A DNA stretch of 64,000 bases, from the NCBI GenBank assembly GCA_024762655.1, contig JANTHB010000006.1, positions 1 to 64,000 on the forward strand, written 5' to 3'. This DNA is from Bacteroidales bacterium (GTDB taxonomy: Bacteria; Bacteroidota; Bacteroidia; Bacteroidales; VadinHA17). The first letter of the stretch is position 1; every line of letters begins with the position of its first letter. A model generated the notes under the pieces. The model did not search any database and had not been told where the DNA came from. It saw only the letters and a list, made by a program, of their open reading frames with translations. Shown here in pieces: positions 1-64,000 of this stretch. Made by a program: the position numbers and the translations under genes.

Positions 1-408
1 ATGCGCATCGCCGACTGGTTCGGCATCAGAGACATCTTTTGCTCGGAAGGCAGTGTAGATGCTTACAACCCGAAAGTCGTACAGGCAAGCATGGGATCTG
101 TCATCCATACGCGGGTGCATTATACCTCCCTCGATGAACTGATCAGAAAAAGCAGGGATCAGGGCATTCCTGTTTACGGAACGTTCCTGGAAGGAGTCCC
201 GGTTTATGAAAAGACCCTGACGGATCACGGGCTGGTCGTTTTCGGCAATGAGTCGAAAGGAATATCCCAATCCCTTGCCGGTTTGATCGATGAAAAAATC
301 ACCATCCCCCCGTTTCCCCCGGGCGGTACTTCCCTGAATTCATTAAACCTCTCAGCAGCCACCGCCATCGTTTGTGCGGAGTTCAGGAGGCCCTCGCAAA
401 AAGAATAG
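1..408 (+). CDS. TrmH/SpoU-family RNA 2'-O-ribose methyltransferase, C-terminal part (5' end cut by window)
   Basis: This family uses S-adenosylmethionine to methylate a ribose 2'-OH in tRNA or rRNA through a deep trefoil knot. The visible 135 residues hold all three SpoU motifs: the end of motif 1 (RIADWFGI, usually preceded by NxGAxxR), motif 2 (VVFGNESKGIS) and motif 3 (IPPFPPGGTSLNSLNLSAATAI). The ATG at base 1 is internal, because the family reads straight through this position, so the true start lies upstream of the window. The stop codon sits in the left arm of a hairpin belonging to repeat family A, which may act as the terminator. The target nucleoside cannot be told from this part. 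Confidence 0.88.
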   Translation: MRIADWFGIRDIFCSEGSVDAYNPKVVQASMGSVIHTRVHYTSLDELIRKSRDQGIPVYGTFLEGVPVYEKTLTDHGLVVFGNESKGISQSLAGLIDEKITIPPFPPGGTSLNSLNLSAATAIVCAEFRRPSQKE

Positions 409-537
409 AAATTTCTTAATACGAAATTTCTTTATTATAATTCACCCAAAACTTTCCTTGAAGGTTTTGACCTCACCTCAAGAAGAAGTACAAGAGGAAC
501 ACCGAGGCGACCCGTCCGACTGACGTCAGTCGGGCGG
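408..537. repeat. Dispersed repeat family A, copy 1
   Basis: Begins with two GAAATTTC boxes separated by 7 nt, followed by CACCCAAAACTTTCCTTGAA, a GACCTCACCTCAAGAAGA segment and a GGAAC..CCGAGGC..GTCCGAC segment. The same order of blocks recurs at about 752-848, 4798-4882 and 42130-42323. The centre contains a perfect palindrome, CCGACTGACGTCAGTCGG. No credible reading frame crosses it; the 83-aa minus-strand ORF over 473-724 is read from repeat DNA. Confidence 0.75.
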
Positions 538-751
538 TCAATAGGTTTCTCATTTTGAAACAGCCACGAAGTGGCGAAACATGAATAACCACCCCGGTAC
601 GGGGTGGTATAAAACGCAACAGGCTCCGATCCCCGAAGGGGGTCAACCGTTCCTCCCGGGCCCGGTTATCACCCCACCCCCAAGCCCCCTCCCCCAGTGT
701 GGGAGGGGGAAACCCATCCATCACTTTCCGAATTTAATTTATTAAAGAACT
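538..751. repeat. Multi-hairpin intergenic stretch between two family A copies
   Basis: A run of short perfect hairpins: GCCACGAAGTGGC, ACCACCCCGGTACGGGGTGGT (arms ACCACCCCG/CGGGGTGGT), ATCCCCGAAGGGG, and a C-rich/G-rich hairpin CCCCCTCCC..GGGAGGGGG near 684-710. Similar C-rich runs occur at the miaA 3' end (about 35067-35106) and near 37600. No gene is supported here. Confidence 0.6.
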
Positions 752-848
752 ATCTTTTATTACAGCCTCCCCCAAAACTTTCCTTGAAAGTTTTGACCTC
801 ACCTCAAGAAGAGGTATAACGGAACCCTCGGGGAATTCTTTGATTATG
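752..848. repeat. Dispersed repeat family A, copy 2 (short form)
   Basis: Shares TCTTTTATTACA, CCCAAAACTTTCCTTGAAAG (hairpin AAAACTTTC/GAAAGTTTT with one mismatch) and CCTCAAGAAGAGGTATA with copies 1 and 3. It then jumps to CGGGGAATTCTTTGATTA, so the GC-rich central arm seen in copies 1 and 3 is missing. It lies just downstream of the porT stop codon. Confidence 0.72.
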
Positions 849-947
849 GGAGCGGGGACGTAACCATGCAGGGTGAAGAGTAGATCAAGCGATTTGCGGG
901 CCGGGGACCTCTGCTCAGCGAAAATCTGCGGGAGATCCTGCCGGGTT

Positions 948-1658
948 TTACTCGAAGTGAAACGACAGTATCCATATCTGTGAGCGCAGACGCTCCAGGG
1001 CCGTAACATACTCCGGATGCTCCAGGGAGGGGTCTGTTACCAGGATATTCCGGAATCCGGTGGAAACCTTCAACTCGGCGGTAAACTTAAAATAGGGAAG
1101 ATAAAAATCTATCCCGAAGCCTTCTTCATGATACAGGTCGGATTGCTGCAGCCGCACGAACTTTCCTTTATCGGGATTGTACTTACGCCGGGAAGCCATA
1201 TCCAGCCTGTAATTCAAACCACCCACCACAAAAGGCCTGAAATTGTTGATTCGTTTGGCCTTGTACTTGAAAATAAGCGGAAACTCCAGAAATGCCGATT
1301 CGATCTTCTGCCTGGCGTAGATCGTTCCCTGGTTGTAATCGTAATAATTAAGATCCCGCTGCCCGAAACTGAGCCCGGGAAGAAACCGCATATCCAGATA
1401 TTTTGCCAGCCTGAAGCTGGAAACAATTCCCACATTGAATCCGGGAAGGAGATGGTTCACATTTGCATACAGAGAATCGGTGTTCCTGGGCGGGTTGGCG
1501 TGAAAAGTCAGGAAATCCATAGTATTCACACCTATGGTAAACCCAAAGTGGATCAGTTTTTTATCCACATCCTGATAGTATCTCACCTTCTCTTTCTGGG
1601 CCCATCCCTGTAAAGAAAATCCGGAAAGTATCAGAATATATATCAAAAATCTTTTCAA
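948..1658 (-). CDS. porT: PorT-family outer-membrane beta-barrel protein (type IX secretion)
   Basis: The protein has 236 aa: a signal peptide (about residues 1-20, ending GWAQ), then alternating short beta-strand-like segments ending in an aromatic-rich C-terminal strand (LSFHFE), as expected of an outer-membrane barrel. PorT (SprT in Flavobacterium) is a component of the type IX secretion system, and porT is commonly found directly downstream of ubiE in Bacteroidota, as it is here (47-nt gap). Family assignment rests on size, the opening 'LIHFGFTIGVNTMDF' pattern and this synteny. The T9SS signal on the 1268-aa protein in this window fits an active secretion system. A general porin-like barrel is the alternative. 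Confidence 0.78.
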   Translation of the reverse strand: MKRFLIYILILSGFSLQGWAQKEKVRYYQDVDKKLIHFGFTIGVNTMDFLTFHANPPRNTDSLYANVNHLLPGFNVGIVSSFRLAKYLDMRFLPGLSFGQRDLNYYDYNQGTIYARQKIESAFLEFPLIFKYKAKRINNFRPFVVGGLNYRLDMASRRKYNPDKGKFVRLQQSDLYHEEGFGIDFYLPYFKFTAELKVSTGFRNILVTDPSLEHPEYVTALERLRSQIWILSFHFE

Positions 1659-1705
1659 GCTGCCGGTTGTTTGGTACTAGATATAACTGCAATTTAACAA
1701 AAATA

Positions 1706-2434
1706 TTATTTCGCGGATTTCTTTCCGTAATAAGCCGCTACGATCCCTCCGGTATAAGTTTGATAGTGAGTTTCCACAAAGCCGCACCCCTGCAGGATGT
1801 TCAGAAAAGCCTCCCGTTGCGGAAAGGCTTTGATAGACGCCGGCAGGTAGGAGTAGGCTTGTTTATCACCCGAAAATATCCGGCCGGCCAGGGGCAGAAC
1901 ATGAAAAAGATAGAAGGAATAAAGACCTTTCATAGGTTGCCGTACCGGTTTGGAAAATTCGAGCACAGCCAATTGTCCACCGGGTTTCAGCACCCTGAGC
2001 ATTTCTTTCAGCCCCTGCTCCAGGCTGGTAAAATTACGGACACCAAAAGCAACCACAGCCGCATCAAAGGTCTCTGTTTCAAAAGGAATATATTCGGCTG
2101 CCCCGGTATGAAAACTGATTTTTCCCTGCAATCCTTTTTTCGCGGTTTTCTTTTCTGCTATCTCCATCATTTTTTCCGACACGTCCAGGCCGGTCACACG
2201 GCACCCCGTGCTTCCCACAAGGGTAATAGCCAGATCACCCGTACCGGTAGCCACATCCAACACATGATCGCCGGGCAGGATATTCAGGCGCCTGATCATT
2301 TTTTTTCGCCACCGCCGGTCAATCCCCAGCGACAGGAAATGGTTCAGGAAATCATACCATACGGAAATCCTGTCAAACATGTTTTTGACATATCTGCCTT
2401 TTTTTTCAAGAATTTCCCGGGTGTTATCGTCCAC
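1706..2434 (-). CDS. ubiE: Demethylmenaquinone methyltransferase (UbiE/MenG)
   Basis: SAM-dependent class I methyltransferase, 242 aa, the usual family length. It catalyses the last step of menaquinone synthesis at the membrane, demethylmenaquinol to menaquinol. Visible family motifs: FDRISVWYDFLNHFLSLGID near the N-terminus, the SAM-binding VLDVATGTGDLAI loop at about residues 60-72, FHTGAAEYIPF, and the C-terminal LEFSKP and YYGKKSAK blocks. It starts 11 nt downstream of the purL stop and precedes porT, so purL-ubiE-porT form one minus-strand transcription unit. Confidence 0.95.
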   Translation of the reverse strand: MDDNTREILEKKGRYVKNMFDRISVWYDFLNHFLSLGIDRRWRKKMIRRLNILPGDHVLDVATGTGDLAITLVGSTGCRVTGLDVSEKMMEIAEKKTAKKGLQGKISFHTGAAEYIPFETETFDAAVVAFGVRNFTSLEQGLKEMLRVLKPGGQLAVLEFSKPVRQPMKGLYSFYLFHVLPLAGRIFSGDKQAYSYLPASIKAFPQREAFLNILQGCGFVETHYQTYTGGIVAAYYGKKSAK

Positions 2435-2445
2435 GTAACTACAGA

Positions 2446-4677
2446 TCAGTCTTGTTCGAGATATCTTTCAAGCACTGAATCATACTCCCTTTTCATATCG
2501 CAGATAAAGCCGTAGGAGATATCATCTATTCGTATTTCTCCTTTCGTCACATGCCCCAACGCAAAAAAGGGAATATCCTGCTTGACCATAAAGTCAATAA
2601 ACTCGGTTTCGCGGGTTTCCGAAACAGACACCACCACTCTTCCCTGAGCCTCCCCAAACAGAAAAGCGTCTGTTCTGATTTCGGCGTCGGTAGTGATATC
2701 AAATCCCAGTCCCCGGTACATTCCTGATTCCACCAGGGCAACGAACAGGCCTCCTTCCGAAACATCATGGGCTGAGCGTACCAGGCTGTAACGGATAAGA
2801 TCACGGACCACCTGCTGAACCTTAAGCTCTTCATCCATATTAAAATAAGGGGGTGGTGATTTTTCTATGCCGTGATAAGAAACCAGATATTCAGACGAGG
2901 CAATATCATTCACTGATTTCCCTACCAGGTAGATCATGTTCCCTTTGTTTTTGAAAGGGATAGTCATCTGGGCATTTTTTTCACGCAGCACACCCAACAT
3001 ACCTATCACCGGGGTAGGAAACACCGGTTCAACCTTATGATTGATGGATGCCTGGTTATAGAAACTCACGTTTCCGCCGGTGACCGGGGTGTTAAAGCGT
3101 CTGCAAGCTTCACCCATACCCTGCACTGCATTTTTGAACTGCCAGTAAACTTCGGGATTGTAAGGGTTGCCAAAGTTCAGACAGTTGGTAATGGCCAGGG
3201 GTTCCCCTCCCGAACACACAATGTTCCTGGCTGCCTCGGCCACCGCTATCTGTGCTCCTGTTTCCGGGTCGGCCTGCACATAACGTGAATTACAATCTAC
3301 CGTCAGGGCGAGAGCGCTGCGTGTTCCGCGCAAATCCACAAGGCCGGCATCCGAAGGCATATTGGTACTCATGTTCCGTACGCCCACCATGGTATCGTAC
3401 TGCTCATAAACCCAGTGTTTGCTCGCAATATCAGGATTGCGGATCAGGGTAAGCATCACCTCTTTCAGATCTTCCGGTTCCGGCACCTCCCCGATGGAAA
3501 ACTGCTGATACTCCTTATAATAAACCGGTTCACGCGATTCCCGGTCATATTGAGGAGCCCCTCCTCCCAGTACCAGCACCGACGCCGGCACATCAGCCAC
3601 CAGTTCCCCGTGCCGGTAAAAATAGAGGCGGTCTTCATCAATGACTTCTCCTATAATTTCACAGTTTAGATCCCACTTTTCAAAAACGGCTTCTACCTCT
3701 TTTTCCCGGCCTCTTTCCACAACTACCAGCATTCTCTCCTGTGACTCACTGAGAAGGATCTCCCATCCTTCCATATTTTCCTGCCGCAAGGGCACTTTAT
3801 CCAGGTCGATGCGCATCCCGCTGTTTCCTTTGGCAGACATTTCCGAAGTGGAGCAGATAATGCCGGCAGCGCCCATATCCTGCATCCCCACTACCGCTCC
3901 GGTCTTATGAACCTCCAGAGAAGCTTCCAGCAAGAGCTTTTCCATAAACGGATCCCCTACCTGTATTGAAGGAATATCATTGGCTGAGTCCTCCGTAATA
4001 TCCGCCGAGGCAAACGTTGCCCCGTGTATCCCGTCCTTCCCTGTGGAGGAGCCCACGATATAAACCGGATTGCCTGCCCCTTTGGCTATGGCCGAGATTA
4101 CATCTTCGTGTTTCATGATCCCCACCGACATGGCATTGACCAGCGGATTGGTATTGTAACTTTTATCAAAATAAACTTCTCCGCCGACTACTGGCACCCC
4201 AAATGAGTTTCCGTAATCACCGATCCCTTTTACCACGCCTTTCATAAGCCATTGGGTCCGGTCGTGTTCGATATTTCCGAAACGGAGCGAGTTCAGTTGA
4301 GCGATGGGACGGGCACCCATGGTAAAGATATCCCTGTTTATCCCTCCCACCCCGGTGGCTGCTCCCTGATAAGGTTCTATGGCACAAGGGTGATTGTGGG
4401 ACTCTATCTTGAAAGCACATGCCAGCCCGTTGCCGACATCTACCAGGCCGGCGTTTTCCTCGCCGGCACCTACCAGGATATGCTCTCCGTCACGGGGAAG
4501 GGTCTTCAATAATTTTATGGAATTCTTATAGGAGGCATGCTCCGACCACATTACGGAAAAAATACTCAACTCCGTAAAATTCGGCGTGCGTCCCAGAATT
4601 TCCAGAATCATCTCATATTCCCGGTCTTCCAAGCCCAACCCCCTGGCTGTCTCTAACGTTACTTTAGGTAATGCCAT
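2446..4677 (-). CDS. purL: Phosphoribosylformylglycinamidine synthase subunit PurL
   Basis: Catalyses the ATP-dependent conversion of FGAR to FGAM in purine synthesis. Its length (743 aa from this start) matches the small, Bacillus-type PurL that works with separate PurS and PurQ, neither of which is in this window. Motifs include [38 protein letters not shown] and [11 protein letters not shown]. The ORF track extends to 4761, but the added 28 residues are a hydrophobic stretch unlike the family. A -7-type hexamer (TATCTTTG) lies inside that extension, so the ATG of [11 protein letters not shown] at 4677 is the likely start. Confidence 0.95.
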
Positions 4678-4703
4678 ATCAATAAGGATAATGTTAACTG
4701 CAA

Positions 4704-4711
4704 CAAAGATA
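4704..4711 (-). promoter_or_regulatory. Bacteroidota -7 element for purL-ubiE-porT
   Basis: Minus-strand TATCTTTG matches the TAnnTTTG consensus 26 nt upstream of the chosen purL ATG. I see no good TTTG at the -33 position, so this is a partial match. It supports the shorter purL start. Confidence 0.45.
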
Positions 4712-4797
4712 AACAAAAACCATTTTGTAAGCACGGGACAGAAAGGAATATGTGAAAACATAATTGCATAGCACCACCCCCGGACTTTCTCTGATTT

Positions 4798-4882
4798 TTT
4801 TTATCACCTCTCCAGGATAAGGTATCCGAGATATTCCGGGGTAGCCGGTCCCGGGGAATTCTTCTCAATAAAATACCCCCTG
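4798..4882. repeat. Dispersed repeat family A, copy 4 (degenerate)
   Basis: CACCTCTCCAGGATAAGGTAT, CCGGGGTAGCCGGTCCCGGGG and GAATTCTTCTCAATAAAATACC follow the order of the 3' half of copy 3 (CCTCTCCTCAAAGAGAGGTA, CCGGGGCAGCCTGTCCG, GAATTATTTTGATTAAATACC). The 5' hairpin part is not recognisable. It fills the purL/SDR divergent intergenic region. Confidence 0.5.
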
Positions 4883-4906
4883 ATGAATCTAACGGTTTAT
4901 TTTTTC

Positions 4907-4914
4907 TAAATTTG
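4907..4914 (+). promoter_or_regulatory. Putative -7 element for the SDR gene
   Basis: TAAATTTG fits TAnnTTTG and ends 17 nt before the SDR ATG. No TTTG is visible at the expected -33 distance, so it is weak. Confidence 0.35.
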
Positions 4915-4931
4915 TCCCCAAACAACATATC

Positions 4932-5696
4932 ATGACAAAAAAAGCACTTATCACTGGAGCCACGGCGGGGATAGGTCAGGCAACAGCCCGGCTGCTGGCA
5001 AAAAACGGTTATGACCTCATTATCACCGGCCGCCGGAAAGAACGGTTAGATGCCCTTAAAAAAGAATTGGAAGAGAATTCCCCTGCGAAAGTTCTTACAC
5101 TTCATTTTGATGTGCGTCACCGTAACGAAGTGGATAAAGCCCTGTCGGCCCTGCCGGAGGAGTGGAAAGAAATTGACGTGCTGGTGAACAATGCCGGTCT
5201 GGCAGCCGGTCTGGGGCCTTTGCATGAAGGCGACGTCGACGACTGGGAACAGATGATCGACACCAATGTGAAAGGGTTGCTCTATGTCTCCCGTAAAATC
5301 CTCCCCGGCATGGTGGAACGCAGAAAAGGCCATGTCATCAATATCTCTTCTACCGCCGGAAAAGAAGTGTATATGAACGGAAACGTATATTGTGCCACCA
5401 AGTTTGCCGTCGATGCCCTCAACAAAGCCATGCGCCTGGAACTGGTGGATCACGGTGTTAAAGTCACCTCGGTCAACCCCGGATTTGTCGAAACCGAATT
5501 CTCGCTCGTCCGTTTTAAGGGAGACCGGGAAAAGGCCAAAACGCCCTATGCCGGAATGGAACCGCTCCGTGCCGAAGACATCGCCGAAGTGATCCTCTTT
5601 GTCCTGAACCGTCCCGATCATGTAAACATCAATGAGATCATTGTTACTCCCAAGGCTCAGGCCAATGCCTTTTATATCCACCGGGAGAAGAAATGA
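4932..5696 (+). CDS. SDR-family NAD(P)-dependent oxidoreductase (YdfG-like)
   Basis: A 254-aa classical short-chain dehydrogenase, probably cytosolic. It has the cofactor-binding TGATAGIG at residues 7-14, the structural NNAG at about 87-90, the catalytic Ser in NISSTAG and the YCATK active-site Tyr/Lys at about 155-159. The arginine-rich GRRKERL after the second strand favours NADP over NAD. The closest remembered group is the YdfG-type 3-hydroxy acid dehydrogenases (serine/allo-threonine, 3-hydroxypropionate), but the substrate is an inference. A short ATGAGTAA-like repeat (5692-5720) separates it from the next gene in the same direction. Confidence 0.9.
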   Translation: MTKKALITGATAGIGQATARLLAKNGYDLIITGRRKERLDALKKELEENSPAKVLTLHFDVRHRNEVDKALSALPEEWKEIDVLVNNAGLAAGLGPLHEGDVDDWEQMIDTNVKGLLYVSRKILPGMVERRKGHVINISSTAGKEVYMNGNVYCATKFAVDALNKAMRLELVDHGVKVTSVNPGFVETEFSLVRFKGDREKAKTPYAGMEPLRAEDIAEVILFVLNRPDHVNINEIIVTPKAQANAFYIHREKK

Positions 5697-5730
5697 GTAA
5701 ATGAGTGAATGAGTAAATAAATAACATTAT

Positions 5731-6819
5731 ATGAAAGAAAATACCTATTCTCCGGGATACATACGGGATTTTGTCACCCGGATTTTTGAAAAGCTGGGTT
5801 GTCCTTCAGAAGATTCCCGGGCCATTGCAGATGCTTTTGTACGGGCCGAGCTACGGAACCTCTCTTCCCACGGCATGATCCGTCTGAAAGATCATTATCA
5901 GTTATGGGAAGCCGGTCGGCTTAATGTACATCCTGAAATAAAAGTAGTACATGAAACGCCGGGAACCGCGGTTGTGGATGGGGACAATGGTGTGGGCATG
6001 CTGGTAGCCACACGGGCTATGCAGACAGCCATGGAGAAAGCAAAAAACACAGGCAGCGGCTGGGTGGCCACCCGTAACTCCAACCACTTCGGGATAGGCA
6101 GTTACTACGCTCTGATGGCTGTGGAACAGGACATGATCGGACTGGCCATGACCAACGGCAATCCGCTGGTAGCGCCGGCCAACTCCACCGAACGTCTGCT
6201 GGGCACCAACCCCATTGCTGTTGCGGTACCTGCCGGCAAGTATCCTCCTTTCGTCGGAGATTTCAGCACCACCCCTATTGCCCGCGGCAAACTGGCCGTA
6301 GCCGCAAAAAAAGGAGAGAAAGTGCCTTACGGATATGTTATCGACAAAGACGGGAATCCTTCTGACGACCCGGACATTTTAAAAGAAGGCGGTGCTATGG
6401 TCCCGCTGGGCGGCGACCTTTCGCACGGCAGCCACAAAGGGTATGCCCTGGGAGCGATCGTGGATATCCTCAGCGGCGTGTTGTCCGGCGCCAACTTCGG
6501 CCCCTTCGTTCCTCCCAACCTGGCTTATCTGCCTCTGCCCGAGGAACAGGTGGGAAAAGGCATGGGACATTTCTTCGGCGCCTGGCGTATCGACGCTTTT
6601 ATGGAAGCTTCCGAATTTAAATCACGTATGGACCGCTGGATAGAAATATTCCGCAACGCCAAGCCTGTCCCAGGGAAGAAAGTGCTTATCCCCGGCGAAA
6701 TCGAACGGGAAGCTGAAGAACGTATTGCCCGCGAAGGGATCTATGTTCTGCCGGCTATACAGAAAGACGTAAAAGAACTGGCTGATAAACTGGGAATCGC
6801 GTTTGAGATGAAAGGATAA
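5731..6819 (+). CDS. Malate/L-lactate dehydrogenase (Ldh2) family oxidoreductase
   Basis: A 362-aa member of the type 2 malate/L-lactate/ureidoglycolate dehydrogenase family (PF02615), which reduces 2-oxoacids with NAD(P)H and is unrelated to the classical LDH fold. Family landmarks are LSSHGMIRL (catalytic His), the NSNHFGIGSYYA stretch, LLGTNPIAVAVP, DFSTTPIARGK and SHKGYALG. The exact substrate cannot be read from sequence. It follows the SDR gene by 34 nt on the same strand, so the two may be co-transcribed and act on related hydroxy or keto acids. Confidence 0.9.
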   Translation: MKENTYSPGYIRDFVTRIFEKLGCPSEDSRAIADAFVRAELRNLSSHGMIRLKDHYQLWEAGRLNVHPEIKVVHETPGTAVVDGDNGVGMLVATRAMQTAMEKAKNTGSGWVATRNSNHFGIGSYYALMAVEQDMIGLAMTNGNPLVAPANSTERLLGTNPIAVAVPAGKYPPFVGDFSTTPIARGKLAVAAKKGEKVPYGYVIDKDGNPSDDPDILKEGGAMVPLGGDLSHGSHKGYALGAIVDILSGVLSGANFGPFVPPNLAYLPLPEEQVGKGMGHFFGAWRIDAFMEASEFKSRMDRWIEIFRNAKPVPGKKVLIPGEIEREAEERIAREGIYVLPAIQKDVKELADKLGIAFEMKG

Positions 6820-6841
6820 GAAATAAAACTTTATTCTTTAT

Positions 6842-7591
6842 TTATTCGTCCTTCCGGAATCCCTGCTTCTCAATCACTTTTAGAAACGCCTTGGAAAAAA
6901 AGACATTGTCTTTTTTCGTATATCGATTGTCGGTAAAGATCTGTGCCAGGGTCTCCTTGTTGTTGATCTTCAATAACTCCCTGGTTTCTTCCAGCGCTTC
7001 CTTCTCCGCATAGATCCGGTCAATGTCTTTCCTTGTATAATCATGATAACGATCCTGATGGACCACGCCTTCCAGAGGCAACCGGTCGGTCAGTCCCGGA
7101 GACTCATCCGGGTAGCCCGTCACCAGCGTGGTCACCGGGACTACCAGCTCCGGCAGTTTCAGAATATCAACGATCTTTTCAGCCATATAGGTAGTAGTCC
7201 CCAGATAACAGATTCCTAGGCCGTGGTCTTCGGCTGCCAGTGCCACATTCTGGGCGGCCAGCAGGGCATCTATGGCCGCCGTAAAAAAAGAAAGGAAATT
7301 CCGGTACCCGGGATGCGCCCTGCGCCATTCACACCATTTGGTGAAACGATTGAAATCGGCGCAGAAAGTCAGGACGACCGGCGCCTGCAAAACCATATCC
7401 TGCTTGAAATGAGCCTCCCACAACTGTTTCTTCAAAGCCTGATCTTTGGTCACCACAATGCTATAGACCTGCATATTGCCGGTGGTGGAAGCACGGGTGC
7501 CGGCAGTCAGCACCTGTTCCAATACGTTTTCCGGGACCGGATCTGTTTTGTATTTCCGTATAGAACGGTGATTGAATATTGTTTGAATCAT
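6842..7591 (-). CDS. Nitroreductase-family NAD(P)H flavin oxidoreductase
   Basis: A 249-aa FMN enzyme of the nitroreductase fold. The N-terminal RSIRKYKTDPVPENVLEQVL is the typical FMN-phosphate-binding opening, ASTTGNMQ follows, and DHGLGICYLG with VTTLVTGYPDE forms the C-terminal half of the fold; the ~50-residue tail resembles NfsA/FRP-type members. The physiological substrate is unknown (quinones, nitroaromatics or free flavin are usual). It is convergent with the Ldh2-type gene, with 22 nt between the stops, and is divergently placed from the large secreted protein. Confidence 0.88.
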   Translation of the reverse strand: MIQTIFNHRSIRKYKTDPVPENVLEQVLTAGTRASTTGNMQVYSIVVTKDQALKKQLWEAHFKQDMVLQAPVVLTFCADFNRFTKWCEWRRAHPGYRNFLSFFTAAIDALLAAQNVALAAEDHGLGICYLGTTTYMAEKIVDILKLPELVVPVTTLVTGYPDESPGLTDRLPLEGVVHQDRYHDYTRKDIDRIYAEKEALEETRELLKINNKETLAQIFTDNRYTKKDNVFFSKAFLKVIEKQGFRKDE

Positions 7592-7824
7592 ATCTTTTCA
7601 ATTATTTTCAGGCACAATATTAATGAACTTCTCTATTCTGCGGAATGATTCCTGTCATTTTTAAGGATCATCCACCATCATTTGTCAACAAAATCCATTC
7701 TTTTGCAAAAATAAATACACATTGTGGATAAGTATTCTCTCTTAACCGATACATCTTACAAAAGAAATTATTATTTTTAAGGTCCTTTAATATCGGAATT
7801 CATTTTACTAACCATTAAAACTGT

Positions 7825-10800
7825 ATGACTATGAAAAAAAGTTTACTATTTTTCTTTCTTATCTCCGTGTTGTTTCCCTTTGTTGTTTCTGCACAACCGG
7901 ATAACTGGACTCCCGACGGAGGAGCTGTCACGGCCGTTCAGAACACTGTGAATGTCTACTCCGGCACTTCCAGCTGTGAAGTAACATGGACTTCTACCTC
8001 AAACCAGTATCTGAACAGTACGGATATTGCCGTTACGGAAGGAGCAACTATCAACGCTTCTTTTTGGGTATATGACAATGACCCTGCCGGCAGGGCAAGG
8101 TTATGCATTATTTACGATGCAGGAAGTAATGTTTACGGAGACTATAGCTCTGACAATACATCATGGCAATCCTTATCTTATTCAGGGACGGTCCCTGCAG
8201 GCGCTACCACGGCTCACCTTCAGATAAGGTTTTATGATGTCTCCGGCGGCTGGAACGGCCAGGCAAGCGTCATCGTTGATAACGCGCTCCTCTCCCTGAA
8301 CGGAGGTCCGAACCTTCTGCCGAATCCTGATTTCGAAAGCTGGCCTCCTTCCACAGATACACAACCTCCGGTCTGGACCACCGGCTATCCCCAAGCCATT
8401 CCCAGGGATGACAGAGGAACCGTGATCGTCAACATGGACGAGCCCGGTACCGTTTATGCGGTTGTGTTATTCAATGATGCGACCCCTCCCACTTCAACAC
8501 AGGTAAAAGCAGGGGCAGACTATGATACCGTTCATGTCCTCGTATACGACTCTGTGGTGGTTACCGAAGCCAACAAGGATTATGCCATGTTACTCCCGGG
8601 AGCCACTCCTGAAACAGACTATGACATTTGGGTGGTAGCACAGGATAACGCGACCCCGCCGAATATTCAAACAGACCCCGTTAAGCTGGACGTCACTACG
8701 ACTGCCCCACGATCCCTGGTCATGAGCCTGCCGGACGATAAAGACACGGTATATGTGGGCGGAAACCTTCACTTTGAATGGACCTCCCAGAATATTGACA
8801 GTCTTTATGTAGGGGTTTATGTTTATGAAGCCCACAGTTTATTCTTTCCCACCGACGATAATGATCGCCCCATTACCCTGGATGCTTCTGCAGGCACCTA
8901 CGACTTCCCTATTCCACAAAGCGCTGAGCCCGGTATTTATGAAATCCGTTTACTGGATGCTGCAGACACTTCCTATTATGACAAGGCTGATTCGGTGCGC
9001 CTGATGGATAAAAGGGTCCTGGAATGGATATCCCCCCAGGATCACGAAACGTACTATGTCGGCGACACCGTGTATTTCAAATGGCATGCCGAATACCTCG
9101 ACAGCATCTACATCGGAGGATATGATTACTCGGATTCTTCCTGGTTTATGATCCCGGATGACAATAACCCTATGGCTTTCCCGGCCAACTTGGATTCTCT
9201 GGCATTCCCGATCCCGCTGGATGCTTCCACCGATTCCGTCCGGCTGATCATCTTTAACGCGGGCGACACTTCTCTGAATGATGCAGCCGATCCGATATAT
9301 CTGCTGGATACGATCACTCCTGCGATAGCCATGATGATGCCCGACAACGGAAAAACGGATGTTCCTTATACCTTTACAGCCATGCTGGCATTCTCTGAAA
9401 ACATTACCCCTCTCACAGGTAATATTTATCTGCACAAGGAAGACGGTTCCGTGATTGCTACCTTTGATGTTACTTCCGTACAACATGAAGACAATGTCCT
9501 TGCTTTTGGTTTGCCTATGATCCTGGATGCAGGGGCGACCTATTACTTTAGCATGGATGCCGGCGCTGTGGAGGATCATCAGCACAATGCTTTCGGAGGG
9601 ATCTCCGATCCTGGTACCTGGCGTTTCACTACGGCTGCCAAACAGTTGTATTTCTCCGAATATGTGGAAGGATCGGGCAATAACAAAGCCCTGGAAATTT
9701 ATAATCCTACCGACCATGACGTGGATCTGTCCGAATACGGGATTATGAATACCACCAACGGCAGTGACTGGTACTTCCCCGCACCCCTGCATGGCATGCT
9801 GGCCCCCGGAGATGTTTATACGATTGTTAACCCGGGCTTTGATTTCAGCCTCCTGGCGGATTCTGCCGCCGTCGTTGACACACTATGGGGTGCATACGCT
9901 ACTTACTTCAACGGAGACGATGCCCGAGGACTGGTTCAGCTGGTAGGCAGTTCCTGGGAAGAATATCCTAATTTCACCCTGATCGACGCCATCGGAGAAG
10001 AAGGAGCCGATCCGGGCGCAGGCTGGGATGTGGCAGGTGTGGCCGCCGCCACCAAAGACCATACCCTGATACGTAAAAGCAATGTGGAAACAGGAAATAT
10101 CCGCAACGGATGGTATGCTTCTGCCGGCACGGATGCCGGGAACTCGGAATGGGTGGTTATGCCCTTGAATTACTTAGACAATCTGGGTTATCCGACCCCT
10201 CAGGGGAGTGACCGCACCGATATCATCAGTATGGAGTTGAAAGACGTGTCAGGAAACCTGGTAAGCAAGACCGTAACGATCGACTCGGCCAACGCTTCCA
10301 TCGATATTGAGATTATCTATGGAGCCTCTTCTCATGTAGACTCCCTGGTACCTGTAATCACGGCTGCTCCCGGGGCCTCAACCGTTCCCGCCGACGGCGA
10401 TACGCTTGATTTCACCAATCCGGTTGTATTTACTGTAACCGCTGAAGACCGCCTGGCAACACGCGACTGGACCGTCACGGTCACCGTCGCTAATGCCCCA
10501 AGTACAGATGCAGCGATACAGACGTTCTCTGTCCCCAACCAGATGAGTGATGCTGTGATTGATGCAGTCAACCATACGGTAGCTGTTGTGATGCCTTACG
10601 GCTCCGATGTAACGGCCCTTGTACCTGCAATTGAAGTGTCAGCAGGTGCTAACGTTGATCCGGCTTCCGGCATAGCACAAGACTTTACCAATCCGGTAGT
10701 CTATACCGTTACTGCCGAAGACGGAACTACAACCGCCGACTGGACGGTAACCGTAACTGTCTTCGAACCACCGGTAGTAGGCATTTATGATGTCCAGTAC

Positions 10801-11631
10801 ACCACAGACGCTTCCGGGGACTCACCCTACATGGGACAGATGGTCAGAACTTCCGGAATCGTGACAGCCCTGAACATCTACCAGAATGCATTCAAGGGTT
10901 ATTTCCTGCAGGATACGGCTGCTGCCTGGAACGGCGTCTATGTTTACGATCCGGATCATGATACCATCCAGGTTGGAGACAGTGTCACTATCGTAGGCAC
11001 GGTGGACGAATATTACAACTTCACTGAGATCAAGAATATTCAGGATCTGATGGTTGTCAGCCAGGGAAACACCCTGCCCGGCCCGGTGGAACTTACTACC
11101 GGAGATGCTGCCCAGGAAAAATGGGAAGGGGTTTTCGTAACCTTCCACAATGCGACCTGCCTGGATAATAACCTGGGACATGGAGAAGTCTCTGTGGATG
11201 ATGGCTCAGGCGCCCTGGTCGTGGATGACTTCCTCTATCAGTATGACCCGGCCGGTGACTTTACCGTAGATAATATTTATAATCTCACCGGGGTTATGAA
11301 TTATACATACGGTGCGTTTAAGCTGAACCCGAGAAGCGCCGATGACATCTCCGATGTTACAGGCATTGATAATGCCATACTGGAAAACAGTGTGCATATC
11401 TATCCGAATCCTTCCTCCGGTATCTTCTACCTGACCACCGAAGGAATGGACGGGTCGGTGCTGCATATCTCGGTGATGAATACCCTTGGTAAGGTGGTTT
11501 ACACGAAAGAATTTACCAACTCTAATCTTTCACGTGAACTAATTAATCTTACCGGACAAGCCAAAGGATTGTACTTCATCCGCATTAAAAGCGGAAATAA
11601 TGCCGTTGTGAAACGCATTATTGTTCAATAA
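7825..11631 (+). CDS. Secreted multidomain protein with lamin-tail domain and T9SS C-terminal signal
   Basis: 1268 aa. Domains in order: signal peptide (1-25, ending VVSAQP); a jelly-roll carbohydrate-binding-like region (about 25-158); an Ig-like segment; two tandem related modules beginning DTVYVGGNLHFEW and ETYYVGDTVYFKW (about 300-500); an SbsA/Big_5-like Ig domain (MMMPDNGKTDVPYTFTAMLAF, about 510-610); a lamin-tail domain (LYFSEYVEGSGNNKALEIYN, about 610-780); two repeats of a DUF5018-like module (DFTNPVVFTVTAEDRLATRDWTV); an OB-fold DUF5689/YhcR-like segment (about 990-1170); and a type A sorting tail (IYPNPSSGIFYL..VVKRIIVQ). LTD plus OB modules often precede a nuclease, but no nuclease domain is present. 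A second ATG lies at 7831 (MKKSLLFF) and may be the true start. Confidence 0.88.
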   Translation: MTMKKSLLFFFLISVLFPFVVSAQPDNWTPDGGAVTAVQNTVNVYSGTSSCEVTWTSTSNQYLNSTDIAVTEGATINASFWVYDNDPAGRARLCIIYDAGSNVYGDYSSDNTSWQSLSYSGTVPAGATTAHLQIRFYDVSGGWNGQASVIVDNALLSLNGGPNLLPNPDFESWPPSTDTQPPVWTTGYPQAIPRDDRGTVIVNMDEPGTVYAVVLFNDATPPTSTQVKAGADYDTVHVLVYDSVVVTEANKDYAMLLPGATPETDYDIWVVAQDNATPPNIQTDPVKLDVTTTAPRSLVMSLPDDKDTVYVGGNLHFEWTSQNIDSLYVGVYVYEAHSLFFPTDDNDRPITLDASAGTYDFPIPQSAEPGIYEIRLLDAADTSYYDKADSVRLMDKRVLEWISPQDHETYYVGDTVYFKWHAEYLDSIYIGGYDYSDSSWFMIPDDNNPMAFPANLDSLAFPIPLDASTDSVRLIIFNAGDTSLNDAADPIYLLDTITPAIAMMMPDNGKTDVPYTFTAMLAFSENITPLTGNIYLHKEDGSVIATFDVTSVQHEDNVLAFGLPMILDAGATYYFSMDAGAVEDHQHNAFGGISDPGTWRFTTAAKQLYFSEYVEGSGNNKALEIYNPTDHDVDLSEYGIMNTTNGSDWYFPAPLHGMLAPGDVYTIVNPGFDFSLLADSAAVVDTLWGAYATYFNGDDARGLVQLVGSSWEEYPNFTLIDAIGEEGADPGAGWDVAGVAAATKDHTLIRKSNVETGNIRNGWYASAGTDAGNSEWVVMPLNYLDNLGYPTPQGSDRTDIISMELKDVSGNLVSKTVTIDSANASIDIEIIYGASSHVDSLVPVITAAPGASTVPADGDTLDFTNPVVFTVTAEDRLATRDWTVTVTVANAPSTDAAIQTFSVPNQMSDAVIDAVNHTVAVVMPYGSDVTALVPAIEVSAGANVDPASGIAQDFTNPVVYTVTAEDGTTTADWTVTVTVFEPPVVGIYDVQYTTDASGDSPYMGQMVRTSGIVTALNIYQNAFKGYFLQDTAAAWNGVYVYDPDHDTIQVGDSVTIVGTVDEYYNFTEIKNIQDLMVVSQGNTLPGPVELTTGDAAQEKWEGVFVTFHNATCLDNNLGHGEVSVDDGSGALVVDDFLYQYDPAGDFTVDNIYNLTGVMNYTYGAFKLNPRSADDISDVTGIDNAILENSVHIYPNPSSGIFYLTTEGMDGSVLHISVMNTLGKVVYTKEFTNSNLSRELINLTGQAKGLYFIRIKSGNNAVVKRIIVQ

Positions 11632-11645
11632 CACAAATCTTTGTT

Positions 11646-11678
11646 AAAAAAAAGGCTGACACTTGTCAGCCTTTTTTT
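11646..11678 (+). terminator. Rho-independent terminator
   Basis: AAAAGGCTGAC-ACTT-GTCAGCCTTTT, with a 5' A-tract and a run of seven T, sits 15 nt after the stop of the lamin-tail protein. Confidence 0.9.
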
Positions 11679-11720
11679 ATCTCTTTTTGTAACTTGCTGC
11701 CGCTTTTTGAATATTTATTC

Positions 11721-11866
11721 ATGAGTCGAGTCTAAAAAGGTAGATTTTTGTCAAAATCAAGGCGGAAAGAATTTTTTAACCGCAGTTAACTTATTGTTAA
11801 TGAGGATTGAAAAATTCTTGACAACGCAGAGGTTGGCAACAAAGAACCTTTTTAGACCGAACTCAT
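11721..11866. mobile_element. MITE-like element with 21-bp terminal inverted repeats
   Basis: The outer arms match at 18 of 21 positions by hand alignment: the left ends in GTCTAAAAAGGT and the right begins ACCTTTTTAGAC. Nested inside are TTGTCAA/TTGACAA and AAGAATTTTT/AAAAATTCTT pairs, so the whole 146 bp could fold back on itself. It carries no ORF. It separates the T9SS protein's terminator from the first BNR gene. A sequence like the right end (CTAAACCGAACTCAT) also occurs near 43026-43040. Confidence 0.55.
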
Positions 11867-11911
11867 TCATTTTTAATACAATTACCGGATAAAACCAAAA
11901 ATTACATCCCC

Positions 11912-14900
11912 ATGAAAAAACAATCATTTTTACCATTGCTGCTTGCTGCGTTTTTTTTCTTCTCTTTTCAATCCCTGTCAGCCAAAAAGGATAAAAAGAA
12001 AGAGGGCCCTGCAAAAGATACATTATCCGCTGTTTTTTCCGGGCTCAAATGGCGCAGTATAGGACCTGCTTTTGCTTCGGGACGCATTGCTGATTTTGCC
12101 GTTAATCCGGAGAACAAAGCAGTTTGGTATGTTGCTGCGGCATCTGGTCACATCTGGAAAACCGTTAACAACGGAACCACTTTCACTCCTGTTTTTGACC
12201 ATTACGGAGCCTATGCCATCGGATGTCTGGCCATGGATCCTCATAACCCGAATGTAGTTTGGGCCGGAACGGGAGAAAATCACTTTCAAAGGGTGCTGGG
12301 ATACGGAAACGGCATTTATAAAACCATGGACGGGGGAAAGTCCTGGAAAAATCTGGGGCTGAAAGACTCCCGTCAAATCGGGATGATCGCCATCAACCCT
12401 CAAAATACTGATATTGTATATGTAGCTGCCGAAGGTTCGGTGTGGGGCCCGGGGGGTGACCGCGGATTATACAAAACCGAAGACGGGGGAAAAACATGGA
12501 AAAAAATACTGAATATCAGTGAGAATACCGGCGTGAGCAATGTGGTTCTGGATCCCAGAAACCCGGATGTCGTTTACGCTGTCAGTGAACAGAGACGCCG
12601 GCATGTATATACGGCCATTGCCGGAGGGCCCGAGACCGCTTTCTATAAATCCACCGACGGAGGGGCTACCTGGCGTAAGCTCACCAAAGGGCTGCCTTCT
12701 GCCGATATGGGAGGCATCGGTCTGGCGGTCTCACCGGCCAACCCCGACGTGCTCTACGCCAAAATCGAAGCCGCTGAAAAAGCCGGAGGGTTTTTCCGTT
12801 CTGCCGACCGCGGGGAGTCCTGGACAAAAATGAGTGACCACTATTCCAGCGGACAGTATTTCAATGAGATCGCCTGTGACCCGAAAGATGTAAATACGGT
12901 CTATAGCCTGGAAACGGTCACCCAGGTGACACACGATGGGGGAAGAACATGGAAAGCCCTGGGCAACAACCACCGCCATGTGGATGACCATGCCATGTGG
13001 ATCGATCCCGGAAAAACCACCCATTTTCTGATCGGAGGTGACGGGGGGGTCTATGAATCTTTTGACGGAGGTAAAAACTTTATCTTTAAAACCAACCTGC
13101 CCGTGACCCAGTTTTACCGGGTAGCCGTGGATAACTCCAAACCTTTTTACTACGTCTATGGCGGCACACAGGACAACAACTCCTTCGGAGGCCCTTCCAG
13201 GAACACCTGCCGCCAGGGAGTCACCAGCGACGAATGGTTCATTACGGTCGGAGGAGATGGGTTCTGGTGCGCTGTGGACCCCGTGAACCCCGACATTGTT
13301 TATTCGGAATGGCAATACGGTAACAGCATCCGTTACGACCGCAAAAGCGGAGAATCCATAGATATCAAACCGCAACCCAAAAAAGACGAACTCACTTTCC
13401 GCTGGAACTGGAATTCTCCTTTGATCATAAGCCCTCATTCCCATACCCGCCTATATGTGGCTGCCAACAAAGTCTTCCGCAGCGACGACAGAGGGAACAG
13501 CTGGCAGGAAATCTCCGGCGACCTGACCCGTAAACTCGACCGGAACAGGTTTAAGGTTATGGGAAAATACTGGAGTGTCGATGCCGTGGGTAAAGATGTC
13601 TCAACCTCCCTGTGGGGAACCATTATATCCCTGGCAGAATCTGACGTCAAAGAAGGCCTGATCTATGCCGGTACCGACGACGGTCTGATCCAGATGACCG
13701 ACGACGGAGGAAAACACTGGACCAAAACGGAATCCTTCCCCGGGGTACCCGAATATACTTACGTCAGCGATATCTGCCCTTCCCGCTTTGACGAAAATGT
13801 GGTCTTCGCCTCTTTTGACAACCGGAAAAGAGACGATTTCAAGCCTTATCTACTGAAAAGCACGGACAAAGGAAAAACCTGGAGCTCCATCGCAGGGAAT
13901 CTGCCCGGAAATGAAACCGTCTATACGGTGGATCAGGACTTTGTCAATCCGGACCTTCTCTTTGCCGGAACGGAATTTGGTTTTTATTTCTCTGTGGACG
14001 GAGGGAAAAAATGGATAAAATTCACCGCCGGTCTGCCGGATGTCGCCGTAAGGGATATCGCCATGCAGCGCCGTGAGAACGACCTCGCTATAGCCACCTT
14101 CGGCAGAGGCTTTTATATCCTCGATGATTATACTCCCCTGAGAAATTTCAAGCCCCGGTTGCTTAATGACAAAGCCTATATCTTTCCGGTAAAGGATGCG
14201 TTACTCTACATCCAAACGGATGCCAAAGATGCACAGGGATCCACTTATTTCATGGCTAAGAATCCTCCTTTCGGCGCTGTCTTCACTTACTATCTGAAAG
14301 AATCCCTGAAAACCGACAAAGAGAAACGGCATGAAAAAGAGAAAAAAGAATTTGAAAAGGGAGAAAAGATCAAAGTACTTACCTGGGATGAAGTCAGACA
14401 GGAAAATAAGGAAGAACCTCCACATCTCATTTTCACAATTACCGATGAGCAGGGCAATGTTGTCAGGAAGATCAACAGCTCCGGGTCTAAAGGAATACAT
14501 CGTATTGCCTGGGATGTCCGGTATTCTTCTCCTTTCCCCCTGCATCTGAAAAACAACAGGTACGACCCGCTGGCCAAAGACAATGACGGCATGCTGGCTA
14601 TGCCGGGAAAATATTTTGTCTCTCTGTCATTGTCCGACCACGGAAATATTTCCGTACTGACGGATCCCGTACCTTTTCATGTCGAGGCATTAAACAACAC
14701 GACCCTGCCGGCCAAAGACCGCAAAGCCGTCTTTGACTTCCAGAGAAAAACCGCTTTGCTGGCCGGAAAAATTCAGGGAACCATGAATTATACGGAAGAA
14801 CTGGTCAAAGAAATGGAAAGTATCCTTCAGACACTGGATCATGCGGCTGGTGCCACGCCTGAGATGCTGCAACAAGCCCGTAAGATCCGGGATGAACTGG

Positions 14901-15199
14901 ATCAGGTTCAGTTTGCTTTCAACGGCTTTACCCCCAAAGCCAGCTGGGAAGAAATACCTCCTCACAAAATGCCGGTAGCCGTGCGTATGAACAACCTTAT
15001 TTATACACAGTGGGCCTCTACAGGTGATGTAACCCAAACGATGAAAGATGATTATCAGATCCTGACGGAAGAATTCCCGCCCCTGCGAAATAAGGTTAAA
15101 ACCATCTATGAGAAAGAGATCAAACCTCTTGAAAAACAACTCGGGCAGATCAATGCTCCCTGGACGTCGGGGCGCCTGCCGGAAATAAATAATCTGTAA
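11912..15199 (+). CDS. Secreted BNR/VPS10 (sortilin)-like beta-propeller protein, paralog 1
   Basis: 1095 aa with a signal peptide (about 1-24) followed by a lysine-rich stretch. The body (about 40-740) is built from many Asp-box (BNR) motifs of the form SxDxGxTW (MDGGKSWKNL, EDGGKTWKKI, TDGGATWRKL, TDKGKTWSSI), which mark beta-propeller blades as in sortilins, sialidases and xyloglucanases. After the propeller come an Ig-like segment (HLIFTITDEQGNVVRKI..GIHRIAWDVRY) and a C-terminal helical region ending TSGRLPEI. I see no T9SS tail and no catalytic sialidase motif. Proteins of this type are usually labelled 'glycosyl hydrolase', but the function is unproven; binding or scaffold roles are equally possible. 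The next gene, 10 nt away, is a full-length paralog. Confidence 0.82.
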   Translation: MKKQSFLPLLLAAFFFFSFQSLSAKKDKKKEGPAKDTLSAVFSGLKWRSIGPAFASGRIADFAVNPENKAVWYVAAASGHIWKTVNNGTTFTPVFDHYGAYAIGCLAMDPHNPNVVWAGTGENHFQRVLGYGNGIYKTMDGGKSWKNLGLKDSRQIGMIAINPQNTDIVYVAAEGSVWGPGGDRGLYKTEDGGKTWKKILNISENTGVSNVVLDPRNPDVVYAVSEQRRRHVYTAIAGGPETAFYKSTDGGATWRKLTKGLPSADMGGIGLAVSPANPDVLYAKIEAAEKAGGFFRSADRGESWTKMSDHYSSGQYFNEIACDPKDVNTVYSLETVTQVTHDGGRTWKALGNNHRHVDDHAMWIDPGKTTHFLIGGDGGVYESFDGGKNFIFKTNLPVTQFYRVAVDNSKPFYYVYGGTQDNNSFGGPSRNTCRQGVTSDEWFITVGGDGFWCAVDPVNPDIVYSEWQYGNSIRYDRKSGESIDIKPQPKKDELTFRWNWNSPLIISPHSHTRLYVAANKVFRSDDRGNSWQEISGDLTRKLDRNRFKVMGKYWSVDAVGKDVSTSLWGTIISLAESDVKEGLIYAGTDDGLIQMTDDGGKHWTKTESFPGVPEYTYVSDICPSRFDENVVFASFDNRKRDDFKPYLLKSTDKGKTWSSIAGNLPGNETVYTVDQDFVNPDLLFAGTEFGFYFSVDGGKKWIKFTAGLPDVAVRDIAMQRRENDLAIATFGRGFYILDDYTPLRNFKPRLLNDKAYIFPVKDALLYIQTDAKDAQGSTYFMAKNPPFGAVFTYYLKESLKTDKEKRHEKEKKEFEKGEKIKVLTWDEVRQENKEEPPHLIFTITDEQGNVVRKINSSGSKGIHRIAWDVRYSSPFPLHLKNNRYDPLAKDNDGMLAMPGKYFVSLSLSDHGNISVLTDPVPFHVEALNNTTLPAKDRKAVFDFQRKTALLAGKIQGTMNYTEELVKEMESILQTLDHAAGATPEMLQQARKIRDELDQVQFAFNGFTPKASWEEIPPHKMPVAVRMNNLIYTQWASTGDVTQTMKDDYQILTEEFPPLRNKVKTIYEKEIKPLEKQLGQINAPWTSGRLPEINNL

Positions 15200-15209
15200 T
15201 AAAAATACC

Positions 15210-18200
15210 ATGAAAAAGAAAGTTTTCTATCTACTGATCCTGGCAGCCGTGTTGTCCGGGTTTTCCGCCAACACTGTTTACGGGAAGAAAAAAACAAAAG
15301 CGCCCGCAAAAAAGCCGGTGTCTGCCCTCAATGCTTCGCTGGTGAGCGGACTGCGTTTCCGCAGTGTAGGCCCGGCCGTCTCTTCGGGCCGGATTGCAGA
15401 TATTGCCGTTAACCCGAAAAACCATAAAGAATATTTCGTAGGCACAGCCTCCGGCGGACTCTGGAAAACGACCAATAACGGGACTACCTTCACCCCCGTT
15501 TTCGATCACGAGAAGGTGTATTCCATCGGGGCCCTCGCGATCGACCCGGAAAATCCTTTTGTTATCTGGGCCGGCACCGGTGAGAATAACTCACAACGGA
15601 ACCTTGCCTACGGAAACGGAGTATATAAGTCCACCGACGGGGGAAAAACCTGGAAAAATATGGGATTGAAAAAGTCCCTCCACATCGGGAAGATCATGAT
15701 AGATCCCCGTACTACGAAGGTAGTGTATGTATGTGCCCAGGGACCTGTCTGGGGACCCGGAGGAGAAAGAGGCCTTTACAAGACCACCGACGGGGGGAAA
15801 ACGTGGAAGGCTATTCTCACAGTCAGTGAAAACACCGGTATCACCGACATGGAAATGGATCCGCGGAATCCGGACATTCTCTATGCTGCAGCACATCAAC
15901 GGAGACGGCGTGTATATACCAAAATCGACGGAGGACCGGAATCCGCATTATATAAATCGGAAGATGCCGGGAAGAGCTGGCGCAAACTGACACACGGTCT
16001 GCCCGGAGGAGATGTGGGACGTATCGGCCTGGCACTCTCCACGGCCAACCCCGATGTTTTATATGCCACCATTGAGTTGCCGAACAACAAAGGAGGTTTC
16101 TACCGCAGTAACGACAGGGGCGAAAGCTGGCAAAAACAAAGCAGCTATATCGCTACCAGCCCCCAGTATTATCAGGAAATATATGCCGACCTCACCGATG
16201 TCAACCGTATTTATGCCATGGACACCCGGGCAATGGTATCCGTGGACGGAGGGAAAACCTGGAGACCCCTAGGAGAAAGAAACAAACATGTGGATAATCA
16301 CGCGCTGTGGATAGATCCTTCCGATCCGGTACACCTGATCGAAGGGTGTGACGGAGGCATCTACGAAAGCTGGGACCGGGGGGTTACCTGGATTTTCCGA
16401 AACAATCTTCCCATCACGCAGTTTTATCATGTGCGTGTAGATGATGCAGAGCCTTTCTACAACCTCTACGGAGGAGCCCAGGACAACGGTTGCTGGGCCG
16501 GCCCCTCTCGCACCCTGCACACGTATACGGTTAACGCCGACTGGATCCCCACAAACGGCGGGGACGGTTATGTCAGCATGGCCGAACCTGGAAATCCCGA
16601 CATTATCTATGCCGAATCGCAGTATGGCGGGATGGTCCGCTACGACCGGAAAAGCGGTCAGCGACTCTTCATCCAGCCCCAGCCCGAAAAAGACGAAGCT
16701 TACAAATGGAACTGGAACACTCCTTTTCTTATCAGCCCCCACAACAAGACAACCCTCTATTGTGCCGCCAACAAGGTCTTTAAAAGTACGGACCGCGGCA
16801 ACAGCTGGAAAGAGATCAGCCCCGATCTGACCCGCCGTATCGACGTCAACAAACTTCCGGTAATGGGCAGGATCTGGGGACCGGATGCCATCGCCAAGAG
16901 CGTATCCACTTCTCCTTTCGGAAACATCTTCTCCCTGGCCGAATCGCCCCTGCAACCGGGACTTATCTATGCCGGAACCGATGACGGACTAATCCAGGTT
17001 ACGGAAGACGACGGAAAAAACTGGACCAGGTATGATCATTTTCCGGGCGTGCCGGATACCACTTTTGTAACCTATCTCCTGCCCTCCATTCACGACGTAC
17101 ATACCGTCTTTGCTGCGTTCGACGGAAGGAAAAACAATGATTTCAACCCTTATCTCCTGAAATCCACCGACAAAGGAAAAACCTGGAAATCCATCTCTTC
17201 TGATCTGCCCGGGAACGGTACGGTTTATGTGATTCAGGAAGACCATATCAACCCGGCCCTGCTGTTTGCCGGTACGGAATTTGGCGTCTTCTTCAGCAAC
17301 GATGCAGGAAAACATTGGGTACAGCTAAAATCAGGCATCCCGACCATTCCTATGAAAGACATGACCCTCCAGCGCCGGGAAAATGACCTGGTGATATCCA
17401 CCTTCGGCAGAGGATTTTACATCCTGGACGACTACACTCCGTTACGACACCTCACGCCGGATGTCCTGGACAAGGAAGCTTACCTCTTTCCCGTGAAGGA
17501 TGCTCTCTCCTACATTCCCGCCGGCAGTATTTACGGACAGGGAGAACTCTATTTCCGTGCCCGTAATCCTAAACCCGAAGCGGTTTTTACCTATTATCTG
17601 AAAAAAAACTACCCCACTTTGCGTCAGATCAGGAAGAAAGCCGAGGCCCAGGCCCGCAAAAGCGGGAAACCCATACGATATCCCACCCGGGCAGAGCTGC
17701 TTGAGGAAGACCACGAGGTGCCACCTTATTTATTATTCACCATACGCGACGCAAAAGGACAAGTCGTCCGAAGACTGAAAAACAATCCTTCCCAGGGCAT
17801 TAACCGTGTTAGCTGGGATCTGCGTTTTGCTCCTGACGAACCCGTTAGCGGAGAGAACAGTTATTATGCCCCGGCAGGACCCAGGGTCGCTCCCGGAACC
17901 TACAGCGTCTCTCTTGAAAAAGTAGTCAGAGGGAAGAAAACGCAGCTTGCAGGACCCGTAAACTTCAAAGTCGTCCTGCTGGAAAACACCTCTCTGCCTC
18001 CTGCCGCCCCGCAGGTGCGGGCAGACTTCAACCGTCAGATTTCTCTGCTTTCCTCCACCCTGGACGCTACCCTGACCAGCGCCAATGACCTTCTGTCACA
18101 AATAAAAGCCATACGGAAGGCCTTGCTCAACACAAAAGCCGAAACAGACGACGTCACCGGAAAAGTGGACCATCTGGAGCAGGAAGTAACGGAGGTAATC

Positions 18201-18479
18201 ACAGCCATCAACGGACCGCGTGTGAAAACTCCGCGAGCCTGGGTAACCCCGCCTACACTCAGACGCAGAATGGGCTTTATCTCCCGCGTATCCTACGGCT
18301 CACTGAATACCCCTACCGAAGCCCAGAAAATCCAGTACCGGATCGTATCTGAACGAATAAAACCGTTGATCCGTAAACTGGAAGAACTAAAACAAACAGA
18401 ACTGAAAGAGATCAACAAGGATCTGGATCAACTGGGTACCCCCCCGACACCGGGAAGATTGCCTAAAACAATTATCTGA
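15210..18479 (+). CDS. Secreted BNR/VPS10 (sortilin)-like beta-propeller protein, paralog 2
   Basis: 1089 aa with the same architecture as its upstream neighbour: signal peptide, lysine-rich linker (KKKTKAPAKKP), Asp-box propeller opening LRFRSVGPAVSSGRIADIAVNP (paralog 1 has LKWRSIGPAFASGRIADFAVNP), Ig-like segment (YLLFTIRDAKGQVVRRL..GINRVSWDLRF), helical C-terminus and a final TPGRLPKTII. Identity is spread over the whole length, so the pair arose by tandem duplication and diverged. With only 10 nt between them they are surely co-transcribed. Exported, possibly to the periplasm or outer surface; substrate unknown. No protease or sialidase catalytic motif is evident. Confidence 0.82.
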   Translation: MKKKVFYLLILAAVLSGFSANTVYGKKKTKAPAKKPVSALNASLVSGLRFRSVGPAVSSGRIADIAVNPKNHKEYFVGTASGGLWKTTNNGTTFTPVFDHEKVYSIGALAIDPENPFVIWAGTGENNSQRNLAYGNGVYKSTDGGKTWKNMGLKKSLHIGKIMIDPRTTKVVYVCAQGPVWGPGGERGLYKTTDGGKTWKAILTVSENTGITDMEMDPRNPDILYAAAHQRRRRVYTKIDGGPESALYKSEDAGKSWRKLTHGLPGGDVGRIGLALSTANPDVLYATIELPNNKGGFYRSNDRGESWQKQSSYIATSPQYYQEIYADLTDVNRIYAMDTRAMVSVDGGKTWRPLGERNKHVDNHALWIDPSDPVHLIEGCDGGIYESWDRGVTWIFRNNLPITQFYHVRVDDAEPFYNLYGGAQDNGCWAGPSRTLHTYTVNADWIPTNGGDGYVSMAEPGNPDIIYAESQYGGMVRYDRKSGQRLFIQPQPEKDEAYKWNWNTPFLISPHNKTTLYCAANKVFKSTDRGNSWKEISPDLTRRIDVNKLPVMGRIWGPDAIAKSVSTSPFGNIFSLAESPLQPGLIYAGTDDGLIQVTEDDGKNWTRYDHFPGVPDTTFVTYLLPSIHDVHTVFAAFDGRKNNDFNPYLLKSTDKGKTWKSISSDLPGNGTVYVIQEDHINPALLFAGTEFGVFFSNDAGKHWVQLKSGIPTIPMKDMTLQRRENDLVISTFGRGFYILDDYTPLRHLTPDVLDKEAYLFPVKDALSYIPAGSIYGQGELYFRARNPKPEAVFTYYLKKNYPTLRQIRKKAEAQARKSGKPIRYPTRAELLEEDHEVPPYLLFTIRDAKGQVVRRLKNNPSQGINRVSWDLRFAPDEPVSGENSYYAPAGPRVAPGTYSVSLEKVVRGKKTQLAGPVNFKVVLLENTSLPPAAPQVRADFNRQISLLSSTLDATLTSANDLLSQIKAIRKALLNTKAETDDVTGKVDHLEQEVTEVITAINGPRVKTPRAWVTPPTLRRRMGFISRVSYGSLNTPTEAQKIQYRIVSERIKPLIRKLEELKQTELKEINKDLDQLGTPPTPGRLPKTII

Positions 18480-18492
18480 ATCTGAAAAGATG

Positions 18493-18527
18493 AAAAAGAT
18501 GAGAGGGAATTCCTTCTCATCTTTTTT
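18493..18527 (+). terminator. Rho-independent terminator of the BNR pair
   Basis: AAAAAGATGAGAGGG-AATT-like loop-CCTTCTCATCTTTTTT forms a long stem with one mismatch and a T run, 13 nt after the stop of paralog 2. Confidence 0.85.
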
Positions 18528-18599
18528 CCTAAAATCAAAACAAAATACTTTTTATACCGTATAGATAAACAATTTTCATGAGCCACAAAACGTATATAA

Positions 18600-18631
18600 T
18601 TTGATTATTCATAAAAATTCATGTAAATTTG
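18600..18631 (+). promoter_or_regulatory. Bacteroidota promoter for the small lipoprotein/barrel pair
   Basis: TTTG at 18600-18603, a 20-nt spacer and TAAATTTG at 18624-18631 match the TTTG-N19/20-TAnnTTTG consensus. The lipoprotein ATG is 34 nt downstream of the -7 element. Confidence 0.75.
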
Positions 18632-18665
18632 TATTGAAGTATTACGCGTTTAAATTTTTGACAGT

Positions 18666-18791
18666 ATGAAGAAACTGATTGTTATAGCTGTTGTTACGTT
18701 GTTCCTGGCCGGGCTGTTTTCCGCTTGCAACAACCAAACCTGTCCCGCCTATGGCAGCGTTGACACGCAGCAGGTTGATTCCAACGGTTAG
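18666..18791 (+). CDS. Very small lipoprotein (41 aa)
   Basis: Too short for the ORF track. It encodes a Lys-rich start (MKKLIVIAV), a hydrophobic core and a clear lipobox LFSAC at about residues 16-20. Signal peptidase II cleavage would leave a mature lipopeptide of only about 22 residues starting CNNQTCPAYGSVD. A proper promoter precedes it, and a beta-barrel gene follows by 47 nt. Small Bacteroidota lipoproteins with a CPAY-type core are familiar to me, but I cannot name a function. The second Cys (TCPAY) could form a disulfide or bind a partner. The real coding sequence is supported by promoter spacing, lipobox and start codon. Confidence 0.7.
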   Translation: MKKLIVIAVVTLFLAGLFSACNNQTCPAYGSVDTQQVDSNG

Positions 18792-18838
18792 GCCCTGACT
18801 GGGGCTCCGTCGGGGTATGTTTTTAATGCGATAGTGTT

Positions 18839-19648
18839 ATGAAGAAAGTAATAGTTTTATTCACTTTCTTCCTTTTTTTTATTTTGAATGCCTCAGGGCA
18901 GGGAGAAATTGACGAACAGCAGAAGATTTTTTACCGGAACGAATCCACTTTTAACATTGCGTTGAATTCCACCGGCTTCGGGGGGGGATATCGTTACGGG
19001 AAACGGCTGAACTTTTTAAATAAGAGGCTCTACGAAATAGACTTCAACTATTTCAGACATCCCAAGGAAATAAAACTTTCCAATCCTTATTTCACCAACT
19101 CGCGTAGTTTTGTTTTCGGAAAAACCAACCTTTTTTTCAATTTCAGGGGAGGGTACGGGTTTCAGAGGGATATATTTAAAAAGATGGACCGGGGCGGGGT
19201 GGCCGTTCGTTATTTTTATTCTTTCGGACCGGTTCTGGGGTTTTACAAACCGGTCTATTATCTGGTACTGGATCCGGTATCCATGGATACATACATTCTG
19301 AAAGAGGCCAAGTTCGATCCCACCCAGCTTCATTCACCCAACGACATTTACGGACGTGCTTCTTTTTTCAAAGGATGGAATGAGATTCATTTTGTCCCCG
19401 GTCTTTTTGCCAAATTCGGATTTAATTTTGAATTCAGTAAGCTCGAGCCGGTAGTGCAAGCGCTCGAAGGAGGGATTGTTATTGATGCTTATCCCAAAAA
19501 GATACCGATCATGGCTACTGAAGATAACAAAAGCGTCTTTATTTCACTATATGCCAGTTACCGGTTCGGAAAAATCATTGACCGTTATTACAAAAAAGCG
19601 TACGAAAAAAATCAGAAAACCGGTCCGTCCTTCCAATATATCCCGTAA
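18839..19648 (+). CDS. Predicted outer-membrane beta-barrel protein of unknown function
   Basis: 269 aa with a signal peptide (about 1-21, ending NASGQG). The mature part alternates aromatic/hydrophobic with polar residues in strand-like segments (FNIALNSTGFGGGYRYG, INFYFRHP-like turns, KTNLFFNFRGGYGFQ, VAVRYFYSFGPVLGFY, SVFISLYASYRFGK), typical of a small barrel. I do not recognise a named family. It lies 47 nt behind the 41-aa lipoprotein and in the same direction, so the two probably form one transcript and might act together at the outer membrane. It is followed by repeat DNA and then GAPDH. Confidence 0.7.
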   Translation: MKKVIVLFTFFLFFILNASGQGEIDEQQKIFYRNESTFNIALNSTGFGGGYRYGKRLNFLNKRLYEIDFNYFRHPKEIKLSNPYFTNSRSFVFGKTNLFFNFRGGYGFQRDIFKKMDRGGVAVRYFYSFGPVLGFYKPVYYLVLDPVSMDTYILKEAKFDPTQLHSPNDIYGRASFFKGWNEIHFVPGLFAKFGFNFEFSKLEPVVQALEGGIVIDAYPKKIPIMATEDNKSVFISLYASYRFGKIIDRYYKKAYEKNQKTGPSFQYIP

Positions 19649-19877
19649 AACGCTGTTTATCTGCACTGTATCCAAATCATCCAATCTTTATATTTATCCC
19701 AAGTTCCGTAACAGAAAAGCCAAAGGGCTTTCTATTGCAGAACGACAAAGGATTTCATCTGTTTTGGCTTTTCACCAAAACAGTGAATTCCTAAGCCGGG
19801 ATTTACCCGGTACCCGACCGCAGGCGGGTACTAATAGAAGATTTTTTCGAAATCTCTATTGCGCAATCCGGGTTTAT
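19649..19877. repeat. Hairpin-rich intergenic region with dispersed repeat family B, copy 1
   Basis: The stretch CCCAAGTTCCGTAACAGAAA then AGCCAAAGGGCTTTCTAT (about 19698-19736) closely resembles 41927-41969 (CCCAAATTCCGCCATAGAAA, AGCCAAAAGGGTTTCTAT). It forms an AGAAAGCCC/GGCTTTTCT-type hairpin. Further small inverted repeats follow: AGATTTTTTCGAAATCT and GTACCCG..CGGGTAC. No gene is seen. Confidence 0.55.
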
Positions 19878-19908
19878 TTTGCCAGATAAAGATTATTCCC
19901 TATTTTTG
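19878..19908 (+). promoter_or_regulatory. Bacteroidota promoter for gap
   Basis: TTTG at 19878-19881, a 19-nt spacer and TATTTTTG at 19901-19908: a full match to the consensus, 41 nt before the GAPDH ATG. Confidence 0.8.
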
Positions 19909-19943
19909 TGTGATTTTTTTAACATCAAATTTTTTAAAAGTAA

Positions 19944-20954
<1,011 letters not shown>

Positions 20955-20987
20955 GATATTTTTTCTAAGATATTTCATTTGTTTACC

Positions 20988-21020
20988 AAAAAACGTCCAC
21001 CTGAAAGTGGACGTTTTTTT
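20988..21020 (+). terminator. Rho-independent terminator of gap
   Basis: AAACGTCCAC-CTGAAA-GTGGACGTTT with flanking A and T runs, about 35 nt after the gap stop. Just upstream, the string AAGATATTTTTTCTAAGATATTT repeats itself. Confidence 0.92.
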
Positions 21021-21079
21021 TATCCTGTTGACGGGATGTTTCATGATTATCCCGTTTTTTACAGCGTCAGGAAATCCAA

Positions 21080-21457
21080 CTATTCATAAACCGGGATTAC
21101 TTCAAAAGGGAGGTGCAGGGAGTCTCTGAAATGCTCTCCCAGCTCCATAATCGACTCGTCTCCTTCTTCGTAATACCATCTCAGGGTTACATGCTTCCCT
21201 TCTTCGATATATTTTTTAATGATCCTCAAGAGTTCCAGCAGATATTTTGACGACCCGCTGTTTACGTACTCCAACCTGAACTCGAATACGGGATTCTCTC
21301 CGTCATGGTCAAGATATTCCCTCACCCATGAAATTACGGGAAGAAAAATATCCTGTGCACTCTCCGGAATAGAACGCCCGGTGATCAAAAACGGTTTCCC
21401 CGCTTCCAGATGTATTTCCGGCGTCATAGCTGTCGGTTCTATGATCAAAGGCTCCAT
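21080..21457 (-). CDS. SiaC-family (DUF1987) regulatory phosphoprotein
   Basis: 125 aa, the normal length for DUF1987. Family pattern: the N-terminal IIEPTAMTPEIHLEAG..FLITGRSIPE, the central FRLEYVNSGSSKYLLELLRII and the C-terminal RWYYEEGDESIMELGEHF. In Pseudomonas, SiaC is a partner-switching, anti-anti-sigma-like protein that is phosphorylated by SiaB, dephosphorylated by SiaA, and activates the diguanylate cyclase SiaD. The NSGSSK segment corresponds to the phosphoacceptor region. No siaA/B/D homolog lies in this window, so its partners are unknown. It starts 19 nt beyond the permease stop, on the same strand. Confidence 0.82.
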   Translation of the reverse strand: MEPLIIEPTAMTPEIHLEAGKPFLITGRSIPESAQDIFLPVISWVREYLDHDGENPVFEFRLEYVNSGSSKYLLELLRIIKKYIEEGKHVTLRWYYEEGDESIMELGEHFRDSLHLPFEVIPVYE

Positions 21458-21476
21458 GACATAAAGATATTAATTT

Positions 21477-22721
21477 TTATTCATAACGCAATGCAACTAT
21501 CGGGTCGAGACGCGCAGCCCTGGAAGCCGGATAATATCCGGAAACGATACTTACCAGAAAACATAATGCCACCCCCAGAAGAATCCACAACCAAGGGATT
21601 ATAAAAGAGGTGTGTGTCAGCATAGATACTACGTTCCCGATAATGATCCCCAGGATAATACCCAGAATACCCCCCAGTTGTCCGATGAGTATTGCCTCGA
21701 ACAGAAATTGCATACGCACGGTGATACCCTTGGCACCCAGCGCCTTCCGTATCCCGATCTCGCGGGTGCGCTCCGTAACGGTCACCAGCATAATGTTCAT
21801 CAGTCCTATGGCGGCCCCGAAAAGGGTGATGATCCCTATGATCGTAGCAGCCAGAGTCACTTTTTTAATATTATCCAGCAGGATGGATACCAGATTGTCA
21901 CTTTTGGTAATGTTAAAATCCGTCTCATCCCGGACATCCAGTCCGCGAATAACCCTGAAATATCCCTCCGCCTCGCTTGCCATCACATCCAGCAATTTGG
22001 GATCGGGAGGCATCACCCCCACCTGAAAGGTCATATTAGGGCGGGAGAAATAATGCCTGACCGTGGTCACCGGCATGATGGTAATTCTGTCAAAGCCGCC
22101 GAAACTGGATCCTTTCTTCTTCAGAACACCGATAACCCTGAATTTCCCTCCGCCAATGGATACGATCTTGTCAACCGGATCGGTGCGCGGAAACAACTCT
22201 TCTTTCAGTTCAGCCCCGATAATTACGACATTACGGTTCATCTGCACATCCTGGACAGACAGATTCCGTCCGTAATCAAGCTCGGAACCCGAAGTAAATA
22301 AATAATTCTCGTCTCCTCCGATCACCCGGATATTGGGATTGGTCTTTTTGTCTTTGTATTTTACCGTTGCCGTTCCCGATGCAGTCACCGACACCGAGGA
22401 GAGACAGGGTAGCTTAAATTCCTTTTTAAACCTGGAAGCCTGCTGATACGTGATGCGGGCATGGTTTTTCTGACGGTATCGTTTATTTCCCACAACCACT
22501 GTCATCCCGCGGCTCTCGATCACGAAAGCATTGGCTCCCATAAAAGTGAACTGCTGCGTGATGGAGTGCTTGACCGACTCAATGGCGGTGAGGATACCGA
22601 CCAGGGCCATGATCCCGAAAGAAATGATAAAAATGGTCAGGACAGCACGTACTTTATTGGTCCGTATCGAATCGAATGAAATCTTCAGATTATCTTCTAA
22701 CAACCCGGTCTTTATCTTCAT
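21477..22721 (-). CDS. ABC transporter permease, MacB/FtsX type
   Basis: 414 aa. It has an N-terminal transmembrane helix (about 23-45), a periplasmic MacB_PCD domain (about 45-270) and a C-terminal FtsX domain with three helices (about 290-400) including the conserved [16 protein letters not shown] motif. Such type VII transporters move lipoproteins or small molecules, or transmit force across the periplasm, and need a LolD/MacB-type ATPase; none is adjacent, so the partner is encoded elsewhere. It lies upstream of the SiaC-like gene in the same direction and is divergent from aconitase. Confidence 0.9.
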
Positions 22722-22797
22722 TCCTTCACGATTTATTCAGATGCATTACAGAACCCCTAAAAATACACTTTTTTTTCACGGCACAAAATGACTTATC

Positions 22798-22828
22798 TTT
22801 GATTCCAGTCGGATTCTTAGTACTTTTG
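22798..22828 (+). promoter_or_regulatory. Bacteroidota promoter for aconitase
   Basis: TTTG at 22798-22801, a 19-nt spacer and TACTTTTG at 22821-22828; the aconitase ATG follows 35 nt later. Confidence 0.78.
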
Positions 22829-22863
22829 TCTTTCCAAACGTTTAACCATAAAAAATAATTGTC

Positions 22864-25131
22864 ATGGCTTTTGATATTGATATGATTCGTAAGGTTTATT
22901 CCACCTACGGAGACAAGATTGCCGCTGTTAGAAAGATTCTCAACAGGCCTTTAACGCTCACGGAAAAAATACTATACACACACCTTGCGGGGGATAAGAT
23001 CACCGCACCTTATACCCGGGGAAAAGATTATGTGGATTTTCATCCCGACCGGGTAGCCATGCAGGACGCCACGGCCCAGATGGCCTTACTGCAGTTTATG
23101 ATGGCCGGAAAAGACAAGGTAGCCGTACCCTCCTCCGTACACTGTGACCACCTGATCACTGCAAAAAAAGGAGCAGAAGAAGATCTTACCAATGCCAAAT
23201 ACACCAACCAGGAAGTATATGATTTTCTGGCTTCCGTATCCAATAAATACGGCATCGGCTTCTGGAAACCGGGGGCCGGGATCATCCATCAGGTTGTCCT
23301 GGAGAATTATGCTTTCCCCGGCGGGATGATGATCGGCACCGACTCGCACACGCCCAATGCAGGCGGGTTGGGAATGATCGCCATAGGCGTTGGCGGCGCC
23401 GACGCGGTGGATGTGATGGCAGACATGCCGTGGGAGCTGAAGTTCCCCAAAATTATTGGGATCAAACTGACCGGAAAACTTTCCGGATGGACCGCCCCCA
23501 AAGATGTAATTCTGAAAGTGGCCGATATTCTCACCGTAAAGGGAGGTACCGGTTATATCCTGGAGTATTTCGGAGAAGGCGCTCAGGCGCTCTCCGCCAC
23601 CGGCCGGGCTACAATCTGTAACATGGGCGCCGAAGTAGGTGCTACGACTTCCACATTCGGCTTTGACGAAAACACCGCCGAATATCTCCGGCAGACCCAC
23701 CGGGCAGACGTGGCAGCACTGGCTGAATCGGTCAAAGCACATCTCACGGGCGATCCGGAAGTATATGCCGACCCTGAAAAATACTTCGATCAGGTCATCG
23801 AGATCAATCTTTCGGAACTGGAGCCGGCCCTAAACGGTCCCTTCACTCCCGACCTGCGCACACCGGTATCGAAGATGGCCGAAACCGCCAAAAAGCATGA
23901 CTGGCCCCTCAACCTCGAAGCCGGCCTCATCGGGTCGTGCACCAACTCTTCCTACGAAGATATCACCCGGGCTGCCTCTATCGCCCGCCAGGCACTGGAA
24001 AAAGGCCTCACCCCCAAGGGAGAGATATACATAACCCCCGGGTCGGAACAGGTGCGTTACACAATGGAACGTGACGGACTGATCGAAGTATTTGAAAAAA
24101 TCGGCGGGATCATCCTGGCCAATGCCTGCGGCCCCTGTATAGGCCAGTGGGACCGTGAGGAGGTCCAAGACGGTCACCGCAACTCCATCGTCACCTCTTT
24201 TAACCGTAACTTTGCCAAACGCAACGATGGCAACCCCAACACCCATGCTTTTGTTGCATCTCCCGAAATGGTAATGACATACGCCATTGCCGGACGGCTT
24301 GACTTTGACCCGCTGCACGATACGCTCACCAACGACAAAGGCGAAGAAGTCCGTTTTGATGAACCCACAGGCATCGTCTTTCCCCCCAAAGGCTTTGAGG
24401 TAGATGACCCGGGCTATCTGGCGCCCGCCGAGGACGGCAGCAAAGTGGAAATCAAGGTTAAGCCCGACTCCGAGCGGTTGCAACTGCTTACGCCTTTCCC
24501 CGCCTGGGACGGAAAAGATTTCCAAGGACTGCATCTGCTGATCAAAGCCAAAGGCAAATGCACCACCGACCATATCTCCATGGCCGGACCGTGGTTGCGC
24601 TACCGCGGACACCTTGAGAATATCTCGCAGAACCTGCTGATCGGAGCGGTCAATTATTTCAATGAAAAAACCAACTCGGTAAAAAACCAGCTTACCGGAG
24701 AATACGTGCCGGTGCCTGAAGCCGCCAAAGCATACCGCGAAGCAGGCAAAGGCTCTATTATTATCGGGGATGAAAACTATGGCGAAGGCTCGTCACGTGA
24801 ACATGCAGCCATGGAACCCCGCTTTATGGGGGTGAAAGCAGTGCTGGTACGCTCCTTTGCCCGTATCCATGAGACCAACCTGAAAAAACAGGGCGTTCTG
24901 GCCATTACCTTTGCCGATCCGGCCGACTATGACAAGGTGCTGGAAGATGATACTTTTGACGTAACAGGTCTGAACGGCTTTGCTCCCGGCAAACCGCTTA
25001 CCGTGGTGATACATCACGCAGACGGTTCATCCGATAGCATCCAGGTCAATCATACCTATAACGAAAACCAGATCGAATGGTTCAAAGCCGGATCAGCCCT
25101 GAACCTGATCCGCAGGATGAATGCAAAATGA
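22864..25131 (+). CDS. acnA: Aconitate hydratase (mitochondrial-type)
   Basis: 755 aa, a TCA-cycle [4Fe-4S] enzyme isomerising citrate and isocitrate. Length and sequence resemble the mitochondrial aconitase group found in Bacteroidota rather than AcnB. The three cluster cysteines are in [13 protein letters not shown] (first) and [10 protein letters not shown] (second and third). Also visible are [11 protein letters not shown], the swivel-domain [15 protein letters not shown] substrate-binding loop and the C-terminal active-site-region segment [16 protein letters not shown]. It has its own promoter and a strong terminator. After the TGA, the same frame stays open for 24 codons to a TAA, which I regard as incidental. 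Confidence 0.97.
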
Positions 25132-25220
25132 AGGTATACGTACCGGAATGACCTTCGCTGTGCTCCGGTGCAACCCAATGCCTTTCAGGAACTGAAGAAG
25201 ATATTCCGTAAAAACAAGTA

Positions 25221-25257
25221 AAAATATCTACGTAGGCGCCTACGTAGATTTTTTTTT
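25221..25257 (+). terminator. Palindromic terminator of aconitase
   Basis: A perfect 24-bp palindrome (25226-25249) with core CTACGTAGGCGCCTACGTAG is preceded by an A-rich stretch and followed by nine T: an ideal rho-independent terminator. The same 20-bp core occurs inside the acyl-CoA reductase coding sequence at 32694-32713. Confidence 0.85.
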
Positions 25258-25489
25258 GCTTACTCTTCCCGGTCCAGCAGGCGCTGCTCTCCCCGGAGGC
25301 CTCTGATACGGGTGGCGTCATACGTGATCTCCGGCATCCTGCTGCCGGCTCAAACGAATGATGATCGCTTTCAATAATTCCCGGTTTTTTCTGTATCCGT
25401 TATAACTCTTTATTTTTCAACAATATACAGGAGTTCGTCCTGTCAGATAATACCCACAAGTTGGCATCTTGTAAAAAAAACCTAAAGAT
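25258..25489. other. Intergenic region, possible decayed minus-strand fragment
   Basis: No intact gene. On the minus strand two adjoining short frames look protein-like (..YRKNRELLKAIIIRLSRQQ, then after a frame shift MPEITYDATRIRGLRG..RLLDREE and a stop at 25260-25262), which could be a degraded gene tail or chance. Both are too short to classify. Confidence 0.25.
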
Positions 25490-25524
25490 TTAGTTGTATA
25501 ACTAAAATATTAGTTGTATATTTG
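25490..25524 (+). promoter_or_regulatory. BlaI-type operator overlapping the promoter
   Basis: The palindrome TTAGTTGTATAACTAA (25490-25505) and a second half-site TTAGTTGTATA (25510-25520) start exactly 20 bp apart. The -7 element TATATTTG (25517-25524) overlaps the second site and the -33 region (GTTG, 25493-25496) lies in the first. BlaI/MecI repressors bind such dyads as dimers, so autoregulation of the downstream blaI-M56 operon is expected. Confidence 0.75.
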
Positions 25525-25567
25525 CGTTAGTAAGTTGATCACACCTTTAATTTTTAAACACAACATT

Positions 25568-25945
25568 ATGAAACTAACCCGGGCAGAAGAACAGATCATG
25601 CAGGTTTTATGGGAGCTGAAGGAGGCATTCGTGAAGGAGATCCTGGAGCAACTGGACGATCCCAGGCCTGCCTATAACACCGTTTCCACCATTGTGCGGA
25701 TCCTTGAGAAAAAAGGATTCGTCTCGCATCATGCCTATGGCAAATCGCACAAGTATTATCCGCTGGTCAGCAAAGAGGAATATACGCGTGCCCATATGAA
25801 GAATTTTGTAAAAAATTATTTCAGCAACTCTTTCGAGCAGATGGTCTCTTTCTTCGCCCGTGAAAAAGACATTGATCTGCGGGAGATGGAAGACATTATG
25901 AAGATCATGCAGGAAGAGATTAAAAAACAGAAAAAAGATGAATAG
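25568..25945 (+). CDS. blaI: BlaI/MecI/CopY-family transcriptional repressor
   Basis: 125 aa. The N-terminal winged helix (MKLTRAEEQIMQVLWELKEAFVKEI, then PAYNTVSTIVRILEKKGFVSHHAYGKSHKYYPLVS) is the standard BlaI DNA-binding domain; the C-terminal helices mediate dimerisation. The ORF track starts at 25514, but the added N-terminus (MYICVSKL..) overlaps the promoter -7 element, so the ATG at 25568 is chosen. It overlaps the M56 gene by 8 nt. In the classical system the M56 sensor inactivates BlaI; whether the signal here is a beta-lactam or envelope stress cannot be seen. Confidence 0.92.
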   Translation: MKLTRAEEQIMQVLWELKEAFVKEILEQLDDPRPAYNTVSTIVRILEKKGFVSHHAYGKSHKYYPLVSKEEYTRAHMKNFVKNYFSNSFEQMVSFFAREKDIDLREMEDIMKIMQEEIKKQKKDE

Positions 25946-28460
25946 CTTCAGCACTTTCTTATATCAGTCGGGCATCAGTATCGCGGTTTTTTACCTCTTT
26001 TACCGGGCCCTGTTACGCCGGGAGACCTGGTTTTCCCTCAATCGTATTCTGCTGGGGGCATCCCTGCTGCTGGCTATGCTAATCCCTTTTGTCCGGATTA
26101 CCCTTCATTCCGCCCCGGCGCCGGGCACAGTCTATTACGCGCTCGACCGCTACCTCCTGAACGGGGTAGTAGTACACCCGGACCACCTGGTCGAAAATAC
26201 CGGACTGCATATTACCGCCGGCAAAGCTTTGTTATCGGTTTATCTGCTGGGGGTCCTGTTTTTTACAGTCAAGTTCCTGACCCAGATCCTGCAGGTGTTG
26301 CACCTGATCAAAAAACACGGGATCCGGGAATTTGAAGGATACCGCATCGTTCCCATCACCGAAGAGATATCCCCTTTTTCCTTCTTCACCCTGATCTTCA
26401 TCAATACGGAAAACCTTGGGAAGCAGGAATTGAGGAGCATTCTCCTGCATGAGTGGGAACATGTTCGCCGCCTGCACACCCTGGATATCCTGGTGCTGGA
26501 GATCGTCTGCATCATCCAATGGTTCAATCCTTTCGTCTGGCTGTATAAATATTCCCTGCACGAGTTGCATGAATACGAGGCCGACCAGGCCGTCATCCGT
26601 CAGGGGGAAAACCGTCTCAATTATCAGAAACTGATTCTCAACCAGGCGTTCGGTCACCAGTTCTTCCAGGTGGCGCATAACCTCATTAACCGTTCTTTCA
26701 TCAAAAATCGTATACTCATGATCACCAAAAGAAAATCCGGAAGTATCACTTTGCTGAAATCGCTTTTCATCCTGCCGGTGGCTGCCCTTCTGGTGGCCAG
26801 TTTTTCCTTCACCCGCGAGCCGGAGAACATACAACAGGTGAAACAAATGCTCTCAGGCAATAAAAAATCTTCAACCCTCCTCCAGACCCCCCGGGAGAAA
26901 AAGGTGTATACCCTGAAAGAGGTGGATAAACAACCCAAATTCCAGGGGAAACCGATCCCGTATATTGTCTTATGGGTGAAGGATCAGATCAGGGACACCA
27001 TACCCTTTACCGACAAACCCCTCCGGATAAGTTTTAACGTTGCCCCGACCGGAAAGATTACCGATATAGATATCACTCCGGACCATACGCAGATCGATCC
27101 CAAATATCTTCAGGAGTTACGGAAGATCTTCCAATCCGCGCCCAAATGTTCGCCGGGGGAAAAGGACGGAAAAAAGGTGGCGGTCAGGTTCAGTGACGCT
27201 TTGATGAAATTTTTCAGTAGCCATAGAGAACCGGCGACGGAAGAAGAGTTGTTCTTCATCGTCGAGGAGATGCCTAAATTCCAGGGCGGGGATATCGGAA
27301 CTTTCAGGCAATGGGTGGCCGAACACCTCAGATACCCGAAAAAAGCTGCAGAGAAAAGGATCAGTGGAAAAGTGTATGTACAATTCGTCGTGGAGCCCGA
27401 TGGCAGTGTGGACCGGGTCAAGGTGGTACGTTCCGCTAATTACCAGTCAAACCGGAAAGTAATGAGCAGTAATGATTCTTTGTTAGACCGGGAGGCCGTG
27501 CGGGTCATCAAATCCAGTCCTGAATGGACCCCCGGAAAACAGAGAGGTAAAAATGTGGCCGTAGCCTATACCATCCCCATTACCTTCCTCCCCGGGGTGA
27601 ATATGTCTTCCCCACAAACGACTACGACACCGGCCTCCATCGGTGGAGAGGTATTCTTCATCGTTGAGCAGATGCCCAAATTCCAGGGCGGGGATATCTC
27701 CAGGTTTAGAGAATGGGTCGCGCAGCAGTTGAGATACCCTGATATAGCTGCCGAAGCAGGGGCCACCGGCCGGGTGTTCGTCAGCTTCATCGTCGAGACC
27801 GACGGATCGGTAAGCCATATACAAATAGCGAAAAGCCCCTATACCTTCCTGCGGGACCATCCGGACAAGAGCGCCGGCATCAACCTCCGGGCCTTTGCCG
27901 CCCTCGACGCCGAGGCAGTGCGCGTGGTCAGGTCCTCCCCCAAATGGGAACCCGGCGTACAACGGGGCCATCGCGTGCGGGTGAAAATGACAATCCCCAT
28001 CGTCTTCGTCCTTGATCATACCATACCGGCCCGGGACAGCCTGAAAATATCAGCATCAGGACAACCTCTCTATATCATAGACGGAAAGATTGCCAACGCG
28101 AATGAATTGGACAACCTGGATCATGACAAAGTAGCCCGTGTTATGGTCCAAAAAGACGTAAACGGGGACCTGGTTAAAAAATACGGTCCGGCCGCCAAAA
28201 ACGGGGTGATATTCATCAATACCAAAAAGCAGGTTACCGGACCGGTGCCCCAAAAACCCAAAGACCCCTTCGACAAATCTGCCGGATACCACTACCTGAT
28301 CAACGGGAAACCGGCCTCGTGGAAAGAAGCTGTAAAATATAAGGATAGAAAGGATCTTCAACTTATCTCCATTGCAAAAATATCCGATAAGGATGCGATA
28401 AAACTTTTTGGGGAGACAGCCCCGAACGGCATGGTGGTGATTAAGGCAAAAGAAAAGTAA
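25938..28460 (+). CDS. M56 (BlaR1-like) membrane metallopeptidase with TonB_C-like and receptor-plug-like repeats
   Basis: 840 aa. The N-terminal membrane part (1-290) has several helices and the M56 zinc motif HEWEH at 171-175, with ELHEYEAD at about 209-216 likely supplying the third ligand. A further helix (about 277-292) leads to the periplasm. Then come three TonB_C-like modules: a degenerate one (about 323-410), and two clear ones starting EMPKFQGGDIGTFRQWV (about 442) and QMPKFQGGDISRFREWV (about 574), each with a GxVxVxFxVxxDGSV core and EAVRVxxSSPxWxPG. Last are two modules resembling the TonB-receptor plug (PLYIIDGKI..VKKYGPAAKNGVIFINTK, about 707-765; LINGKPA..IKLFGETAPNGMVVIKAK, about 783-840). 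No penicillin-binding sensor domain is present. Confidence 0.88.
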   Translation: MNSFSTFLYQSGISIAVFYLFYRALLRRETWFSLNRILLGASLLLAMLIPFVRITLHSAPAPGTVYYALDRYLLNGVVVHPDHLVENTGLHITAGKALLSVYLLGVLFFTVKFLTQILQVLHLIKKHGIREFEGYRIVPITEEISPFSFFTLIFINTENLGKQELRSILLHEWEHVRRLHTLDILVLEIVCIIQWFNPFVWLYKYSLHELHEYEADQAVIRQGENRLNYQKLILNQAFGHQFFQVAHNLINRSFIKNRILMITKRKSGSITLLKSLFILPVAALLVASFSFTREPENIQQVKQMLSGNKKSSTLLQTPREKKVYTLKEVDKQPKFQGKPIPYIVLWVKDQIRDTIPFTDKPLRISFNVAPTGKITDIDITPDHTQIDPKYLQELRKIFQSAPKCSPGEKDGKKVAVRFSDALMKFFSSHREPATEEELFFIVEEMPKFQGGDIGTFRQWVAEHLRYPKKAAEKRISGKVYVQFVVEPDGSVDRVKVVRSANYQSNRKVMSSNDSLLDREAVRVIKSSPEWTPGKQRGKNVAVAYTIPITFLPGVNMSSPQTTTTPASIGGEVFFIVEQMPKFQGGDISRFREWVAQQLRYPDIAAEAGATGRVFVSFIVETDGSVSHIQIAKSPYTFLRDHPDKSAGINLRAFAALDAEAVRVVRSSPKWEPGVQRGHRVRVKMTIPIVFVLDHTIPARDSLKISASGQPLYIIDGKIANANELDNLDHDKVARVMVQKDVNGDLVKKYGPAAKNGVIFINTKKQVTGPVPQKPKDPFDKSAGYHYLINGKPASWKEAVKYKDRKDLQLISIAKISDKDAIKLFGETAPNGMVVIKAKEK

Positions 28461-28849
28461 ATTGTAAATCAGGGAGTGCTTCACTCAACGGGATGCCCTC
28501 CCTAACCTGCCATCGCAAAAAGACCCTCAGCGAAGAGAAATATTTTGAAGGAAGACTAAAAGATCGATAAAGCGATGAAGTGATAAAGAGATAAAGCGAT
28601 GAGTAGATCGCATAAAAAGACTCCATTGCAATCTTTTCGAGCCATATACCCTTTGACTTTTTGACTTTCAGACTCTTTGACTCTTTTAATCTTCGACTCT
28701 TTGACTTTTTGACACTTTGACTTTTTGATCCGCAAAAAACCCAGCCGTAGGTTTCCGGGGGAGGTAGCCGGTAACCGGACTCCTCCCCTTTTCTCCGGGC
28801 CCTTGGCATAATCTCTTTAGCATCACCGTATGATTCCAAAATCATCCCC
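28461..28849. other. Intergenic region with TPR-gene tail remnant and simple repeats
   Basis: Bases 28508-28570 read CHRKKTLSEEKYFEGRLKDR then stop, matching the last 21 codons (WHRIKAIREEMHFEGRLKDR, stop) of the downstream TPR gene; I count 12 mismatches in 63 nt. After both stops comes the same GATGAAGTGAT-type repeat. About 28645-28735 is a degenerate tandem of GACTTTTTGAC/GACTCTTTGAC units. No intact gene. Confidence 0.6.
28508..28570 (+). pseudogene. Remnant of the 3' end of a TPR-protein gene
   Basis: Twenty codons and a stop, homologous in frame to the end of the 439-aa TPR gene at 28850-30169. Upstream of 28508 I find no further similarity, so only the tail survives: either deletion of most of a tandem copy or a small segmental duplication. 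Confidence 0.55.
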
Positions 28850-30169
28850 ATGAAGAAAACACTTAAGAAAATCATCCTTCTGGCGTTTTCTGTGCCGGTC
28901 ATGTCCGTTTTTTCTCTCCACAGCCAGTCTTCCGCCGTTTTCAACGCTTTGATGAACGGCCGGTACCAGGATGCCATTCATCAGGCAGATCGTATTCTGG
29001 TCACAGACACCTCGATGGCCGGAGTATGGTTTCTGAAAGGGCAGGCTCACATGGGGCTGCTGCAGTTCGACCGTGCCGAGAAAGCCTTCCTTCAGGTCCT
29101 GCGGCAGGCCCCCGACACACTGCCTGTCCTGCTGGCGCTGGGACAGACCACTTACCTGCAAGGTCACGACGCCGACGCTATCCGCTGGTATGAAAAAGCG
29201 CTGCAAAAGGATCCTTCCGGCACCACCGCCCGCCTCGGACTGGCCCGCGCTTGCTACCGCCACAAACAATACGATCAAGCCATTCGACAGTATCGTATCC
29301 TGGTTAAGAAAGCATCGTGGAACTATGCTTACAACAAAGAACTGGGCCAGACTTATCTGGCTGTCGACTCGATAAAACAGGCCCAGTGGTACTTCCATGA
29401 TGCCGTCAACCTCAACAACGGAGATCTCTCCCTCGCCACCCAACTGGCCCGTCTCTACATAAAAACCAAAGACTACAAACTGGCGGCCGACATCGCCCTG
29501 CTGGGGTTACGCAGCGACACTGCCTGGATCCCCCTCCTCGAAACCCTTGGCTTTGCCCGTTACCGCAGCAAAGACTACAAAAAGGCAGTCGCAGCCTTTG
29601 AGCGTTGTCTGAGCCTGGCCGACAGCTCCCTCTTCGTCCTGAAGCACCTGGGATACATTTACCTCAGTCAGGATCGTCTGAAGGAAGCGGAACAGATGCT
29701 GCTGCAAGCCTGGAAGAAAAACAATACCCTTCCCGAAATCGCTTATTATCTGGGGCTCACGTACGAAAACATGAAGAAATACGATACGGCAACGGTGTGG
29801 CTGAAGAAAGCCATCGTGTTATACCATCCTCCTGCCAAACTGATGGCTGCCATTTACCGCGAACTGGCTTCCGATTACTATCATCTGAAAAACTGGATAA
29901 ATGCCTTTGACAATTACGGCAAAGCGCTCTCTCTCGATCCTGGCAATGAAGAGGTACTGTTCCGCATGGGAGAGATCTGTGATTATCATCTGAACGAAAA
30001 GGGAAAAGCCATGAAATACTACCAGCGTGTGGTGGACAGAAGCGACATCAATCCCGCCGTCTGGGATCCGGAGAAGACGACCACCATCCCCCTGGCCGTG
30101 GCCGCCTGGCACCGCATCAAAGCCATCCGCGAAGAGATGCATTTTGAGGGAAGACTAAAAGATCGATAA
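28850..30169 (+). CDS. Secreted tetratricopeptide-repeat protein
   Basis: 439 aa with an N-terminal signal-like segment (about 1-26, FSVPVMSVFSLHSQ) and then almost continuous TPR helices: AVFNALMNGRYQDAIHQADRIL, AGVWFLKGQAHMGLLQFDRAEKAFLQVL, PVLLALGQTTYLQGHDADAIRWYEKAL and at least six more, to about residue 420. TPRs are protein-binding superhelices and no enzymatic domain is present. It lies 389 nt behind the M56 sensor in the same direction, with a partial copy of its own 3' end between. It probably acts in the periplasm, partner unknown. It ends EMHFEGRLKDR just before a GATGAAGTGAT simple repeat. Confidence 0.82.
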   Translation: MKKTLKKIILLAFSVPVMSVFSLHSQSSAVFNALMNGRYQDAIHQADRILVTDTSMAGVWFLKGQAHMGLLQFDRAEKAFLQVLRQAPDTLPVLLALGQTTYLQGHDADAIRWYEKALQKDPSGTTARLGLARACYRHKQYDQAIRQYRILVKKASWNYAYNKELGQTYLAVDSIKQAQWYFHDAVNLNNGDLSLATQLARLYIKTKDYKLAADIALLGLRSDTAWIPLLETLGFARYRSKDYKKAVAAFERCLSLADSSLFVLKHLGYIYLSQDRLKEAEQMLLQAWKKNNTLPEIAYYLGLTYENMKKYDTATVWLKKAIVLYHPPAKLMAAIYRELASDYYHLKNWINAFDNYGKALSLDPGNEEVLFRMGEICDYHLNEKGKAMKYYQRVVDRSDINPAVWDPEKTTTIPLAVAAWHRIKAIREEMHFEGRLKDR

Positions 30170-30240
30170 CGTGATGAAGTGATGAAGTGATGAAGCGATG
30201 AGGAGATAAAGCAATGAGGAGAAAGGGAGGTAAAGAAAAA
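30170..30240. repeat. Simple repeat GATGAAGTGATGAAGTGATG
   Basis: A degenerate tandem of GTGATGAA/GCGATGAG units directly after the TPR stop, the same type as the repeat at 28570-28615 after the tail remnant. The rest to 30362 is A+T-rich with no gene. Confidence 0.6.
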
Positions 30241-30362
30241 GAGAGTAATGCCACCTGCTTACCTCTATAGATTGTGTGGTCGGTGGTCCATAAAATTTTA
30301 ACATAATTTATTATATTTATCACATAATCTTTTATTTATACTTATCAATCCATAAAATCACT

Positions 30363-31628
30363 ATGAAATCAGTAATCCACTCCATCATCATTCTTTTGCT
30401 GTTATCCGGATGTACCGGGTCCGTCGACAAGGTTTATGAGAAAACACGCGGGCATAACGGAGGGGTGCAGGAGGTATTTCTTGACCGGATTCAGCCTGAC
30501 ACCCTTGTACTTCGTGCCTCTGATATTTTTTCCGCCTTCCAGGCCATCCCCCTGGAGACGAAAGAGGAATGTCTGGTAACAAATGTCATGCTGACGGTTT
30601 CGGATAAAGACCTCTTCGTCGGCACACAAAACTTTCCGGGACCGGCGCGTTTGTACCGGTTTGACAAAAAGGGACGGTTCCTGAATGAGATCGGCCGGGG
30701 CGGCAAAGGGCCTGGCGAACATAGCGGATATATGCAAAGCTTTTGTCATTATTACGACGGGGATAAAACCGTGCTGGTCAATTGGATCGGGGATGATCCG
30801 CAACTCTTCACCCTGGATGGCACACTGCTGAAAACGATCAAAATGCCATACTGGGGCTTGGAAAATATGTTTAAATGGAACGAAAAAGAATGGTTCAGCA
30901 CGGGGACGGCAGGCGGCATTCCTCACGATGCAAGAGATTCATTCCTGCTATGCTTTTTTACGGATAACGGAAAGATCACACAGAGCATCCCCAGGACACA
31001 ATACCCCCCAAAGACAAAAGAATACGTACCTATCACCTGGGGAAATTCTGTCTTTACCTACAACGGGCAATGGAACATATATTTCCCGGGGATAGATACG
31101 GTTTTTACCATTCAGGATAAAGAGCTAATCCCTTCCTGCATCCTCCATTCCGGTCCGAAGATCCAGCAATACAATAAGAGTATTTCCCCCCAATATCTGA
31201 AAGGCCGTTTTTCCCTGTTCATACAGGGAGAGACAAAAAACAATCTTTTCATACAGAAAAGTGTCATCACAAAAGCGGATGTAAAACAATACCGGCCGGG
31301 CCGATGGGGCGGAGCCTTCGACACGAAGGAAGCGCTGATCATCATAGACAAAAAAAGTGGTAAAGGAGCCGTCTGTAAGATCAAAGATGACCTTTTCGGT
31401 TTTATTCCGGAAAAAATATTTCAACGACTTACATGGCATCCTGACGGATATGTGTCATTTTACCTGAGCATTCCCCGGTTGCAGGAGATGATCAAAAATT
31501 ATGAAAACGGTCACCCCGACATCCCCCCGGAAAATGCAGCCCGTCTGAAACCGCTGAAAGCTTTGCATGAGGACGATAATCCGGTAATCTTCCTCTTCAG
31601 GCTAAAAGATTACACACGAATAGAATAG
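30363..31628 (+). CDS. 6-bladed beta-propeller lipoprotein (BF3164-like family)
   Basis: 421 aa. Lipoprotein signal with lipobox LLSGC (Cys about 18). The body has the sequence style of Bacteroidota 6-bladed propeller proteins: LRASDIFSAFQAIPLETKEECLV, then RLYRFDKKGRFLNEIGRGGKGPGEH (the most characteristic blade), and later blades such as FTLDGTLLKTIKMPY and FTYNGQWNIYFPGIDTVFTIQDKEL. Function unknown; such proteins are membrane-anchored and thought to bind ligands or partners. It is followed by a 148-nt gap with GCTTGCGCAGCAAGC and GCGAGG..CTCGC hairpins. Family assignment is by pattern only. Confidence 0.8.
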   Translation: MKSVIHSIIILLLLSGCTGSVDKVYEKTRGHNGGVQEVFLDRIQPDTLVLRASDIFSAFQAIPLETKEECLVTNVMLTVSDKDLFVGTQNFPGPARLYRFDKKGRFLNEIGRGGKGPGEHSGYMQSFCHYYDGDKTVLVNWIGDDPQLFTLDGTLLKTIKMPYWGLENMFKWNEKEWFSTGTAGGIPHDARDSFLLCFFTDNGKITQSIPRTQYPPKTKEYVPITWGNSVFTYNGQWNIYFPGIDTVFTIQDKELIPSCILHSGPKIQQYNKSISPQYLKGRFSLFIQGETKNNLFIQKSVITKADVKQYRPGRWGGAFDTKEALIIIDKKSGKGAVCKIKDDLFGFIPEKIFQRLTWHPDGYVSFYLSIPRLQEMIKNYENGHPDIPPENAARLKPLKALHEDDNPVIFLFRLKDYTRIE

Positions 31629-31776
31629 GAAGGATCAAGACATAAACCACAAACGCTTGCGCAGCAAGCATCAAACTTTAAACTCCTTCTGCCTTTTATC
31701 CGCAGCGAGGGTCTCGCTTTGAGCGAGGCCTTCGCCTGAAAAAATACATTGTTTTTTTCCGTATCTTCACACTGTC

Positions 31777-32844
31777 ATGACAACTATCCCTTTGGAGCGA
31801 CGCATCGGGGCCTTTGTCCGGCTGGGACGGGTGATGCTGCGGGCAGCGGGTGAGGAACCCCCTCTGCCCCCCGGGGAAGAAATGCCGGCACAGAAAATGG
31901 CCGGAAATATTTCTCAGGCCCAAAAAAGTAATCCCTGGTTCGACGAAGAAAATGTCCGGCGGGCCCTACGGGGCCTGGGCAGCGTCCTCACGGAGGCGAA
32001 GCTGCAGCAGTGGACCGTCCGCTACCCGGAGCTGCGGAAGAACCCCGGCGGCCGTGAGGTGCTGGTGATTATGGCCGGCAACATCCCGCTGGTAGGGTTT
32101 CATGATATGCTGGGGGTGCTGATCACAGGCCATCGTTTTCTGGGCCGCACCTCCCGGCGCGATGCCGGACTGCACCGGGCAGTAGCCGATGTTCTCATTT
32201 CCCTGGAGCCGGCCTTTGCCCCGTTCATACGCTTCACCCGTGAACGGCCGGATCATGCCGATGCGGTCATCGCCACAGGCTCCGACAATACCTCCCGCTA
32301 TTTCGAATATTATTACCGGGACATCCCGTCCGTCATCCGGCGCAACCGTAACAGTCTGGCTGTCCTGGACGGACAGGAAACAGAAGAGGATCTGGCAGGC
32401 CTGACGGATGATATCTTCTGGTATTACGGCCTGGGCTGCCGCAGTGTATCCGCATTGTTTGTGCCCGAAGGATACGACCTTAAGCAACTCTTCCCCCGTT
32501 TCCGGCGGCACAACCAGGTCACCAACCTGCCGGCTTACCGGCACAACCTGGAGTACCAGCGGGCTGTTTTCCGGATGTCCGGCACCTTCTTCCTGGATGC
32601 CGGAAACCTGCTGCTTACCGAGGATACGGCACTCGCCTCCCCCATCGCGGTACTGCACTATCAGACTTACAAAAACTTGGACTCTATCTCCACCTACGTA
32701 GGCGCCTACGTAGATAAAATTCAATGTGTCGCTGCACGGGAAGGGCTCTTGCCCGGTACGGTTGCCCTGGGAAAAACACAGTTTCCGGAGGTGTGGGAGT
32801 ATGAGGACGGGGTGGATACCCTGGCGTTTCTGTCGGAATTATAA
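31777..32844 (+). CDS. LuxC-type acyl-CoA reductase
   Basis: 355 aa, matching the Bacteroidota acyl-CoA reductase (PF05893) related to LuxC, an aldehyde-dehydrogenase-fold enzyme that reduces acyl-CoA to fatty aldehyde with NADPH. Visible: VLVIMAGNIPLVGFHDMLGVLITGH, the ATGSDNTSRYFEYYYRDIPSVIRRNRNS block, and the likely catalytic Cys in YYGLGCRSVSALFVP at about 224. No luxAB/DE genes are near, so a light-emission role is excluded here; it probably serves lipid or wax/aldehyde metabolism. Odd: codons for STYVGAYVD (about residues 305-313) are the 20-bp palindrome that forms the aconitase terminator at 25226-25249. Confidence 0.85.
   Translation: MTTIPLERRIGAFVRLGRVMLRAAGEEPPLPPGEEMPAQKMAGNISQAQKSNPWFDEENVRRALRGLGSVLTEAKLQQWTVRYPELRKNPGGREVLVIMAGNIPLVGFHDMLGVLITGHRFLGRTSRRDAGLHRAVADVLISLEPAFAPFIRFTRERPDHADAVIATGSDNTSRYFEYYYRDIPSVIRRNRNSLAVLDGQETEEDLAGLTDDIFWYYGLGCRSVSALFVPEGYDLKQLFPRFRRHNQVTNLPAYRHNLEYQRAVFRMSGTFFLDAGNLLLTEDTALASPIAVLHYQTYKNLDSISTYVGAYVDKIQCVAAREGLLPGTVALGKTQFPEVWEYEDGVDTLAFLSEL
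32694..32713. repeat. 20-bp palindrome inside the luxC-like gene
   Basis: CTACGTAGGCGCCTACGTAG, identical to the core of the aconitase terminator about 7.5 kb away. Here it is read as TYVGAYV without changing the apparent protein length. Confidence 0.9.
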
Positions 32845-32873
32845 TTATTATCAGATCCCGCCATTCCACCATT

Positions 32874-32921
32874 CCCTGCCTACCCTGCCTACCCTGCCTA
32901 CCGGTAGGCAGGCGGCAGGCA
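32874..32921. repeat. CTGCCTACC tandem/inverted repeat hairpin
   Basis: Three CTGCCTACC units are followed by GGTAGGCAGGCGGCAGGCAG, forming a strong stem between the luxC-like gene and the next gene. It may act as a transcription or mRNA-stability element; no T run follows. Confidence 0.7.
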
Positions 32922-32943
32922 GATATCATATCATATTTTTCCT

Positions 32944-32951
32944 TACATTTG
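32944..32951 (+). promoter_or_regulatory. Possible -7 element, near-leaderless
   Basis: TACATTTG fits TAnnTTTG only 6 nt before the ATG at 32958, which would give an almost leaderless transcript. No TTTG is seen at -33. Weak. Confidence 0.3.
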
Positions 32952-32957
32952 TTTATC

Positions 32958-33467
32958 ATGTCAAAAGTTTTGACCATACGCATGCTGTCGGGCGAAGACG
33001 ATGATTTTGTCCGGGATTTTGCGGTGATGGCTTCGCAGACCCTCCTGGACCTGCATCATGCCATCCAGGAAAATCTGCATTTTGATCCGGGGCTGATGTC
33101 CTCTTTTTTCACTACCGGCGAAGGCTGGAACAAAGAGGAGGAATTTCCTCTGATCAACATGACCGGCGAGCCTGGCGCCCGGACCATGGAAAACACGCAG
33201 GTGGGAGATCTGGTTTCCGGAGAAGGGGACAGGTTGCTGTATGTTTACGATTATCTGTCAAACAGGGGGTTTTTTATGGAGGTGGTGGAGGTGGCCGGAG
33301 CCGAAGAAGGGAGATCCTATCCTGTCTGTCTCCGTGCTGCCGGAGAGCCCCCGCAGCAACTGCAGACAGAAAACCTGACAGACCTGCCGGGAGAGGATAT
33401 TTTTCCGGAGGATGATGATCTGTTGTCGGACGGGTTTGAAGATATTGATGATATCCCTGAGATATAA
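32958..33467 (+). CDS. pRiA4b ORF-3-like / IS1096 passenger TnpR-family protein
   Basis: 169 aa from the ATG at 32958; the ORF track uses an upstream TTG. The sequence LTIRMLSGEDDDFVRDFAVMASQTLLDLHHAIQ followed by YVYDYLSNRGFFMEVVEV is the pattern of the plasmid pRiA4b ORF-3-like fold (PF07929). The C-terminal third is acidic (DIFPEDDDLLSDGFEDIDDIPEI) and probably disordered. The 'IS1096 passenger' label in databases does not imply a transposon; no transposase is near. In Bacteroidota this gene is often found close to miaA, as here. Function unknown. Confidence 0.75.
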   Translation: MSKVLTIRMLSGEDDDFVRDFAVMASQTLLDLHHAIQENLHFDPGLMSSFFTTGEGWNKEEEFPLINMTGEPGARTMENTQVGDLVSGEGDRLLYVYDYLSNRGFFMEVVEVAGAEEGRSYPVCLRAAGEPPQQLQTENLTDLPGEDIFPEDDDLLSDGFEDIDDIPEI

Positions 33468-33475
33468 CGAACGCC

Positions 33476-33529
33476 GAATAAAGAAGGGGAATATCGAATA
33501 TCGAACAAGGATTAACGATTTTTGATTTT
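33476..33529. repeat. 54-bp direct repeat, left copy 1
   Basis: Begins GAATAAAGAAGGGGAATATC and ends CGATTTTTGATTTT. By hand comparison it is identical to 33569-33622, 93 bp away. It contains GAACAAGGATTAACG, whose inverted relative (TTAAATCCTTGTTC) forms the tandem array on the other side of the four-helix-bundle gene. Confidence 0.88.
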
Positions 33530-33568
33530 TGAAGTTTTTTTTAATGGCAAATGAAACCCGTGAATATT

Positions 33569-33622
33569 GAATAAAGAAGGGGAATATCGAATATCGAACA
33601 AGGATTAACGATTTTTGATTTT
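33569..33622. repeat. 54-bp direct repeat, left copy 2
   Basis: Second copy of the 33476-33529 repeat, ending 19 nt before the four-helix-bundle ATG. A third, inverted and diverged relative lies at 37631-37671. Confidence 0.88.
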
Positions 33623-33641
33623 AGAAAAAATAATATAAGCA

Positions 33642-34013
33642 ATGGATAGATATAATTTAGAAGAAAGACTTATAGCATTTTCCGTATTGATTATCGAAAT
33701 TGTTAAAAAAATGCCACAAACACTGGCAGGGAAGCATCTTGCAGGGCAATTGGTACGATCAGGAACTTCAGTTTCGTTAAATTATGGTGAAGCACAGGGA
33801 GGCGAATCAAGGAAAGACTTCATTCACAAAATGAAAATCGTGTTAAAAGAATTAAGAGAGACTTATGTATGTTTAAAAATAATTTTGCAATCAAAATTAT
33901 ATAGTTCGGAAAATAATATTAATAAAGCCTTAGAGGAAAACAATGAATTGATATCTATTTTTGTCAAAAGTATCGAAACAGCAAGATATAACCTGAAAAA
34001 TAAAAATAAATGA
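33642..34013 (+). CDS. Four-helix-bundle protein (23S rRNA intervening-sequence protein family)
   Basis: 123 aa, full length for the S23/IVP family (TIGR02436). Helix 1 LEERLIAFSVLIIEIVKKMP; the conserved AGKHLAGQLVRSGTSVSLNYGEAQGGESRKDFIHKMKIVLKELRETYVCLKIIL; then the last helix FVKSIETARYNLKNKNK. In Leptospira and other bacteria this ORF lies inside intervening sequences of 23S rRNA; a related fold is the Avd protein of diversity-generating retroelements. Here neither 23S rRNA nor reverse transcriptase is near. The gene is strikingly A+T-rich compared with its neighbours and is bracketed by repeats of opposite orientation, which suggests a transferred cassette. Its molecular role is unknown; RNA binding is inferred for the family. 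Confidence 0.88.
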   Translation: MDRYNLEERLIAFSVLIIEIVKKMPQTLAGKHLAGQLVRSGTSVSLNYGEAQGGESRKDFIHKMKIVLKELRETYVCLKIILQSKLYSSENNINKALEENNELISIFVKSIETARYNLKNKNK

Positions 34014-34025
34014 TACATATAACTT

Positions 34026-34165
34026 CTTAAATCTCAACTCCTTGTTCAATATTCTTAGATCTTAAATCCTTGTTCAACATTCTTAAATCTTAAATCCTTG
34101 TTCAATATTCTTAAATCATAAATCCTTGTTCCTTGTTCTTAAATCTTTAATTCTTCTTCCTTGTT
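34026..34165. repeat. 28-bp tandem array (5 units plus partial) running into miaA
   Basis: Units start at 34026, 34054, 34082, 34110 and 34138, with consensus near CTTAAATCTTAAATCCTTGT TCAATATT; a partial sixth unit (CTTAAATC, 34166-34173) lies inside the miaA reading frame. Units 4-5 end CCTTGTT instead of CAATATT. The array is the approximate inverse of the left repeats (GAACAAGGATTAACGATTTT). There are no spacers, so it is not CRISPR. Confidence 0.9.
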
Positions 34166-35108
34166 CTTAAATCAATCTTTTCTGGTAATCATTTGCGGAC
34201 CTACAGCCAGTGGAAAGACCTCTCTGGCCATTGAGCTGGCACAATATTTCGGCAGTGAGATCATCTCGGCCGACTCACGGCAGATCTACCGGGAAATGAG
34301 CATCGGCACGGCTGTTCCCTTCCCGGAAGAGAGGAAAGGGGTCAGGCACCACTTCATACAAAACAAGTCGGTATTTGATTATTACAATGCCTTCATGTAC
34401 GAAACGGAAGTGATACATCTGCTGGAGGATCTTTTCAGGCGTATGAACCCGGTGATCATGGCCGGAGGATCAGGCCTGTATATTGATGCCGTCTGTCGCG
34501 GGATTGACGATATCCCCACCGTCGAACCGGCCGTACGGCAGGAGATGAAAGAGCTGTACGTCCGGGAAGGGCTCGAAGGGTTGCGGTCGTTGCTGAAGAA
34601 AATGGATCCGGATTATTACAAGAAAGCGGACCTGCGTAACCCCAAGCGTCTGCTCAAGGCCCTGGAGATCTCGGTGCAAACGGGCCGTCCCTATTCTTCT
34701 TTCCTGACACAGCCTCATAAACAAAGATCTTTCCGCATTCTGAAAGCAGGGCTCGACCTGCCCCGCGAAGATCTCTACGACCGTATCAACAGGCGGGTGG
34801 ACCGGATGATCGAAGCCGGCCTGACGGAGGAGGCCCGGAGGCTCTACCCTCACAGGGACACCAATGCCCTGAACACCGTAGGCTACAAGGAACTGTTCGA
34901 TTATTTCGATAAGAAAATATCCCTCGACGAAGCCATCACCCGCATCAAAGCCAACACCCGGAAATATGCCCGGAAACAACTGACCTGGTTCCGGAAGGAT
35001 CCGGAGATACGGTGGTTCCGCCCGGAAGAGACGGAAGAGATCCTCCGGTGGATCGAAAGTAAAATAACCCTCTCCCCACCCCTCCCCCCCGAGCCGGGAA
35101 GGGAGTAA
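34161..35108 (+). CDS. miaA: tRNA dimethylallyltransferase MiaA
   Basis: Transfers a dimethylallyl group to A37 of tRNAs reading UNN codons. P-loop GPTASGKT near residues 13-20, ISADSRQIYREMSIGTA, AGGSGLYI, the helical NPKRLLKALEI region and the RKYARKQLTWFRKDPEIRWF C-terminal motif are intact. Odd: no ATG or GTG lies between the in-frame TAA at 34140-34142 and the P-loop. The only candidate is TTG at 34161, which sits in the last unit of the 28-bp array, so the first residues (FLN) are repeat-encoded. The C-terminal KITLSPPLPPEPGRE also reads through a C-rich hairpin repeat. The protein is probably functional with altered ends. Confidence 0.9.
   Translation: MFLNQSFLVIICGPTASGKTSLAIELAQYFGSEIISADSRQIYREMSIGTAVPFPEERKGVRHHFIQNKSVFDYYNAFMYETEVIHLLEDLFRRMNPVIMAGGSGLYIDAVCRGIDDIPTVEPAVRQEMKELYVREGLEGLRSLLKKMDPDYYKKADLRNPKRLLKALEISVQTGRPYSSFLTQPHKQRSFRILKAGLDLPREDLYDRINRRVDRMIEAGLTEEARRLYPHRDTNALNTVGYKELFDYFDKKISLDEAITRIKANTRKYARKQLTWFRKDPEIRWFRPEETEEILRWIESKITLSPPLPPEPGRE
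35066..35106. repeat. C-rich hairpin repeat forming the miaA 3' end
   Basis: CCCTCTCCCCACCCCTCCCCCCC followed by CGGGAAGGGAG folds as a stem and resembles the C-rich hairpin at about 684-710. It is translated as the last residues of MiaA. Confidence 0.55.
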
Positions 35109-35123
35109 ACAAAAGCATTTTCT

Positions 35124-35582
35124 ATGACAGAGACCATCAACACCCGTTTCACCATCCGTGTCTATGGCATCCTCCTGAATGACCGGCAGGAAGTACTGCT
35201 GAGTGACGAAAGTTATATGGGACACCGTTTTACCAAGTTCCCCGGCGGCGGGCTGGAGTACGGCGAAGGCACCCTCGACTGTCTCCGGCGCGAGATCCGC
35301 GAAGAGACCGGTTGCGGCATTGAGATCCTCAGTCACCTTTACACCACCGATTTCTTCCAGGAGTCGAAATTTCATCCGGGCATGCAGGTGATCAGTATTT
35401 ATTACCGGGCCCGTTTCACGGAGCCGCCCTGTTTCCCGGTGTCGGAAAAGCCTTTCGACTTCCCGGCCGATGCCGAACGGGGCCAGTCGTTCCGGTGGAT
35501 ACCCCTCGAGAGATTAACCCCAGAGGACCTCACCCTGCCGATCGATAAAAAAGTGGCAGGAATTTTGTTATCTGAAAGATGA
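35124..35582 (+). CDS. NUDIX hydrolase
   Basis: 152 aa. The Nudix box is complete: GGGLEYGEGTLDCLRREIREETGCGIEI (about 40-67; consensus GX5EX7REUXEEXGU). The strand before it (VYGILLNDRQEVLLSDE) is typical. Members hydrolyse nucleoside diphosphates linked to another moiety; the substrate here is unknown. It lies 15 nt after miaA, so it is likely co-transcribed; it may have a housekeeping role. Confidence 0.92.
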   Translation: MTETINTRFTIRVYGILLNDRQEVLLSDESYMGHRFTKFPGGGLEYGEGTLDCLRREIREETGCGIEILSHLYTTDFFQESKFHPGMQVISIYYRARFTEPPCFPVSEKPFDFPADAERGQSFRWIPLERLTPEDLTLPIDKKVAGILLSER

Positions 35583-35664
35583 TATTTGATACAAAAGGGG
35601 AAAGTCGAAACCTGCTTTCTTCCGGATCCACTCATCAATATTATTAACGTAAAATTATTGAATC

Positions 35665-36393
35665 ATGAAAAAGTATAGTATTTTTTTGCTGATTGTTTTT
35701 TCTGCATCCTTTCACGTTAATGCACAGGATTCTCTTAACCTGGGCGACAAGAAAACCTTTTGCCAGCAAGCAGGGGAAAGCTCGCTGGAGATGAACTTTA
35801 ATCCCGGGAACATTTTTGGTTCCGGAACGGGAAACCCTTTCGGGCTAATAAACGGAACGATCAGATACCGTTATTTCCTGGATCAGAATCTGGCATTGCG
35901 GGCTGCGGTCAGCGCGGAATTGTCAAATAGCACACTAATAACTCAACAAGCCGATCCTGAAAACAATCGCCTTGAACTCAAAAGCAGATCTTTATTATAT
36001 GGTATCACTCTGAAACCGGGCATTGAAAAGCATTTCTCCAACTTCCAAAGATTCTCGCCTTATCTGGGCGGACAGGTTCTGGCCGGGTTCAGCACAAATT
36101 CAGATATATATGAGCATCAAAACCTCGATGATATTTATCTTGTAAAATATAAAAATTTTCCCGGCAAGTTGGATCTGGGAGTGGAGATTTTTGGGGGATT
36201 TGATTTTTATTTTGCCAAAAAGCTGTACCTCGGGCTGGAACTCGGTTACGGTATCCGGTACACCAAGTTTTTAAAAGAAATATATACCAATGAACTGTAT
36301 CCTGATCAGAATATGGAACGCAAAAACGGCCATACGATAAATTTTTCTCCCTCTCAGGAAACAGGACTGATCAGGTTGGGCTGGGTCTTCTGA
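35665..36393 (+). CDS. Predicted outer-membrane beta-barrel protein
   Basis: 242 aa with a signal peptide (about 1-20, ending VNAQD). The mature part has barrel-like strands: SSLEMNFNPGNIFGSG, LINGTIRYRYFLDQNLALRAAVSAELS, SRSLLYGITLKPGIEKHF, FSPYLGGQVLAGFS, LDLGVEIFGGFDFYFAKKLYLGLELGYGIRY, and a terminal TGLIRLGWVF strand. This resembles the OmpA-barrel/porin-like family of Bacteroidota, but I cannot assign a function. It is convergent with the GT4 gene, with 40 nt between stops. Confidence 0.75.
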   Translation: MKKYSIFLLIVFSASFHVNAQDSLNLGDKKTFCQQAGESSLEMNFNPGNIFGSGTGNPFGLINGTIRYRYFLDQNLALRAAVSAELSNSTLITQQADPENNRLELKSRSLLYGITLKPGIEKHFSNFQRFSPYLGGQVLAGFSTNSDIYEHQNLDDIYLVKYKNFPGKLDLGVEIFGGFDFYFAKKLYLGLELGYGIRYTKFLKEIYTNELYPDQNMERKNGHTINFSPSQETGLIRLGWVF

Positions 36394-36433
36394 CATACTC
36401 CCACTCTTCCTCTCCGGAACGGGATAAACGGGA

Positions 36434-37558
36434 TCAGGAAATTTTCCGGTACAGTTCCAGCACATTCTTCACAAAGATCTCCCAGGAATATTTCTTTTTT
36501 TCCTCCCGGATATGGGGTTCGAACTCCGGTCCGCGGCTATTGTTGAAGAAGTCGGCGATGGCTCCGGCGATGGCTTTGGGTTCTTTTTCCACCACATACC
36601 CCACCTTGCCATGCGGAACATATTCCGTCAGTCCGCCTACGTTGGTCACCAGCATAGGCTTTTCGAAGTGATAGGCAATCTGGGTGATACCGCTCTGTGA
36701 GGCAGAGTGATAGGTCTGAGCCACCAGGTCGGCAGCCGAAAAATAATACCGCACCTCCGGCACCGGCACAAAATCATCGATGACCTTAACGGTATCCTGC
36801 AAACCGTTTTCTTCGATGATCTTCATATATTTCTCCTTATCATCATAAAACTCTCCCACCACCAGCAGTTTCAACTTCAGTTGCTTCACTTCGGGGCGGG
36901 CAAACGACGCAAGCAGCAGGTCCAATCCTTTGTATTTCCGGATAAAGCCGAAGAAAAGCACGTATCTATCTGCGGGGTCAAGCCCCAGGCGCCGGCAGGC
37001 TTCCTTTTTTGTCACACGCTCGCCCAGGTTGTCATCCAGCGGATGGGGTGTATAGATAATATTTTCGAATCTGTTTTCTTTAAGTTGCTGCTGCACTGTT
37101 TTTGAGAAGGTGATGTACCCGTTTATTTTACGCAGGAAATAATTCGTCATCAGCTTATCCAGCGGCCTTTTTTCATGGGGATAAAGGTTATCCACCACCG
37201 AAAGCACTTTGATGTTCTTCTTCACGAAACGCACGATGGTGCCGAAGCAGGGCCCCATGAAAGGGATCCAGTTGCGGAAGATCAGCAGGTCGGGGCGAAG
37301 GCGGTTGATTTTACGGGCTGTAGCCACCCAGTTGAGGGGGTTGATACTGTTCATCCACACGTGTATCTCCAGTCCTTCGGGGGGCGGGCCGTCGGCCATT
37401 TGGGTCTTGCCGGGAAAAAGAAATCCGGGATATTGCAGCTTATAGGTTACAATCGCTGCCTCATGGCCTTCTTTCATAAACGCCCTGCACATGGCCTCAT
37501 CGATAACGGACAGTCCGCCCCGCAAGGGATAAGCAGGACCTATAATTAAAACTTTCAT
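36434..37558 (-). CDS. Glycosyltransferase family 4 (GT-B) protein
   Basis: 374 aa. The N-terminal Rossmann-like opening MKVLIIGPAYPLRGGLSVIDEAMCRAF and the C-terminal GT1-type nucleotide-sugar domain (RYVLFFGFIRKYKGLDLLLASFARP, ADLVAQTYHSASQSGITQIAYHFEKPMLVTNVGGLTEYV) identify a retaining GT-B enzyme. Cytosolic or peripheral membrane. It is the last gene of the minus-strand glycan cluster, so it likely adds a sugar, possibly a heptose, to a lipid-linked or surface glycan. Donor and acceptor cannot be read from sequence. Confidence 0.88.
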   Translation of the reverse strand: MKVLIIGPAYPLRGGLSVIDEAMCRAFMKEGHEAAIVTYKLQYPGFLFPGKTQMADGPPPEGLEIHVWMNSINPLNWVATARKINRLRPDLLIFRNWIPFMGPCFGTIVRFVKKNIKVLSVVDNLYPHEKRPLDKLMTNYFLRKINGYITFSKTVQQQLKENRFENIIYTPHPLDDNLGERVTKKEACRRLGLDPADRYVLFFGFIRKYKGLDLLLASFARPEVKQLKLKLLVVGEFYDDKEKYMKIIEENGLQDTVKVIDDFVPVPEVRYYFSAADLVAQTYHSASQSGITQIAYHFEKPMLVTNVGGLTEYVPHGKVGYVVEKEPKAIAGAIADFFNNSRGPEFEPHIREEKKKYSWEIFVKNVLELYRKIS

Positions 37559-37589
37559 CTACTTCATCTTTTTACCCTCTTCCCTGTCT

Positions 37590-37680
37590 CTATTCCTCAT
37601 GAGGGGGAGGGACGGGATGGGGATCCATAATTCTGAAATCAAAAACCGTTCATCCTTGTTCTTAAATATCCTCCCTTCTA
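37590..37680. repeat. Inverted relative of the four-helix-bundle flanking repeat, with C/G-rich hairpin
   Basis: On the minus strand, 37631-37671 reads TTTAAGAACAAGGATGAACG then GTTTTTGATTTCAGAA, close to the left repeats at 33476/33569 (GAACAAGGATTAACGATTTTTGATTTT). A G-rich GAGGGGGAGGGACGGGATGG run lies beside it. There is no four-helix-bundle gene at this site. Confidence 0.6.
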
Positions 37681-37690
37681 TCTTTAAACA

Positions 37691-38239
37691 TCAACCTTCA
37701 AGCTTCGCCGCCACTTCCTCCAGATCCTCTACGATCTCCACCCCTGCCGGCACTTCTTCATCACGAAAGGGATGGCCTGTCCTTACCAGAAAGAGGCGGC
37801 CCACTCCGGCCCGTCGTCCGGCTTCGATGTCCGTAAGTTTATCTCCTACCAGGGCCGATTGCCGGAGGCCGATCCGATGATCTCTCACCGCATCCAGGAT
37901 CATTCCGGGAGCCGGTTTGCGGCGTTCACTCACCCTCTTGTATTTTCCCGTTCCATACTCCGGATGTGTGGGATCATAATACACATCCGTGATCTCCACT
38001 CCCCTTTTCCGGAACTCACCGCACATCCATTCCGTGATCCTTTGAAAATCCTTTTCGCTGTAATAGCCTCTGGCAATGCCGGCCTGATTGGTAACCACGA
38101 TAATCTTATATCCCAGCTCCGCAACCTTTTTCAGGGCTTCCATGATGCCGTCAATAAACTCAAAGTCTTCGACACGGTAAACATAATCCTTTTCCCTGTT
38201 GATCACCCCGTCGCGGTCAACAAACAAAGCCTTATTCAT
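37691..38239 (-). CDS. gmhB: D-glycero-D-manno-heptose 1,7-bisphosphate phosphatase-like HAD enzyme
   Basis: 182 aa from the ATG at 38239 ([14 protein letters not shown]), chosen because that is where the HAD motif begins in the family and because it overlaps the end of hddC by 8 nt; the ORF track adds 13 residues. Motif I is [16 protein letters not shown], motif [20 protein letters not shown], and the last motif [14 protein letters not shown]. It removes the 1- or 7-phosphate in ADP/GDP-heptose synthesis. Odd: the usual Cys-His zinc loop of GmhB is replaced by [23 protein letters not shown], with no cysteine. Histidinol-phosphatase-type HAD activity is an alternative, but the context favours heptose. 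Confidence 0.88.
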
Positions 38240-38939
38240 ATTTCCGGAAATAATGGTATTCATTCCGTGCTTTTTCAAGGTCTTCCGGGATCCCTATATC
38301 AATAAAATAGCTGTCCGAAAGATACAGCATAAACTTCTCTTCTCCGACATAAACCTCCAGAAAATCATGTTCGATGGAAAAAGCTTCGGGCAGTGGTTTT
38401 GTCAGGAAATCCTTTCTCCGGATAAGATAAACACCCCCATTGATCACTCCTTCCGCAGCGTTGGGATTTTTTTCTTCGAAAGCCAGGATCCTGTGCTGCC
38501 GGTCATATCTTATCAGGCCGTATCGTCCGGGTGATTTTATCTGTTTCCCGGCCAGGGTAAAAGAGCTGTTTTCACGCACATGAAAAGCATACATTTTTGT
38601 AAGGTTCACATCAAAGAAAGTGTCTCCGTTGAGCACCCAAACCTGATCTCCTGCACAAAGAGCCATGGCTTTTTTCACCCCGCCCCCCGTCCCCAGCGGA
38701 TGATCTTCGGAGGACCAGGAGAGCTTCATGCCTTTCCATTCCTCACCGAAGTGTTCCCGGATTATCTCCCCTTTATACCCCACAGACAGGACGACATGTG
38801 TAACTCCGTAATATTTCAGGTACGACAACAAATATTCCAGAAAAGGTTTCCCTTGCACCTGCACCATGGGTTTGGGGACTTCCAGGTTCAGTTTTTTCAG
38901 GCGTGTACCAAAACCTCCGGCTAATATTATTGCTTCCAC
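38232..38939 (-). CDS. hddC: D-glycero-alpha-D-manno-heptose 1-phosphate guanylyltransferase-like nucleotidyltransferase
   Basis: 235 aa. The nucleotidyltransferase signature [33 protein letters not shown] (6-38) is followed by [10 protein letters not shown] and [17 protein letters not shown] (metal-binding Asp). In the company of hddA and gmhB, the natural assignment is HddC, which makes GDP-D-glycero-D-manno-heptose; a hexose-1-phosphate nucleotidyltransferase cannot be excluded. It overlaps gmhB by 8 nt and follows hddA after a 109-nt gap, which is longer than elsewhere in the cluster. Confidence 0.87.
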
Positions 38940-39048
38940 ATTGAATCTTTAAAAACCTAAACACAAACTCCAAATTCCGGATAATATCCAATAATCAATG
39001 ACCAAATCTCAAAACAGGTTAAACAGAAGCGTATTTGATGGTGAATAA

Positions 39049-40110
39049 TCAGTCTGCCTTTCCGGTAAAATCAGATACATTATTTGCCAGGGTCCAGGCT
39101 TCCGACCCGTTTTCTGTAAACTTTGTCAAAAAGACCTTGCCTCCATAGCTTTCCAGGTGTCTGATAAAGTCGGGTCTCTGCGGGATATCTACGAAGAACA
39201 TAAAGAAACCTCCTCCACCGGCGCCGGAAACTTTTCCGGCACGGGCTCCGTGTTTCATGGCAAAACGGTAGATGCTCTCCAGGTTTTCGTTGGTAATCAC
39301 CGAAGAAGCTTTTTTCTTCGACTCCCACCCACGTTTTACGCAATCCATGAAGCCTTCTATGTCGCCGGTCAGAATTTTCTCTTTCATCTCCATGGCGATC
39401 TGTTTGGTACGGTGCATGGCCTCGAGGGCTTCCGGGACTTTCTCCCGGGCATTCTTCATCTGCTCCTCTATGATTGTCGACGAATCTCTGGACTGTCCCG
39501 TAAAAAACAGCACCAGCGAGTCTTCCAGCTCATTCTTCACCCAGGGTTTTATCCGCAGGGGATTGACGATAACCTTGTTATCATTGTAATATTCCATAAA
39601 GTTGATTCCCCCGAAAGCCGCCGAATACTGGTCCTGTCTGCCTCCTTTCAGTCCCAGGGTTTCTCTTTCGATGCGGTAGGCCAGACGGGCCAGGTCGTAA
39701 TCACCCAGGGGGAGATGCAGCCATTCCATAAAAGCATGGAGAATAGCCACCACCATGGTGGAGGAAGAGCCCAGGCCCGAACCGGGCAGTGCATCTGAAA
39801 AGGTAATCATACGAAAAGAGAGGGGTTTCCTGTGGTTATAATTCCGGACAATCTCGTTGTATATCTCTTTATGCAAGGGCAATTCATCATCCACGGGCAG
39901 CTCCCTGACAGCTTCGGCCCGGTAATGTTTTTTCAGGTCGGGAGCAAGAAATTCAACGGTATGGTCCTCTGTCGGTTCAATGGTACAATAGGCATACAGG
40001 TTAATGGTGGCGCTGAGGGTGCATCCTCCAAATTCGTCACTGTAAGGAGAGACGTCGGTGCCGCCACCACCAAAACCAAGTCTCAGAGGAGCTCTGCTAC
40101 GAATGATCAT
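39049..40110 (-). CDS. hddA: D-glycero-alpha-D-manno-heptose-7-phosphate kinase (GHMP family)
   Basis: 353 aa GHMP kinase. The N-terminal RSRAPLRLGFGGGGTDVSPYSDEFGG is the HddA/GHMP opening, DALPGSGLGSSSTMVVAIL is the ATP-binding loop, and AGKVSGAGGGGFFMFF is the C-terminal motif. It phosphorylates C1 of heptose 7-phosphate, giving the bisphosphate used by GmhB. Its ATG overlaps the GT2 stop by 4 nt, so translation is coupled. GmhA, the isomerase making heptose 7-phosphate from sedoheptulose 7-phosphate, is not in the window. Confidence 0.93.
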   Translation of the reverse strand: MIIRSRAPLRLGFGGGGTDVSPYSDEFGGCTLSATINLYAYCTIEPTEDHTVEFLAPDLKKHYRAEAVRELPVDDELPLHKEIYNEIVRNYNHRKPLSFRMITFSDALPGSGLGSSSTMVVAILHAFMEWLHLPLGDYDLARLAYRIERETLGLKGGRQDQYSAAFGGINFMEYYNDNKVIVNPLRIKPWVKNELEDSLVLFFTGQSRDSSTIIEEQMKNAREKVPEALEAMHRTKQIAMEMKEKILTGDIEGFMDCVKRGWESKKKASSVITNENLESIYRFAMKHGARAGKVSGAGGGGFFMFFVDIPQRPDFIRHLESYGGKVFLTKFTENGSEAWTLANNVSDFTGKAD

Positions 40111-41111
40111 TCTCCGGGTTTTTGTTTGTTCACATCCGGTTCCTTGAAATTAAGTCTTTCCGCAACAAGATAAGTGTTCCGGTCCGCCGAGCTGCGGGAG
40201 ACCAGTTCGCCCAGAAATCCGGCAAGGAACAACTGGGTTCCCAGGATCATGGCCGTCAGCGAAAGATAGAAGTAAGGGCTCGTAGTGATCAGGGGTGCGG
40301 GGATGTGGTGATGCAGGAACCACAGTTTTCGCACGCCCAGCCAGACAGCTGCCAGCAAACCGATAAGAAACATCAGGGTGCCAAGCGAGCCGAACAGGTG
40401 CATCGGTCTCTTCCCGAACTTGGTAATAAAAGTCACCGACATCAGGTCGAGGTATCCTTTGATAAAACGGGACAGGCCGAATTTGGTCACGCCGTATTTC
40501 CTTTTCTGATGTCTGACTATTTTCTCGCCGATTTTAGTGTAGCCGGCTTGTTTTGCCAAAACCGGGATATAGCGGTGCATCTCTCCATATACTTCGATGG
40601 ATTTCACCACCTCTTTTCTATAAGCTTTCAGTCCGCAGTTAAAATCGTGCAATTTGATGTCGGTAACCATTCTGGCAGTCAGGTTGAAAAATTTACTCGG
40701 CAGTGTTTTGGAAAGGGGATCATATCTTTTTTTCTTCCACCCCGAGACCATATCATACCCTTCTTCACGGATCATGCGCACCAGATCAGGGATTTCCTCC
40801 GGGTTATCCTGCAGGTCGGCATCCATGGTAATCACCACCTCGCCCGAGGCTGCCCGGAATCCGGTATGCAGGGCCGCCGATTTACCATAGTTTCGTTTAA
40901 AGCGGATGCCTTTTACCTCCGGGTATTTTGCAGCAAGGTCCTGAATCACCTGCCAGGATTTGTCGGTACTTCCGTCATCCACAAAAATGATCTCACAGGA
41001 GAGTCTGTGTTTTTCGCACACCTCTCTTATCCACTGTGTCAGTTCCGGCAGAGACTCTTCTTCATTGTACAAAGGCGATACGACCGTCAGGTCCATAGGC
41101 ATATCAGTCAT
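40107..41111 (-). CDS. Glycosyltransferase family 2, DPM1/undecaprenyl-phosphate type with C-terminal membrane helices
   Basis: 334 aa. GT-A fold: LTVVSPLYNEEESLPELTQWI, IIFVDDGSTDKS, ITMDADLQDNPEEIPDLV (DxD), then two C-terminal transmembrane helices (about 233-258 and 279-305). Such enzymes transfer a sugar from a nucleotide donor to polyprenyl phosphate at the inner membrane. It heads the heptose cluster with overlapping hddA, so it may prime a lipid-linked glycan. ATG alternatives at MDLTVV (41096) are possible. Confidence 0.9.
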   Translation of the reverse strand: MTDMPMDLTVVSPLYNEEESLPELTQWIREVCEKHRLSCEIIFVDDGSTDKSWQVIQDLAAKYPEVKGIRFKRNYGKSAALHTGFRAASGEVVITMDADLQDNPEEIPDLVRMIREEGYDMVSGWKKKRYDPLSKTLPSKFFNLTARMVTDIKLHDFNCGLKAYRKEVVKSIEVYGEMHRYIPVLAKQAGYTKIGEKIVRHQKRKYGVTKFGLSRFIKGYLDLMSVTFITKFGKRPMHLFGSLGTLMFLIGLLAAVWLGVRKLWFLHHHIPAPLITTSPYFYLSLTAMILGTQLFLAGFLGELVSRSSADRNTYLVAERLNFKEPDVNKQKPGE

Positions 41112-41120
41112 ACAAAATGA

Positions 41121-41669
41121 TTATTCTCCTTCTTCGGGGGTTACTTCGGCAAACGGGGCCTCTCCTTCCCTTTTCAGGAAGATCCCCAGAATCAGGGAAA
41201 TGAGTGTGCCGAATAATACACCATTAAAAACAGATGAGATACCCATAAACCAGGGTTTCATAATTTTGGAAGTGAATTTCATTGACATCTCTATCTGCTG
41301 ATCGGTCATTCCTTTTTCCATCATTTTATCCCTGGAGATATCCAACAGTTTCCGGATCAAATCCGGGTCGATGTATGCATACAGAATATAAACGAATATT
41401 CCGGAGATGATCGCAGCATACAGCGAAATCACCACGCCGGCTCCCAGGGCCTGTCCATAGGTCAGAAAACCATCCCGGTAGTTTTTTCTGAAACTGCTGA
41501 TCCCTATGTATAAACCGACAATGTCTATAACCAAAGAGACATACCCCAGATTCTTGTTCATTATCTGATTTGTAAAGTAAAGCAGCAAAGAATAAAGCAC
41601 GAGCACCAGGCCGAGGAATATCCCGGTATTCAGGGTTGCTTTCCAGACAGAGGTTCTGTTTTGTTCCAT
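41121..41669 (-). CDS. DUF4199-family membrane protein
   Basis: 182 aa from MEQNRTS; an ATG two codons upstream (41675) is equally possible. Four predicted membrane helices: ATLNTGIFLGLVLVLYSLLLYFT, LGYVSLVIDIVGLYIGISSF, ALGAGVVISLYAAIISGIFVYILYAYI, and WFMGISSVFNGVLFGTLISLILGIFL. Between helices 3 and 4 is a loop with MEKGMTDQQIEMSMKF, typical of DUF4199. Function unknown. It lies 9 nt upstream of the GT2 gene, and in many Bacteroidota these two genes are neighbours, so a role linked to lipid-linked sugar synthesis is plausible. Confidence 0.85.
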   Translation of the reverse strand: MEQNRTSVWKATLNTGIFLGLVLVLYSLLLYFTNQIMNKNLGYVSLVIDIVGLYIGISSFRKNYRDGFLTYGQALGAGVVISLYAAIISGIFVYILYAYIDPDLIRKLLDISRDKMMEKGMTDQQIEMSMKFTSKIMKPWFMGISSVFNGVLFGTLISLILGIFLKREGEAPFAEVTPEEGE

Positions 41670-41773
41670 GATCATATATTTTTTGTGTTACTCAACAAAG
41701 ATAAGTTTTTTTCCAATTATCCCTCTTCTCGGGCAGGGTTTGTGCAACAATAAAAAAGTTCGTACTTTTGCAC

Positions 41774-41873
41774 GGGGTAAGTCTTATACGACCAGCTCCC
41801 GCTGAACTCCCCCAGGACCGGAAGGTAGCAAGGGTAAGGCGGTTGTAGCGGTGCGATATAAGGAGCTTACCCC
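41774..41873 (+). ncRNA. ffs: Signal recognition particle RNA, small bacterial type (4.5S-like)
   Basis: The apical domain CAGGACCGGAAGGTAGCAAG with a GGAA tetraloop and the conserved AGCA bulge is diagnostic of SRP domain IV. The ends pair perfectly as GGGGTAAG (41774-41781) with CTTACCCC (41866-41873), giving about 100 nt, and a T run follows. It binds Ffh to target membrane and exported proteins. Termini are set by the helix. Confidence 0.95.
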
Positions 41874-41875
41874 AC

Positions 41876-42129
41876 TTTTTTTAAATCACCGGATGATTAT
41901 AAGAAGATAAATCAGCATCTAATAATCCCAAATTCCGCCATAGAAAAGCCAAAAGGGTTTCTATCAGGGGAGAATGATTTGTATTTTGGAATATGAATTT
42001 GACTACAAAAAAACAAGGCCGTACTGTAATACCTTAGGTGGAATATTCACTAAACGATATATTCCTTACAGACGGCCATAACCGGATGGTTCCACTGACT
42101 TCGGCTATTCCTACTTTTGAACCATCCAT
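41876..42129. repeat. Intergenic region with repeat family B, copy 2
   Basis: 41927-41969 matches 19698-19736 (CCCAAATTCCGCCATAGAAA, AGCCAAAAGGGTTTCTATCA). Near 42086-42125 the 9-bp arms GGATGGTTC and GAACCATCC form a further hairpin. No gene is seen. Confidence 0.55.
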
Positions 42130-42323
42130 AATAAAGAAATTTCTTAAAACGAAATTTCTTTATTACACCTCACCCAAAACTTTCTTCGAAAGTTTTGACC
42201 TCTCCTCAAAGAGAGGTATATGTGGAACGCCGGGGCAGCCTGTCCGACCAGTCGTCCGGGCGGGCCCGTCCGAACGGTTTCATCCGGGCGGAAGCCCCGA
42301 GGAATTATTTTGATTAAATACCT
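42130..42323. repeat. Dispersed repeat family A, copy 3 (longest)
   Basis: Starts with a perfect 14-bp hairpin AATAAAGAAATTTC/GAAATTTCTTTATT, then AAAACTTTC-TTC-GAAAGTTTT, then CCTCTC-CTCAAA-GAGAGG, a GC-rich arm with CGTCCGGGCGGGCCCGTCCG, and ends GAATTATTTTGATTAAATACC. It is the best-preserved copy of the family also seen at 408, 752 and 4798. Confidence 0.78.
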
Positions 42324-42398
42324 CTGCAAAAGTAACCTGTATTTATAAACATTTTCTTATTTTTAGATGAATTTATCATTAAGTTTAAAGACGCTGTC

Positions 42399-43013
42399 AT
42401 GCTTATCCGATTACATCCCGAGATGCCGAGTCAGAGACATATCCGGCACATTGCAGAAGTACTGGAAAACGGGGGCCTGGTGATCTATCCAACGGACACA
42501 ATATACGCCATAGGATGTGATGTAAACAAGCCCAAAGCCCTGGAAAGGCTGGCGCATCTGAAAGGGGCCAACCCCAGGAATCCGGATTTTTCATTTATTT
42601 TTTCCGATATCCGGCAGGTAGCGGAATATACGCCTCCGCTGGACAAGACCATATTCAAGCTTCTCAAACACAACCTGCCGGGGCCGTTCACCTTTATTCT
42701 TCCGGCCAATCACAAGGTCCCTAAACTTTTCAAAGGAAAGAAAAAGACCATTGGGGTACGTATTCCCGGCAACAACATCCCTCTGGAGATGGTCCGGGCC
42801 CTGGGGCGGCCTGTCTTGTCCAGCTCTATCCATGCCGAAGACGAGGTCATCGATTACATCACCGATCCCGGATTGATCTATGAAAAATACGGTCATCTGG
42901 CAGACATTGTGGTGGACGGCGGTTACGGCAACAACGTAGCCTCCACCGTAGTGGATTGCACCGGCGAGGAGCCTGTGGTCGTAAGGGAGGGGGTTGGCAG
43001 GTTGGTTTTTTGA
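42399..43013 (+). CDS. YrdC/Sua5/YciO-family protein (putative L-threonylcarbamoyladenylate synthase)
   Basis: 204 aa. The YrdC domain fills the protein: IAEVLENGGLVIYPTDTIYAIGCDVNKPKALERL (19-52), LPGPFTFILPANHKVPKLF, TIGVRIPGNNIPLEMVRALGRPVLSSSIH and ASTVVDCTGEEPVVVREGVG. Sua5/TsaC enzymes make threonylcarbamoyl-AMP for t6A37 of tRNA. The close YciO branch has the same fold with uncertain activity; the SIH where TsaC has SAN favours YciO. No t6A partner genes are nearby. Confidence 0.88.
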   Translation: MLIRLHPEMPSQRHIRHIAEVLENGGLVIYPTDTIYAIGCDVNKPKALERLAHLKGANPRNPDFSFIFSDIRQVAEYTPPLDKTIFKLLKHNLPGPFTFILPANHKVPKLFKGKKKTIGVRIPGNNIPLEMVRALGRPVLSSSIHAEDEVIDYITDPGLIYEKYGHLADIVVDGGYGNNVASTVVDCTGEEPVVVREGVGRLVF

Positions 43014-43130
43014 ATTTTGAAGGTTTCTAAACCGAACTCATAAATATAATTTTACACAATCCTGGTCACCTAACCAGGGGTCCGGTTGAAGGAATTCGAT
43101 AACATCTGTTGGATTGGCTTATATGAAACT

Positions 43131-44918
43131 CTACATTTTATATTTAAAGTCGACCACTTGCTTCCTGGATTTTAAAGCTGAAAAAGATTTAACGGTGTAT
43201 TTGTTCCCAGTTATTGTGAATTCTAGTGAATGACGGTTTACTGAAACTTTCTTAATTTCCTTCTTGCTGAAAAGAATTATTTTCCATTCCCTGATATTTT
43301 CCATCCCTTTAAAATACCCGGATATCGGATGAATAACAAGTTGCCCGCTTTTCTCTTTTTCATGATAATCAATTGCTGTTGTAGCATAAATTCCCTTCAG
43401 ATATTCGTTACTGGTTCCGTCATCTTCAATGAGCGTAAAATGTCCATCAGACCCGGTATAAATGTAAAGCTCCAGTAAATTGTTGCTTCCCCTTTCAACC
43501 GACCTGGCATATTTGCGCATGGGAATAATTGCACCCTGTTTTACAAACAACGGGATCTGTTCCAAGGGTGCCTCACAGGTAAAAAGAACTCCTCCACGGG
43601 TGGCATCTCCTGTCCAGTAATTTACCCATTCATTTCCTTCGGGTAAATACAAAGTCCTGTCCCTTGCCCCTTGCACGAACACCGGGGCTACTAAAATTTC
43701 CTCTCCGAAAAGATATTCATACAATCGAACCGGGCGGATAATATTTTTACCTTCCAGCCGTGACCGATGTGCATAGGAATATATGTAGGGGAATAGTTTT
43801 AGTTTTATGTGGGAATACTTCCTGAACAGGGAATCGGCCCGCTCTGAAATATTAAAAGCAATATTGCCGGTAGGGTTTTCAGGTTGCGAGAAAGGTGTGG
43901 TAAGCGGTACAAAGTGGGCAAATTCGAGCCAGCGAATATATAGCTCCTCGTCTATTTTTCCATCAAGGCCTATTGCAAATCCCCCCATATCGTTTGCGAG
44001 AAACGGGATTTTATAAAAGTGGCGTGAAGTATCGGTATACATAGCCAGCACTTCCTTAAAAGCCACTTTGGGGAGCCATGGCGAAAACCTGTGGGTTGGT
44101 TTATCTATCGTCCAGTCGGTGCGTTCATCATCGGTCCATTTCCCAGGGTAGCGTTTGTACTCATCCCGGTCTGTTCCTCCGCTGTGCGAAAGGATGAAAC
44201 CACGTCCTTTGGTTTCCTTACCAAGCTTTTGCGTGGTTTCGAACATGGCTTTGCAAACCGGAATGGCGTCGGTTTTATCCAGTTTTAGAAAATCAAGGCC
44301 ATCATCGAAAAAATGCTTGATCTTCCGCTGGAAATACGCTGTTGCCTCAGGATTTTCAAAATCGATATCGCCACACCTTGTACCCTTTACCGGGAGGCTG
44401 TTATCTCCAATAATGGTGGTACGTAATCCATTGTGCCAGCCGTCAGTTCTTATGCTTTCCCTTCTGAAGTATCCTTTTGATTTAAAATCTTCATATACTT
44501 TTTCATTCCCTCTTTTCATAATAGCATCCCATAGCCATATCCCCGCTTTAATATCTTTTTTCTCCATAAAATCCCAGAGTCCTTTCATGTCGGGATACGA
44601 AATTGTATCGGCAATGAAATCGATATATTTCTGGGGGCCCTGTCCTTTGTTTTGCCAATCCCAAAACCACGAATCAATCCAAAAGGCATCAATAGGGTAA
44701 TCATGCGTAATGATCTGGTCGATGAGGTTAATACTCTGTTCCTGATCAGTATAAGCCCCGTAAACCATTCCGAAGGCCCAGGCCGGGGGAAGAATCACGT
44801 TCGTATCGGTTACTGCTGAAAGAAAACGGACATTGTTTTGAACTCCGGGTTCAGGTTTACATGAAAAAAATGTGATTGCCATGACTACGGCAAACATAAG
44901 TTGAAATAACATTTTCAT
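43131..44918 (-). CDS. Glycoside hydrolase family 31 lipoprotein (alpha-glycosidase)
   Basis: 595 aa. Lipoprotein signal with lipobox FFSCK (Cys about 20), hence anchored to a membrane. The GH31 TIM barrel includes PIDAFWIDSWFWDW, GIWLWDAIMKR, FLKLDKTDAIP (region of the catalytic nucleophile Asp) and a likely acid in GKWTDDERTDW, followed by the GH31 beta domain (EEILVAPVFVQGARDRTLYLPEG..WVNYWTGD). Members hydrolyse alpha-linked glucose, xylose or galactose. As the last gene of this polysaccharide locus it may trim alpha-linked side chains. The start overlaps the esterase stop by 4 nt. Confidence 0.88.
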   Translation of the reverse strand: MKMLFQLMFAVVMAITFFSCKPEPGVQNNVRFLSAVTDTNVILPPAWAFGMVYGAYTDQEQSINLIDQIITHDYPIDAFWIDSWFWDWQNKGQGPQKYIDFIADTISYPDMKGLWDFMEKKDIKAGIWLWDAIMKRGNEKVYEDFKSKGYFRRESIRTDGWHNGLRTTIIGDNSLPVKGTRCGDIDFENPEATAYFQRKIKHFFDDGLDFLKLDKTDAIPVCKAMFETTQKLGKETKGRGFILSHSGGTDRDEYKRYPGKWTDDERTDWTIDKPTHRFSPWLPKVAFKEVLAMYTDTSRHFYKIPFLANDMGGFAIGLDGKIDEELYIRWLEFAHFVPLTTPFSQPENPTGNIAFNISERADSLFRKYSHIKLKLFPYIYSYAHRSRLEGKNIIRPVRLYEYLFGEEILVAPVFVQGARDRTLYLPEGNEWVNYWTGDATRGGVLFTCEAPLEQIPLFVKQGAIIPMRKYARSVERGSNNLLELYIYTGSDGHFTLIEDDGTSNEYLKGIYATTAIDYHEKEKSGQLVIHPISGYFKGMENIREWKIILFSKKEIKKVSVNRHSLEFTITGNKYTVKSFSALKSRKQVVDFKYKM

Positions 44919-46537
44919 TTTAAGCAGGAATAGGATTTTATAGCATCGGCAATTAGCCCGGCCAACTCAAATTGTGCGCTTGTCGTAAAATGAACCCCAT
45001 CGACAGTATTTTCCTCCTTACGGTTTTTGAAATAAGAATTAACATCGATAAAACGGGCCCCATTTTTTTGAGCAACTATTTTAAACCTAAGGTTGTTTTT
45101 GTCAATGCGGGCATTGCCTCCCCCATATTTTACCGGATTTGCCAGTTTTTCATTCATTGGTGGCGGGGATACGACCAATATTTCAGGCAAAGTCTTATTG
45201 TGTGTCAGGATATACTTTTTTGTAATCCTAAGCAAAGAATCAAGATTATGTGAAACTTTATCGATGCTGTCGCTAAAAACTTTTTTGGCATCATTGGTTC
45301 CCAGGTCTAAAACGATAAAATCGAGGGAACTGCCATCCGGCAGATGAGCATACGTCGAATCCAAATAAGCCTGTATATTGCGCAGGGTATTCAGTTTGGG
45401 ATTATTCAGGTTATCAAAACCGATGGTGTTTCCCGGGATTGAATGATTGATTATCGTTGAAAAGGGAAATAATTTCCGAAGTTGTACCGGCCAACCGTCT
45501 TTTCTTGCACCGTTTGAGTCGCCTACGGTAAGGATATTCAGTTTTTCCGTATGTTTGGTATTATAAACCGGGAGCAGTGAAAGTGCCTGTGGAACGATCA
45601 TTTCGTGCGTCCCTTCAAATACAGTCAGTTCGATATTTTGAAATTTTCTGTACAAATGAACTATTCTGTTTCCAAGGATCAAATTTGTATCAGGGGCAGG
45701 ATTTAATCTGTCTTCAACTAATACAAGTTTTAAACTATCCGATACCATCTGATTTTGCCCTGAGGGTTCTATTTCATTTACAAGGTGGTTAAACATATTT
45801 ATGGATTGGGTGATTGGAACAGAACCGGTATATCCGTCGTGAATGCCCGTATAGATATGTAAGGTTGCATTTTCCCGTTTGTTTTTTGGAAATTGAAGAA
45901 GTGCAGGCGACCGTTTTAGTGCTTCTTTCGCATCAAAACCATTCCCTCCTGTAGTTACACCTTCCAAATCGTGTTCATACCTCAGTCTACGGCCTTTACA
46001 CTCCCAGTACCAATCTTCAAGGTTAGATATGCCCGCCCAACTACTAAAACTTTTCACCGGGTAATCAAGTTTCATAAACGCCATTAAAGTAGCATATCCA
46101 CCTCCAGAAACGCCAATAATGTGTATCTCAGAAGTATCAATATTCCCGTTTTTAATCGCAAAATGAATCGCGTCTTCAATGTCAGAAATGACTTCTTTGC
46201 TTCCACATGCTTCCGGGTTGTTATTTGGCCCCATGAAATCGGGATGTATATAATTCCAATTACGTAAAACGACTTCTGCAGCAAGAGGGTCCTCCTGCAA
46301 GTAGTCTCCGCTCCAGGTATGCAATGAAACAACAAGGGGTTGAGGTTTTTGTAGCGGTGTCTTGTAAAAAACAGCTTTCTGTATGCGGCCGTCCAGGGAT
46401 GATTTTATTTCAACCATGTTAAAATGATCCGGCCAGCCTTTCGCATAGGTATTGTCCCAGGGGGCATTTGTCTTCTGTGCCTTTAAAGTAAAGGGGAAAA
46501 TAAAAATTGTCAGAAAAATAAGGAATTGCTGTTTCAT
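44915..46537 (-). CDS. Two-domain secreted hydrolase: alpha/beta-hydrolase plus SGNH/GDSL esterase
   Basis: 540 aa with a signal peptide (about 1-20, FTLKAQ). Domain 1 (about 25-310) is a prolyl-oligopeptidase/dienelactone-hydrolase-type alpha/beta hydrolase with nucleophile elbow GVSGGGY and a late Asp/His pair (TGIHDGYTG, EGTHEM). Domain 2 (about 325-540) is an SGNH hydrolase with block I VGDSNGARKDGWP, block III DLGTNDAK and block V DGVHFTT. The fusion suggests removal of two kinds of ester groups, for example acetyl groups, from a polysaccharide so the glycosidases of the locus can act. Substrate inferred only from context. It sits 27 nt behind GH16. Confidence 0.85.
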   Translation of the reverse strand: MKQQFLIFLTIFIFPFTLKAQKTNAPWDNTYAKGWPDHFNMVEIKSSLDGRIQKAVFYKTPLQKPQPLVVSLHTWSGDYLQEDPLAAEVVLRNWNYIHPDFMGPNNNPEACGSKEVISDIEDAIHFAIKNGNIDTSEIHIIGVSGGGYATLMAFMKLDYPVKSFSSWAGISNLEDWYWECKGRRLRYEHDLEGVTTGGNGFDAKEALKRSPALLQFPKNKRENATLHIYTGIHDGYTGSVPITQSINMFNHLVNEIEPSGQNQMVSDSLKLVLVEDRLNPAPDTNLILGNRIVHLYRKFQNIELTVFEGTHEMIVPQALSLLPVYNTKHTEKLNILTVGDSNGARKDGWPVQLRKLFPFSTIINHSIPGNTIGFDNLNNPKLNTLRNIQAYLDSTYAHLPDGSSLDFIVLDLGTNDAKKVFSDSIDKVSHNLDSLLRITKKYILTHNKTLPEILVVSPPPMNEKLANPVKYGGGNARIDKNNLRFKIVAQKNGARFIDVNSYFKNRKEENTVDGVHFTTSAQFELAGLIADAIKSYSCLK

Positions 46538-46564
46538 GTACTGTATTGTTAGAACCAGTAAATA

Positions 46565-47386
46565 TTATCGCTGGTATACCCTCACATAATCAACAACCAT
46601 GCTTTGTGGGAAGATGGTTGCATCAACCCCGTGTTTACCCCCCCAGGCACCTCCAACGGCAAGGTTCATAATCAGATAGAAAGGCTGGTCGAATGGCCAG
46701 TTATCAACCGTTTTAACTTCCGGGGCATAGAAATGAGTAACATGATCCGGTGTGTCCAGATAAAATTTTATTGAATCTTTTGTCCAGATAATACCATAAT
46801 TATGGAATTCCTCTTCAGCTGTTGGCAAAGGAGTAGTTTGATGGAAATCCGTTACACCATGCTGATATTGTGTATGCACATTGGAATGGGTTGTATCGGG
46901 TTGAAAACCTACATACTCCATAACGTCTATTTCGCCACATTTGGGCCAACCCACTTCATCATGATCAGACCCCAGCATCCATAAGGCAGGCCATGTCCCT
47001 TTGCCTTGTGATGCGGGCATTTTTGCCCTAAACTCTATCCGACCATACTTAAATTCCTGTTTTCCCTTGCTGTTCAACCGTGCTGATGAGTATCCTCCTT
47101 TTTCGTTCTCCCCGGTTCGTGTCGCAATAATATAAAGCTTACCCCCTTCAACTTTACAGTTTGAAGTATCTTTAACATACTTTTGCCATTCGTTATTTAC
47201 ACGGCCTGCCGGCCACAATGCAAAATTCCAATTATTTAAGTTCACACTGTCTCCATCAAATTCATCACTCCATACCAGATGCCATCCATCCTTATCAGCG
47301 AATTTATCATCCGTTTTTCTCTTATTGCCATTTGCACAGTTTGCAAGGAGCACAAGAATTACCAAATATAAACCTAGCTGTTTCAT
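46565..47386 (-). CDS. Glycoside hydrolase family 16 lipoprotein (beta-glucanase/laminarinase-like)
   Basis: 273 aa. Lipoprotein signal (LVLLANCANG, Cys about 17). GH16 core: WHLVWSDEFDGDSVNLNNWNF, EYGRIEFRAKMP-type strand (FKYGRIEFRAKMPASQGKGTWPALWML) and the catalytic GEIDVMEYVG (both Glu present), then HTQYQHGV and NWPFDQPFYLIMNLAVGGAWGG. Endo-acting on beta-1,3 or mixed-linkage glucans; the sequence looks like the laminarinase branch rather than agarase or carrageenase. It is probably surface-exposed, supplying oligosaccharides to SusCD. Confidence 0.93.
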   Translation of the reverse strand: MKQLGLYLVILVLLANCANGNKRKTDDKFADKDGWHLVWSDEFDGDSVNLNNWNFALWPAGRVNNEWQKYVKDTSNCKVEGGKLYIIATRTGENEKGGYSSARLNSKGKQEFKYGRIEFRAKMPASQGKGTWPALWMLGSDHDEVGWPKCGEIDVMEYVGFQPDTTHSNVHTQYQHGVTDFHQTTPLPTAEEEFHNYGIIWTKDSIKFYLDTPDHVTHFYAPEVKTVDNWPFDQPFYLIMNLAVGGAWGGKHGVDATIFPQSMVVDYVRVYQR

Positions 47387-47400
47387 AATATTTACTTTAA

Positions 47401-47437
47401 AAAAGAAAGGAATGGGGCTAATATACCCATTCCTTTC
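47401..47437 (-). terminator. Hairpin/attenuator between susD and GH16
   Basis: A perfect 12-bp stem, GAAAGGAATGGG/CCCATTCCTTTC with a 9-nt loop, is followed on the minus strand by CTTTCTTTTTT. It could terminate part of the susCD transcripts and so lower enzyme-gene expression relative to susCD. Confidence 0.75.
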
Positions 47438-47471
47438 AACTAATTTAATCCATTTTAACCTCCGGTACTTT

Positions 47472-49004
47472 TTATTTTAAATACCAGGGAACCTGATCCG
47501 TAGCATCGTTCCCCCCAAATTGTTCATCAATGGCTTTATTATAGTTATCCGGATTGGTGGCCTGCTCACTGGTTGGATAATACCAACGTTTAGGATATAC
47601 GTTCTTATTATCGTGGTTCAGGTTGGTAGCAGGATCCAAAGGATATACGGGATACCCGGTACGCAAAAACTGAGGGTAATTCCCTCCATTTCCCTGGAAG
47701 AAATCAATCAACCATCGTTGTACCCAGATCTGTTGCAAGCGTTCGGTTTTGGTTCCGGATGTTTTATAGGCAGCTTCACCGGTAAAATATCCATCAATGT
47801 AAGTCTGATCAATGGCCATTCCGTGAACAAAATCAGCTGTGTGAGGCAGGTTCATATAATAAGACAATTGTGCCTTCACCCCATTTTCATAATAGGTCTG
47901 AGCATCTCCTGAAACCCACCCTTCTTCTATGGCTTCGGCAATGATAAAACATTGCTCGGAGTAAGTAAAAATGAGCATAGGATCGTTGTCCATAAACTGA
48001 GTATAACGATTATTTACCGTGGAATATTCACCCGCTAACGCATTTGGTTGTATAACTCCGTTGGATAACGAACTTAAGCCCCCAACATATGCATCGAAAT
48101 CGGTTTCGGCTAATCCACTATCAATTTGTGCTTGTGCAGGATCGGCAAAATAGAACAACCTGCGGTCCTGCAGATTCTTCAAATTATCGACCGTTAACTT
48201 CGAAAGGCAGGCATATGCTTTAAACTGGTCTCCATTCTGATAAAAAGGGAATATAGCATTTGCATTGGTAGAATAGGCCAATTTAAAATTATCATCATTA
48301 CCGGTCATTAATGGCCCCGTATTCACTATCTCAGCAAAGCGGGCGATTTGGTCGGCAGAAACATGTTTGCTCATGGTTTGAATCACTTTCAGCTGCAAGG
48401 CATTACAAAGTTTTTGCCATTTAAGCGCATCCCCGCCGTACATAATGTCCCCGTCGAAACTTTCCCCTTCAGCAAAATATGCTTCTGCTTGTTTGAGATC
48501 ATCAAGGATATGTTGAAAGACATCCGCTTGTTTATCGTACTTAGGCCGGAAATTTCCCTCTTCTGCCCCCAGACCTGCTTCAGAATATGGTACGTCACCC
48601 ATATCCAACGTCATGCGGAACCCATACCAGGCCTTCATGAAAAGTGCCAATCCTCTATAAGACGGTTCATATTTACTTCCTTCAGCAAATTGAATCATAT
48701 ATTTAAGATCGGTTAACTTAAGATAGTTGTTAAAACTACCATATGGCCAGTAAGACCAATAATATTGATAAGGGTTCTCATTATTGGCCTGGATAAGATG
48801 ATGGTTAAACAAGTTCCCCGATAAGAAATCGGCTGCGTTTACATTCCAAAATCTATAGGAATCTTTCAGTACCTGTGTGGCAAGCATGCCCGGTGAAACC
48901 TTATTGGTAGCATTAGGATCCGTATTTATTTCTTCAAATTTATTGCAGGAATATGTACCTGCTAAAGAAATAATTAATAAGATAATAAATTTTATTTTTT
49001 TCAT
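47472..49004 (-). CDS. susD: SusD/RagB-family nutrient-binding outer-membrane lipoprotein
   Basis: 510 aa. Lipobox with Cys about 20 (SLAGTYSCNKFEEINTDPN); the INTDPN opening is typical of the SusD-like_2 branch (PF12771). TPR-like helical body with family stretches such as RGLALFMKAWYGFRMTLDMGDVPYSEA and FTYSEQCFIIAEAIEEGWVSGDAQTYYENGV. It caps the SusC pore outside the cell and binds the oligosaccharide. It is encoded 12 nt after susC. Confidence 0.95.
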   Translation of the reverse strand: MKKIKFIILLIISLAGTYSCNKFEEINTDPNATNKVSPGMLATQVLKDSYRFWNVNAADFLSGNLFNHHLIQANNENPYQYYWSYWPYGSFNNYLKLTDLKYMIQFAEGSKYEPSYRGLALFMKAWYGFRMTLDMGDVPYSEAGLGAEEGNFRPKYDKQADVFQHILDDLKQAEAYFAEGESFDGDIMYGGDALKWQKLCNALQLKVIQTMSKHVSADQIARFAEIVNTGPLMTGNDDNFKLAYSTNANAIFPFYQNGDQFKAYACLSKLTVDNLKNLQDRRLFYFADPAQAQIDSGLAETDFDAYVGGLSSLSNGVIQPNALAGEYSTVNNRYTQFMDNDPMLIFTYSEQCFIIAEAIEEGWVSGDAQTYYENGVKAQLSYYMNLPHTADFVHGMAIDQTYIDGYFTGEAAYKTSGTKTERLQQIWVQRWLIDFFQGNGGNYPQFLRTGYPVYPLDPATNLNHDNKNVYPKRWYYPTSEQATNPDNYNKAIDEQFGGNDATDQVPWYLK

Positions 49005-49016
49005 AACGCTATTGTA

Positions 49017-52000
49017 TTAAAATGAAAATTTAATGTTTCCTCCGAGATATCTTACGGATGGATCGGAAAAGTCTTCATGTCCGCCATCGGGATCAGAATA
49101 CTTAAAGTCTTTGGCCCAGAATAATACATTTTGGCCTATAAAACTTATGGATGCACCCTTAACAAATCCCAGCTTCGAAACAATATCGTTTGGGAGCGTG
49201 TATGTAAGTGATACTTCACGTAATTTCAGAAACGTCCTGCTATAAATGTCGAAAGGTGTGGGTGAACCTCCCCAGGCACTACTTGCATGCAATCTTCGAA
49301 CAGCATCCTGATAATAAACGGCCACATTATTCGGAGCAAATTCACGATCATCGGTAAGAATGTTTCCGCTTACATCAAAGGTTGCACTTCCGGAGACAAC
49401 CATCACTCCATCTCCTATATAGTGCTTCGTACTTGGATCGGCTACGTCCTGTGCCCTGGTTTCCGTTACCGATTCGGGATGTACTCCGGCCTGCCACATA
49501 TAACTTTCTGTACGGGTACTCATTAACCCCCCTACAACACCATCGAAAGATAGAAACAAACTGAATCCTTTGTATCTTAAAGCGGTACTAAAGCCCCATT
49601 GCCAATCAGGAAGTCTGTAGCCATATAACGTATAAACAGGGCTCCTTAAAGGTAATCCGTTCTGCCAGATCATTTTCCCGGTTCCCGGTTGGTATTCAAA
49701 ATCTTTAATGGTCATATAATCAGTACGTTTTCCGACTTTAACCCAATCTTTGTCTACATTTCTCGTGTTTACCGAATCTATTTTGGTATAGATTTCTTTG
49801 TAAGTACCCCAGTTAAAAGTTAAATCCAGTTGTAAATCCTGTTTTTTAACGGGTGTCACCCTGACAACAGCATCCCAGCCTCTCCGGGCTCTTTCCTCAT
49901 TTGAGTTAAGGTAAATACTGCTTATACCTGAAGCAGGAGTCCTTGATGCTTTTACCAATTGATTATAAATGCGTTTATTAAAATAAGATACATCAACCGA
50001 TAACCGGTTTTTAAACAGGATACTCTGTAAGCCGAATTCACTTGTAGCATAATTATTCGGGCTATAAGAATTCAGATAAATAGTATGAGGAGCAGATGCT
50101 CCGTTATAATCAAGCCATGTACCCGGCTTTACAGAAAACACACTATTGATAGCGTAAGGAGCTGGAGCAGTTTTTGCTTGTGTCCACGAACTTCTGACTT
50201 TTAAAAGGTCCATCCAGTCCTTTGTAGATTCAGGCAATAATTCCGATAGCACAAAACTACCCGAAACCGACGGATATAAATATGACCAGTCTGATTTTGG
50301 TACAATAGGATTTGCAAGCATTGATACCCAGTCATTACGAAGGGTAGCATCTACATAAATAAAGCTTCCCCAGGAAAGGCCCAAACGGCCAAACATAGAA
50401 TTTGACTGTTCAGCATTGGTAGATTCCCCAACACGGGCCGGATTTACCGATGCTTTAAGAGAGTAAAAACCCGGGATGGAAATACCGTTGGTTGTTTCTC
50501 CATTTATATTATCGTCTCTGCGATAATAAATGGTCCCTCCTGCCAGATATTCCAATTCAAGGTTATCATTAACAAATTTCTTACTGCCTGTTAACAATAA
50601 ATCGCTGTTTATGCTAAATCCCTGTGTTCTTCCCGTAAGGTAAGCTCCTGTTTTTGTTCCGTTCCACGGATAAGGAATTCCCGGTACGGCAGTATTTCCT
50701 GTTGAGTTCCACGAGCCCTGTGAAACTCTTATCTGGCCACGATCAATATAAAAGTCAATCCCCGTACGTGCCGTAACTTTTAACCAGTCGGTTATTTCAT
50801 AATCTGCAGTTGCGTCTGCATTGTAGATGTCCCTTGAAACCTTATTTATTTTTTCATAGCGGTCAAAATAGGGGTTGTTTACATTTCCATTCGGATAAGT
50901 CCAGTTTTGCTTTTGATCTTTTATCAGCCAGTAATTATTCTTATAATCCAAAATATTATAATCGGCTGGTGAATAGATCAGCAAAGAATACATTACATCG
51001 TACGATGTATATCCGTTAGATCCCTTGTTAGGAGAAGCATTTTTGGTATACGAGGTATTTGTTGTCAGATGGAACTTATCAAGGTTAACATCTGCCCCTA
51101 ATGAATAGGTGTATTTATTTAACATTGCATTAGGATAAACTCCTTTTTGTTGTATCCAGTTTAATGAGCTTCGGACGGCAACATTATCTGATCTGAAACC
51201 AACATTAACATTATTGTTAGATACATAACCCGGATTTATGAAGTTTTTAAAGTTGTCTTTTCCAACAGGCAGGTATTCATAATCTCTGTAATCCTTCAGA
51301 AAAGGATCCCATTGGGTTCTTATTGTGCCATCCATTGCCGGTCCCCACGAATAGGTGCGGTTTATATCGTAGTTTCCGTTATACCCACGGCCATATACGG
51401 ATTGTTTTTCAGGAATTGCCAAGAATCCTGCAGTAAACATGGTATTGGATGTTAGATCAACGGATACACCCTTTTTACCTTCACTCCCGTTTTTAGTTGT
51501 TATAAGGATGGCACCGCGTTCTCCACGGAACCCATATAATGCAGAAGCCGTAGCCCCTTTTAATACCGATATTGATTCGATATCTTCTGCTGACAGGTCA
51601 CTTATTTTTTTATTAGCATAAGCAATCCCATCTATGACAATCAAAGGGTTTGTTTCTCCCCGAATTGTAATGGTCGGGTCAACGTCAAAATCAGTAGGGT
51701 TTTGAACCAGAACCCCTGCTACCTTACCGGTAAGGGATGTACTTACATTAACGCCAGGAACCTTTTGCACGCTTTCTCCGGAGACTTTTTGAATGGAATA
51801 ACCAAGCGCTTTCTCCGCTCTTTTTATCCCAAGAGCGGTTACAACCACTTCTTCAACACCAATGGAAGTCTGTTTCATTGCAACGTTAATAATGCGCTGG
51901 TTCTCAACCGCAACTTCCTGGCTTTTAAATCCCACAAAAGAAAAAACCAGCGTAGCTCCTGATGGGACGCTAAGTGAATATTTCCCGTTTGCATCCGTTA

Positions 52001-52478
52001 TGGTTCCCTGGGTGGTACCCTTGATAATAATATTCACCCCCGGTAGCGGGCTTCCTTTATCGTCGGTCACCGTACCGGTAATGACTTTCTGTTGCTGTAA
52101 CAATTTTTTATTATTAACAGCACCGGAGAACAGTGCAATCTGTTTCCCTACTACACGATAGGTAATCCCGGCTTCAGGTAATACCTGATCAAGGACATGC
52201 CAGATATCTTCTTTTTTGGCCATTACATTTACTTTTTTGGTTACATCCACCAACTGATCATTGTAAAAGAATTTAAATTCACTCTGATCCTGGATGGCCT
52301 GCAGGACATCTTCAATGGTCGCTTGTTCCATAGAGAGAGACAATTTTTTGTTTTGCGCATAGTTATTCACTGCAAAGACCTGCAAAACAGCTACAAAAAA
52401 CAGAAAAAGACTGATTTTCATAATTCTGAATATTTTTCTGAAAATATCATTTTTCAGATAAATTAAATTTTTCTTCAT
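49017..52478 (-). CDS. susC: SusC/RagA TonB-linked outer-membrane transporter with STN domain
   Basis: 1153 aa. Signal region (about 20-42); an N-terminal STN domain (LSLSMEQATIEDVLQAIQDQSEFKFFYND, about 48-118) that contacts the FecR anti-sigma; a carboxypeptidase-like domain (VITGTVTDDKGSPLPGVNIIIKGT, about 132-210) with the SusC signature; a plug (NPLIVIDGIAYANKKISDLSAEDIESISVLKGATASALYG, about 270-325); and a 22-strand barrel ending NIKFSF. The STN domain with the sigma/FecR genes upstream makes this a transenvelope-signalling transporter: substrate binding would activate its own expression. Visibly A+T-richer than the 7-42 kb genes. Confidence 0.97.
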   Translation of the reverse strand: MKKNLIYLKNDIFRKIFRIMKISLFLFFVAVLQVFAVNNYAQNKKLSLSMEQATIEDVLQAIQDQSEFKFFYNDQLVDVTKKVNVMAKKEDIWHVLDQVLPEAGITYRVVGKQIALFSGAVNNKKLLQQQKVITGTVTDDKGSPLPGVNIIIKGTTQGTITDANGKYSLSVPSGATLVFSFVGFKSQEVAVENQRIINVAMKQTSIGVEEVVVTALGIKRAEKALGYSIQKVSGESVQKVPGVNVSTSLTGKVAGVLVQNPTDFDVDPTITIRGETNPLIVIDGIAYANKKISDLSAEDIESISVLKGATASALYGFRGERGAILITTKNGSEGKKGVSVDLTSNTMFTAGFLAIPEKQSVYGRGYNGNYDINRTYSWGPAMDGTIRTQWDPFLKDYRDYEYLPVGKDNFKNFINPGYVSNNNVNVGFRSDNVAVRSSLNWIQQKGVYPNAMLNKYTYSLGADVNLDKFHLTTNTSYTKNASPNKGSNGYTSYDVMYSLLIYSPADYNILDYKNNYWLIKDQKQNWTYPNGNVNNPYFDRYEKINKVSRDIYNADATADYEITDWLKVTARTGIDFYIDRGQIRVSQGSWNSTGNTAVPGIPYPWNGTKTGAYLTGRTQGFSINSDLLLTGSKKFVNDNLELEYLAGGTIYYRRDDNINGETTNGISIPGFYSLKASVNPARVGESTNAEQSNSMFGRLGLSWGSFIYVDATLRNDWVSMLANPIVPKSDWSYLYPSVSGSFVLSELLPESTKDWMDLLKVRSSWTQAKTAPAPYAINSVFSVKPGTWLDYNGASAPHTIYLNSYSPNNYATSEFGLQSILFKNRLSVDVSYFNKRIYNQLVKASRTPASGISSIYLNSNEERARRGWDAVVRVTPVKKQDLQLDLTFNWGTYKEIYTKIDSVNTRNVDKDWVKVGKRTDYMTIKDFEYQPGTGKMIWQNGLPLRSPVYTLYGYRLPDWQWGFSTALRYKGFSLFLSFDGVVGGLMSTRTESYMWQAGVHPESVTETRAQDVADPSTKHYIGDGVMVVSGSATFDVSGNILTDDREFAPNNVAVYYQDAVRRLHASSAWGGSPTPFDIYSRTFLKLREVSLTYTLPNDIVSKLGFVKGASISFIGQNVLFWAKDFKYSDPDGGHEDFSDPSVRYLGGNIKFSF

Positions 52479-52532
52479 ATCTTTGAATTTGAGTTAGTAA
52501 ATAAATTCGGTCAAGGAATTTTTTGTTGACTC

Positions 52533-52563
52533 GACAGGGAAATGTTCGCAGCATTTTCCTGTC
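52533..52563. promoter_or_regulatory. Leader hairpin upstream of susC
   Basis: GACAGGGAAATG/CATTTTCCTGTC, one mismatch, 7-nt loop, in the 161-nt gap between fecR and susC. A hairpin at this position is common in Bacteroidota SusC leaders. As a terminator it reads better toward fecR, so its role is uncertain. Confidence 0.45.
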
Positions 52564-52639
52564 TCTTTTTAATCTTATCCGTTTCTTTTCATAGGCATTT
52601 GTTTTTTAAGGTTAATAATCAAGGTTAATCAGATATATC

Positions 52640-53662
52640 TTATATTGGTTCCAGCCATACTTCCCGTGTATCTTTATCATATTTATATTTCATCGGAGTG
52701 GTAATTTTTATCAGGTCTAATACCTCCCGTAACGTTTCCATTTCAATAGTCCCGGTATATTTATATTTTCTCAGTTTATCATCCTTGATGTATATGGTGC
52801 AATTAAACCATCTTTCCAATTTATGGGCAACTGTTTCCATGGGCTCGTGCCGGAAGATAAGCGTTCCCTCCTTCCAGGATGTATAATACTTTGTTTTTAC
52901 CTCATACACCTTCATTTTTCCCGTAACCGTATCCATAACGGCCTGCATGGAAGGTTCAAGATAGACGTACCTTCCGGTGCCTCTTTTCTCTACTTTTATT
53001 TTTCCATGGACTAAAGTTGCGCTAACGATGCGATCATCAGCATAAGCCATTACATCCAAAGAGGTTCCCAAAGCGGTAACATCCAGCTTTTTGGTATGGA
53101 TGATAAAAGGTTTTTTATGATTCTCCGCCACATCAAAATATCCTTCACCCTGTAGAAATACCTCCCTGGTTTTCCCGGTAAAAGCCAGCGGGAACCGCAA
53201 TGAACTTCCCGAATTAAGCCAGACCAACGTACTGTCCGGCAAAAGAAAACGCGTTCTGGCCGCCATCGGGGTATATATATTATTATAAGCTATGGCTGAC
53301 GGCACCTTATTTCCCGTACGGTTATTTAATAAAAAAACAGTTGTAATAAACAAGGGTATAAACAATACGGCTGCCACTTTCATCAGAATCCTTGCCATCC
53401 GAACCGTTGTCCTGGCAGATTTCTCTTCCTCCAGCACGTTGATCCTGTGATGAATCCCGTCTAAAAGCAATTTATATTCCTTATCTTCCAGGAGCCCTGT
53501 TCTCTTCTCCTCCCGCCAGTGTTTTTTCATCACGTTTTCGATCTCTTCAAGATCCCCTTCACTGCCAAGCTGCATGATTACCTCCCTAACCTTATCAACA
53601 GGTATCCTGTTATGATAAAACTCATTAACGAGTTCCGTTATTTTTCTTCTTTCTTTAATCAT
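52640..53662 (-). CDS. FecR-family anti-sigma factor
   Basis: 340 aa. N-terminal cytoplasmic sigma-binding part (1-88), one transmembrane helix (VAAVLFIPLFITTVFLL, about 93-110), periplasmic FecR domain (YTPMAARTRFLLPDSTLVWLNSGSSLRFPLAFTGKTREVFLQGEGYFDVAENHKKPFIIHTKKLDVTALGTSLDVMAY shortened here to its key LPDSTLVWLNSGS and GEGYFDV motifs), and a C-terminal DUF4974 (LIFRHEPMETVAHKLERWF) that contacts the SusC STN domain. It holds the ECF sigma inactive until substrate is sensed. It lies 775 nt downstream of the sigma gene, an unusually long gap. Confidence 0.94.
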   Translation of the reverse strand: MIKERRKITELVNEFYHNRIPVDKVREVIMQLGSEGDLEEIENVMKKHWREEKRTGLLEDKEYKLLLDGIHHRINVLEEEKSARTTVRMARILMKVAAVLFIPLFITTVFLLNNRTGNKVPSAIAYNNIYTPMAARTRFLLPDSTLVWLNSGSSLRFPLAFTGKTREVFLQGEGYFDVAENHKKPFIIHTKKLDVTALGTSLDVMAYADDRIVSATLVHGKIKVEKRGTGRYVYLEPSMQAVMDTVTGKMKVYEVKTKYYTSWKEGTLIFRHEPMETVAHKLERWFNCTIYIKDDKLRKYKYTGTIEMETLREVLDLIKITTPMKYKYDKDTREVWLEPI

Positions 53663-54437
53663 ATTTTATATTCACTCATCTAATAACAAAAAGAAATGCC
53701 CATTGCATAATGTCCGGGCATTTCCCTCCTGTCCTATTAACCTAAACCTGTTACTATGAAAAAAATCATTCCGAATTTTTCCCTTTCATTTATTATAATA
53801 CACCTTACTCCTCTTTAACTCCCGGTTCAAAGAGAAAAAAATAACTTACTACCGAATTTTTCCATAAAAATAAATGCTCTGACCCTGACAAAGTTTGCGT
53901 CATTCAGTGGTCATTCAGTTGCTTCAAGCATTTGAGCATTGTCATTAAGTAGTAATTAGCGGCTAACGCCGCGAAATTATGTGGAAATTAGGATAAAGGC
54001 AGAATGGAATGATGGAATAATGGGAACCGGGGAGTCTCCGCGTGCTTTGAGCCTTCTCTGTGTGATTTGTGGTTATATTCATGATCTGTAAATATTTAAA
54101 CCACAAAGGACCCAAAGTAGGCACAGAGGACACAGAGATAGCTTCTTACTTTTGCCTTTAGCCTTATAATGGTCATTCAAGGGTCATTCGATAGTCATTC
54201 AATGGTCATACAGTAGTCATACAATTGTGATATAATTCTACATTTTACATTCTTCATTTTACATTTTACATTCGGTGGTCATTCAAGGGTCATACAATTG
54301 TTATTCAGTAGTTAATTAAAGGGTACTTCAAGAATCACTGTTCGACTTTTGACTTTTAGACCCTTCGACCTCATTCCTTATAGCTCATATCTTATTTTTA
54401 TCCATCTATGTATAACTTGTTACATGAGCATTTCTTT
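53663..54437. repeat. 775-bp gene-free insertion between ECF sigma and fecR, rich in repeats
   Basis: On the plus strand it starts with a hairpin AAATGCCC/GGGCATTT (53694-53723), then AACCTAAACCTGTTACT-ATG and a 20-codon ORF (MKKIIPNFSLSFIIIHLTPL, 53756-53818), which looks like a susC leader and start that soon ends. From 53900 to 54340 follow degenerate GGTCATTCAA/GTCATACAAT units and an inverted repeat around AACCACAAA..GGCACAGAGGACACAGAG with its opposite TCTGTGTGATTTGTGGTTAT. No gene is seen. Confidence 0.6.
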
Positions 54438-55016
54438 CTAATAAAACAAGGTAATAAACAAAAGCACGATCAGGCTGCCCTCTCCTAATTTTTCACGGAG
54501 ATATTTCATTGCCAGAGTGATCTGATTTTCTACCGTTTTTTTAGAAATATGCAGATTTCGGGCAATTTCTTCATTGGGCAATCCTTTTTCACGGCTTAAC
54601 CGGTAAATTTCCCTTTGACGGGGAGGAAGATGTTCAACAAGATCCTGAGCTTTCTTTTGTAACTCTGAAAATTCAATGTTCTCTTCGACCGGGCTCACAG
54701 ACAACCCTGTATGTTGTTTGATGTATTCAATATAGGTTTGCTCATTGGCTTTTTTACGGAAATAATTCAGGATCGTATTTTTTGCAATGGTAAAAAGATA
54801 AGAATTAAAGGATTTGCCTTCATCCAGTTGATGCCGATGTTCCCAGACTTTCACAAACACATCCTGCACCAGTTCCTTCGCATCTTCCTCGATCTTCAGA
54901 TAACCAATGGCAAAAGCATATAATCGTTCCTTGTAAACCGAGAATAAATGATCGAAAGCGGAAAAACTCCCCTTCTTCAGTTTGATAACATATTCCTTTT
55001 CTCTGCGTTCATGCAT
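54438..55016 (-). CDS. ECF-type RNA polymerase sigma-70 factor
   Basis: 192 aa. Region 2: FDHLFSVYKERLYAFAIGYLKIEEDAKELVQDVFVKVWEHR; region 4: LPPRQREIYRLSREKGLPNEEIARNLHISKKTVENQITLAMKYLREKL. This is the Bacteroidota FecI-like group paired with FecR. A hydrophobic tail (SLIVLLFITLFY) extends past region 4, as in some family members. It heads the minus-strand polysaccharide locus and should direct transcription of susC onward when released from FecR. Confidence 0.95.
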   Translation of the reverse strand: MHERREKEYVIKLKKGSFSAFDHLFSVYKERLYAFAIGYLKIEEDAKELVQDVFVKVWEHRHQLDEGKSFNSYLFTIAKNTILNYFRKKANEQTYIEYIKQHTGLSVSPVEENIEFSELQKKAQDLVEHLPPRQREIYRLSREKGLPNEEIARNLHISKKTVENQITLAMKYLREKLGEGSLIVLLFITLFY

Positions 55017-55123
55017 TATTGAACTATTTTAGCAAATGCAGACCCCTACACTAATTCTCTACTCAAAGTTAACAAAAAAGTATTGCATCTTCTATTCCTG
55101 TAATTTCCGGCTTTCAATATTGT

Positions 55124-56578
55124 TTATTTCCGCCAGAAAGCGGGGGAAAAAAGGACGAGGACGGTAAAAAGTTCAAGGCGTCCCAGCATCATGAGAAAAG
55201 AGAGGAACCATTTTCCGAGAGCATTGATATGGTAAAAATTATCCATAGGACCCACCGAACCCAGGCCGGGACCCACATTTCCCAGCGTAGTAGCCACGGC
55301 ACTAACCGCCGAATCCACATTGGGTTCCATCACGGAGATCACCACTACCCCGAAAGCAAATATCAGAATATAGATAACAGCGAAGGCGAGCACGTTGGTA
55401 ATAACCCGGGGAGGCACCTTATGATGGTTAAACCGTACCGGGATCACAGCATTGGGATGTATCAGCCGCCGCAGCTCATAACGGCTGTTCTTGATCAGGA
55501 GAGCGATACGCATGATTTTCATGCTGCCGCCCGTCGAGCCGGCCGATCCCCCGAAGAACATAAGTACCAGCAGGATCACCGCCAGAAACGGTTCCCATTT
55601 GAGATAATCGGTGGTTACATAGCCGGTGGTTGTCAGGACAGAAACCACCTGGAACAGCCCTTCCCGGAAAGCGGTTTCCAGACCCCGGTGATGGATAAGA
55701 ATGAGAAATATCGTTACGACAGCGGAAAATCCGATCACAAACCCCACGTACCATCTGAATTCTTCATTTTTGATCGCTTTCCTGAAATGGCCGTGTAGCG
55801 CATAATAGGAAAGGGTAAAATTCATTCCGGCCAGGAACATAAAAAAGATAACCACATACTGAATAAAAGGAGATCCCCAGAAAGCTATGCTGGCCTGTTT
55901 GGTGGAGTATCCGCCAGTAGCCATGGTTGTAAAAGAGTGGCATACGGCATCGAAAGGGCTCATTCCTCCGATGATCAGCAGGATGGATTCGGCGAGGGTA
56001 AAAAGGATATAGATACCCCACAGTCGTTTGGCCGTTTCTTTCACGCGCGGGTGGAACTTATCGGGGGTTGGTCCGGGCACTTCGGCGGCAAAAAGCTGCA
56101 TACCTCCCACCCCAAGATAGGGCAAGACCGCCAGGGAGAGTACGATGATCCCCATACCCCCCATCCACTGGGTGATGCTACGCCAGAAAAGAATACCATG
56201 TGGCAGCGCTTCAATATCATTCAGGATGGAAGAACCGGTAGTGGTGAAGCCTGACATCGTCTCAAAGAAAGCATCCGTCAGATTGGGGATAGCTCCGGAT
56301 AATAAATAGGGCAGGGTGCCAAAAAAGGAAAAAACGATCCATACGATGCTGACAATAATATATCCTTCCCGTTTACCAATTCCCCGGTCGACCTTCCGGT
56401 TGAAGAACCACATCAGCGCACCGGCAACGAGCGTGATCATACTGCTGACAAGCAGCGGCAGGGAGTCCCCCTCATGATACAATAGCGACACCAGAAAAGA
56501 GAACAGGATAAAGCCGCTTTCCAGCATAAGCAGAAAGCCCAGGATAAAGACAATAATCCTTTTATTGATCAGATCCAC
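55124..56578 (-). CDS. trkH: TrkH-family potassium uptake protein, copy 2
   Basis: 484 aa membrane protein with four M1-P-M2-like repeats. P-loops visible: SGFTTTGSSIL, FTTMATGGYST, VSVLTTTGYVTTDY, VATTLGNVGPGLG, each with a filter glycine. It takes up K+ with TrkA as the cytosolic gating subunit. Lies 32 nt behind its paralog in the trkA-trkH-trkH operon. Confidence 0.95.
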   Translation of the reverse strand: MDLINKRIIVFILGFLLMLESGFILFSFLVSLLYHEGDSLPLLVSSMITLVAGALMWFFNRKVDRGIGKREGYIIVSIVWIVFSFFGTLPYLLSGAIPNLTDAFFETMSGFTTTGSSILNDIEALPHGILFWRSITQWMGGMGIIVLSLAVLPYLGVGGMQLFAAEVPGPTPDKFHPRVKETAKRLWGIYILFTLAESILLIIGGMSPFDAVCHSFTTMATGGYSTKQASIAFWGSPFIQYVVIFFMFLAGMNFTLSYYALHGHFRKAIKNEEFRWYVGFVIGFSAVVTIFLILIHHRGLETAFREGLFQVVSVLTTTGYVTTDYLKWEPFLAVILLVLMFFGGSAGSTGGSMKIMRIALLIKNSRYELRRLIHPNAVIPVRFNHHKVPPRVITNVLAFAVIYILIFAFGVVVISVMEPNVDSAVSAVATTLGNVGPGLGSVGPMDNFYHINALGKWFLSFLMMLGRLELFTVLVLFSPAFWRK

Positions 56579-56610
56579 GCAAGACTATTTTTTTACAAGG
56601 ATATAACAGA

Positions 56611-58059
56611 TCATTTATTTTTCCAAAAGGTCCGGGTAAAGAGAATCAATACGGCAAAGAGTTCGAGACGACCCAGCAGCATCAGGGCTGAGAGCACCCA
56701 TTTACCGGTAAGGCTAAGGGCTGCAAAATTCGAAGCAGGCCCCACCGAGCCCAAACCGGGGCCTATACCGCCCATGGTGGTGGCTACAGCGCCCATGGCA
56801 GAGGTAGTATCCAGGCCGTTCAGTACAAGTACCAGGGAACCGACAGCAAAAGTGATGATATAAAGAACAAAAAAGGCAAAGGTACGCGACATCAGTTCAG
56901 GGGAGACACTGCTTTCCCCGATATGAACATTGACCACAGCCTTGGGATGCAGCAGTCGCTGATACTGGACATGCAGATTATTCAGAAACATCAGGTGCCG
57001 TCCAACCTTGATCCCTCCGGAGGTGGACCCCGAGCTCCCTCCCACGAACATTAGCAGGAAAATAAAAAACCAGGCGTGGTGGGTCCATTGCATATAATCG
57101 GCCGTAGAAAAGCCCGTACAGGTAATGATGCTGGTCACCTGAAAGAAGCCTTCCCGGAAAGCCTTTTCCAGGTTGAGATGTTGAAATATTATTAAAAAGA
57201 GGGTGATGATTATTCCGGAAACGAACAAGATGGTCAGATACAGCCGGAACTCCGGATTTTTGTAAGGTTTGGTGAAATTTCCCCGGATCATCTGCAGATG
57301 CAAGGTGAAATTGGTCCCCGCCAGGATCATGAAGACGATGACCACATACTGGATGTATGGGGAATAAGCGCCAATGCTGGCATTTTTCGTTGAAAAGCCC
57401 CCGGTGGCAATGGTCCCGAAAGCGTGGCACAAAGCGTCAAAAAGCGGCATTTTCCCCAACATCAGGAAAACCGTTTCCAGCAGCACCAGGGAAATATAGA
57501 TGACCCATAGCATACGTGCTGTTTCGCGCACCCTGGGCCGAAGTTTATTCATAGGCAAGCCTACGGACTCAACATGGAACAATTGCATACCCCCCACACC
57601 CAGGAAGGGAAGGATGGCGATAAACATGATCAAGATGCCGAGTCCTCCGATAAGATGCGTGAGGCTCCGCCAGAACAGAATGCCATGGGGGAGCGCTTCT
57701 ATGTTCGTAACTATGGAGGCCCCGGTGGTTGTAAATCCGGAGATGGCTTCAAAAAAAGCATCGGTATAATGCGGCACATAATGCCCCAGGAAATACGGCA
57801 GTGCTCCGAAAGCTGAAAAAACCACCCAGACGGTCGGTACGATAATATAAGCTTCGCGTTTGCCGATTTCCTCGTCTTTCGACCGGCTCAGAAGCCATAC
57901 CAAAGCCCCTGAAAGGAGAGTAATGCCAAAAGCCAGAAAGTTGGTCCGGAGGTCCTGTTCGTGGTAGATGACAGAGATCAATACGGGTAACAACAGGAAA
58001 GCCCCTTCCAGCATAACTGACAACCCGATAATATTCAGGATAATCCGTTTATTAAGCAT
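56611..58059 (-). CDS. trkH: TrkH-family potassium uptake protein, copy 1
   Basis: 482 aa, the same family and length as the downstream copy. P-loops: SGFTTTGASIV, FGTIATGGFST, TSIITCTGFSTADY, VATTMGGIGPGLG. Similarity to the other copy runs over the whole length, but the residues next to the filters differ (ITCTGFST against LTTTGYVT), so affinity or ion preference may differ. It begins 6 nt after the trkA stop. Confidence 0.95.
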   Translation of the reverse strand: MLNKRIILNIIGLSVMLEGAFLLLPVLISVIYHEQDLRTNFLAFGITLLSGALVWLLSRSKDEEIGKREAYIIVPTVWVVFSAFGALPYFLGHYVPHYTDAFFEAISGFTTTGASIVTNIEALPHGILFWRSLTHLIGGLGILIMFIAILPFLGVGGMQLFHVESVGLPMNKLRPRVRETARMLWVIYISLVLLETVFLMLGKMPLFDALCHAFGTIATGGFSTKNASIGAYSPYIQYVVIVFMILAGTNFTLHLQMIRGNFTKPYKNPEFRLYLTILFVSGIIITLFLIIFQHLNLEKAFREGFFQVTSIITCTGFSTADYMQWTHHAWFFIFLLMFVGGSSGSTSGGIKVGRHLMFLNNLHVQYQRLLHPKAVVNVHIGESSVSPELMSRTFAFFVLYIITFAVGSLVLVLNGLDTTSAMGAVATTMGGIGPGLGSVGPASNFAALSLTGKWVLSALMLLGRLELFAVLILFTRTFWKNK

Positions 58060-58065
58060 CTGTTT

Positions 58066-59406
58066 TTACTTAAAAAACTTTTCCACTTTAGGTTTGGCTG
58101 CCGGCAGGGTAAAGACCACCACCCTGTCATGCGGTTTTATGAAGGTATCTCCCCGGGCGATAAAGCTTTGTTTCCCCCGAATAACGCCCCCGACGATAGC
58201 ACCTTTGGGAAAATCCAGGTCTTTCAGCGGCGCCTGGGTGATCCGGGACCCCCTTTTCACAACATACTCCAGTACTTCTGCGTCGGTGCCCGTCAGACAT
58301 TTAATGGCAGAGACCTCCGACCGGGTCGTGAATTTGAATATCCGGCTGGCAGTGATCAGTTTTTTATTGATGATGGTATCTATCCCGATATTTTCAGCCA
58401 GGGGGATATAGTCAATGTTTTCCACTTCGGCGATCACTTTAGGCACACCCATTTTTTTCGCCAACTGACAGGAAAGAATATTGGTTTCCGAATTCCCTGT
58501 CACGGCAATAAAGACATCCATGGTTTTAAGCCCTTCCTCCAGCAGCAGGTCTATGTCCCTGCCATCTCCGTTGATCACGAGGGTATCTTCGAGAAAGTCC
58601 GCCAGCTCGGTACATTTTTCACGGTTTATCTCGATCAGCTTGATATTAAATTGTTTTTCCAGGTTTTCAGCCGTCCGTTTCCCGATCCGGCTGCCTCCGA
58701 GGATCATAATATTGTTGACATCTATTTCTTCCTTGCCTGTAAAGCGGGAGAGTCCTTTCATCCCATGGCGGTTGGCAATCACATAGACGGTGTCATTCAG
58801 CCGGAAACGATCGGTTCCGCGGGGGATGATGGTTTCATTATCACGGGTAATGGCGATGGCCCGGTAATTGGAGTCTTCTCCGCCCCAGTCCAGCTCATAG
58901 AGCGAATTTCCGATGATGGGAGATTCTTCATCCAGGCGGATCACATAGAGGGAAAGTTTACCGCCGGTAAAGTCATAAAAGTCCGTAGTGCCGGCCTGAT
59001 GAATCAATGAGATGATCTCCCGGGCTGCGATGAGTTCCGGGTAAATAAGAGAGTCAATCCCCATAGTCTCGAAGACATCTCTGTAAACAGGCATCAGGTA
59101 CTCCATATTATCCACCCGCGCAATGGTCTTTTTAGCCCCCAGTTTTTTACCCAGGATCGCCGACACAATGTTGGTTTCCTCATAATGAGTAACGGCGATG
59201 AAAAGATCGGCATCTTTCACATCCACCTCTTTCAGTATTTCGAAAGAGGTAGCCGAGCCGTTAATCGTCAGAATGTCAAAAGAGGTATTGATTTCCTCAA
59301 TGCGTGTCATCTCAGGGTCAATCACGACGATATCATGATTTTCCTGGCTCAGCATCTTGGCCAGATGTTTTCCAACTTCTCCTGCACCTGCAATGATGAT
59401 CTTCAC
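58066..59406 (-). CDS. trkA: Trk system potassium uptake regulatory protein TrkA
   Basis: 446 aa, peripheral cytosolic gate of Trk/Ktr channels. Two RCK_N/RCK_C pairs: the first NAD-binding loop GAGEVGKHLAKML (7-19) with acidic VIDPE, and the second LGGSRIGKRTAENLE (about 236-250) with LIEINREK; TrkA_C domains lie at about 145-220 and 370-446. First gene of the operon, with two trkH genes behind it. One TrkA may serve both TrkH channels. Confidence 0.96.
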   Translation of the reverse strand: MKIIIAGAGEVGKHLAKMLSQENHDIVVIDPEMTRIEEINTSFDILTINGSATSFEILKEVDVKDADLFIAVTHYEETNIVSAILGKKLGAKKTIARVDNMEYLMPVYRDVFETMGIDSLIYPELIAAREIISLIHQAGTTDFYDFTGGKLSLYVIRLDEESPIIGNSLYELDWGGEDSNYRAIAITRDNETIIPRGTDRFRLNDTVYVIANRHGMKGLSRFTGKEEIDVNNIMILGGSRIGKRTAENLEKQFNIKLIEINREKCTELADFLEDTLVINGDGRDIDLLLEEGLKTMDVFIAVTGNSETNILSCQLAKKMGVPKVIAEVENIDYIPLAENIGIDTIINKKLITASRIFKFTTRSEVSAIKCLTGTDAEVLEYVVKRGSRITQAPLKDLDFPKGAIVGGVIRGKQSFIARGDTFIKPHDRVVVFTLPAAKPKVEKFFK

Positions 59407-59551
59407 TGAATCAAAGGTTTTAATAAATCAAATGTGCGGCAAATGTATAAAAATTGTAAACGTAACGAAATGATTTTTTACTGGGATTCGAATATTGGTG
59501 GCGAAAACAGATTGAGGATATCCAATCCGTCCGGGTTATCATTTTGGGTTT

Positions 59552-61633
59552 TTACTCTTCCCAAACAAAAGGGCCCTGCTCGCGCACCACGTAAAGGTTC
59601 CTGCCTGAGCAAATCTGTCTTATTTTTTTCACGGTAAACCCCGGGACCGTAGCGTCCAGGATGATCATTCCCGGTCGGAGACGGTTAAGTTGTCTCTTCA
59701 GGAGCCACCATTTTTTGCCGGAGAAAATCAAATAATCCACAGGAATTTCTCTTTTAAACTTCTGTGCCGTACTGTCATTCAATATAAAGCCGGTGGCAGA
59801 CCCCACTCTGAAGAATCCCTTGTGCAGATAAATCTGTTTTGCCCGCATTTTACAGGCATTTTCCCACGCCGGTCCGTTCATGGCAGTTGCCGGCACCAGT
59901 TTTTTCAGACCCAGACTCCCGGCAATGTTTTTCAGGTAAAACGCTGATCCTTCTGTCCCGGTATCCCCGACAAGCACCCCTGTCTTTCCGGAAGAAAGCA
60001 AACACACGGAACCATGAGGAATGTTGAATACGGCCAGCCTGTTTTTCCGAACTGTATCTGATTCGCGGATCAGCATAACGACGACCCCTGCCAGCATAAC
60101 CATCTGAAGGAAGAGGACACCGGCGGGTTTTCGTCGCAGAAAAATCAGTACCAAGGAAAGCGTCAACAGGTATAAGATCAGGACTCCGGCGGTGTGCAAA
60201 AAAACGGGAGAGATCACGGCCGCGGGCAGGGTAAGGGACTTTTGTGTTATAAACAACAGCCCATTTGCCAAACCCATCATGATATGTGCCATCAGTCCCG
60301 CCAGCCAGGGGAAGGGTTGCAGGAGAAAAAACGCCAGGCCCACATAAATAAAAACGGTAACAAGGGGTATAACAAGAATGTTGGTCAGAGGAGCATAAAG
60401 TGGAAAACGGTGAAAATAATAGAGCGTGAGCGGAAAAGTGCCTGCCAGGGCTGCGACAGAGACCACCAGCAGGGACCAGATCTTATCCACCCATCCTATC
60501 CCGGTGGCTGCCAGCAGATACAAGGGCCGGTATAAAGCCACAATTCCCAAGACGGCCAAATAAGAAAGTTGAAAACCGGCATCCCGAATCCACACCGGAT
60601 GTATGAACAACAGGATAAAAGCTGAAACGGCCAGAATATTATAGACATTGGATTTTCTCTGAAACGACTGACCCAGCAGTAACAGGCTGAACATCAGAGC
60701 AGCCCGTATAACGGAAGGAGACAGCCCGGTAATAAAGGCATAACTCCATAAAAGAAGCAATATGGCGACCAGCCGTATGATCTTCACGTACCTGTTTTTT
60801 CCGAAAAAAGAGAAAAAGTACAGGGCCACAAAATAAAGAATCCCTACATGCAGACCGGAAATAGCCAGTACATGCATGGTTCCGCTGTCTGCAAAATATT
60901 TCCTGGTATGGGGATCCATATAATCTCTGTCTCCGGCGGTTAGGGCCGAAGCGAGCGCCAGAGAGCTTTGCGAAAATCCGTATTTTTTCAGGCAGTTCAC
61001 CAGATAGTACTGCACTTTTTTTGCTTCGGTTCTGACAGAAAAGAAGGATTTCTCCGGCACATACCTCCAGTTCTCCTCTTTTACAAAGGCCTGCCAGTAG
61101 ATGCCATGATCGGCCTGATAACGGGAATAGTTAAATTCTCCGGGGTTTCCGTAATAAGGGAAAGGGATCAAACGGACATACAACAGGATTGTTTCCCCGG
61201 GTTTGCCCGACACAATCCGGCTGTTTTTATTAAAACGCAACAATGCCCGCCCGTTTACCTTATACCAGACTCTGTCTTTCCTGATCCCATACACGCTGAT
61301 TTCCGATTCGCAGGAGTTCTTTTTCTGAACGGCCGGTTGATAAATCATTCCAGCGATCACTTCTTCTCCGTCAAAATCCCTTTTCTTTTCCATCTTCTCA
61401 ACTGCCAGGCCCGATGCCAGAATCCCTGCAGAGAAAAAGAGCCATAAGATTCCCATCCCTCCAATTCCTTCCCTGGCATAACGGACCTCCGGATGCTTGT
61501 CCAAAACGCTGTATATGTACATGACCATTCCGGTGATCAATAAAATCACTACCCATAAAAAGGGGTAGGTTACATACAATCCGATCAGGTCACCCAAGAA
61601 AAAAGGGATCAATATCCTTACAAAGGGAATCAT
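59552..61633 (-). CDS. ComEC/Rec2-family membrane protein
   Basis: 693 aa from MIPFVRI at 61633, a typical ComEC opening; the ORF track adds 10 residues. Order: two N-terminal helices, DUF4131/OB-like domain (about 100-190), the competence domain with many helices and the signature FADSGTMHVLAISGLHVGILYF and ALMFSLLLLGQSFQRKS, then a C-terminal region about 570-690. That region lacks the HxHxDH metal ligands of the beta-lactamase-like nuclease domain and reads VCLLSSGKTGVLVGDTG, so it is a degenerate, probably non-catalytic version. Role: DNA uptake channel by family; natural competence here is unproven. Confidence 0.88.
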   Translation of the reverse strand: MIPFVRILIPFFLGDLIGLYVTYPFLWVVILLITGMVMYIYSVLDKHPEVRYAREGIGGMGILWLFFSAGILASGLAVEKMEKKRDFDGEEVIAGMIYQPAVQKKNSCESEISVYGIRKDRVWYKVNGRALLRFNKNSRIVSGKPGETILLYVRLIPFPYYGNPGEFNYSRYQADHGIYWQAFVKEENWRYVPEKSFFSVRTEAKKVQYYLVNCLKKYGFSQSSLALASALTAGDRDYMDPHTRKYFADSGTMHVLAISGLHVGILYFVALYFFSFFGKNRYVKIIRLVAILLLLWSYAFITGLSPSVIRAALMFSLLLLGQSFQRKSNVYNILAVSAFILLFIHPVWIRDAGFQLSYLAVLGIVALYRPLYLLAATGIGWVDKIWSLLVVSVAALAGTFPLTLYYFHRFPLYAPLTNILVIPLVTVFIYVGLAFFLLQPFPWLAGLMAHIMMGLANGLLFITQKSLTLPAAVISPVFLHTAGVLILYLLTLSLVLIFLRRKPAGVLFLQMVMLAGVVVMLIRESDTVRKNRLAVFNIPHGSVCLLSSGKTGVLVGDTGTEGSAFYLKNIAGSLGLKKLVPATAMNGPAWENACKMRAKQIYLHKGFFRVGSATGFILNDSTAQKFKREIPVDYLIFSGKKWWLLKRQLNRLRPGMIILDATVPGFTVKKIRQICSGRNLYVVREQGPFVWEE

Positions 61634-61752
61634 TCTTATCCCGGGACAAGATGTCATAGACATTAAAATAAAGCCTTAAAGGATTTTATAAAATTAATAA
61701 AATAAAATTATGTACATATGGCGGAATTTTTATTAACTTACCGAGTCAATGT

Positions 61753-61783
61753 TTTGCCACACAAATTATATTATTTATATTTA
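61753..61783 (+). promoter_or_regulatory. Bacteroidota-type promoter for the DHOD-like gene
   Basis: TTTG at 61753-61756, a 19-nt spacer and TATATTTA (7 of 8 to TAnnTTTG) at 61776-61783; the ATG is at 61811. Confidence 0.6.
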
Positions 61784-61810
61784 GACTGTTTTTAATTTAA
61801 ATTTTTTATT

Positions 61811-62821
61811 ATGGCCAATTTAACAACGGAATATGCAGGATTAACGCTGAAGAACCCGATTATCGCCGGGGCATCCAATATGGTAACCGATCCTGATATT
61901 GTCAAGAAGCTTGAAGATGCGGGCGTTGCAGCGCTTGTTTACAAATCGCTTTTTGAGGAGCAGATCCAACTTGAGAATCTGCAAATAGAGGAACAAATGA
62001 ATCGTTACTCGAATTTCGACGCCGAAATGTCTCGTTTATTTCCGGAGACGGCAGATGCCGGCACAAAAGAGCATTTGTACAATCTGGAAAAACTCAGGAA
62101 GAACAGTACTGTTCCGGTCATTGCGAGTGTAAATGCCGTGAATGAACAGACGTGGGGAGAGTATGCTATACAGCTGGAAGAAACCGGGGTAGACGCTCTG
62201 GAGGTAAATTTCTATGCGGTGCCCGAAGATCCCGAGAAGGGGGAAGAAGATATTATCCGGGAGCAACTGGATGTATTGCGCGAGATCAAGTCAAAAGTCT
62301 CCATTCCCGTGACGGTCAAATTAAGTCCGTTTTACACCAACATATTGAAAGTAGTCAGGAGTATGGATCAATCCGGCGCTGACGGTTTTGTCCTATTCAA
62401 CCGGCTTTTTCAACCTGACATAGACATTAACTCTGAAAAGCTGGCTTTCCCCTATAACCTCACTCATCCGGAGGAAAACAGGCTGGCCTTGCGTTTCATG
62501 GGACTTTTATTTGATCAGATTGATGCCGGGTTATGTGCCAATGGAGGGATTTTCAGTGGGAGTGATGTAATTAAAATGATCCTGGCCGGAGCTGATGCAG
62601 TCCAGGTCGTCAGCACGCTCTATAAGAACAAACCTGCGCATGTTAGCACGATGCTTGGGGATATAGAGCGTTGGATGGATGAAAAAAACTACAGCAACCT
62701 GGATGATTTCAGGGGTAAACTATCCAAAAAGAATGTAAAGGAACCCTTTGCCTATCAGCGGGGGCAGTATATCGATATTCTGTTGAATTCGGATAAGATA
62801 AAACAGTTGTTTCCTATGTAG
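61811..62821 (+). CDS. Dihydroorotate dehydrogenase-like protein
   Basis: 336 aa FMN TIM barrel. LTLKNPIIAGASNMVTDPDIVKKLEDAGVAALVYKSLFEEQI is the opening of the DHOD-like family; VSIPVTVKLSPFYTNI and CANGGIFSGSDVIKMILAGADAVQVVSTLYKN form the FMN-phosphate site. The position where class 1 DHODs have the catalytic Cys loop does not show an evident Cys, so true pyrD activity is doubtful. Many Bacteroidota carry this gene in addition to pyrD. Oxidoreductase of unknown substrate. Confidence 0.85.
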   Translation: MANLTTEYAGLTLKNPIIAGASNMVTDPDIVKKLEDAGVAALVYKSLFEEQIQLENLQIEEQMNRYSNFDAEMSRLFPETADAGTKEHLYNLEKLRKNSTVPVIASVNAVNEQTWGEYAIQLEETGVDALEVNFYAVPEDPEKGEEDIIREQLDVLREIKSKVSIPVTVKLSPFYTNILKVVRSMDQSGADGFVLFNRLFQPDIDINSEKLAFPYNLTHPEENRLALRFMGLLFDQIDAGLCANGGIFSGSDVIKMILAGADAVQVVSTLYKNKPAHVSTMLGDIERWMDEKNYSNLDDFRGKLSKKNVKEPFAYQRGQYIDILLNSDKIKQLFPM

Positions 62822-62842
62822 GTTTTGATCCTGTTATTTATC

Positions 62843-62871
62843 AAAGCAGAGCCTGCCGGTTCTGCTTTTTT
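62843..62871. terminator. Terminator between DHOD-like gene and def
   Basis: AAAGCAGAGCC-TGCC-GGTTCTGCTTTTTT, one G-T pair in the stem and a T run on the plus strand, placed between two convergent genes. Confidence 0.85.
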
Positions 62872-62872
62872 A

Positions 62873-63448
62873 TTATATATATTCCGGGACTTTCTGTCCG
62901 GGCAGGATCGTACGATAGGCAGCCTTGAAATTCCCCTTACTTATGGCCCTGAGTTTTCCACGGAGCAATTTTTTCCTGAGCGGAGAGACCAGGTCCGTAA
63001 ACAACACGCCATTAAGATGATCATATTCATGCTGAATGATTCTGGAGGCGATGCCGTCATATTCTTCTTCCAGCCATTCTCCTTCAGGATTTTGATAACG
63101 GATTTTTATGGCTTCTTCCCGGTTCACATCTTCACGGATATTCGGTATACTCAGACAGCCTTCATTAAAAGAGACAATATCCCCGAAGCGTTCTGTAATA
63201 TCCGGATTGATAAAAACTTTTTTGAAGTTTTCCAGAGAAGGTTCGTCTTCGGCATACGGGGTAGCATCCACCACAAAAAGCCGGACCGACTGGCCTGTCT
63301 GCGGGGCTGCCAGGCCTACTCCTTCCGAGACATACATGGTCTCGAACATATTCATTATAAAATCTTCTATTCCGGCAATATCTACCGGAATTTCCCGGGC
63401 TGTTTTTCTTAAAACCGGATGCCCGTACACTACTACCGGATAAATCAT
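62873..63448 (-). CDS. def: Peptide deformylase
   Basis: 191 aa. All three motifs present: GVGLAAPQTGQ (40-50), EGCLSIP with the metal-binding Cys, and IIQHEYDHLNGVLF with HExxH. Removes the N-formyl group from nascent proteins. It starts 1 nt after the ruvX stop, hence the two are co-transcribed. Confidence 0.97.
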   Translation of the reverse strand: MIYPVVVYGHPVLRKTAREIPVDIAGIEDFIMNMFETMYVSEGVGLAAPQTGQSVRLFVVDATPYAEDEPSLENFKKVFINPDITERFGDIVSFNEGCLSIPNIREDVNREEAIKIRYQNPEGEWLEEEYDGIASRIIQHEYDHLNGVLFTDLVSPLRKKLLRGKLRAISKGNFKAAYRTILPGQKVPEYI

Positions 63449-63449
63449 A

Positions 63450-63869
63450 TCAATTATTTTTCACCTGTTCCATATAACTCTGCAGGATGATGGTAGCACT
63501 CACTTTATCCACCAGCGCCTTGTCTTTTCTTTTTTCCTTCTTCACTCCTCCTGCCAGGATAGCCTGGTGGGCCATTACAGAAGTGAAACGTTCATCATAG
63601 AGAGAAATCCTTTTCGAAGGGAAAAGCTTGTTAAGCTTTTTCACAAAAGGATTGATCCAACGGATGGCCTGCGAAGGCTGGTTGTTCATCTGCCGGGGAT
63701 ATCCCACCACAAACTCATCCACTTCTTCTTCTGCCAGATATTTTTGCAAAAAATCCCAGATCGTATGTGCCGGCACGGTTGTGAGACCCTGGGCGATGAT
63801 TCTTTGCGGATCTGTCACAGCAATCCCCACCCTTTTTTTCCCATAATCGATAGACATGATCCGTCCCAT
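63450..63869 (-). CDS. ruvX: Putative pre-16S rRNA nuclease / Holliday junction resolvase RuvX (YqgF)
   Basis: 139 aa, RNase H-like fold. SIDYGKKRVGIAVTDPQRIIAQGL is the first strand with the catalytic Asp; VVGYPRQMN and LYDERFTSVMA follow, and the last motif DKALVDKVSATIILQSYM carries the final acidic residue. In E. coli YqgF is linked to 16S rRNA 5' maturation. Confidence 0.95.
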   Translation of the reverse strand: MGRIMSIDYGKKRVGIAVTDPQRIIAQGLTTVPAHTIWDFLQKYLAEEEVDEFVVGYPRQMNNQPSQAIRWINPFVKKLNKLFPSKRISLYDERFTSVMAHQAILAGGVKKEKRKDKALVDKVSATIILQSYMEQVKNN

Positions 63870-63930
63870 ATGCCGACCCTATTTAAAACTATTATAAATT
63901 ACAAAAATACATCTTTTTATCGGCACCTGC

Positions 63931-63964
63931 AAAAAAAGGCCGGCTTGCAGGCCGGCCTTTTTTT
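63931..63964. terminator. Bidirectional terminator
   Basis: AAAAAAGGCCGGC-TTGCAG-GCCGGCCTTTTTT, with A and T runs on both sides. It lies upstream of ruvX and downstream of whatever minus-strand gene follows the window. Confidence 0.88.
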
Positions 63965-64000
63965 ATCCCAAGAGGAGGATGGATTACTCATCTGTTTTAT

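Follow-up and report, generated by a model that had tools for sequence, protein, structure and literature searches.

The window, the whole stretch of 64,000 nucleotides analysed from a Bacteroidales genome, carries a gene for a BlaI/MecI-type repressor, followed by a gene for a membrane M56 metalloprotease with a long periplasmic tail and by one for a TPR protein.

The blaI-M56 locus and its putative operator

The features of the locus, other than those of the tail, are:

25490-25524, forward strand: putative operator array for BlaI with TAGT/ACTA half-sites at 10-bp intervals, sequence TTAGTTGTATAACTAAAATATTAGTTGTATATTTG
25517-25524, forward strand: promoter -7-like element TATATTTG, overlapped by the last operator box
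25568-25945, forward strand: BlaI/MecI-type repressor, 125 aa (Penicillinase_R 1.3e-33; MecI of known structure 5.6e-12)
25938-28460, forward strand: M56-type sensor-protease, BlaR1-like, ORF of 840 aa
25938-26810, forward strand: residues 1-291, comprising the membrane part and the M56 zinc protease (Peptidase_M56 3e-12; BlaR1 fold match 1.6e-6)
26448-26462, forward strand: HEWEH, residues 171-175, the M56 zinc site
26571-26573, forward strand: E212, third zinc ligand
28850-30169, forward strand: TPR protein with a signal-peptide-like start (TPR families), probably part of the operon or a neighbour of the output

The 840-aa protein is an M56 (BlaR1-type) metalloprotease. Pfam assigns it Peptidase_M56 (3e-12) and TonB_C (6e-38), and all 48 relatives share H171, E172, H175 and E212, the residues of the zinc site and of catalysis. 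No penicillin-binding, transpeptidase or beta-lactamase family was found in it by Pfam at E<=10, and the NCBI model blaR1_generic gives 36 bits against a cut-off of 400. Since the penicillin sensor that defines a BlaR1 was tested for and is absent, we do not class the protein as a BlaR1; the blaI-M56 system is a variant of the BlaR1-like M56/BlaI kind. An earlier note, made from the sequence, had read the gene as a BlaR1-like M56 protein partnered by BlaI in which the penicillin-binding domain is replaced, and the Pfam results, the adjoining blaI and the BlaR1 fold match bear this out; the ORF, its coordinates, HEWEH and all the motifs quoted in that note lie where it placed them.

A full-length model (pLDDT 76) has a pTM of 0.46, at which we leave the placement of the domains relative to each other uninterpreted; its best fold match is BlaR1 (1.6e-6), TonB C-terminal domains come next, and TonB bound to FoxA is among the matches (TM 0.72). 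The autocleavage site of BlaR1, Ser283-Phe284 (S-F), aligns with N248-L249 in the window protein, in a column that is poorly aligned among the relatives.

The blaI gene overlaps the start of the M56 gene by 8 bases and encodes a Penicillinase_R winged helix with a dimer tail. In MecI the corresponding region, LNF, is cleaved at N101-F102; in 130 of 168 cases the second residue of the aligned BlaI segment is likewise F. Upstream lies a promoter-like element that fits the Bacteroidota -7 consensus, TAnnTTTG, within the operator array. Of 162 regions upstream of blaI, 86 contain the dyad ACTA-N6-TAGT and 54 contain TAGT-N6-ACTA, where shuffling of the bases leads one to expect 0.8 and 0.7; the counts are not independent, as the regions are related, but remain far in excess. 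The exact array TAGT-N6-ACTA-N6-TAGT is found only at two blaI-M56 operons in this genome; by this criterion, the predicted regulon would be the operon itself.

The second blaI-M56 operon, on contig 12 of the same genome (7270-9316; L105 1501-3016 and L107), has an even longer operator array, and its M56 tail consists of CarboxypepD_reg and TonB_C with no plug module. Low-complexity intergenic tracts of short degenerate repeats lie beside both operons (window 28630-28740, L105 1020-1180; GACTTTTTGACTCTTTGACT type and GTAGTCATTCGGT type). A third operator-like site of the genome, on contig 5 (63285), was rejected as a BlaI target: it stands upstream of a toxin-antitoxin pair like AbiEi/AbiEii (L104 1501-3016) and is probably the pair's own operator. 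The dyads that precede this pair, TAGTAGTATAACTAC and GTAGTATGACTAC, resemble the BlaI operator and are probably autoregulatory sites of the pair.

TonB and plug modules in the periplasmic tail

The tail is built of five modules, listed here with the SusC encoded in the same window:

26919-27194, forward strand: first, degenerate TonB_C-like module, residues 328-419 (iterated TonB_C profile; no Pfam match alone)
27252-27587, forward strand: TonB_C module 2, residues 439-550 (Pfam 7e-21 alone; 69-71% identity to the cell's own TonBs)
27651-28007, forward strand: TonB_C module 3, residues 572-690 (Pfam 4e-17 alone; 59-60% identity to the own TonBs)
28065-28229, forward strand: plug-like module 1, residues 710-764, corresponding to the C-terminal portion of the plug of a TonB receptor (sequence and fold)
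28293-28454, forward strand: plug-like module 2, residues 786-839, diverged (profile and predicted fold)
49017-52478: the window's SusC, with Pfam Plug at 225-318 and the custom plug module at about 278-330 (ORF numbering minus 5)

One degenerate and two clear TonB_C modules had been proposed, and this count stands. Searched alone, the degenerate module falls below Pfam detection; it is picked up by the iterated TonB_C profile, shows a TonB-like order of elements in the predicted model (at low confidence) and is 26-27% identical to the cell's own TonBs. The motif MPKFQGGD, with which the modules had been said to open, is real, but it is not special to the sensor: the cell's two free TonBs have EDMPTFQGKD and EDMPSFQGKG in its place, and it is how the ordinary TonB C-terminal unit begins in this organism.

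Two intact TonB_C domains this close to the cell's TonB raise the question of whether the protein is primarily a TonB, with the M56 part as an anchor and the TonB_C domains energising receptors. Similar fusions have reportedly been counted as TonB proteins by Chu, Peacock and Vogel in 2007. The ordinary TonBs of this genome, two in tandem, are proteins of 228 aa with one helix and a KPKPPEPP linker; the M56 protein lacks the single N-terminal helix and the linker and has several membrane helices and the M56 domain instead. The genome has two proper TonBs, and the conservation both of the protease residues and of the pairing with BlaI makes the protein, at the least, a regulator too. We consider a primary TonB function very improbable. 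A transmembrane Ser-His motif was dropped as a test of TonB function, as the own real TonBs also lack the His. The two tonB genes lie on contig 29 (locus L209 2375-3929) and are followed by a lipoprotein-like gene; they are in tandem in genomes of the same genus too.

TonB_C modules of M56 proteins cluster mostly with one another and not with the TonB of their own genome. We therefore rejected the idea that TonB was recently copied into the sensor, and the similarity is better described as retained.

The last two modules had been likened to the plug of SusC-type receptors. The SusC/RagA NCBIfam model matches residues 703-765 (2.7e-5) and RagA of known structure is matched by the plug-like part (6e-6); Pfam Plug has no match on the window M56 protein, whole or as tail pieces alone, and matches 13 of the 48 M56 relatives (best 4e-9). 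We also used a custom profile of 53 positions, made from 37 modules; these came from other M56 proteins, and the window protein was excluded. Among the 226 ORFs of the window, to which its E-values are scaled so that only large gaps are meaningful, it finds module 1 (7e-17), the SusC plug (1.4e-14) and module 2 (6e-9); there is no fourth match, the next ORF being at 0.13, and the best of the reversed ORFs used as a control is at 2.6. Removal of L096 (an M56-type ORF described below) and of the rows from the same genus brings module 2 to 1.4e-6; a profile restricted to other families gives it 0.05. Judged by these profile scores, with and without close relatives, and by the reversed controls, the relationship of module 1 to receptor plugs is certain at the level of sequence, and module 2 reads as a diverged copy, the weaker of the two.

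The homology to the SusC/RagA plug spans about 53 residues. Comparison of the module in SusC (about 278-330) with the Pfam Plug match there (225-318) places the module in the C-terminal part of the plug only. No barrel family was found by Pfam and no beta-barrel in the full-length model; the protein ends with plug-like module 2. A separate AlphaFold2 model of residues 695-840, from an alignment of 30 rows, has a mean pLDDT of 81 (above 90 in module 1), and the order of strands and helices is identical in both modules. Its top 16 fold matches in the PDB are all TonB-dependent transporters (Cir, SusC BT2261-2264, RagA, BtuB, TbpA), with probabilities mostly of 0.9-1.0 and E-values that are weak, 0.05 and above, owing to the short query.

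The earlier note had asked for profile searches and for structure prediction of the repeats alone, and would have given up the plug reading had residues 705-840 proved unrelated to plugs. TonB_C was found at 6e-38, the plug through NCBIfam and the custom profile with Pfam Plug silent, and the predicted fold is of plug type; profiles and fold alike show the relation, and the SusC plug is of the same pattern.

Distribution of the modules and of the neighbouring genes

We surveyed 180 distinct M56 ORFs, a non-random set to which the family, the phylum and 80 named loci contributed. BlaI is encoded on the same strand within 400 bp of 163 of them. TonB_C is present in 107 of the 180 and plug-like modules in 49, and there are about 29 arrangements of the tail, including some with CarboxypepD_reg or M23 and some tails without any module. 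As in SusC, CarboxypepD_reg often stands directly before the plug-like module. An M56 tree built with FastTree requires 16 changes in plug presence, at least 10 on its well-supported branches; plug modules have been gained or lost repeatedly. Carriers of plug modules were found in this survey, of the kind that the earlier note had suggested, but the stack that it described is not unique: it is one variant in a large, freely shuffled family. M56 proteins with TonB and plug modules are a widespread theme in Bacteroidota and apparently an undescribed one; in the open-access literature we found no description of M56-plug proteins, of the shared operator or of the TPR linkage. Named carriers are Algibacter, Winogradskyella, Flavobacterium akiainvivens, Mangrovimonas and Prolixibacter, and since cultured species are among them (Algibacter, Winogradskyella, F. 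akiainvivens, Prolixibacter), the system is open to experiment. Bacteroidota-type M56/BlaI loci also occur in two genomes labelled as belonging to other phyla, a Sulfurovum MAG (L186) and an Aminicenantes MAG (L136), through transfer or binning error.

M23 (LytM-like) peptidase modules are found in the M56-type tails of L096 (1-2241; G004 contig 39), an ORF cut at the contig end whose tail further holds TonB_C and plug-like modules, three of each, and of L091 (1841-4276). In some relatives such modules, of a wall hydrolase type, take the place of the others or are added to them (Pfam M23 2e-34; also L096 and L091). Together with the BlaR1 ancestry, they allow the tail to be seen as a sensor of peptidoglycan or the cell wall, whose TonB_C modules (M23 in relatives) would bind the wall and report wall stress by direct contact, much as BlaR1 does. 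TonB has been proposed to bind peptidoglycan. Few of the tails have M23, however, with one case in the 180 whole M56 ORFs, and we know of no wall affinity of plug-like modules; a wall sensor seems to us improbable.

The genome of the window has about 17 plug matches in large ORFs. Two short secreted proteins of about 220-230 aa combine CarboxypepD_reg and a plug with no barrel (L199 994-1689, contig 11; L206 1501-2157, contig 91), and an alpha-2-macroglobulin-like ORF of 2014 aa has a CarboxypepD_reg-plug insert (L198, contig 3), so that barrel-less plugs are a wider theme here.

The genes checked downstream of M56 encode the TPR protein, a 6-bladed propeller and LuxC, and the operon has no beta-lactamase gene. 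In about 17 distinct loci from several families a TPR homologue is the gene directly after M56, and only one homologue within the loci is positioned otherwise. For the output, this order of genes is the most telling clue. The gap between the M56 and TPR genes is 389 bases and may carry a separate TPR promoter.

These observations also bear on the possibility that the same BlaI/M56 switch has a tail of generic periplasmic adaptors, for a small ligand or a dedicated partner such as the TPR protein, with no Ton role left. The free shuffling of the tails and those without any module would fit, as would the secreted TPR gene after M56; and since plug pieces and CarboxypepD_reg occur in other secreted proteins of the genome, the modules may be generic. 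The repeated choice of Ton-related domains (TonB_C, plug and CarboxypepD_reg, in the order of SusC) would then be a coincidence, however, and so would the 59-71% identity of the TonB_C modules to the cell's TonB. We regard this alternative as possible but somewhat unlikely. After the reading in which the tail makes Ton-related contacts, we rank generic adaptors next, then the wall sensor and then TonB function.

A candidate switch and its relation to known systems

We propose an autoregulated BlaI/M56 switch with Ton-related contacts as its stimulus, a joint statement whose chances we put just short of even. Taken by itself, the regulatory core is very probable; the stimulus, Ton-related protein contacts, is offered tentatively. 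BlaI dimers would bind the half-site array, phased at 10 bp, that covers the promoter, and would keep blaI, the M56 gene and probably the TPR gene repressed. Once something engages or displaces the periplasmic tail, the zinc protease facing the cytosol would be activated and would cut BlaI, probably near F95-F96, so that repression is lifted. By analogy with the way in which BlaR1/BlaI work in general (PMC7593790), the protease should be activated by a signal at the tail and then remove BlaI. The tail would be a chain of modules for protein contacts that were taken over from the Ton machinery (TonB_C and C-terminal plug pieces), and the likeliest stimulus would be altered periplasmic contacts of TonB, receptors or plug-type proteins; candidate triggers are the state of the Ton system or the envelope, the load on receptors and their mislocalisation.

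The proposal is supported by the invariant M56 residues, the pairing with BlaI, the conserved operator, the TonB_C and plug homologies and folds, the recurrent gain or loss of plug modules alongside TonB_C and CarboxypepD_reg, and the TPR gene order. Counting against it are the partial plug without a barrel, the presence of plug pieces and CarboxypepD_reg in other secreted proteins, the alignment of the BlaR1 S-F with N-L in a poorly aligned column, and the possible separate TPR promoter. BlaI cleavage, derepression and co-transcription of the TPR gene, and above all the nature of the signal, are steps that we infer; that the tail may report on the Ton system, as the earlier note had suggested, is plausible. 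A broader version we think unlikely: in it the large, diversified M56/BlaI family would be the Bacteroidota surveillance of the Ton apparatus, its TonB_C domains competing with free TonB for receptors and its plug modules acting as decoys for TonB or for receptor partners, and load or failure of outer-membrane import would control expression via proteolysis of a repressor.

Many SusC-type importers share one Ton machinery in Bacteroidota, and to our knowledge no dedicated sensor of the state of that machinery has been recognised; a repressor-cleaving M56 switch that senses through TonB and plug modules would be a direct candidate. Annotation as BlaR1-type in Bacteroidota genomes need not imply beta-lactam resistance.

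The system shares with BlaR1/MecR1 and BlaI/MecI the membrane M56 zinc protease, the periplasmic C-terminal tail, the adjoining BlaI-type repressor and operator dyads at the blaI promoter, but has no penicillin-binding sensor, carries a tail of TonB_C and plug-like modules, and lies in an operon without a beta-lactamase gene. Its class is that of the Bacteroidota fusions in which M56 is followed by one or more TonB C-terminal domains, reportedly described by Chu, Peacock and Vogel in 2007 as TonBs with a MecR1-like extension, tandem TonB_C domains included; the window protein differs in adding C-terminal plug-like modules. To the SusC/RagA transporters it is related through the 53 or so residues of the C-terminal part of the plug, and some M56 tails also copy CarboxypepD_reg, whereas barrel and N-terminal plug part are absent and the protein is anchored in the inner membrane. 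In TonB-dependent cell-surface signalling, FecR-type anti-sigma factors act with signalling receptors, and the state of transport is passed to transcription via regulated proteolysis. Should the M56 tail report on Ton receptors, the switch would be a functional analogue of this signalling; the families differ throughout, anti-sigma and sigma factors against M56 and BlaI, and the likeness that we draw is one of function, with no relation in sequence claimed.
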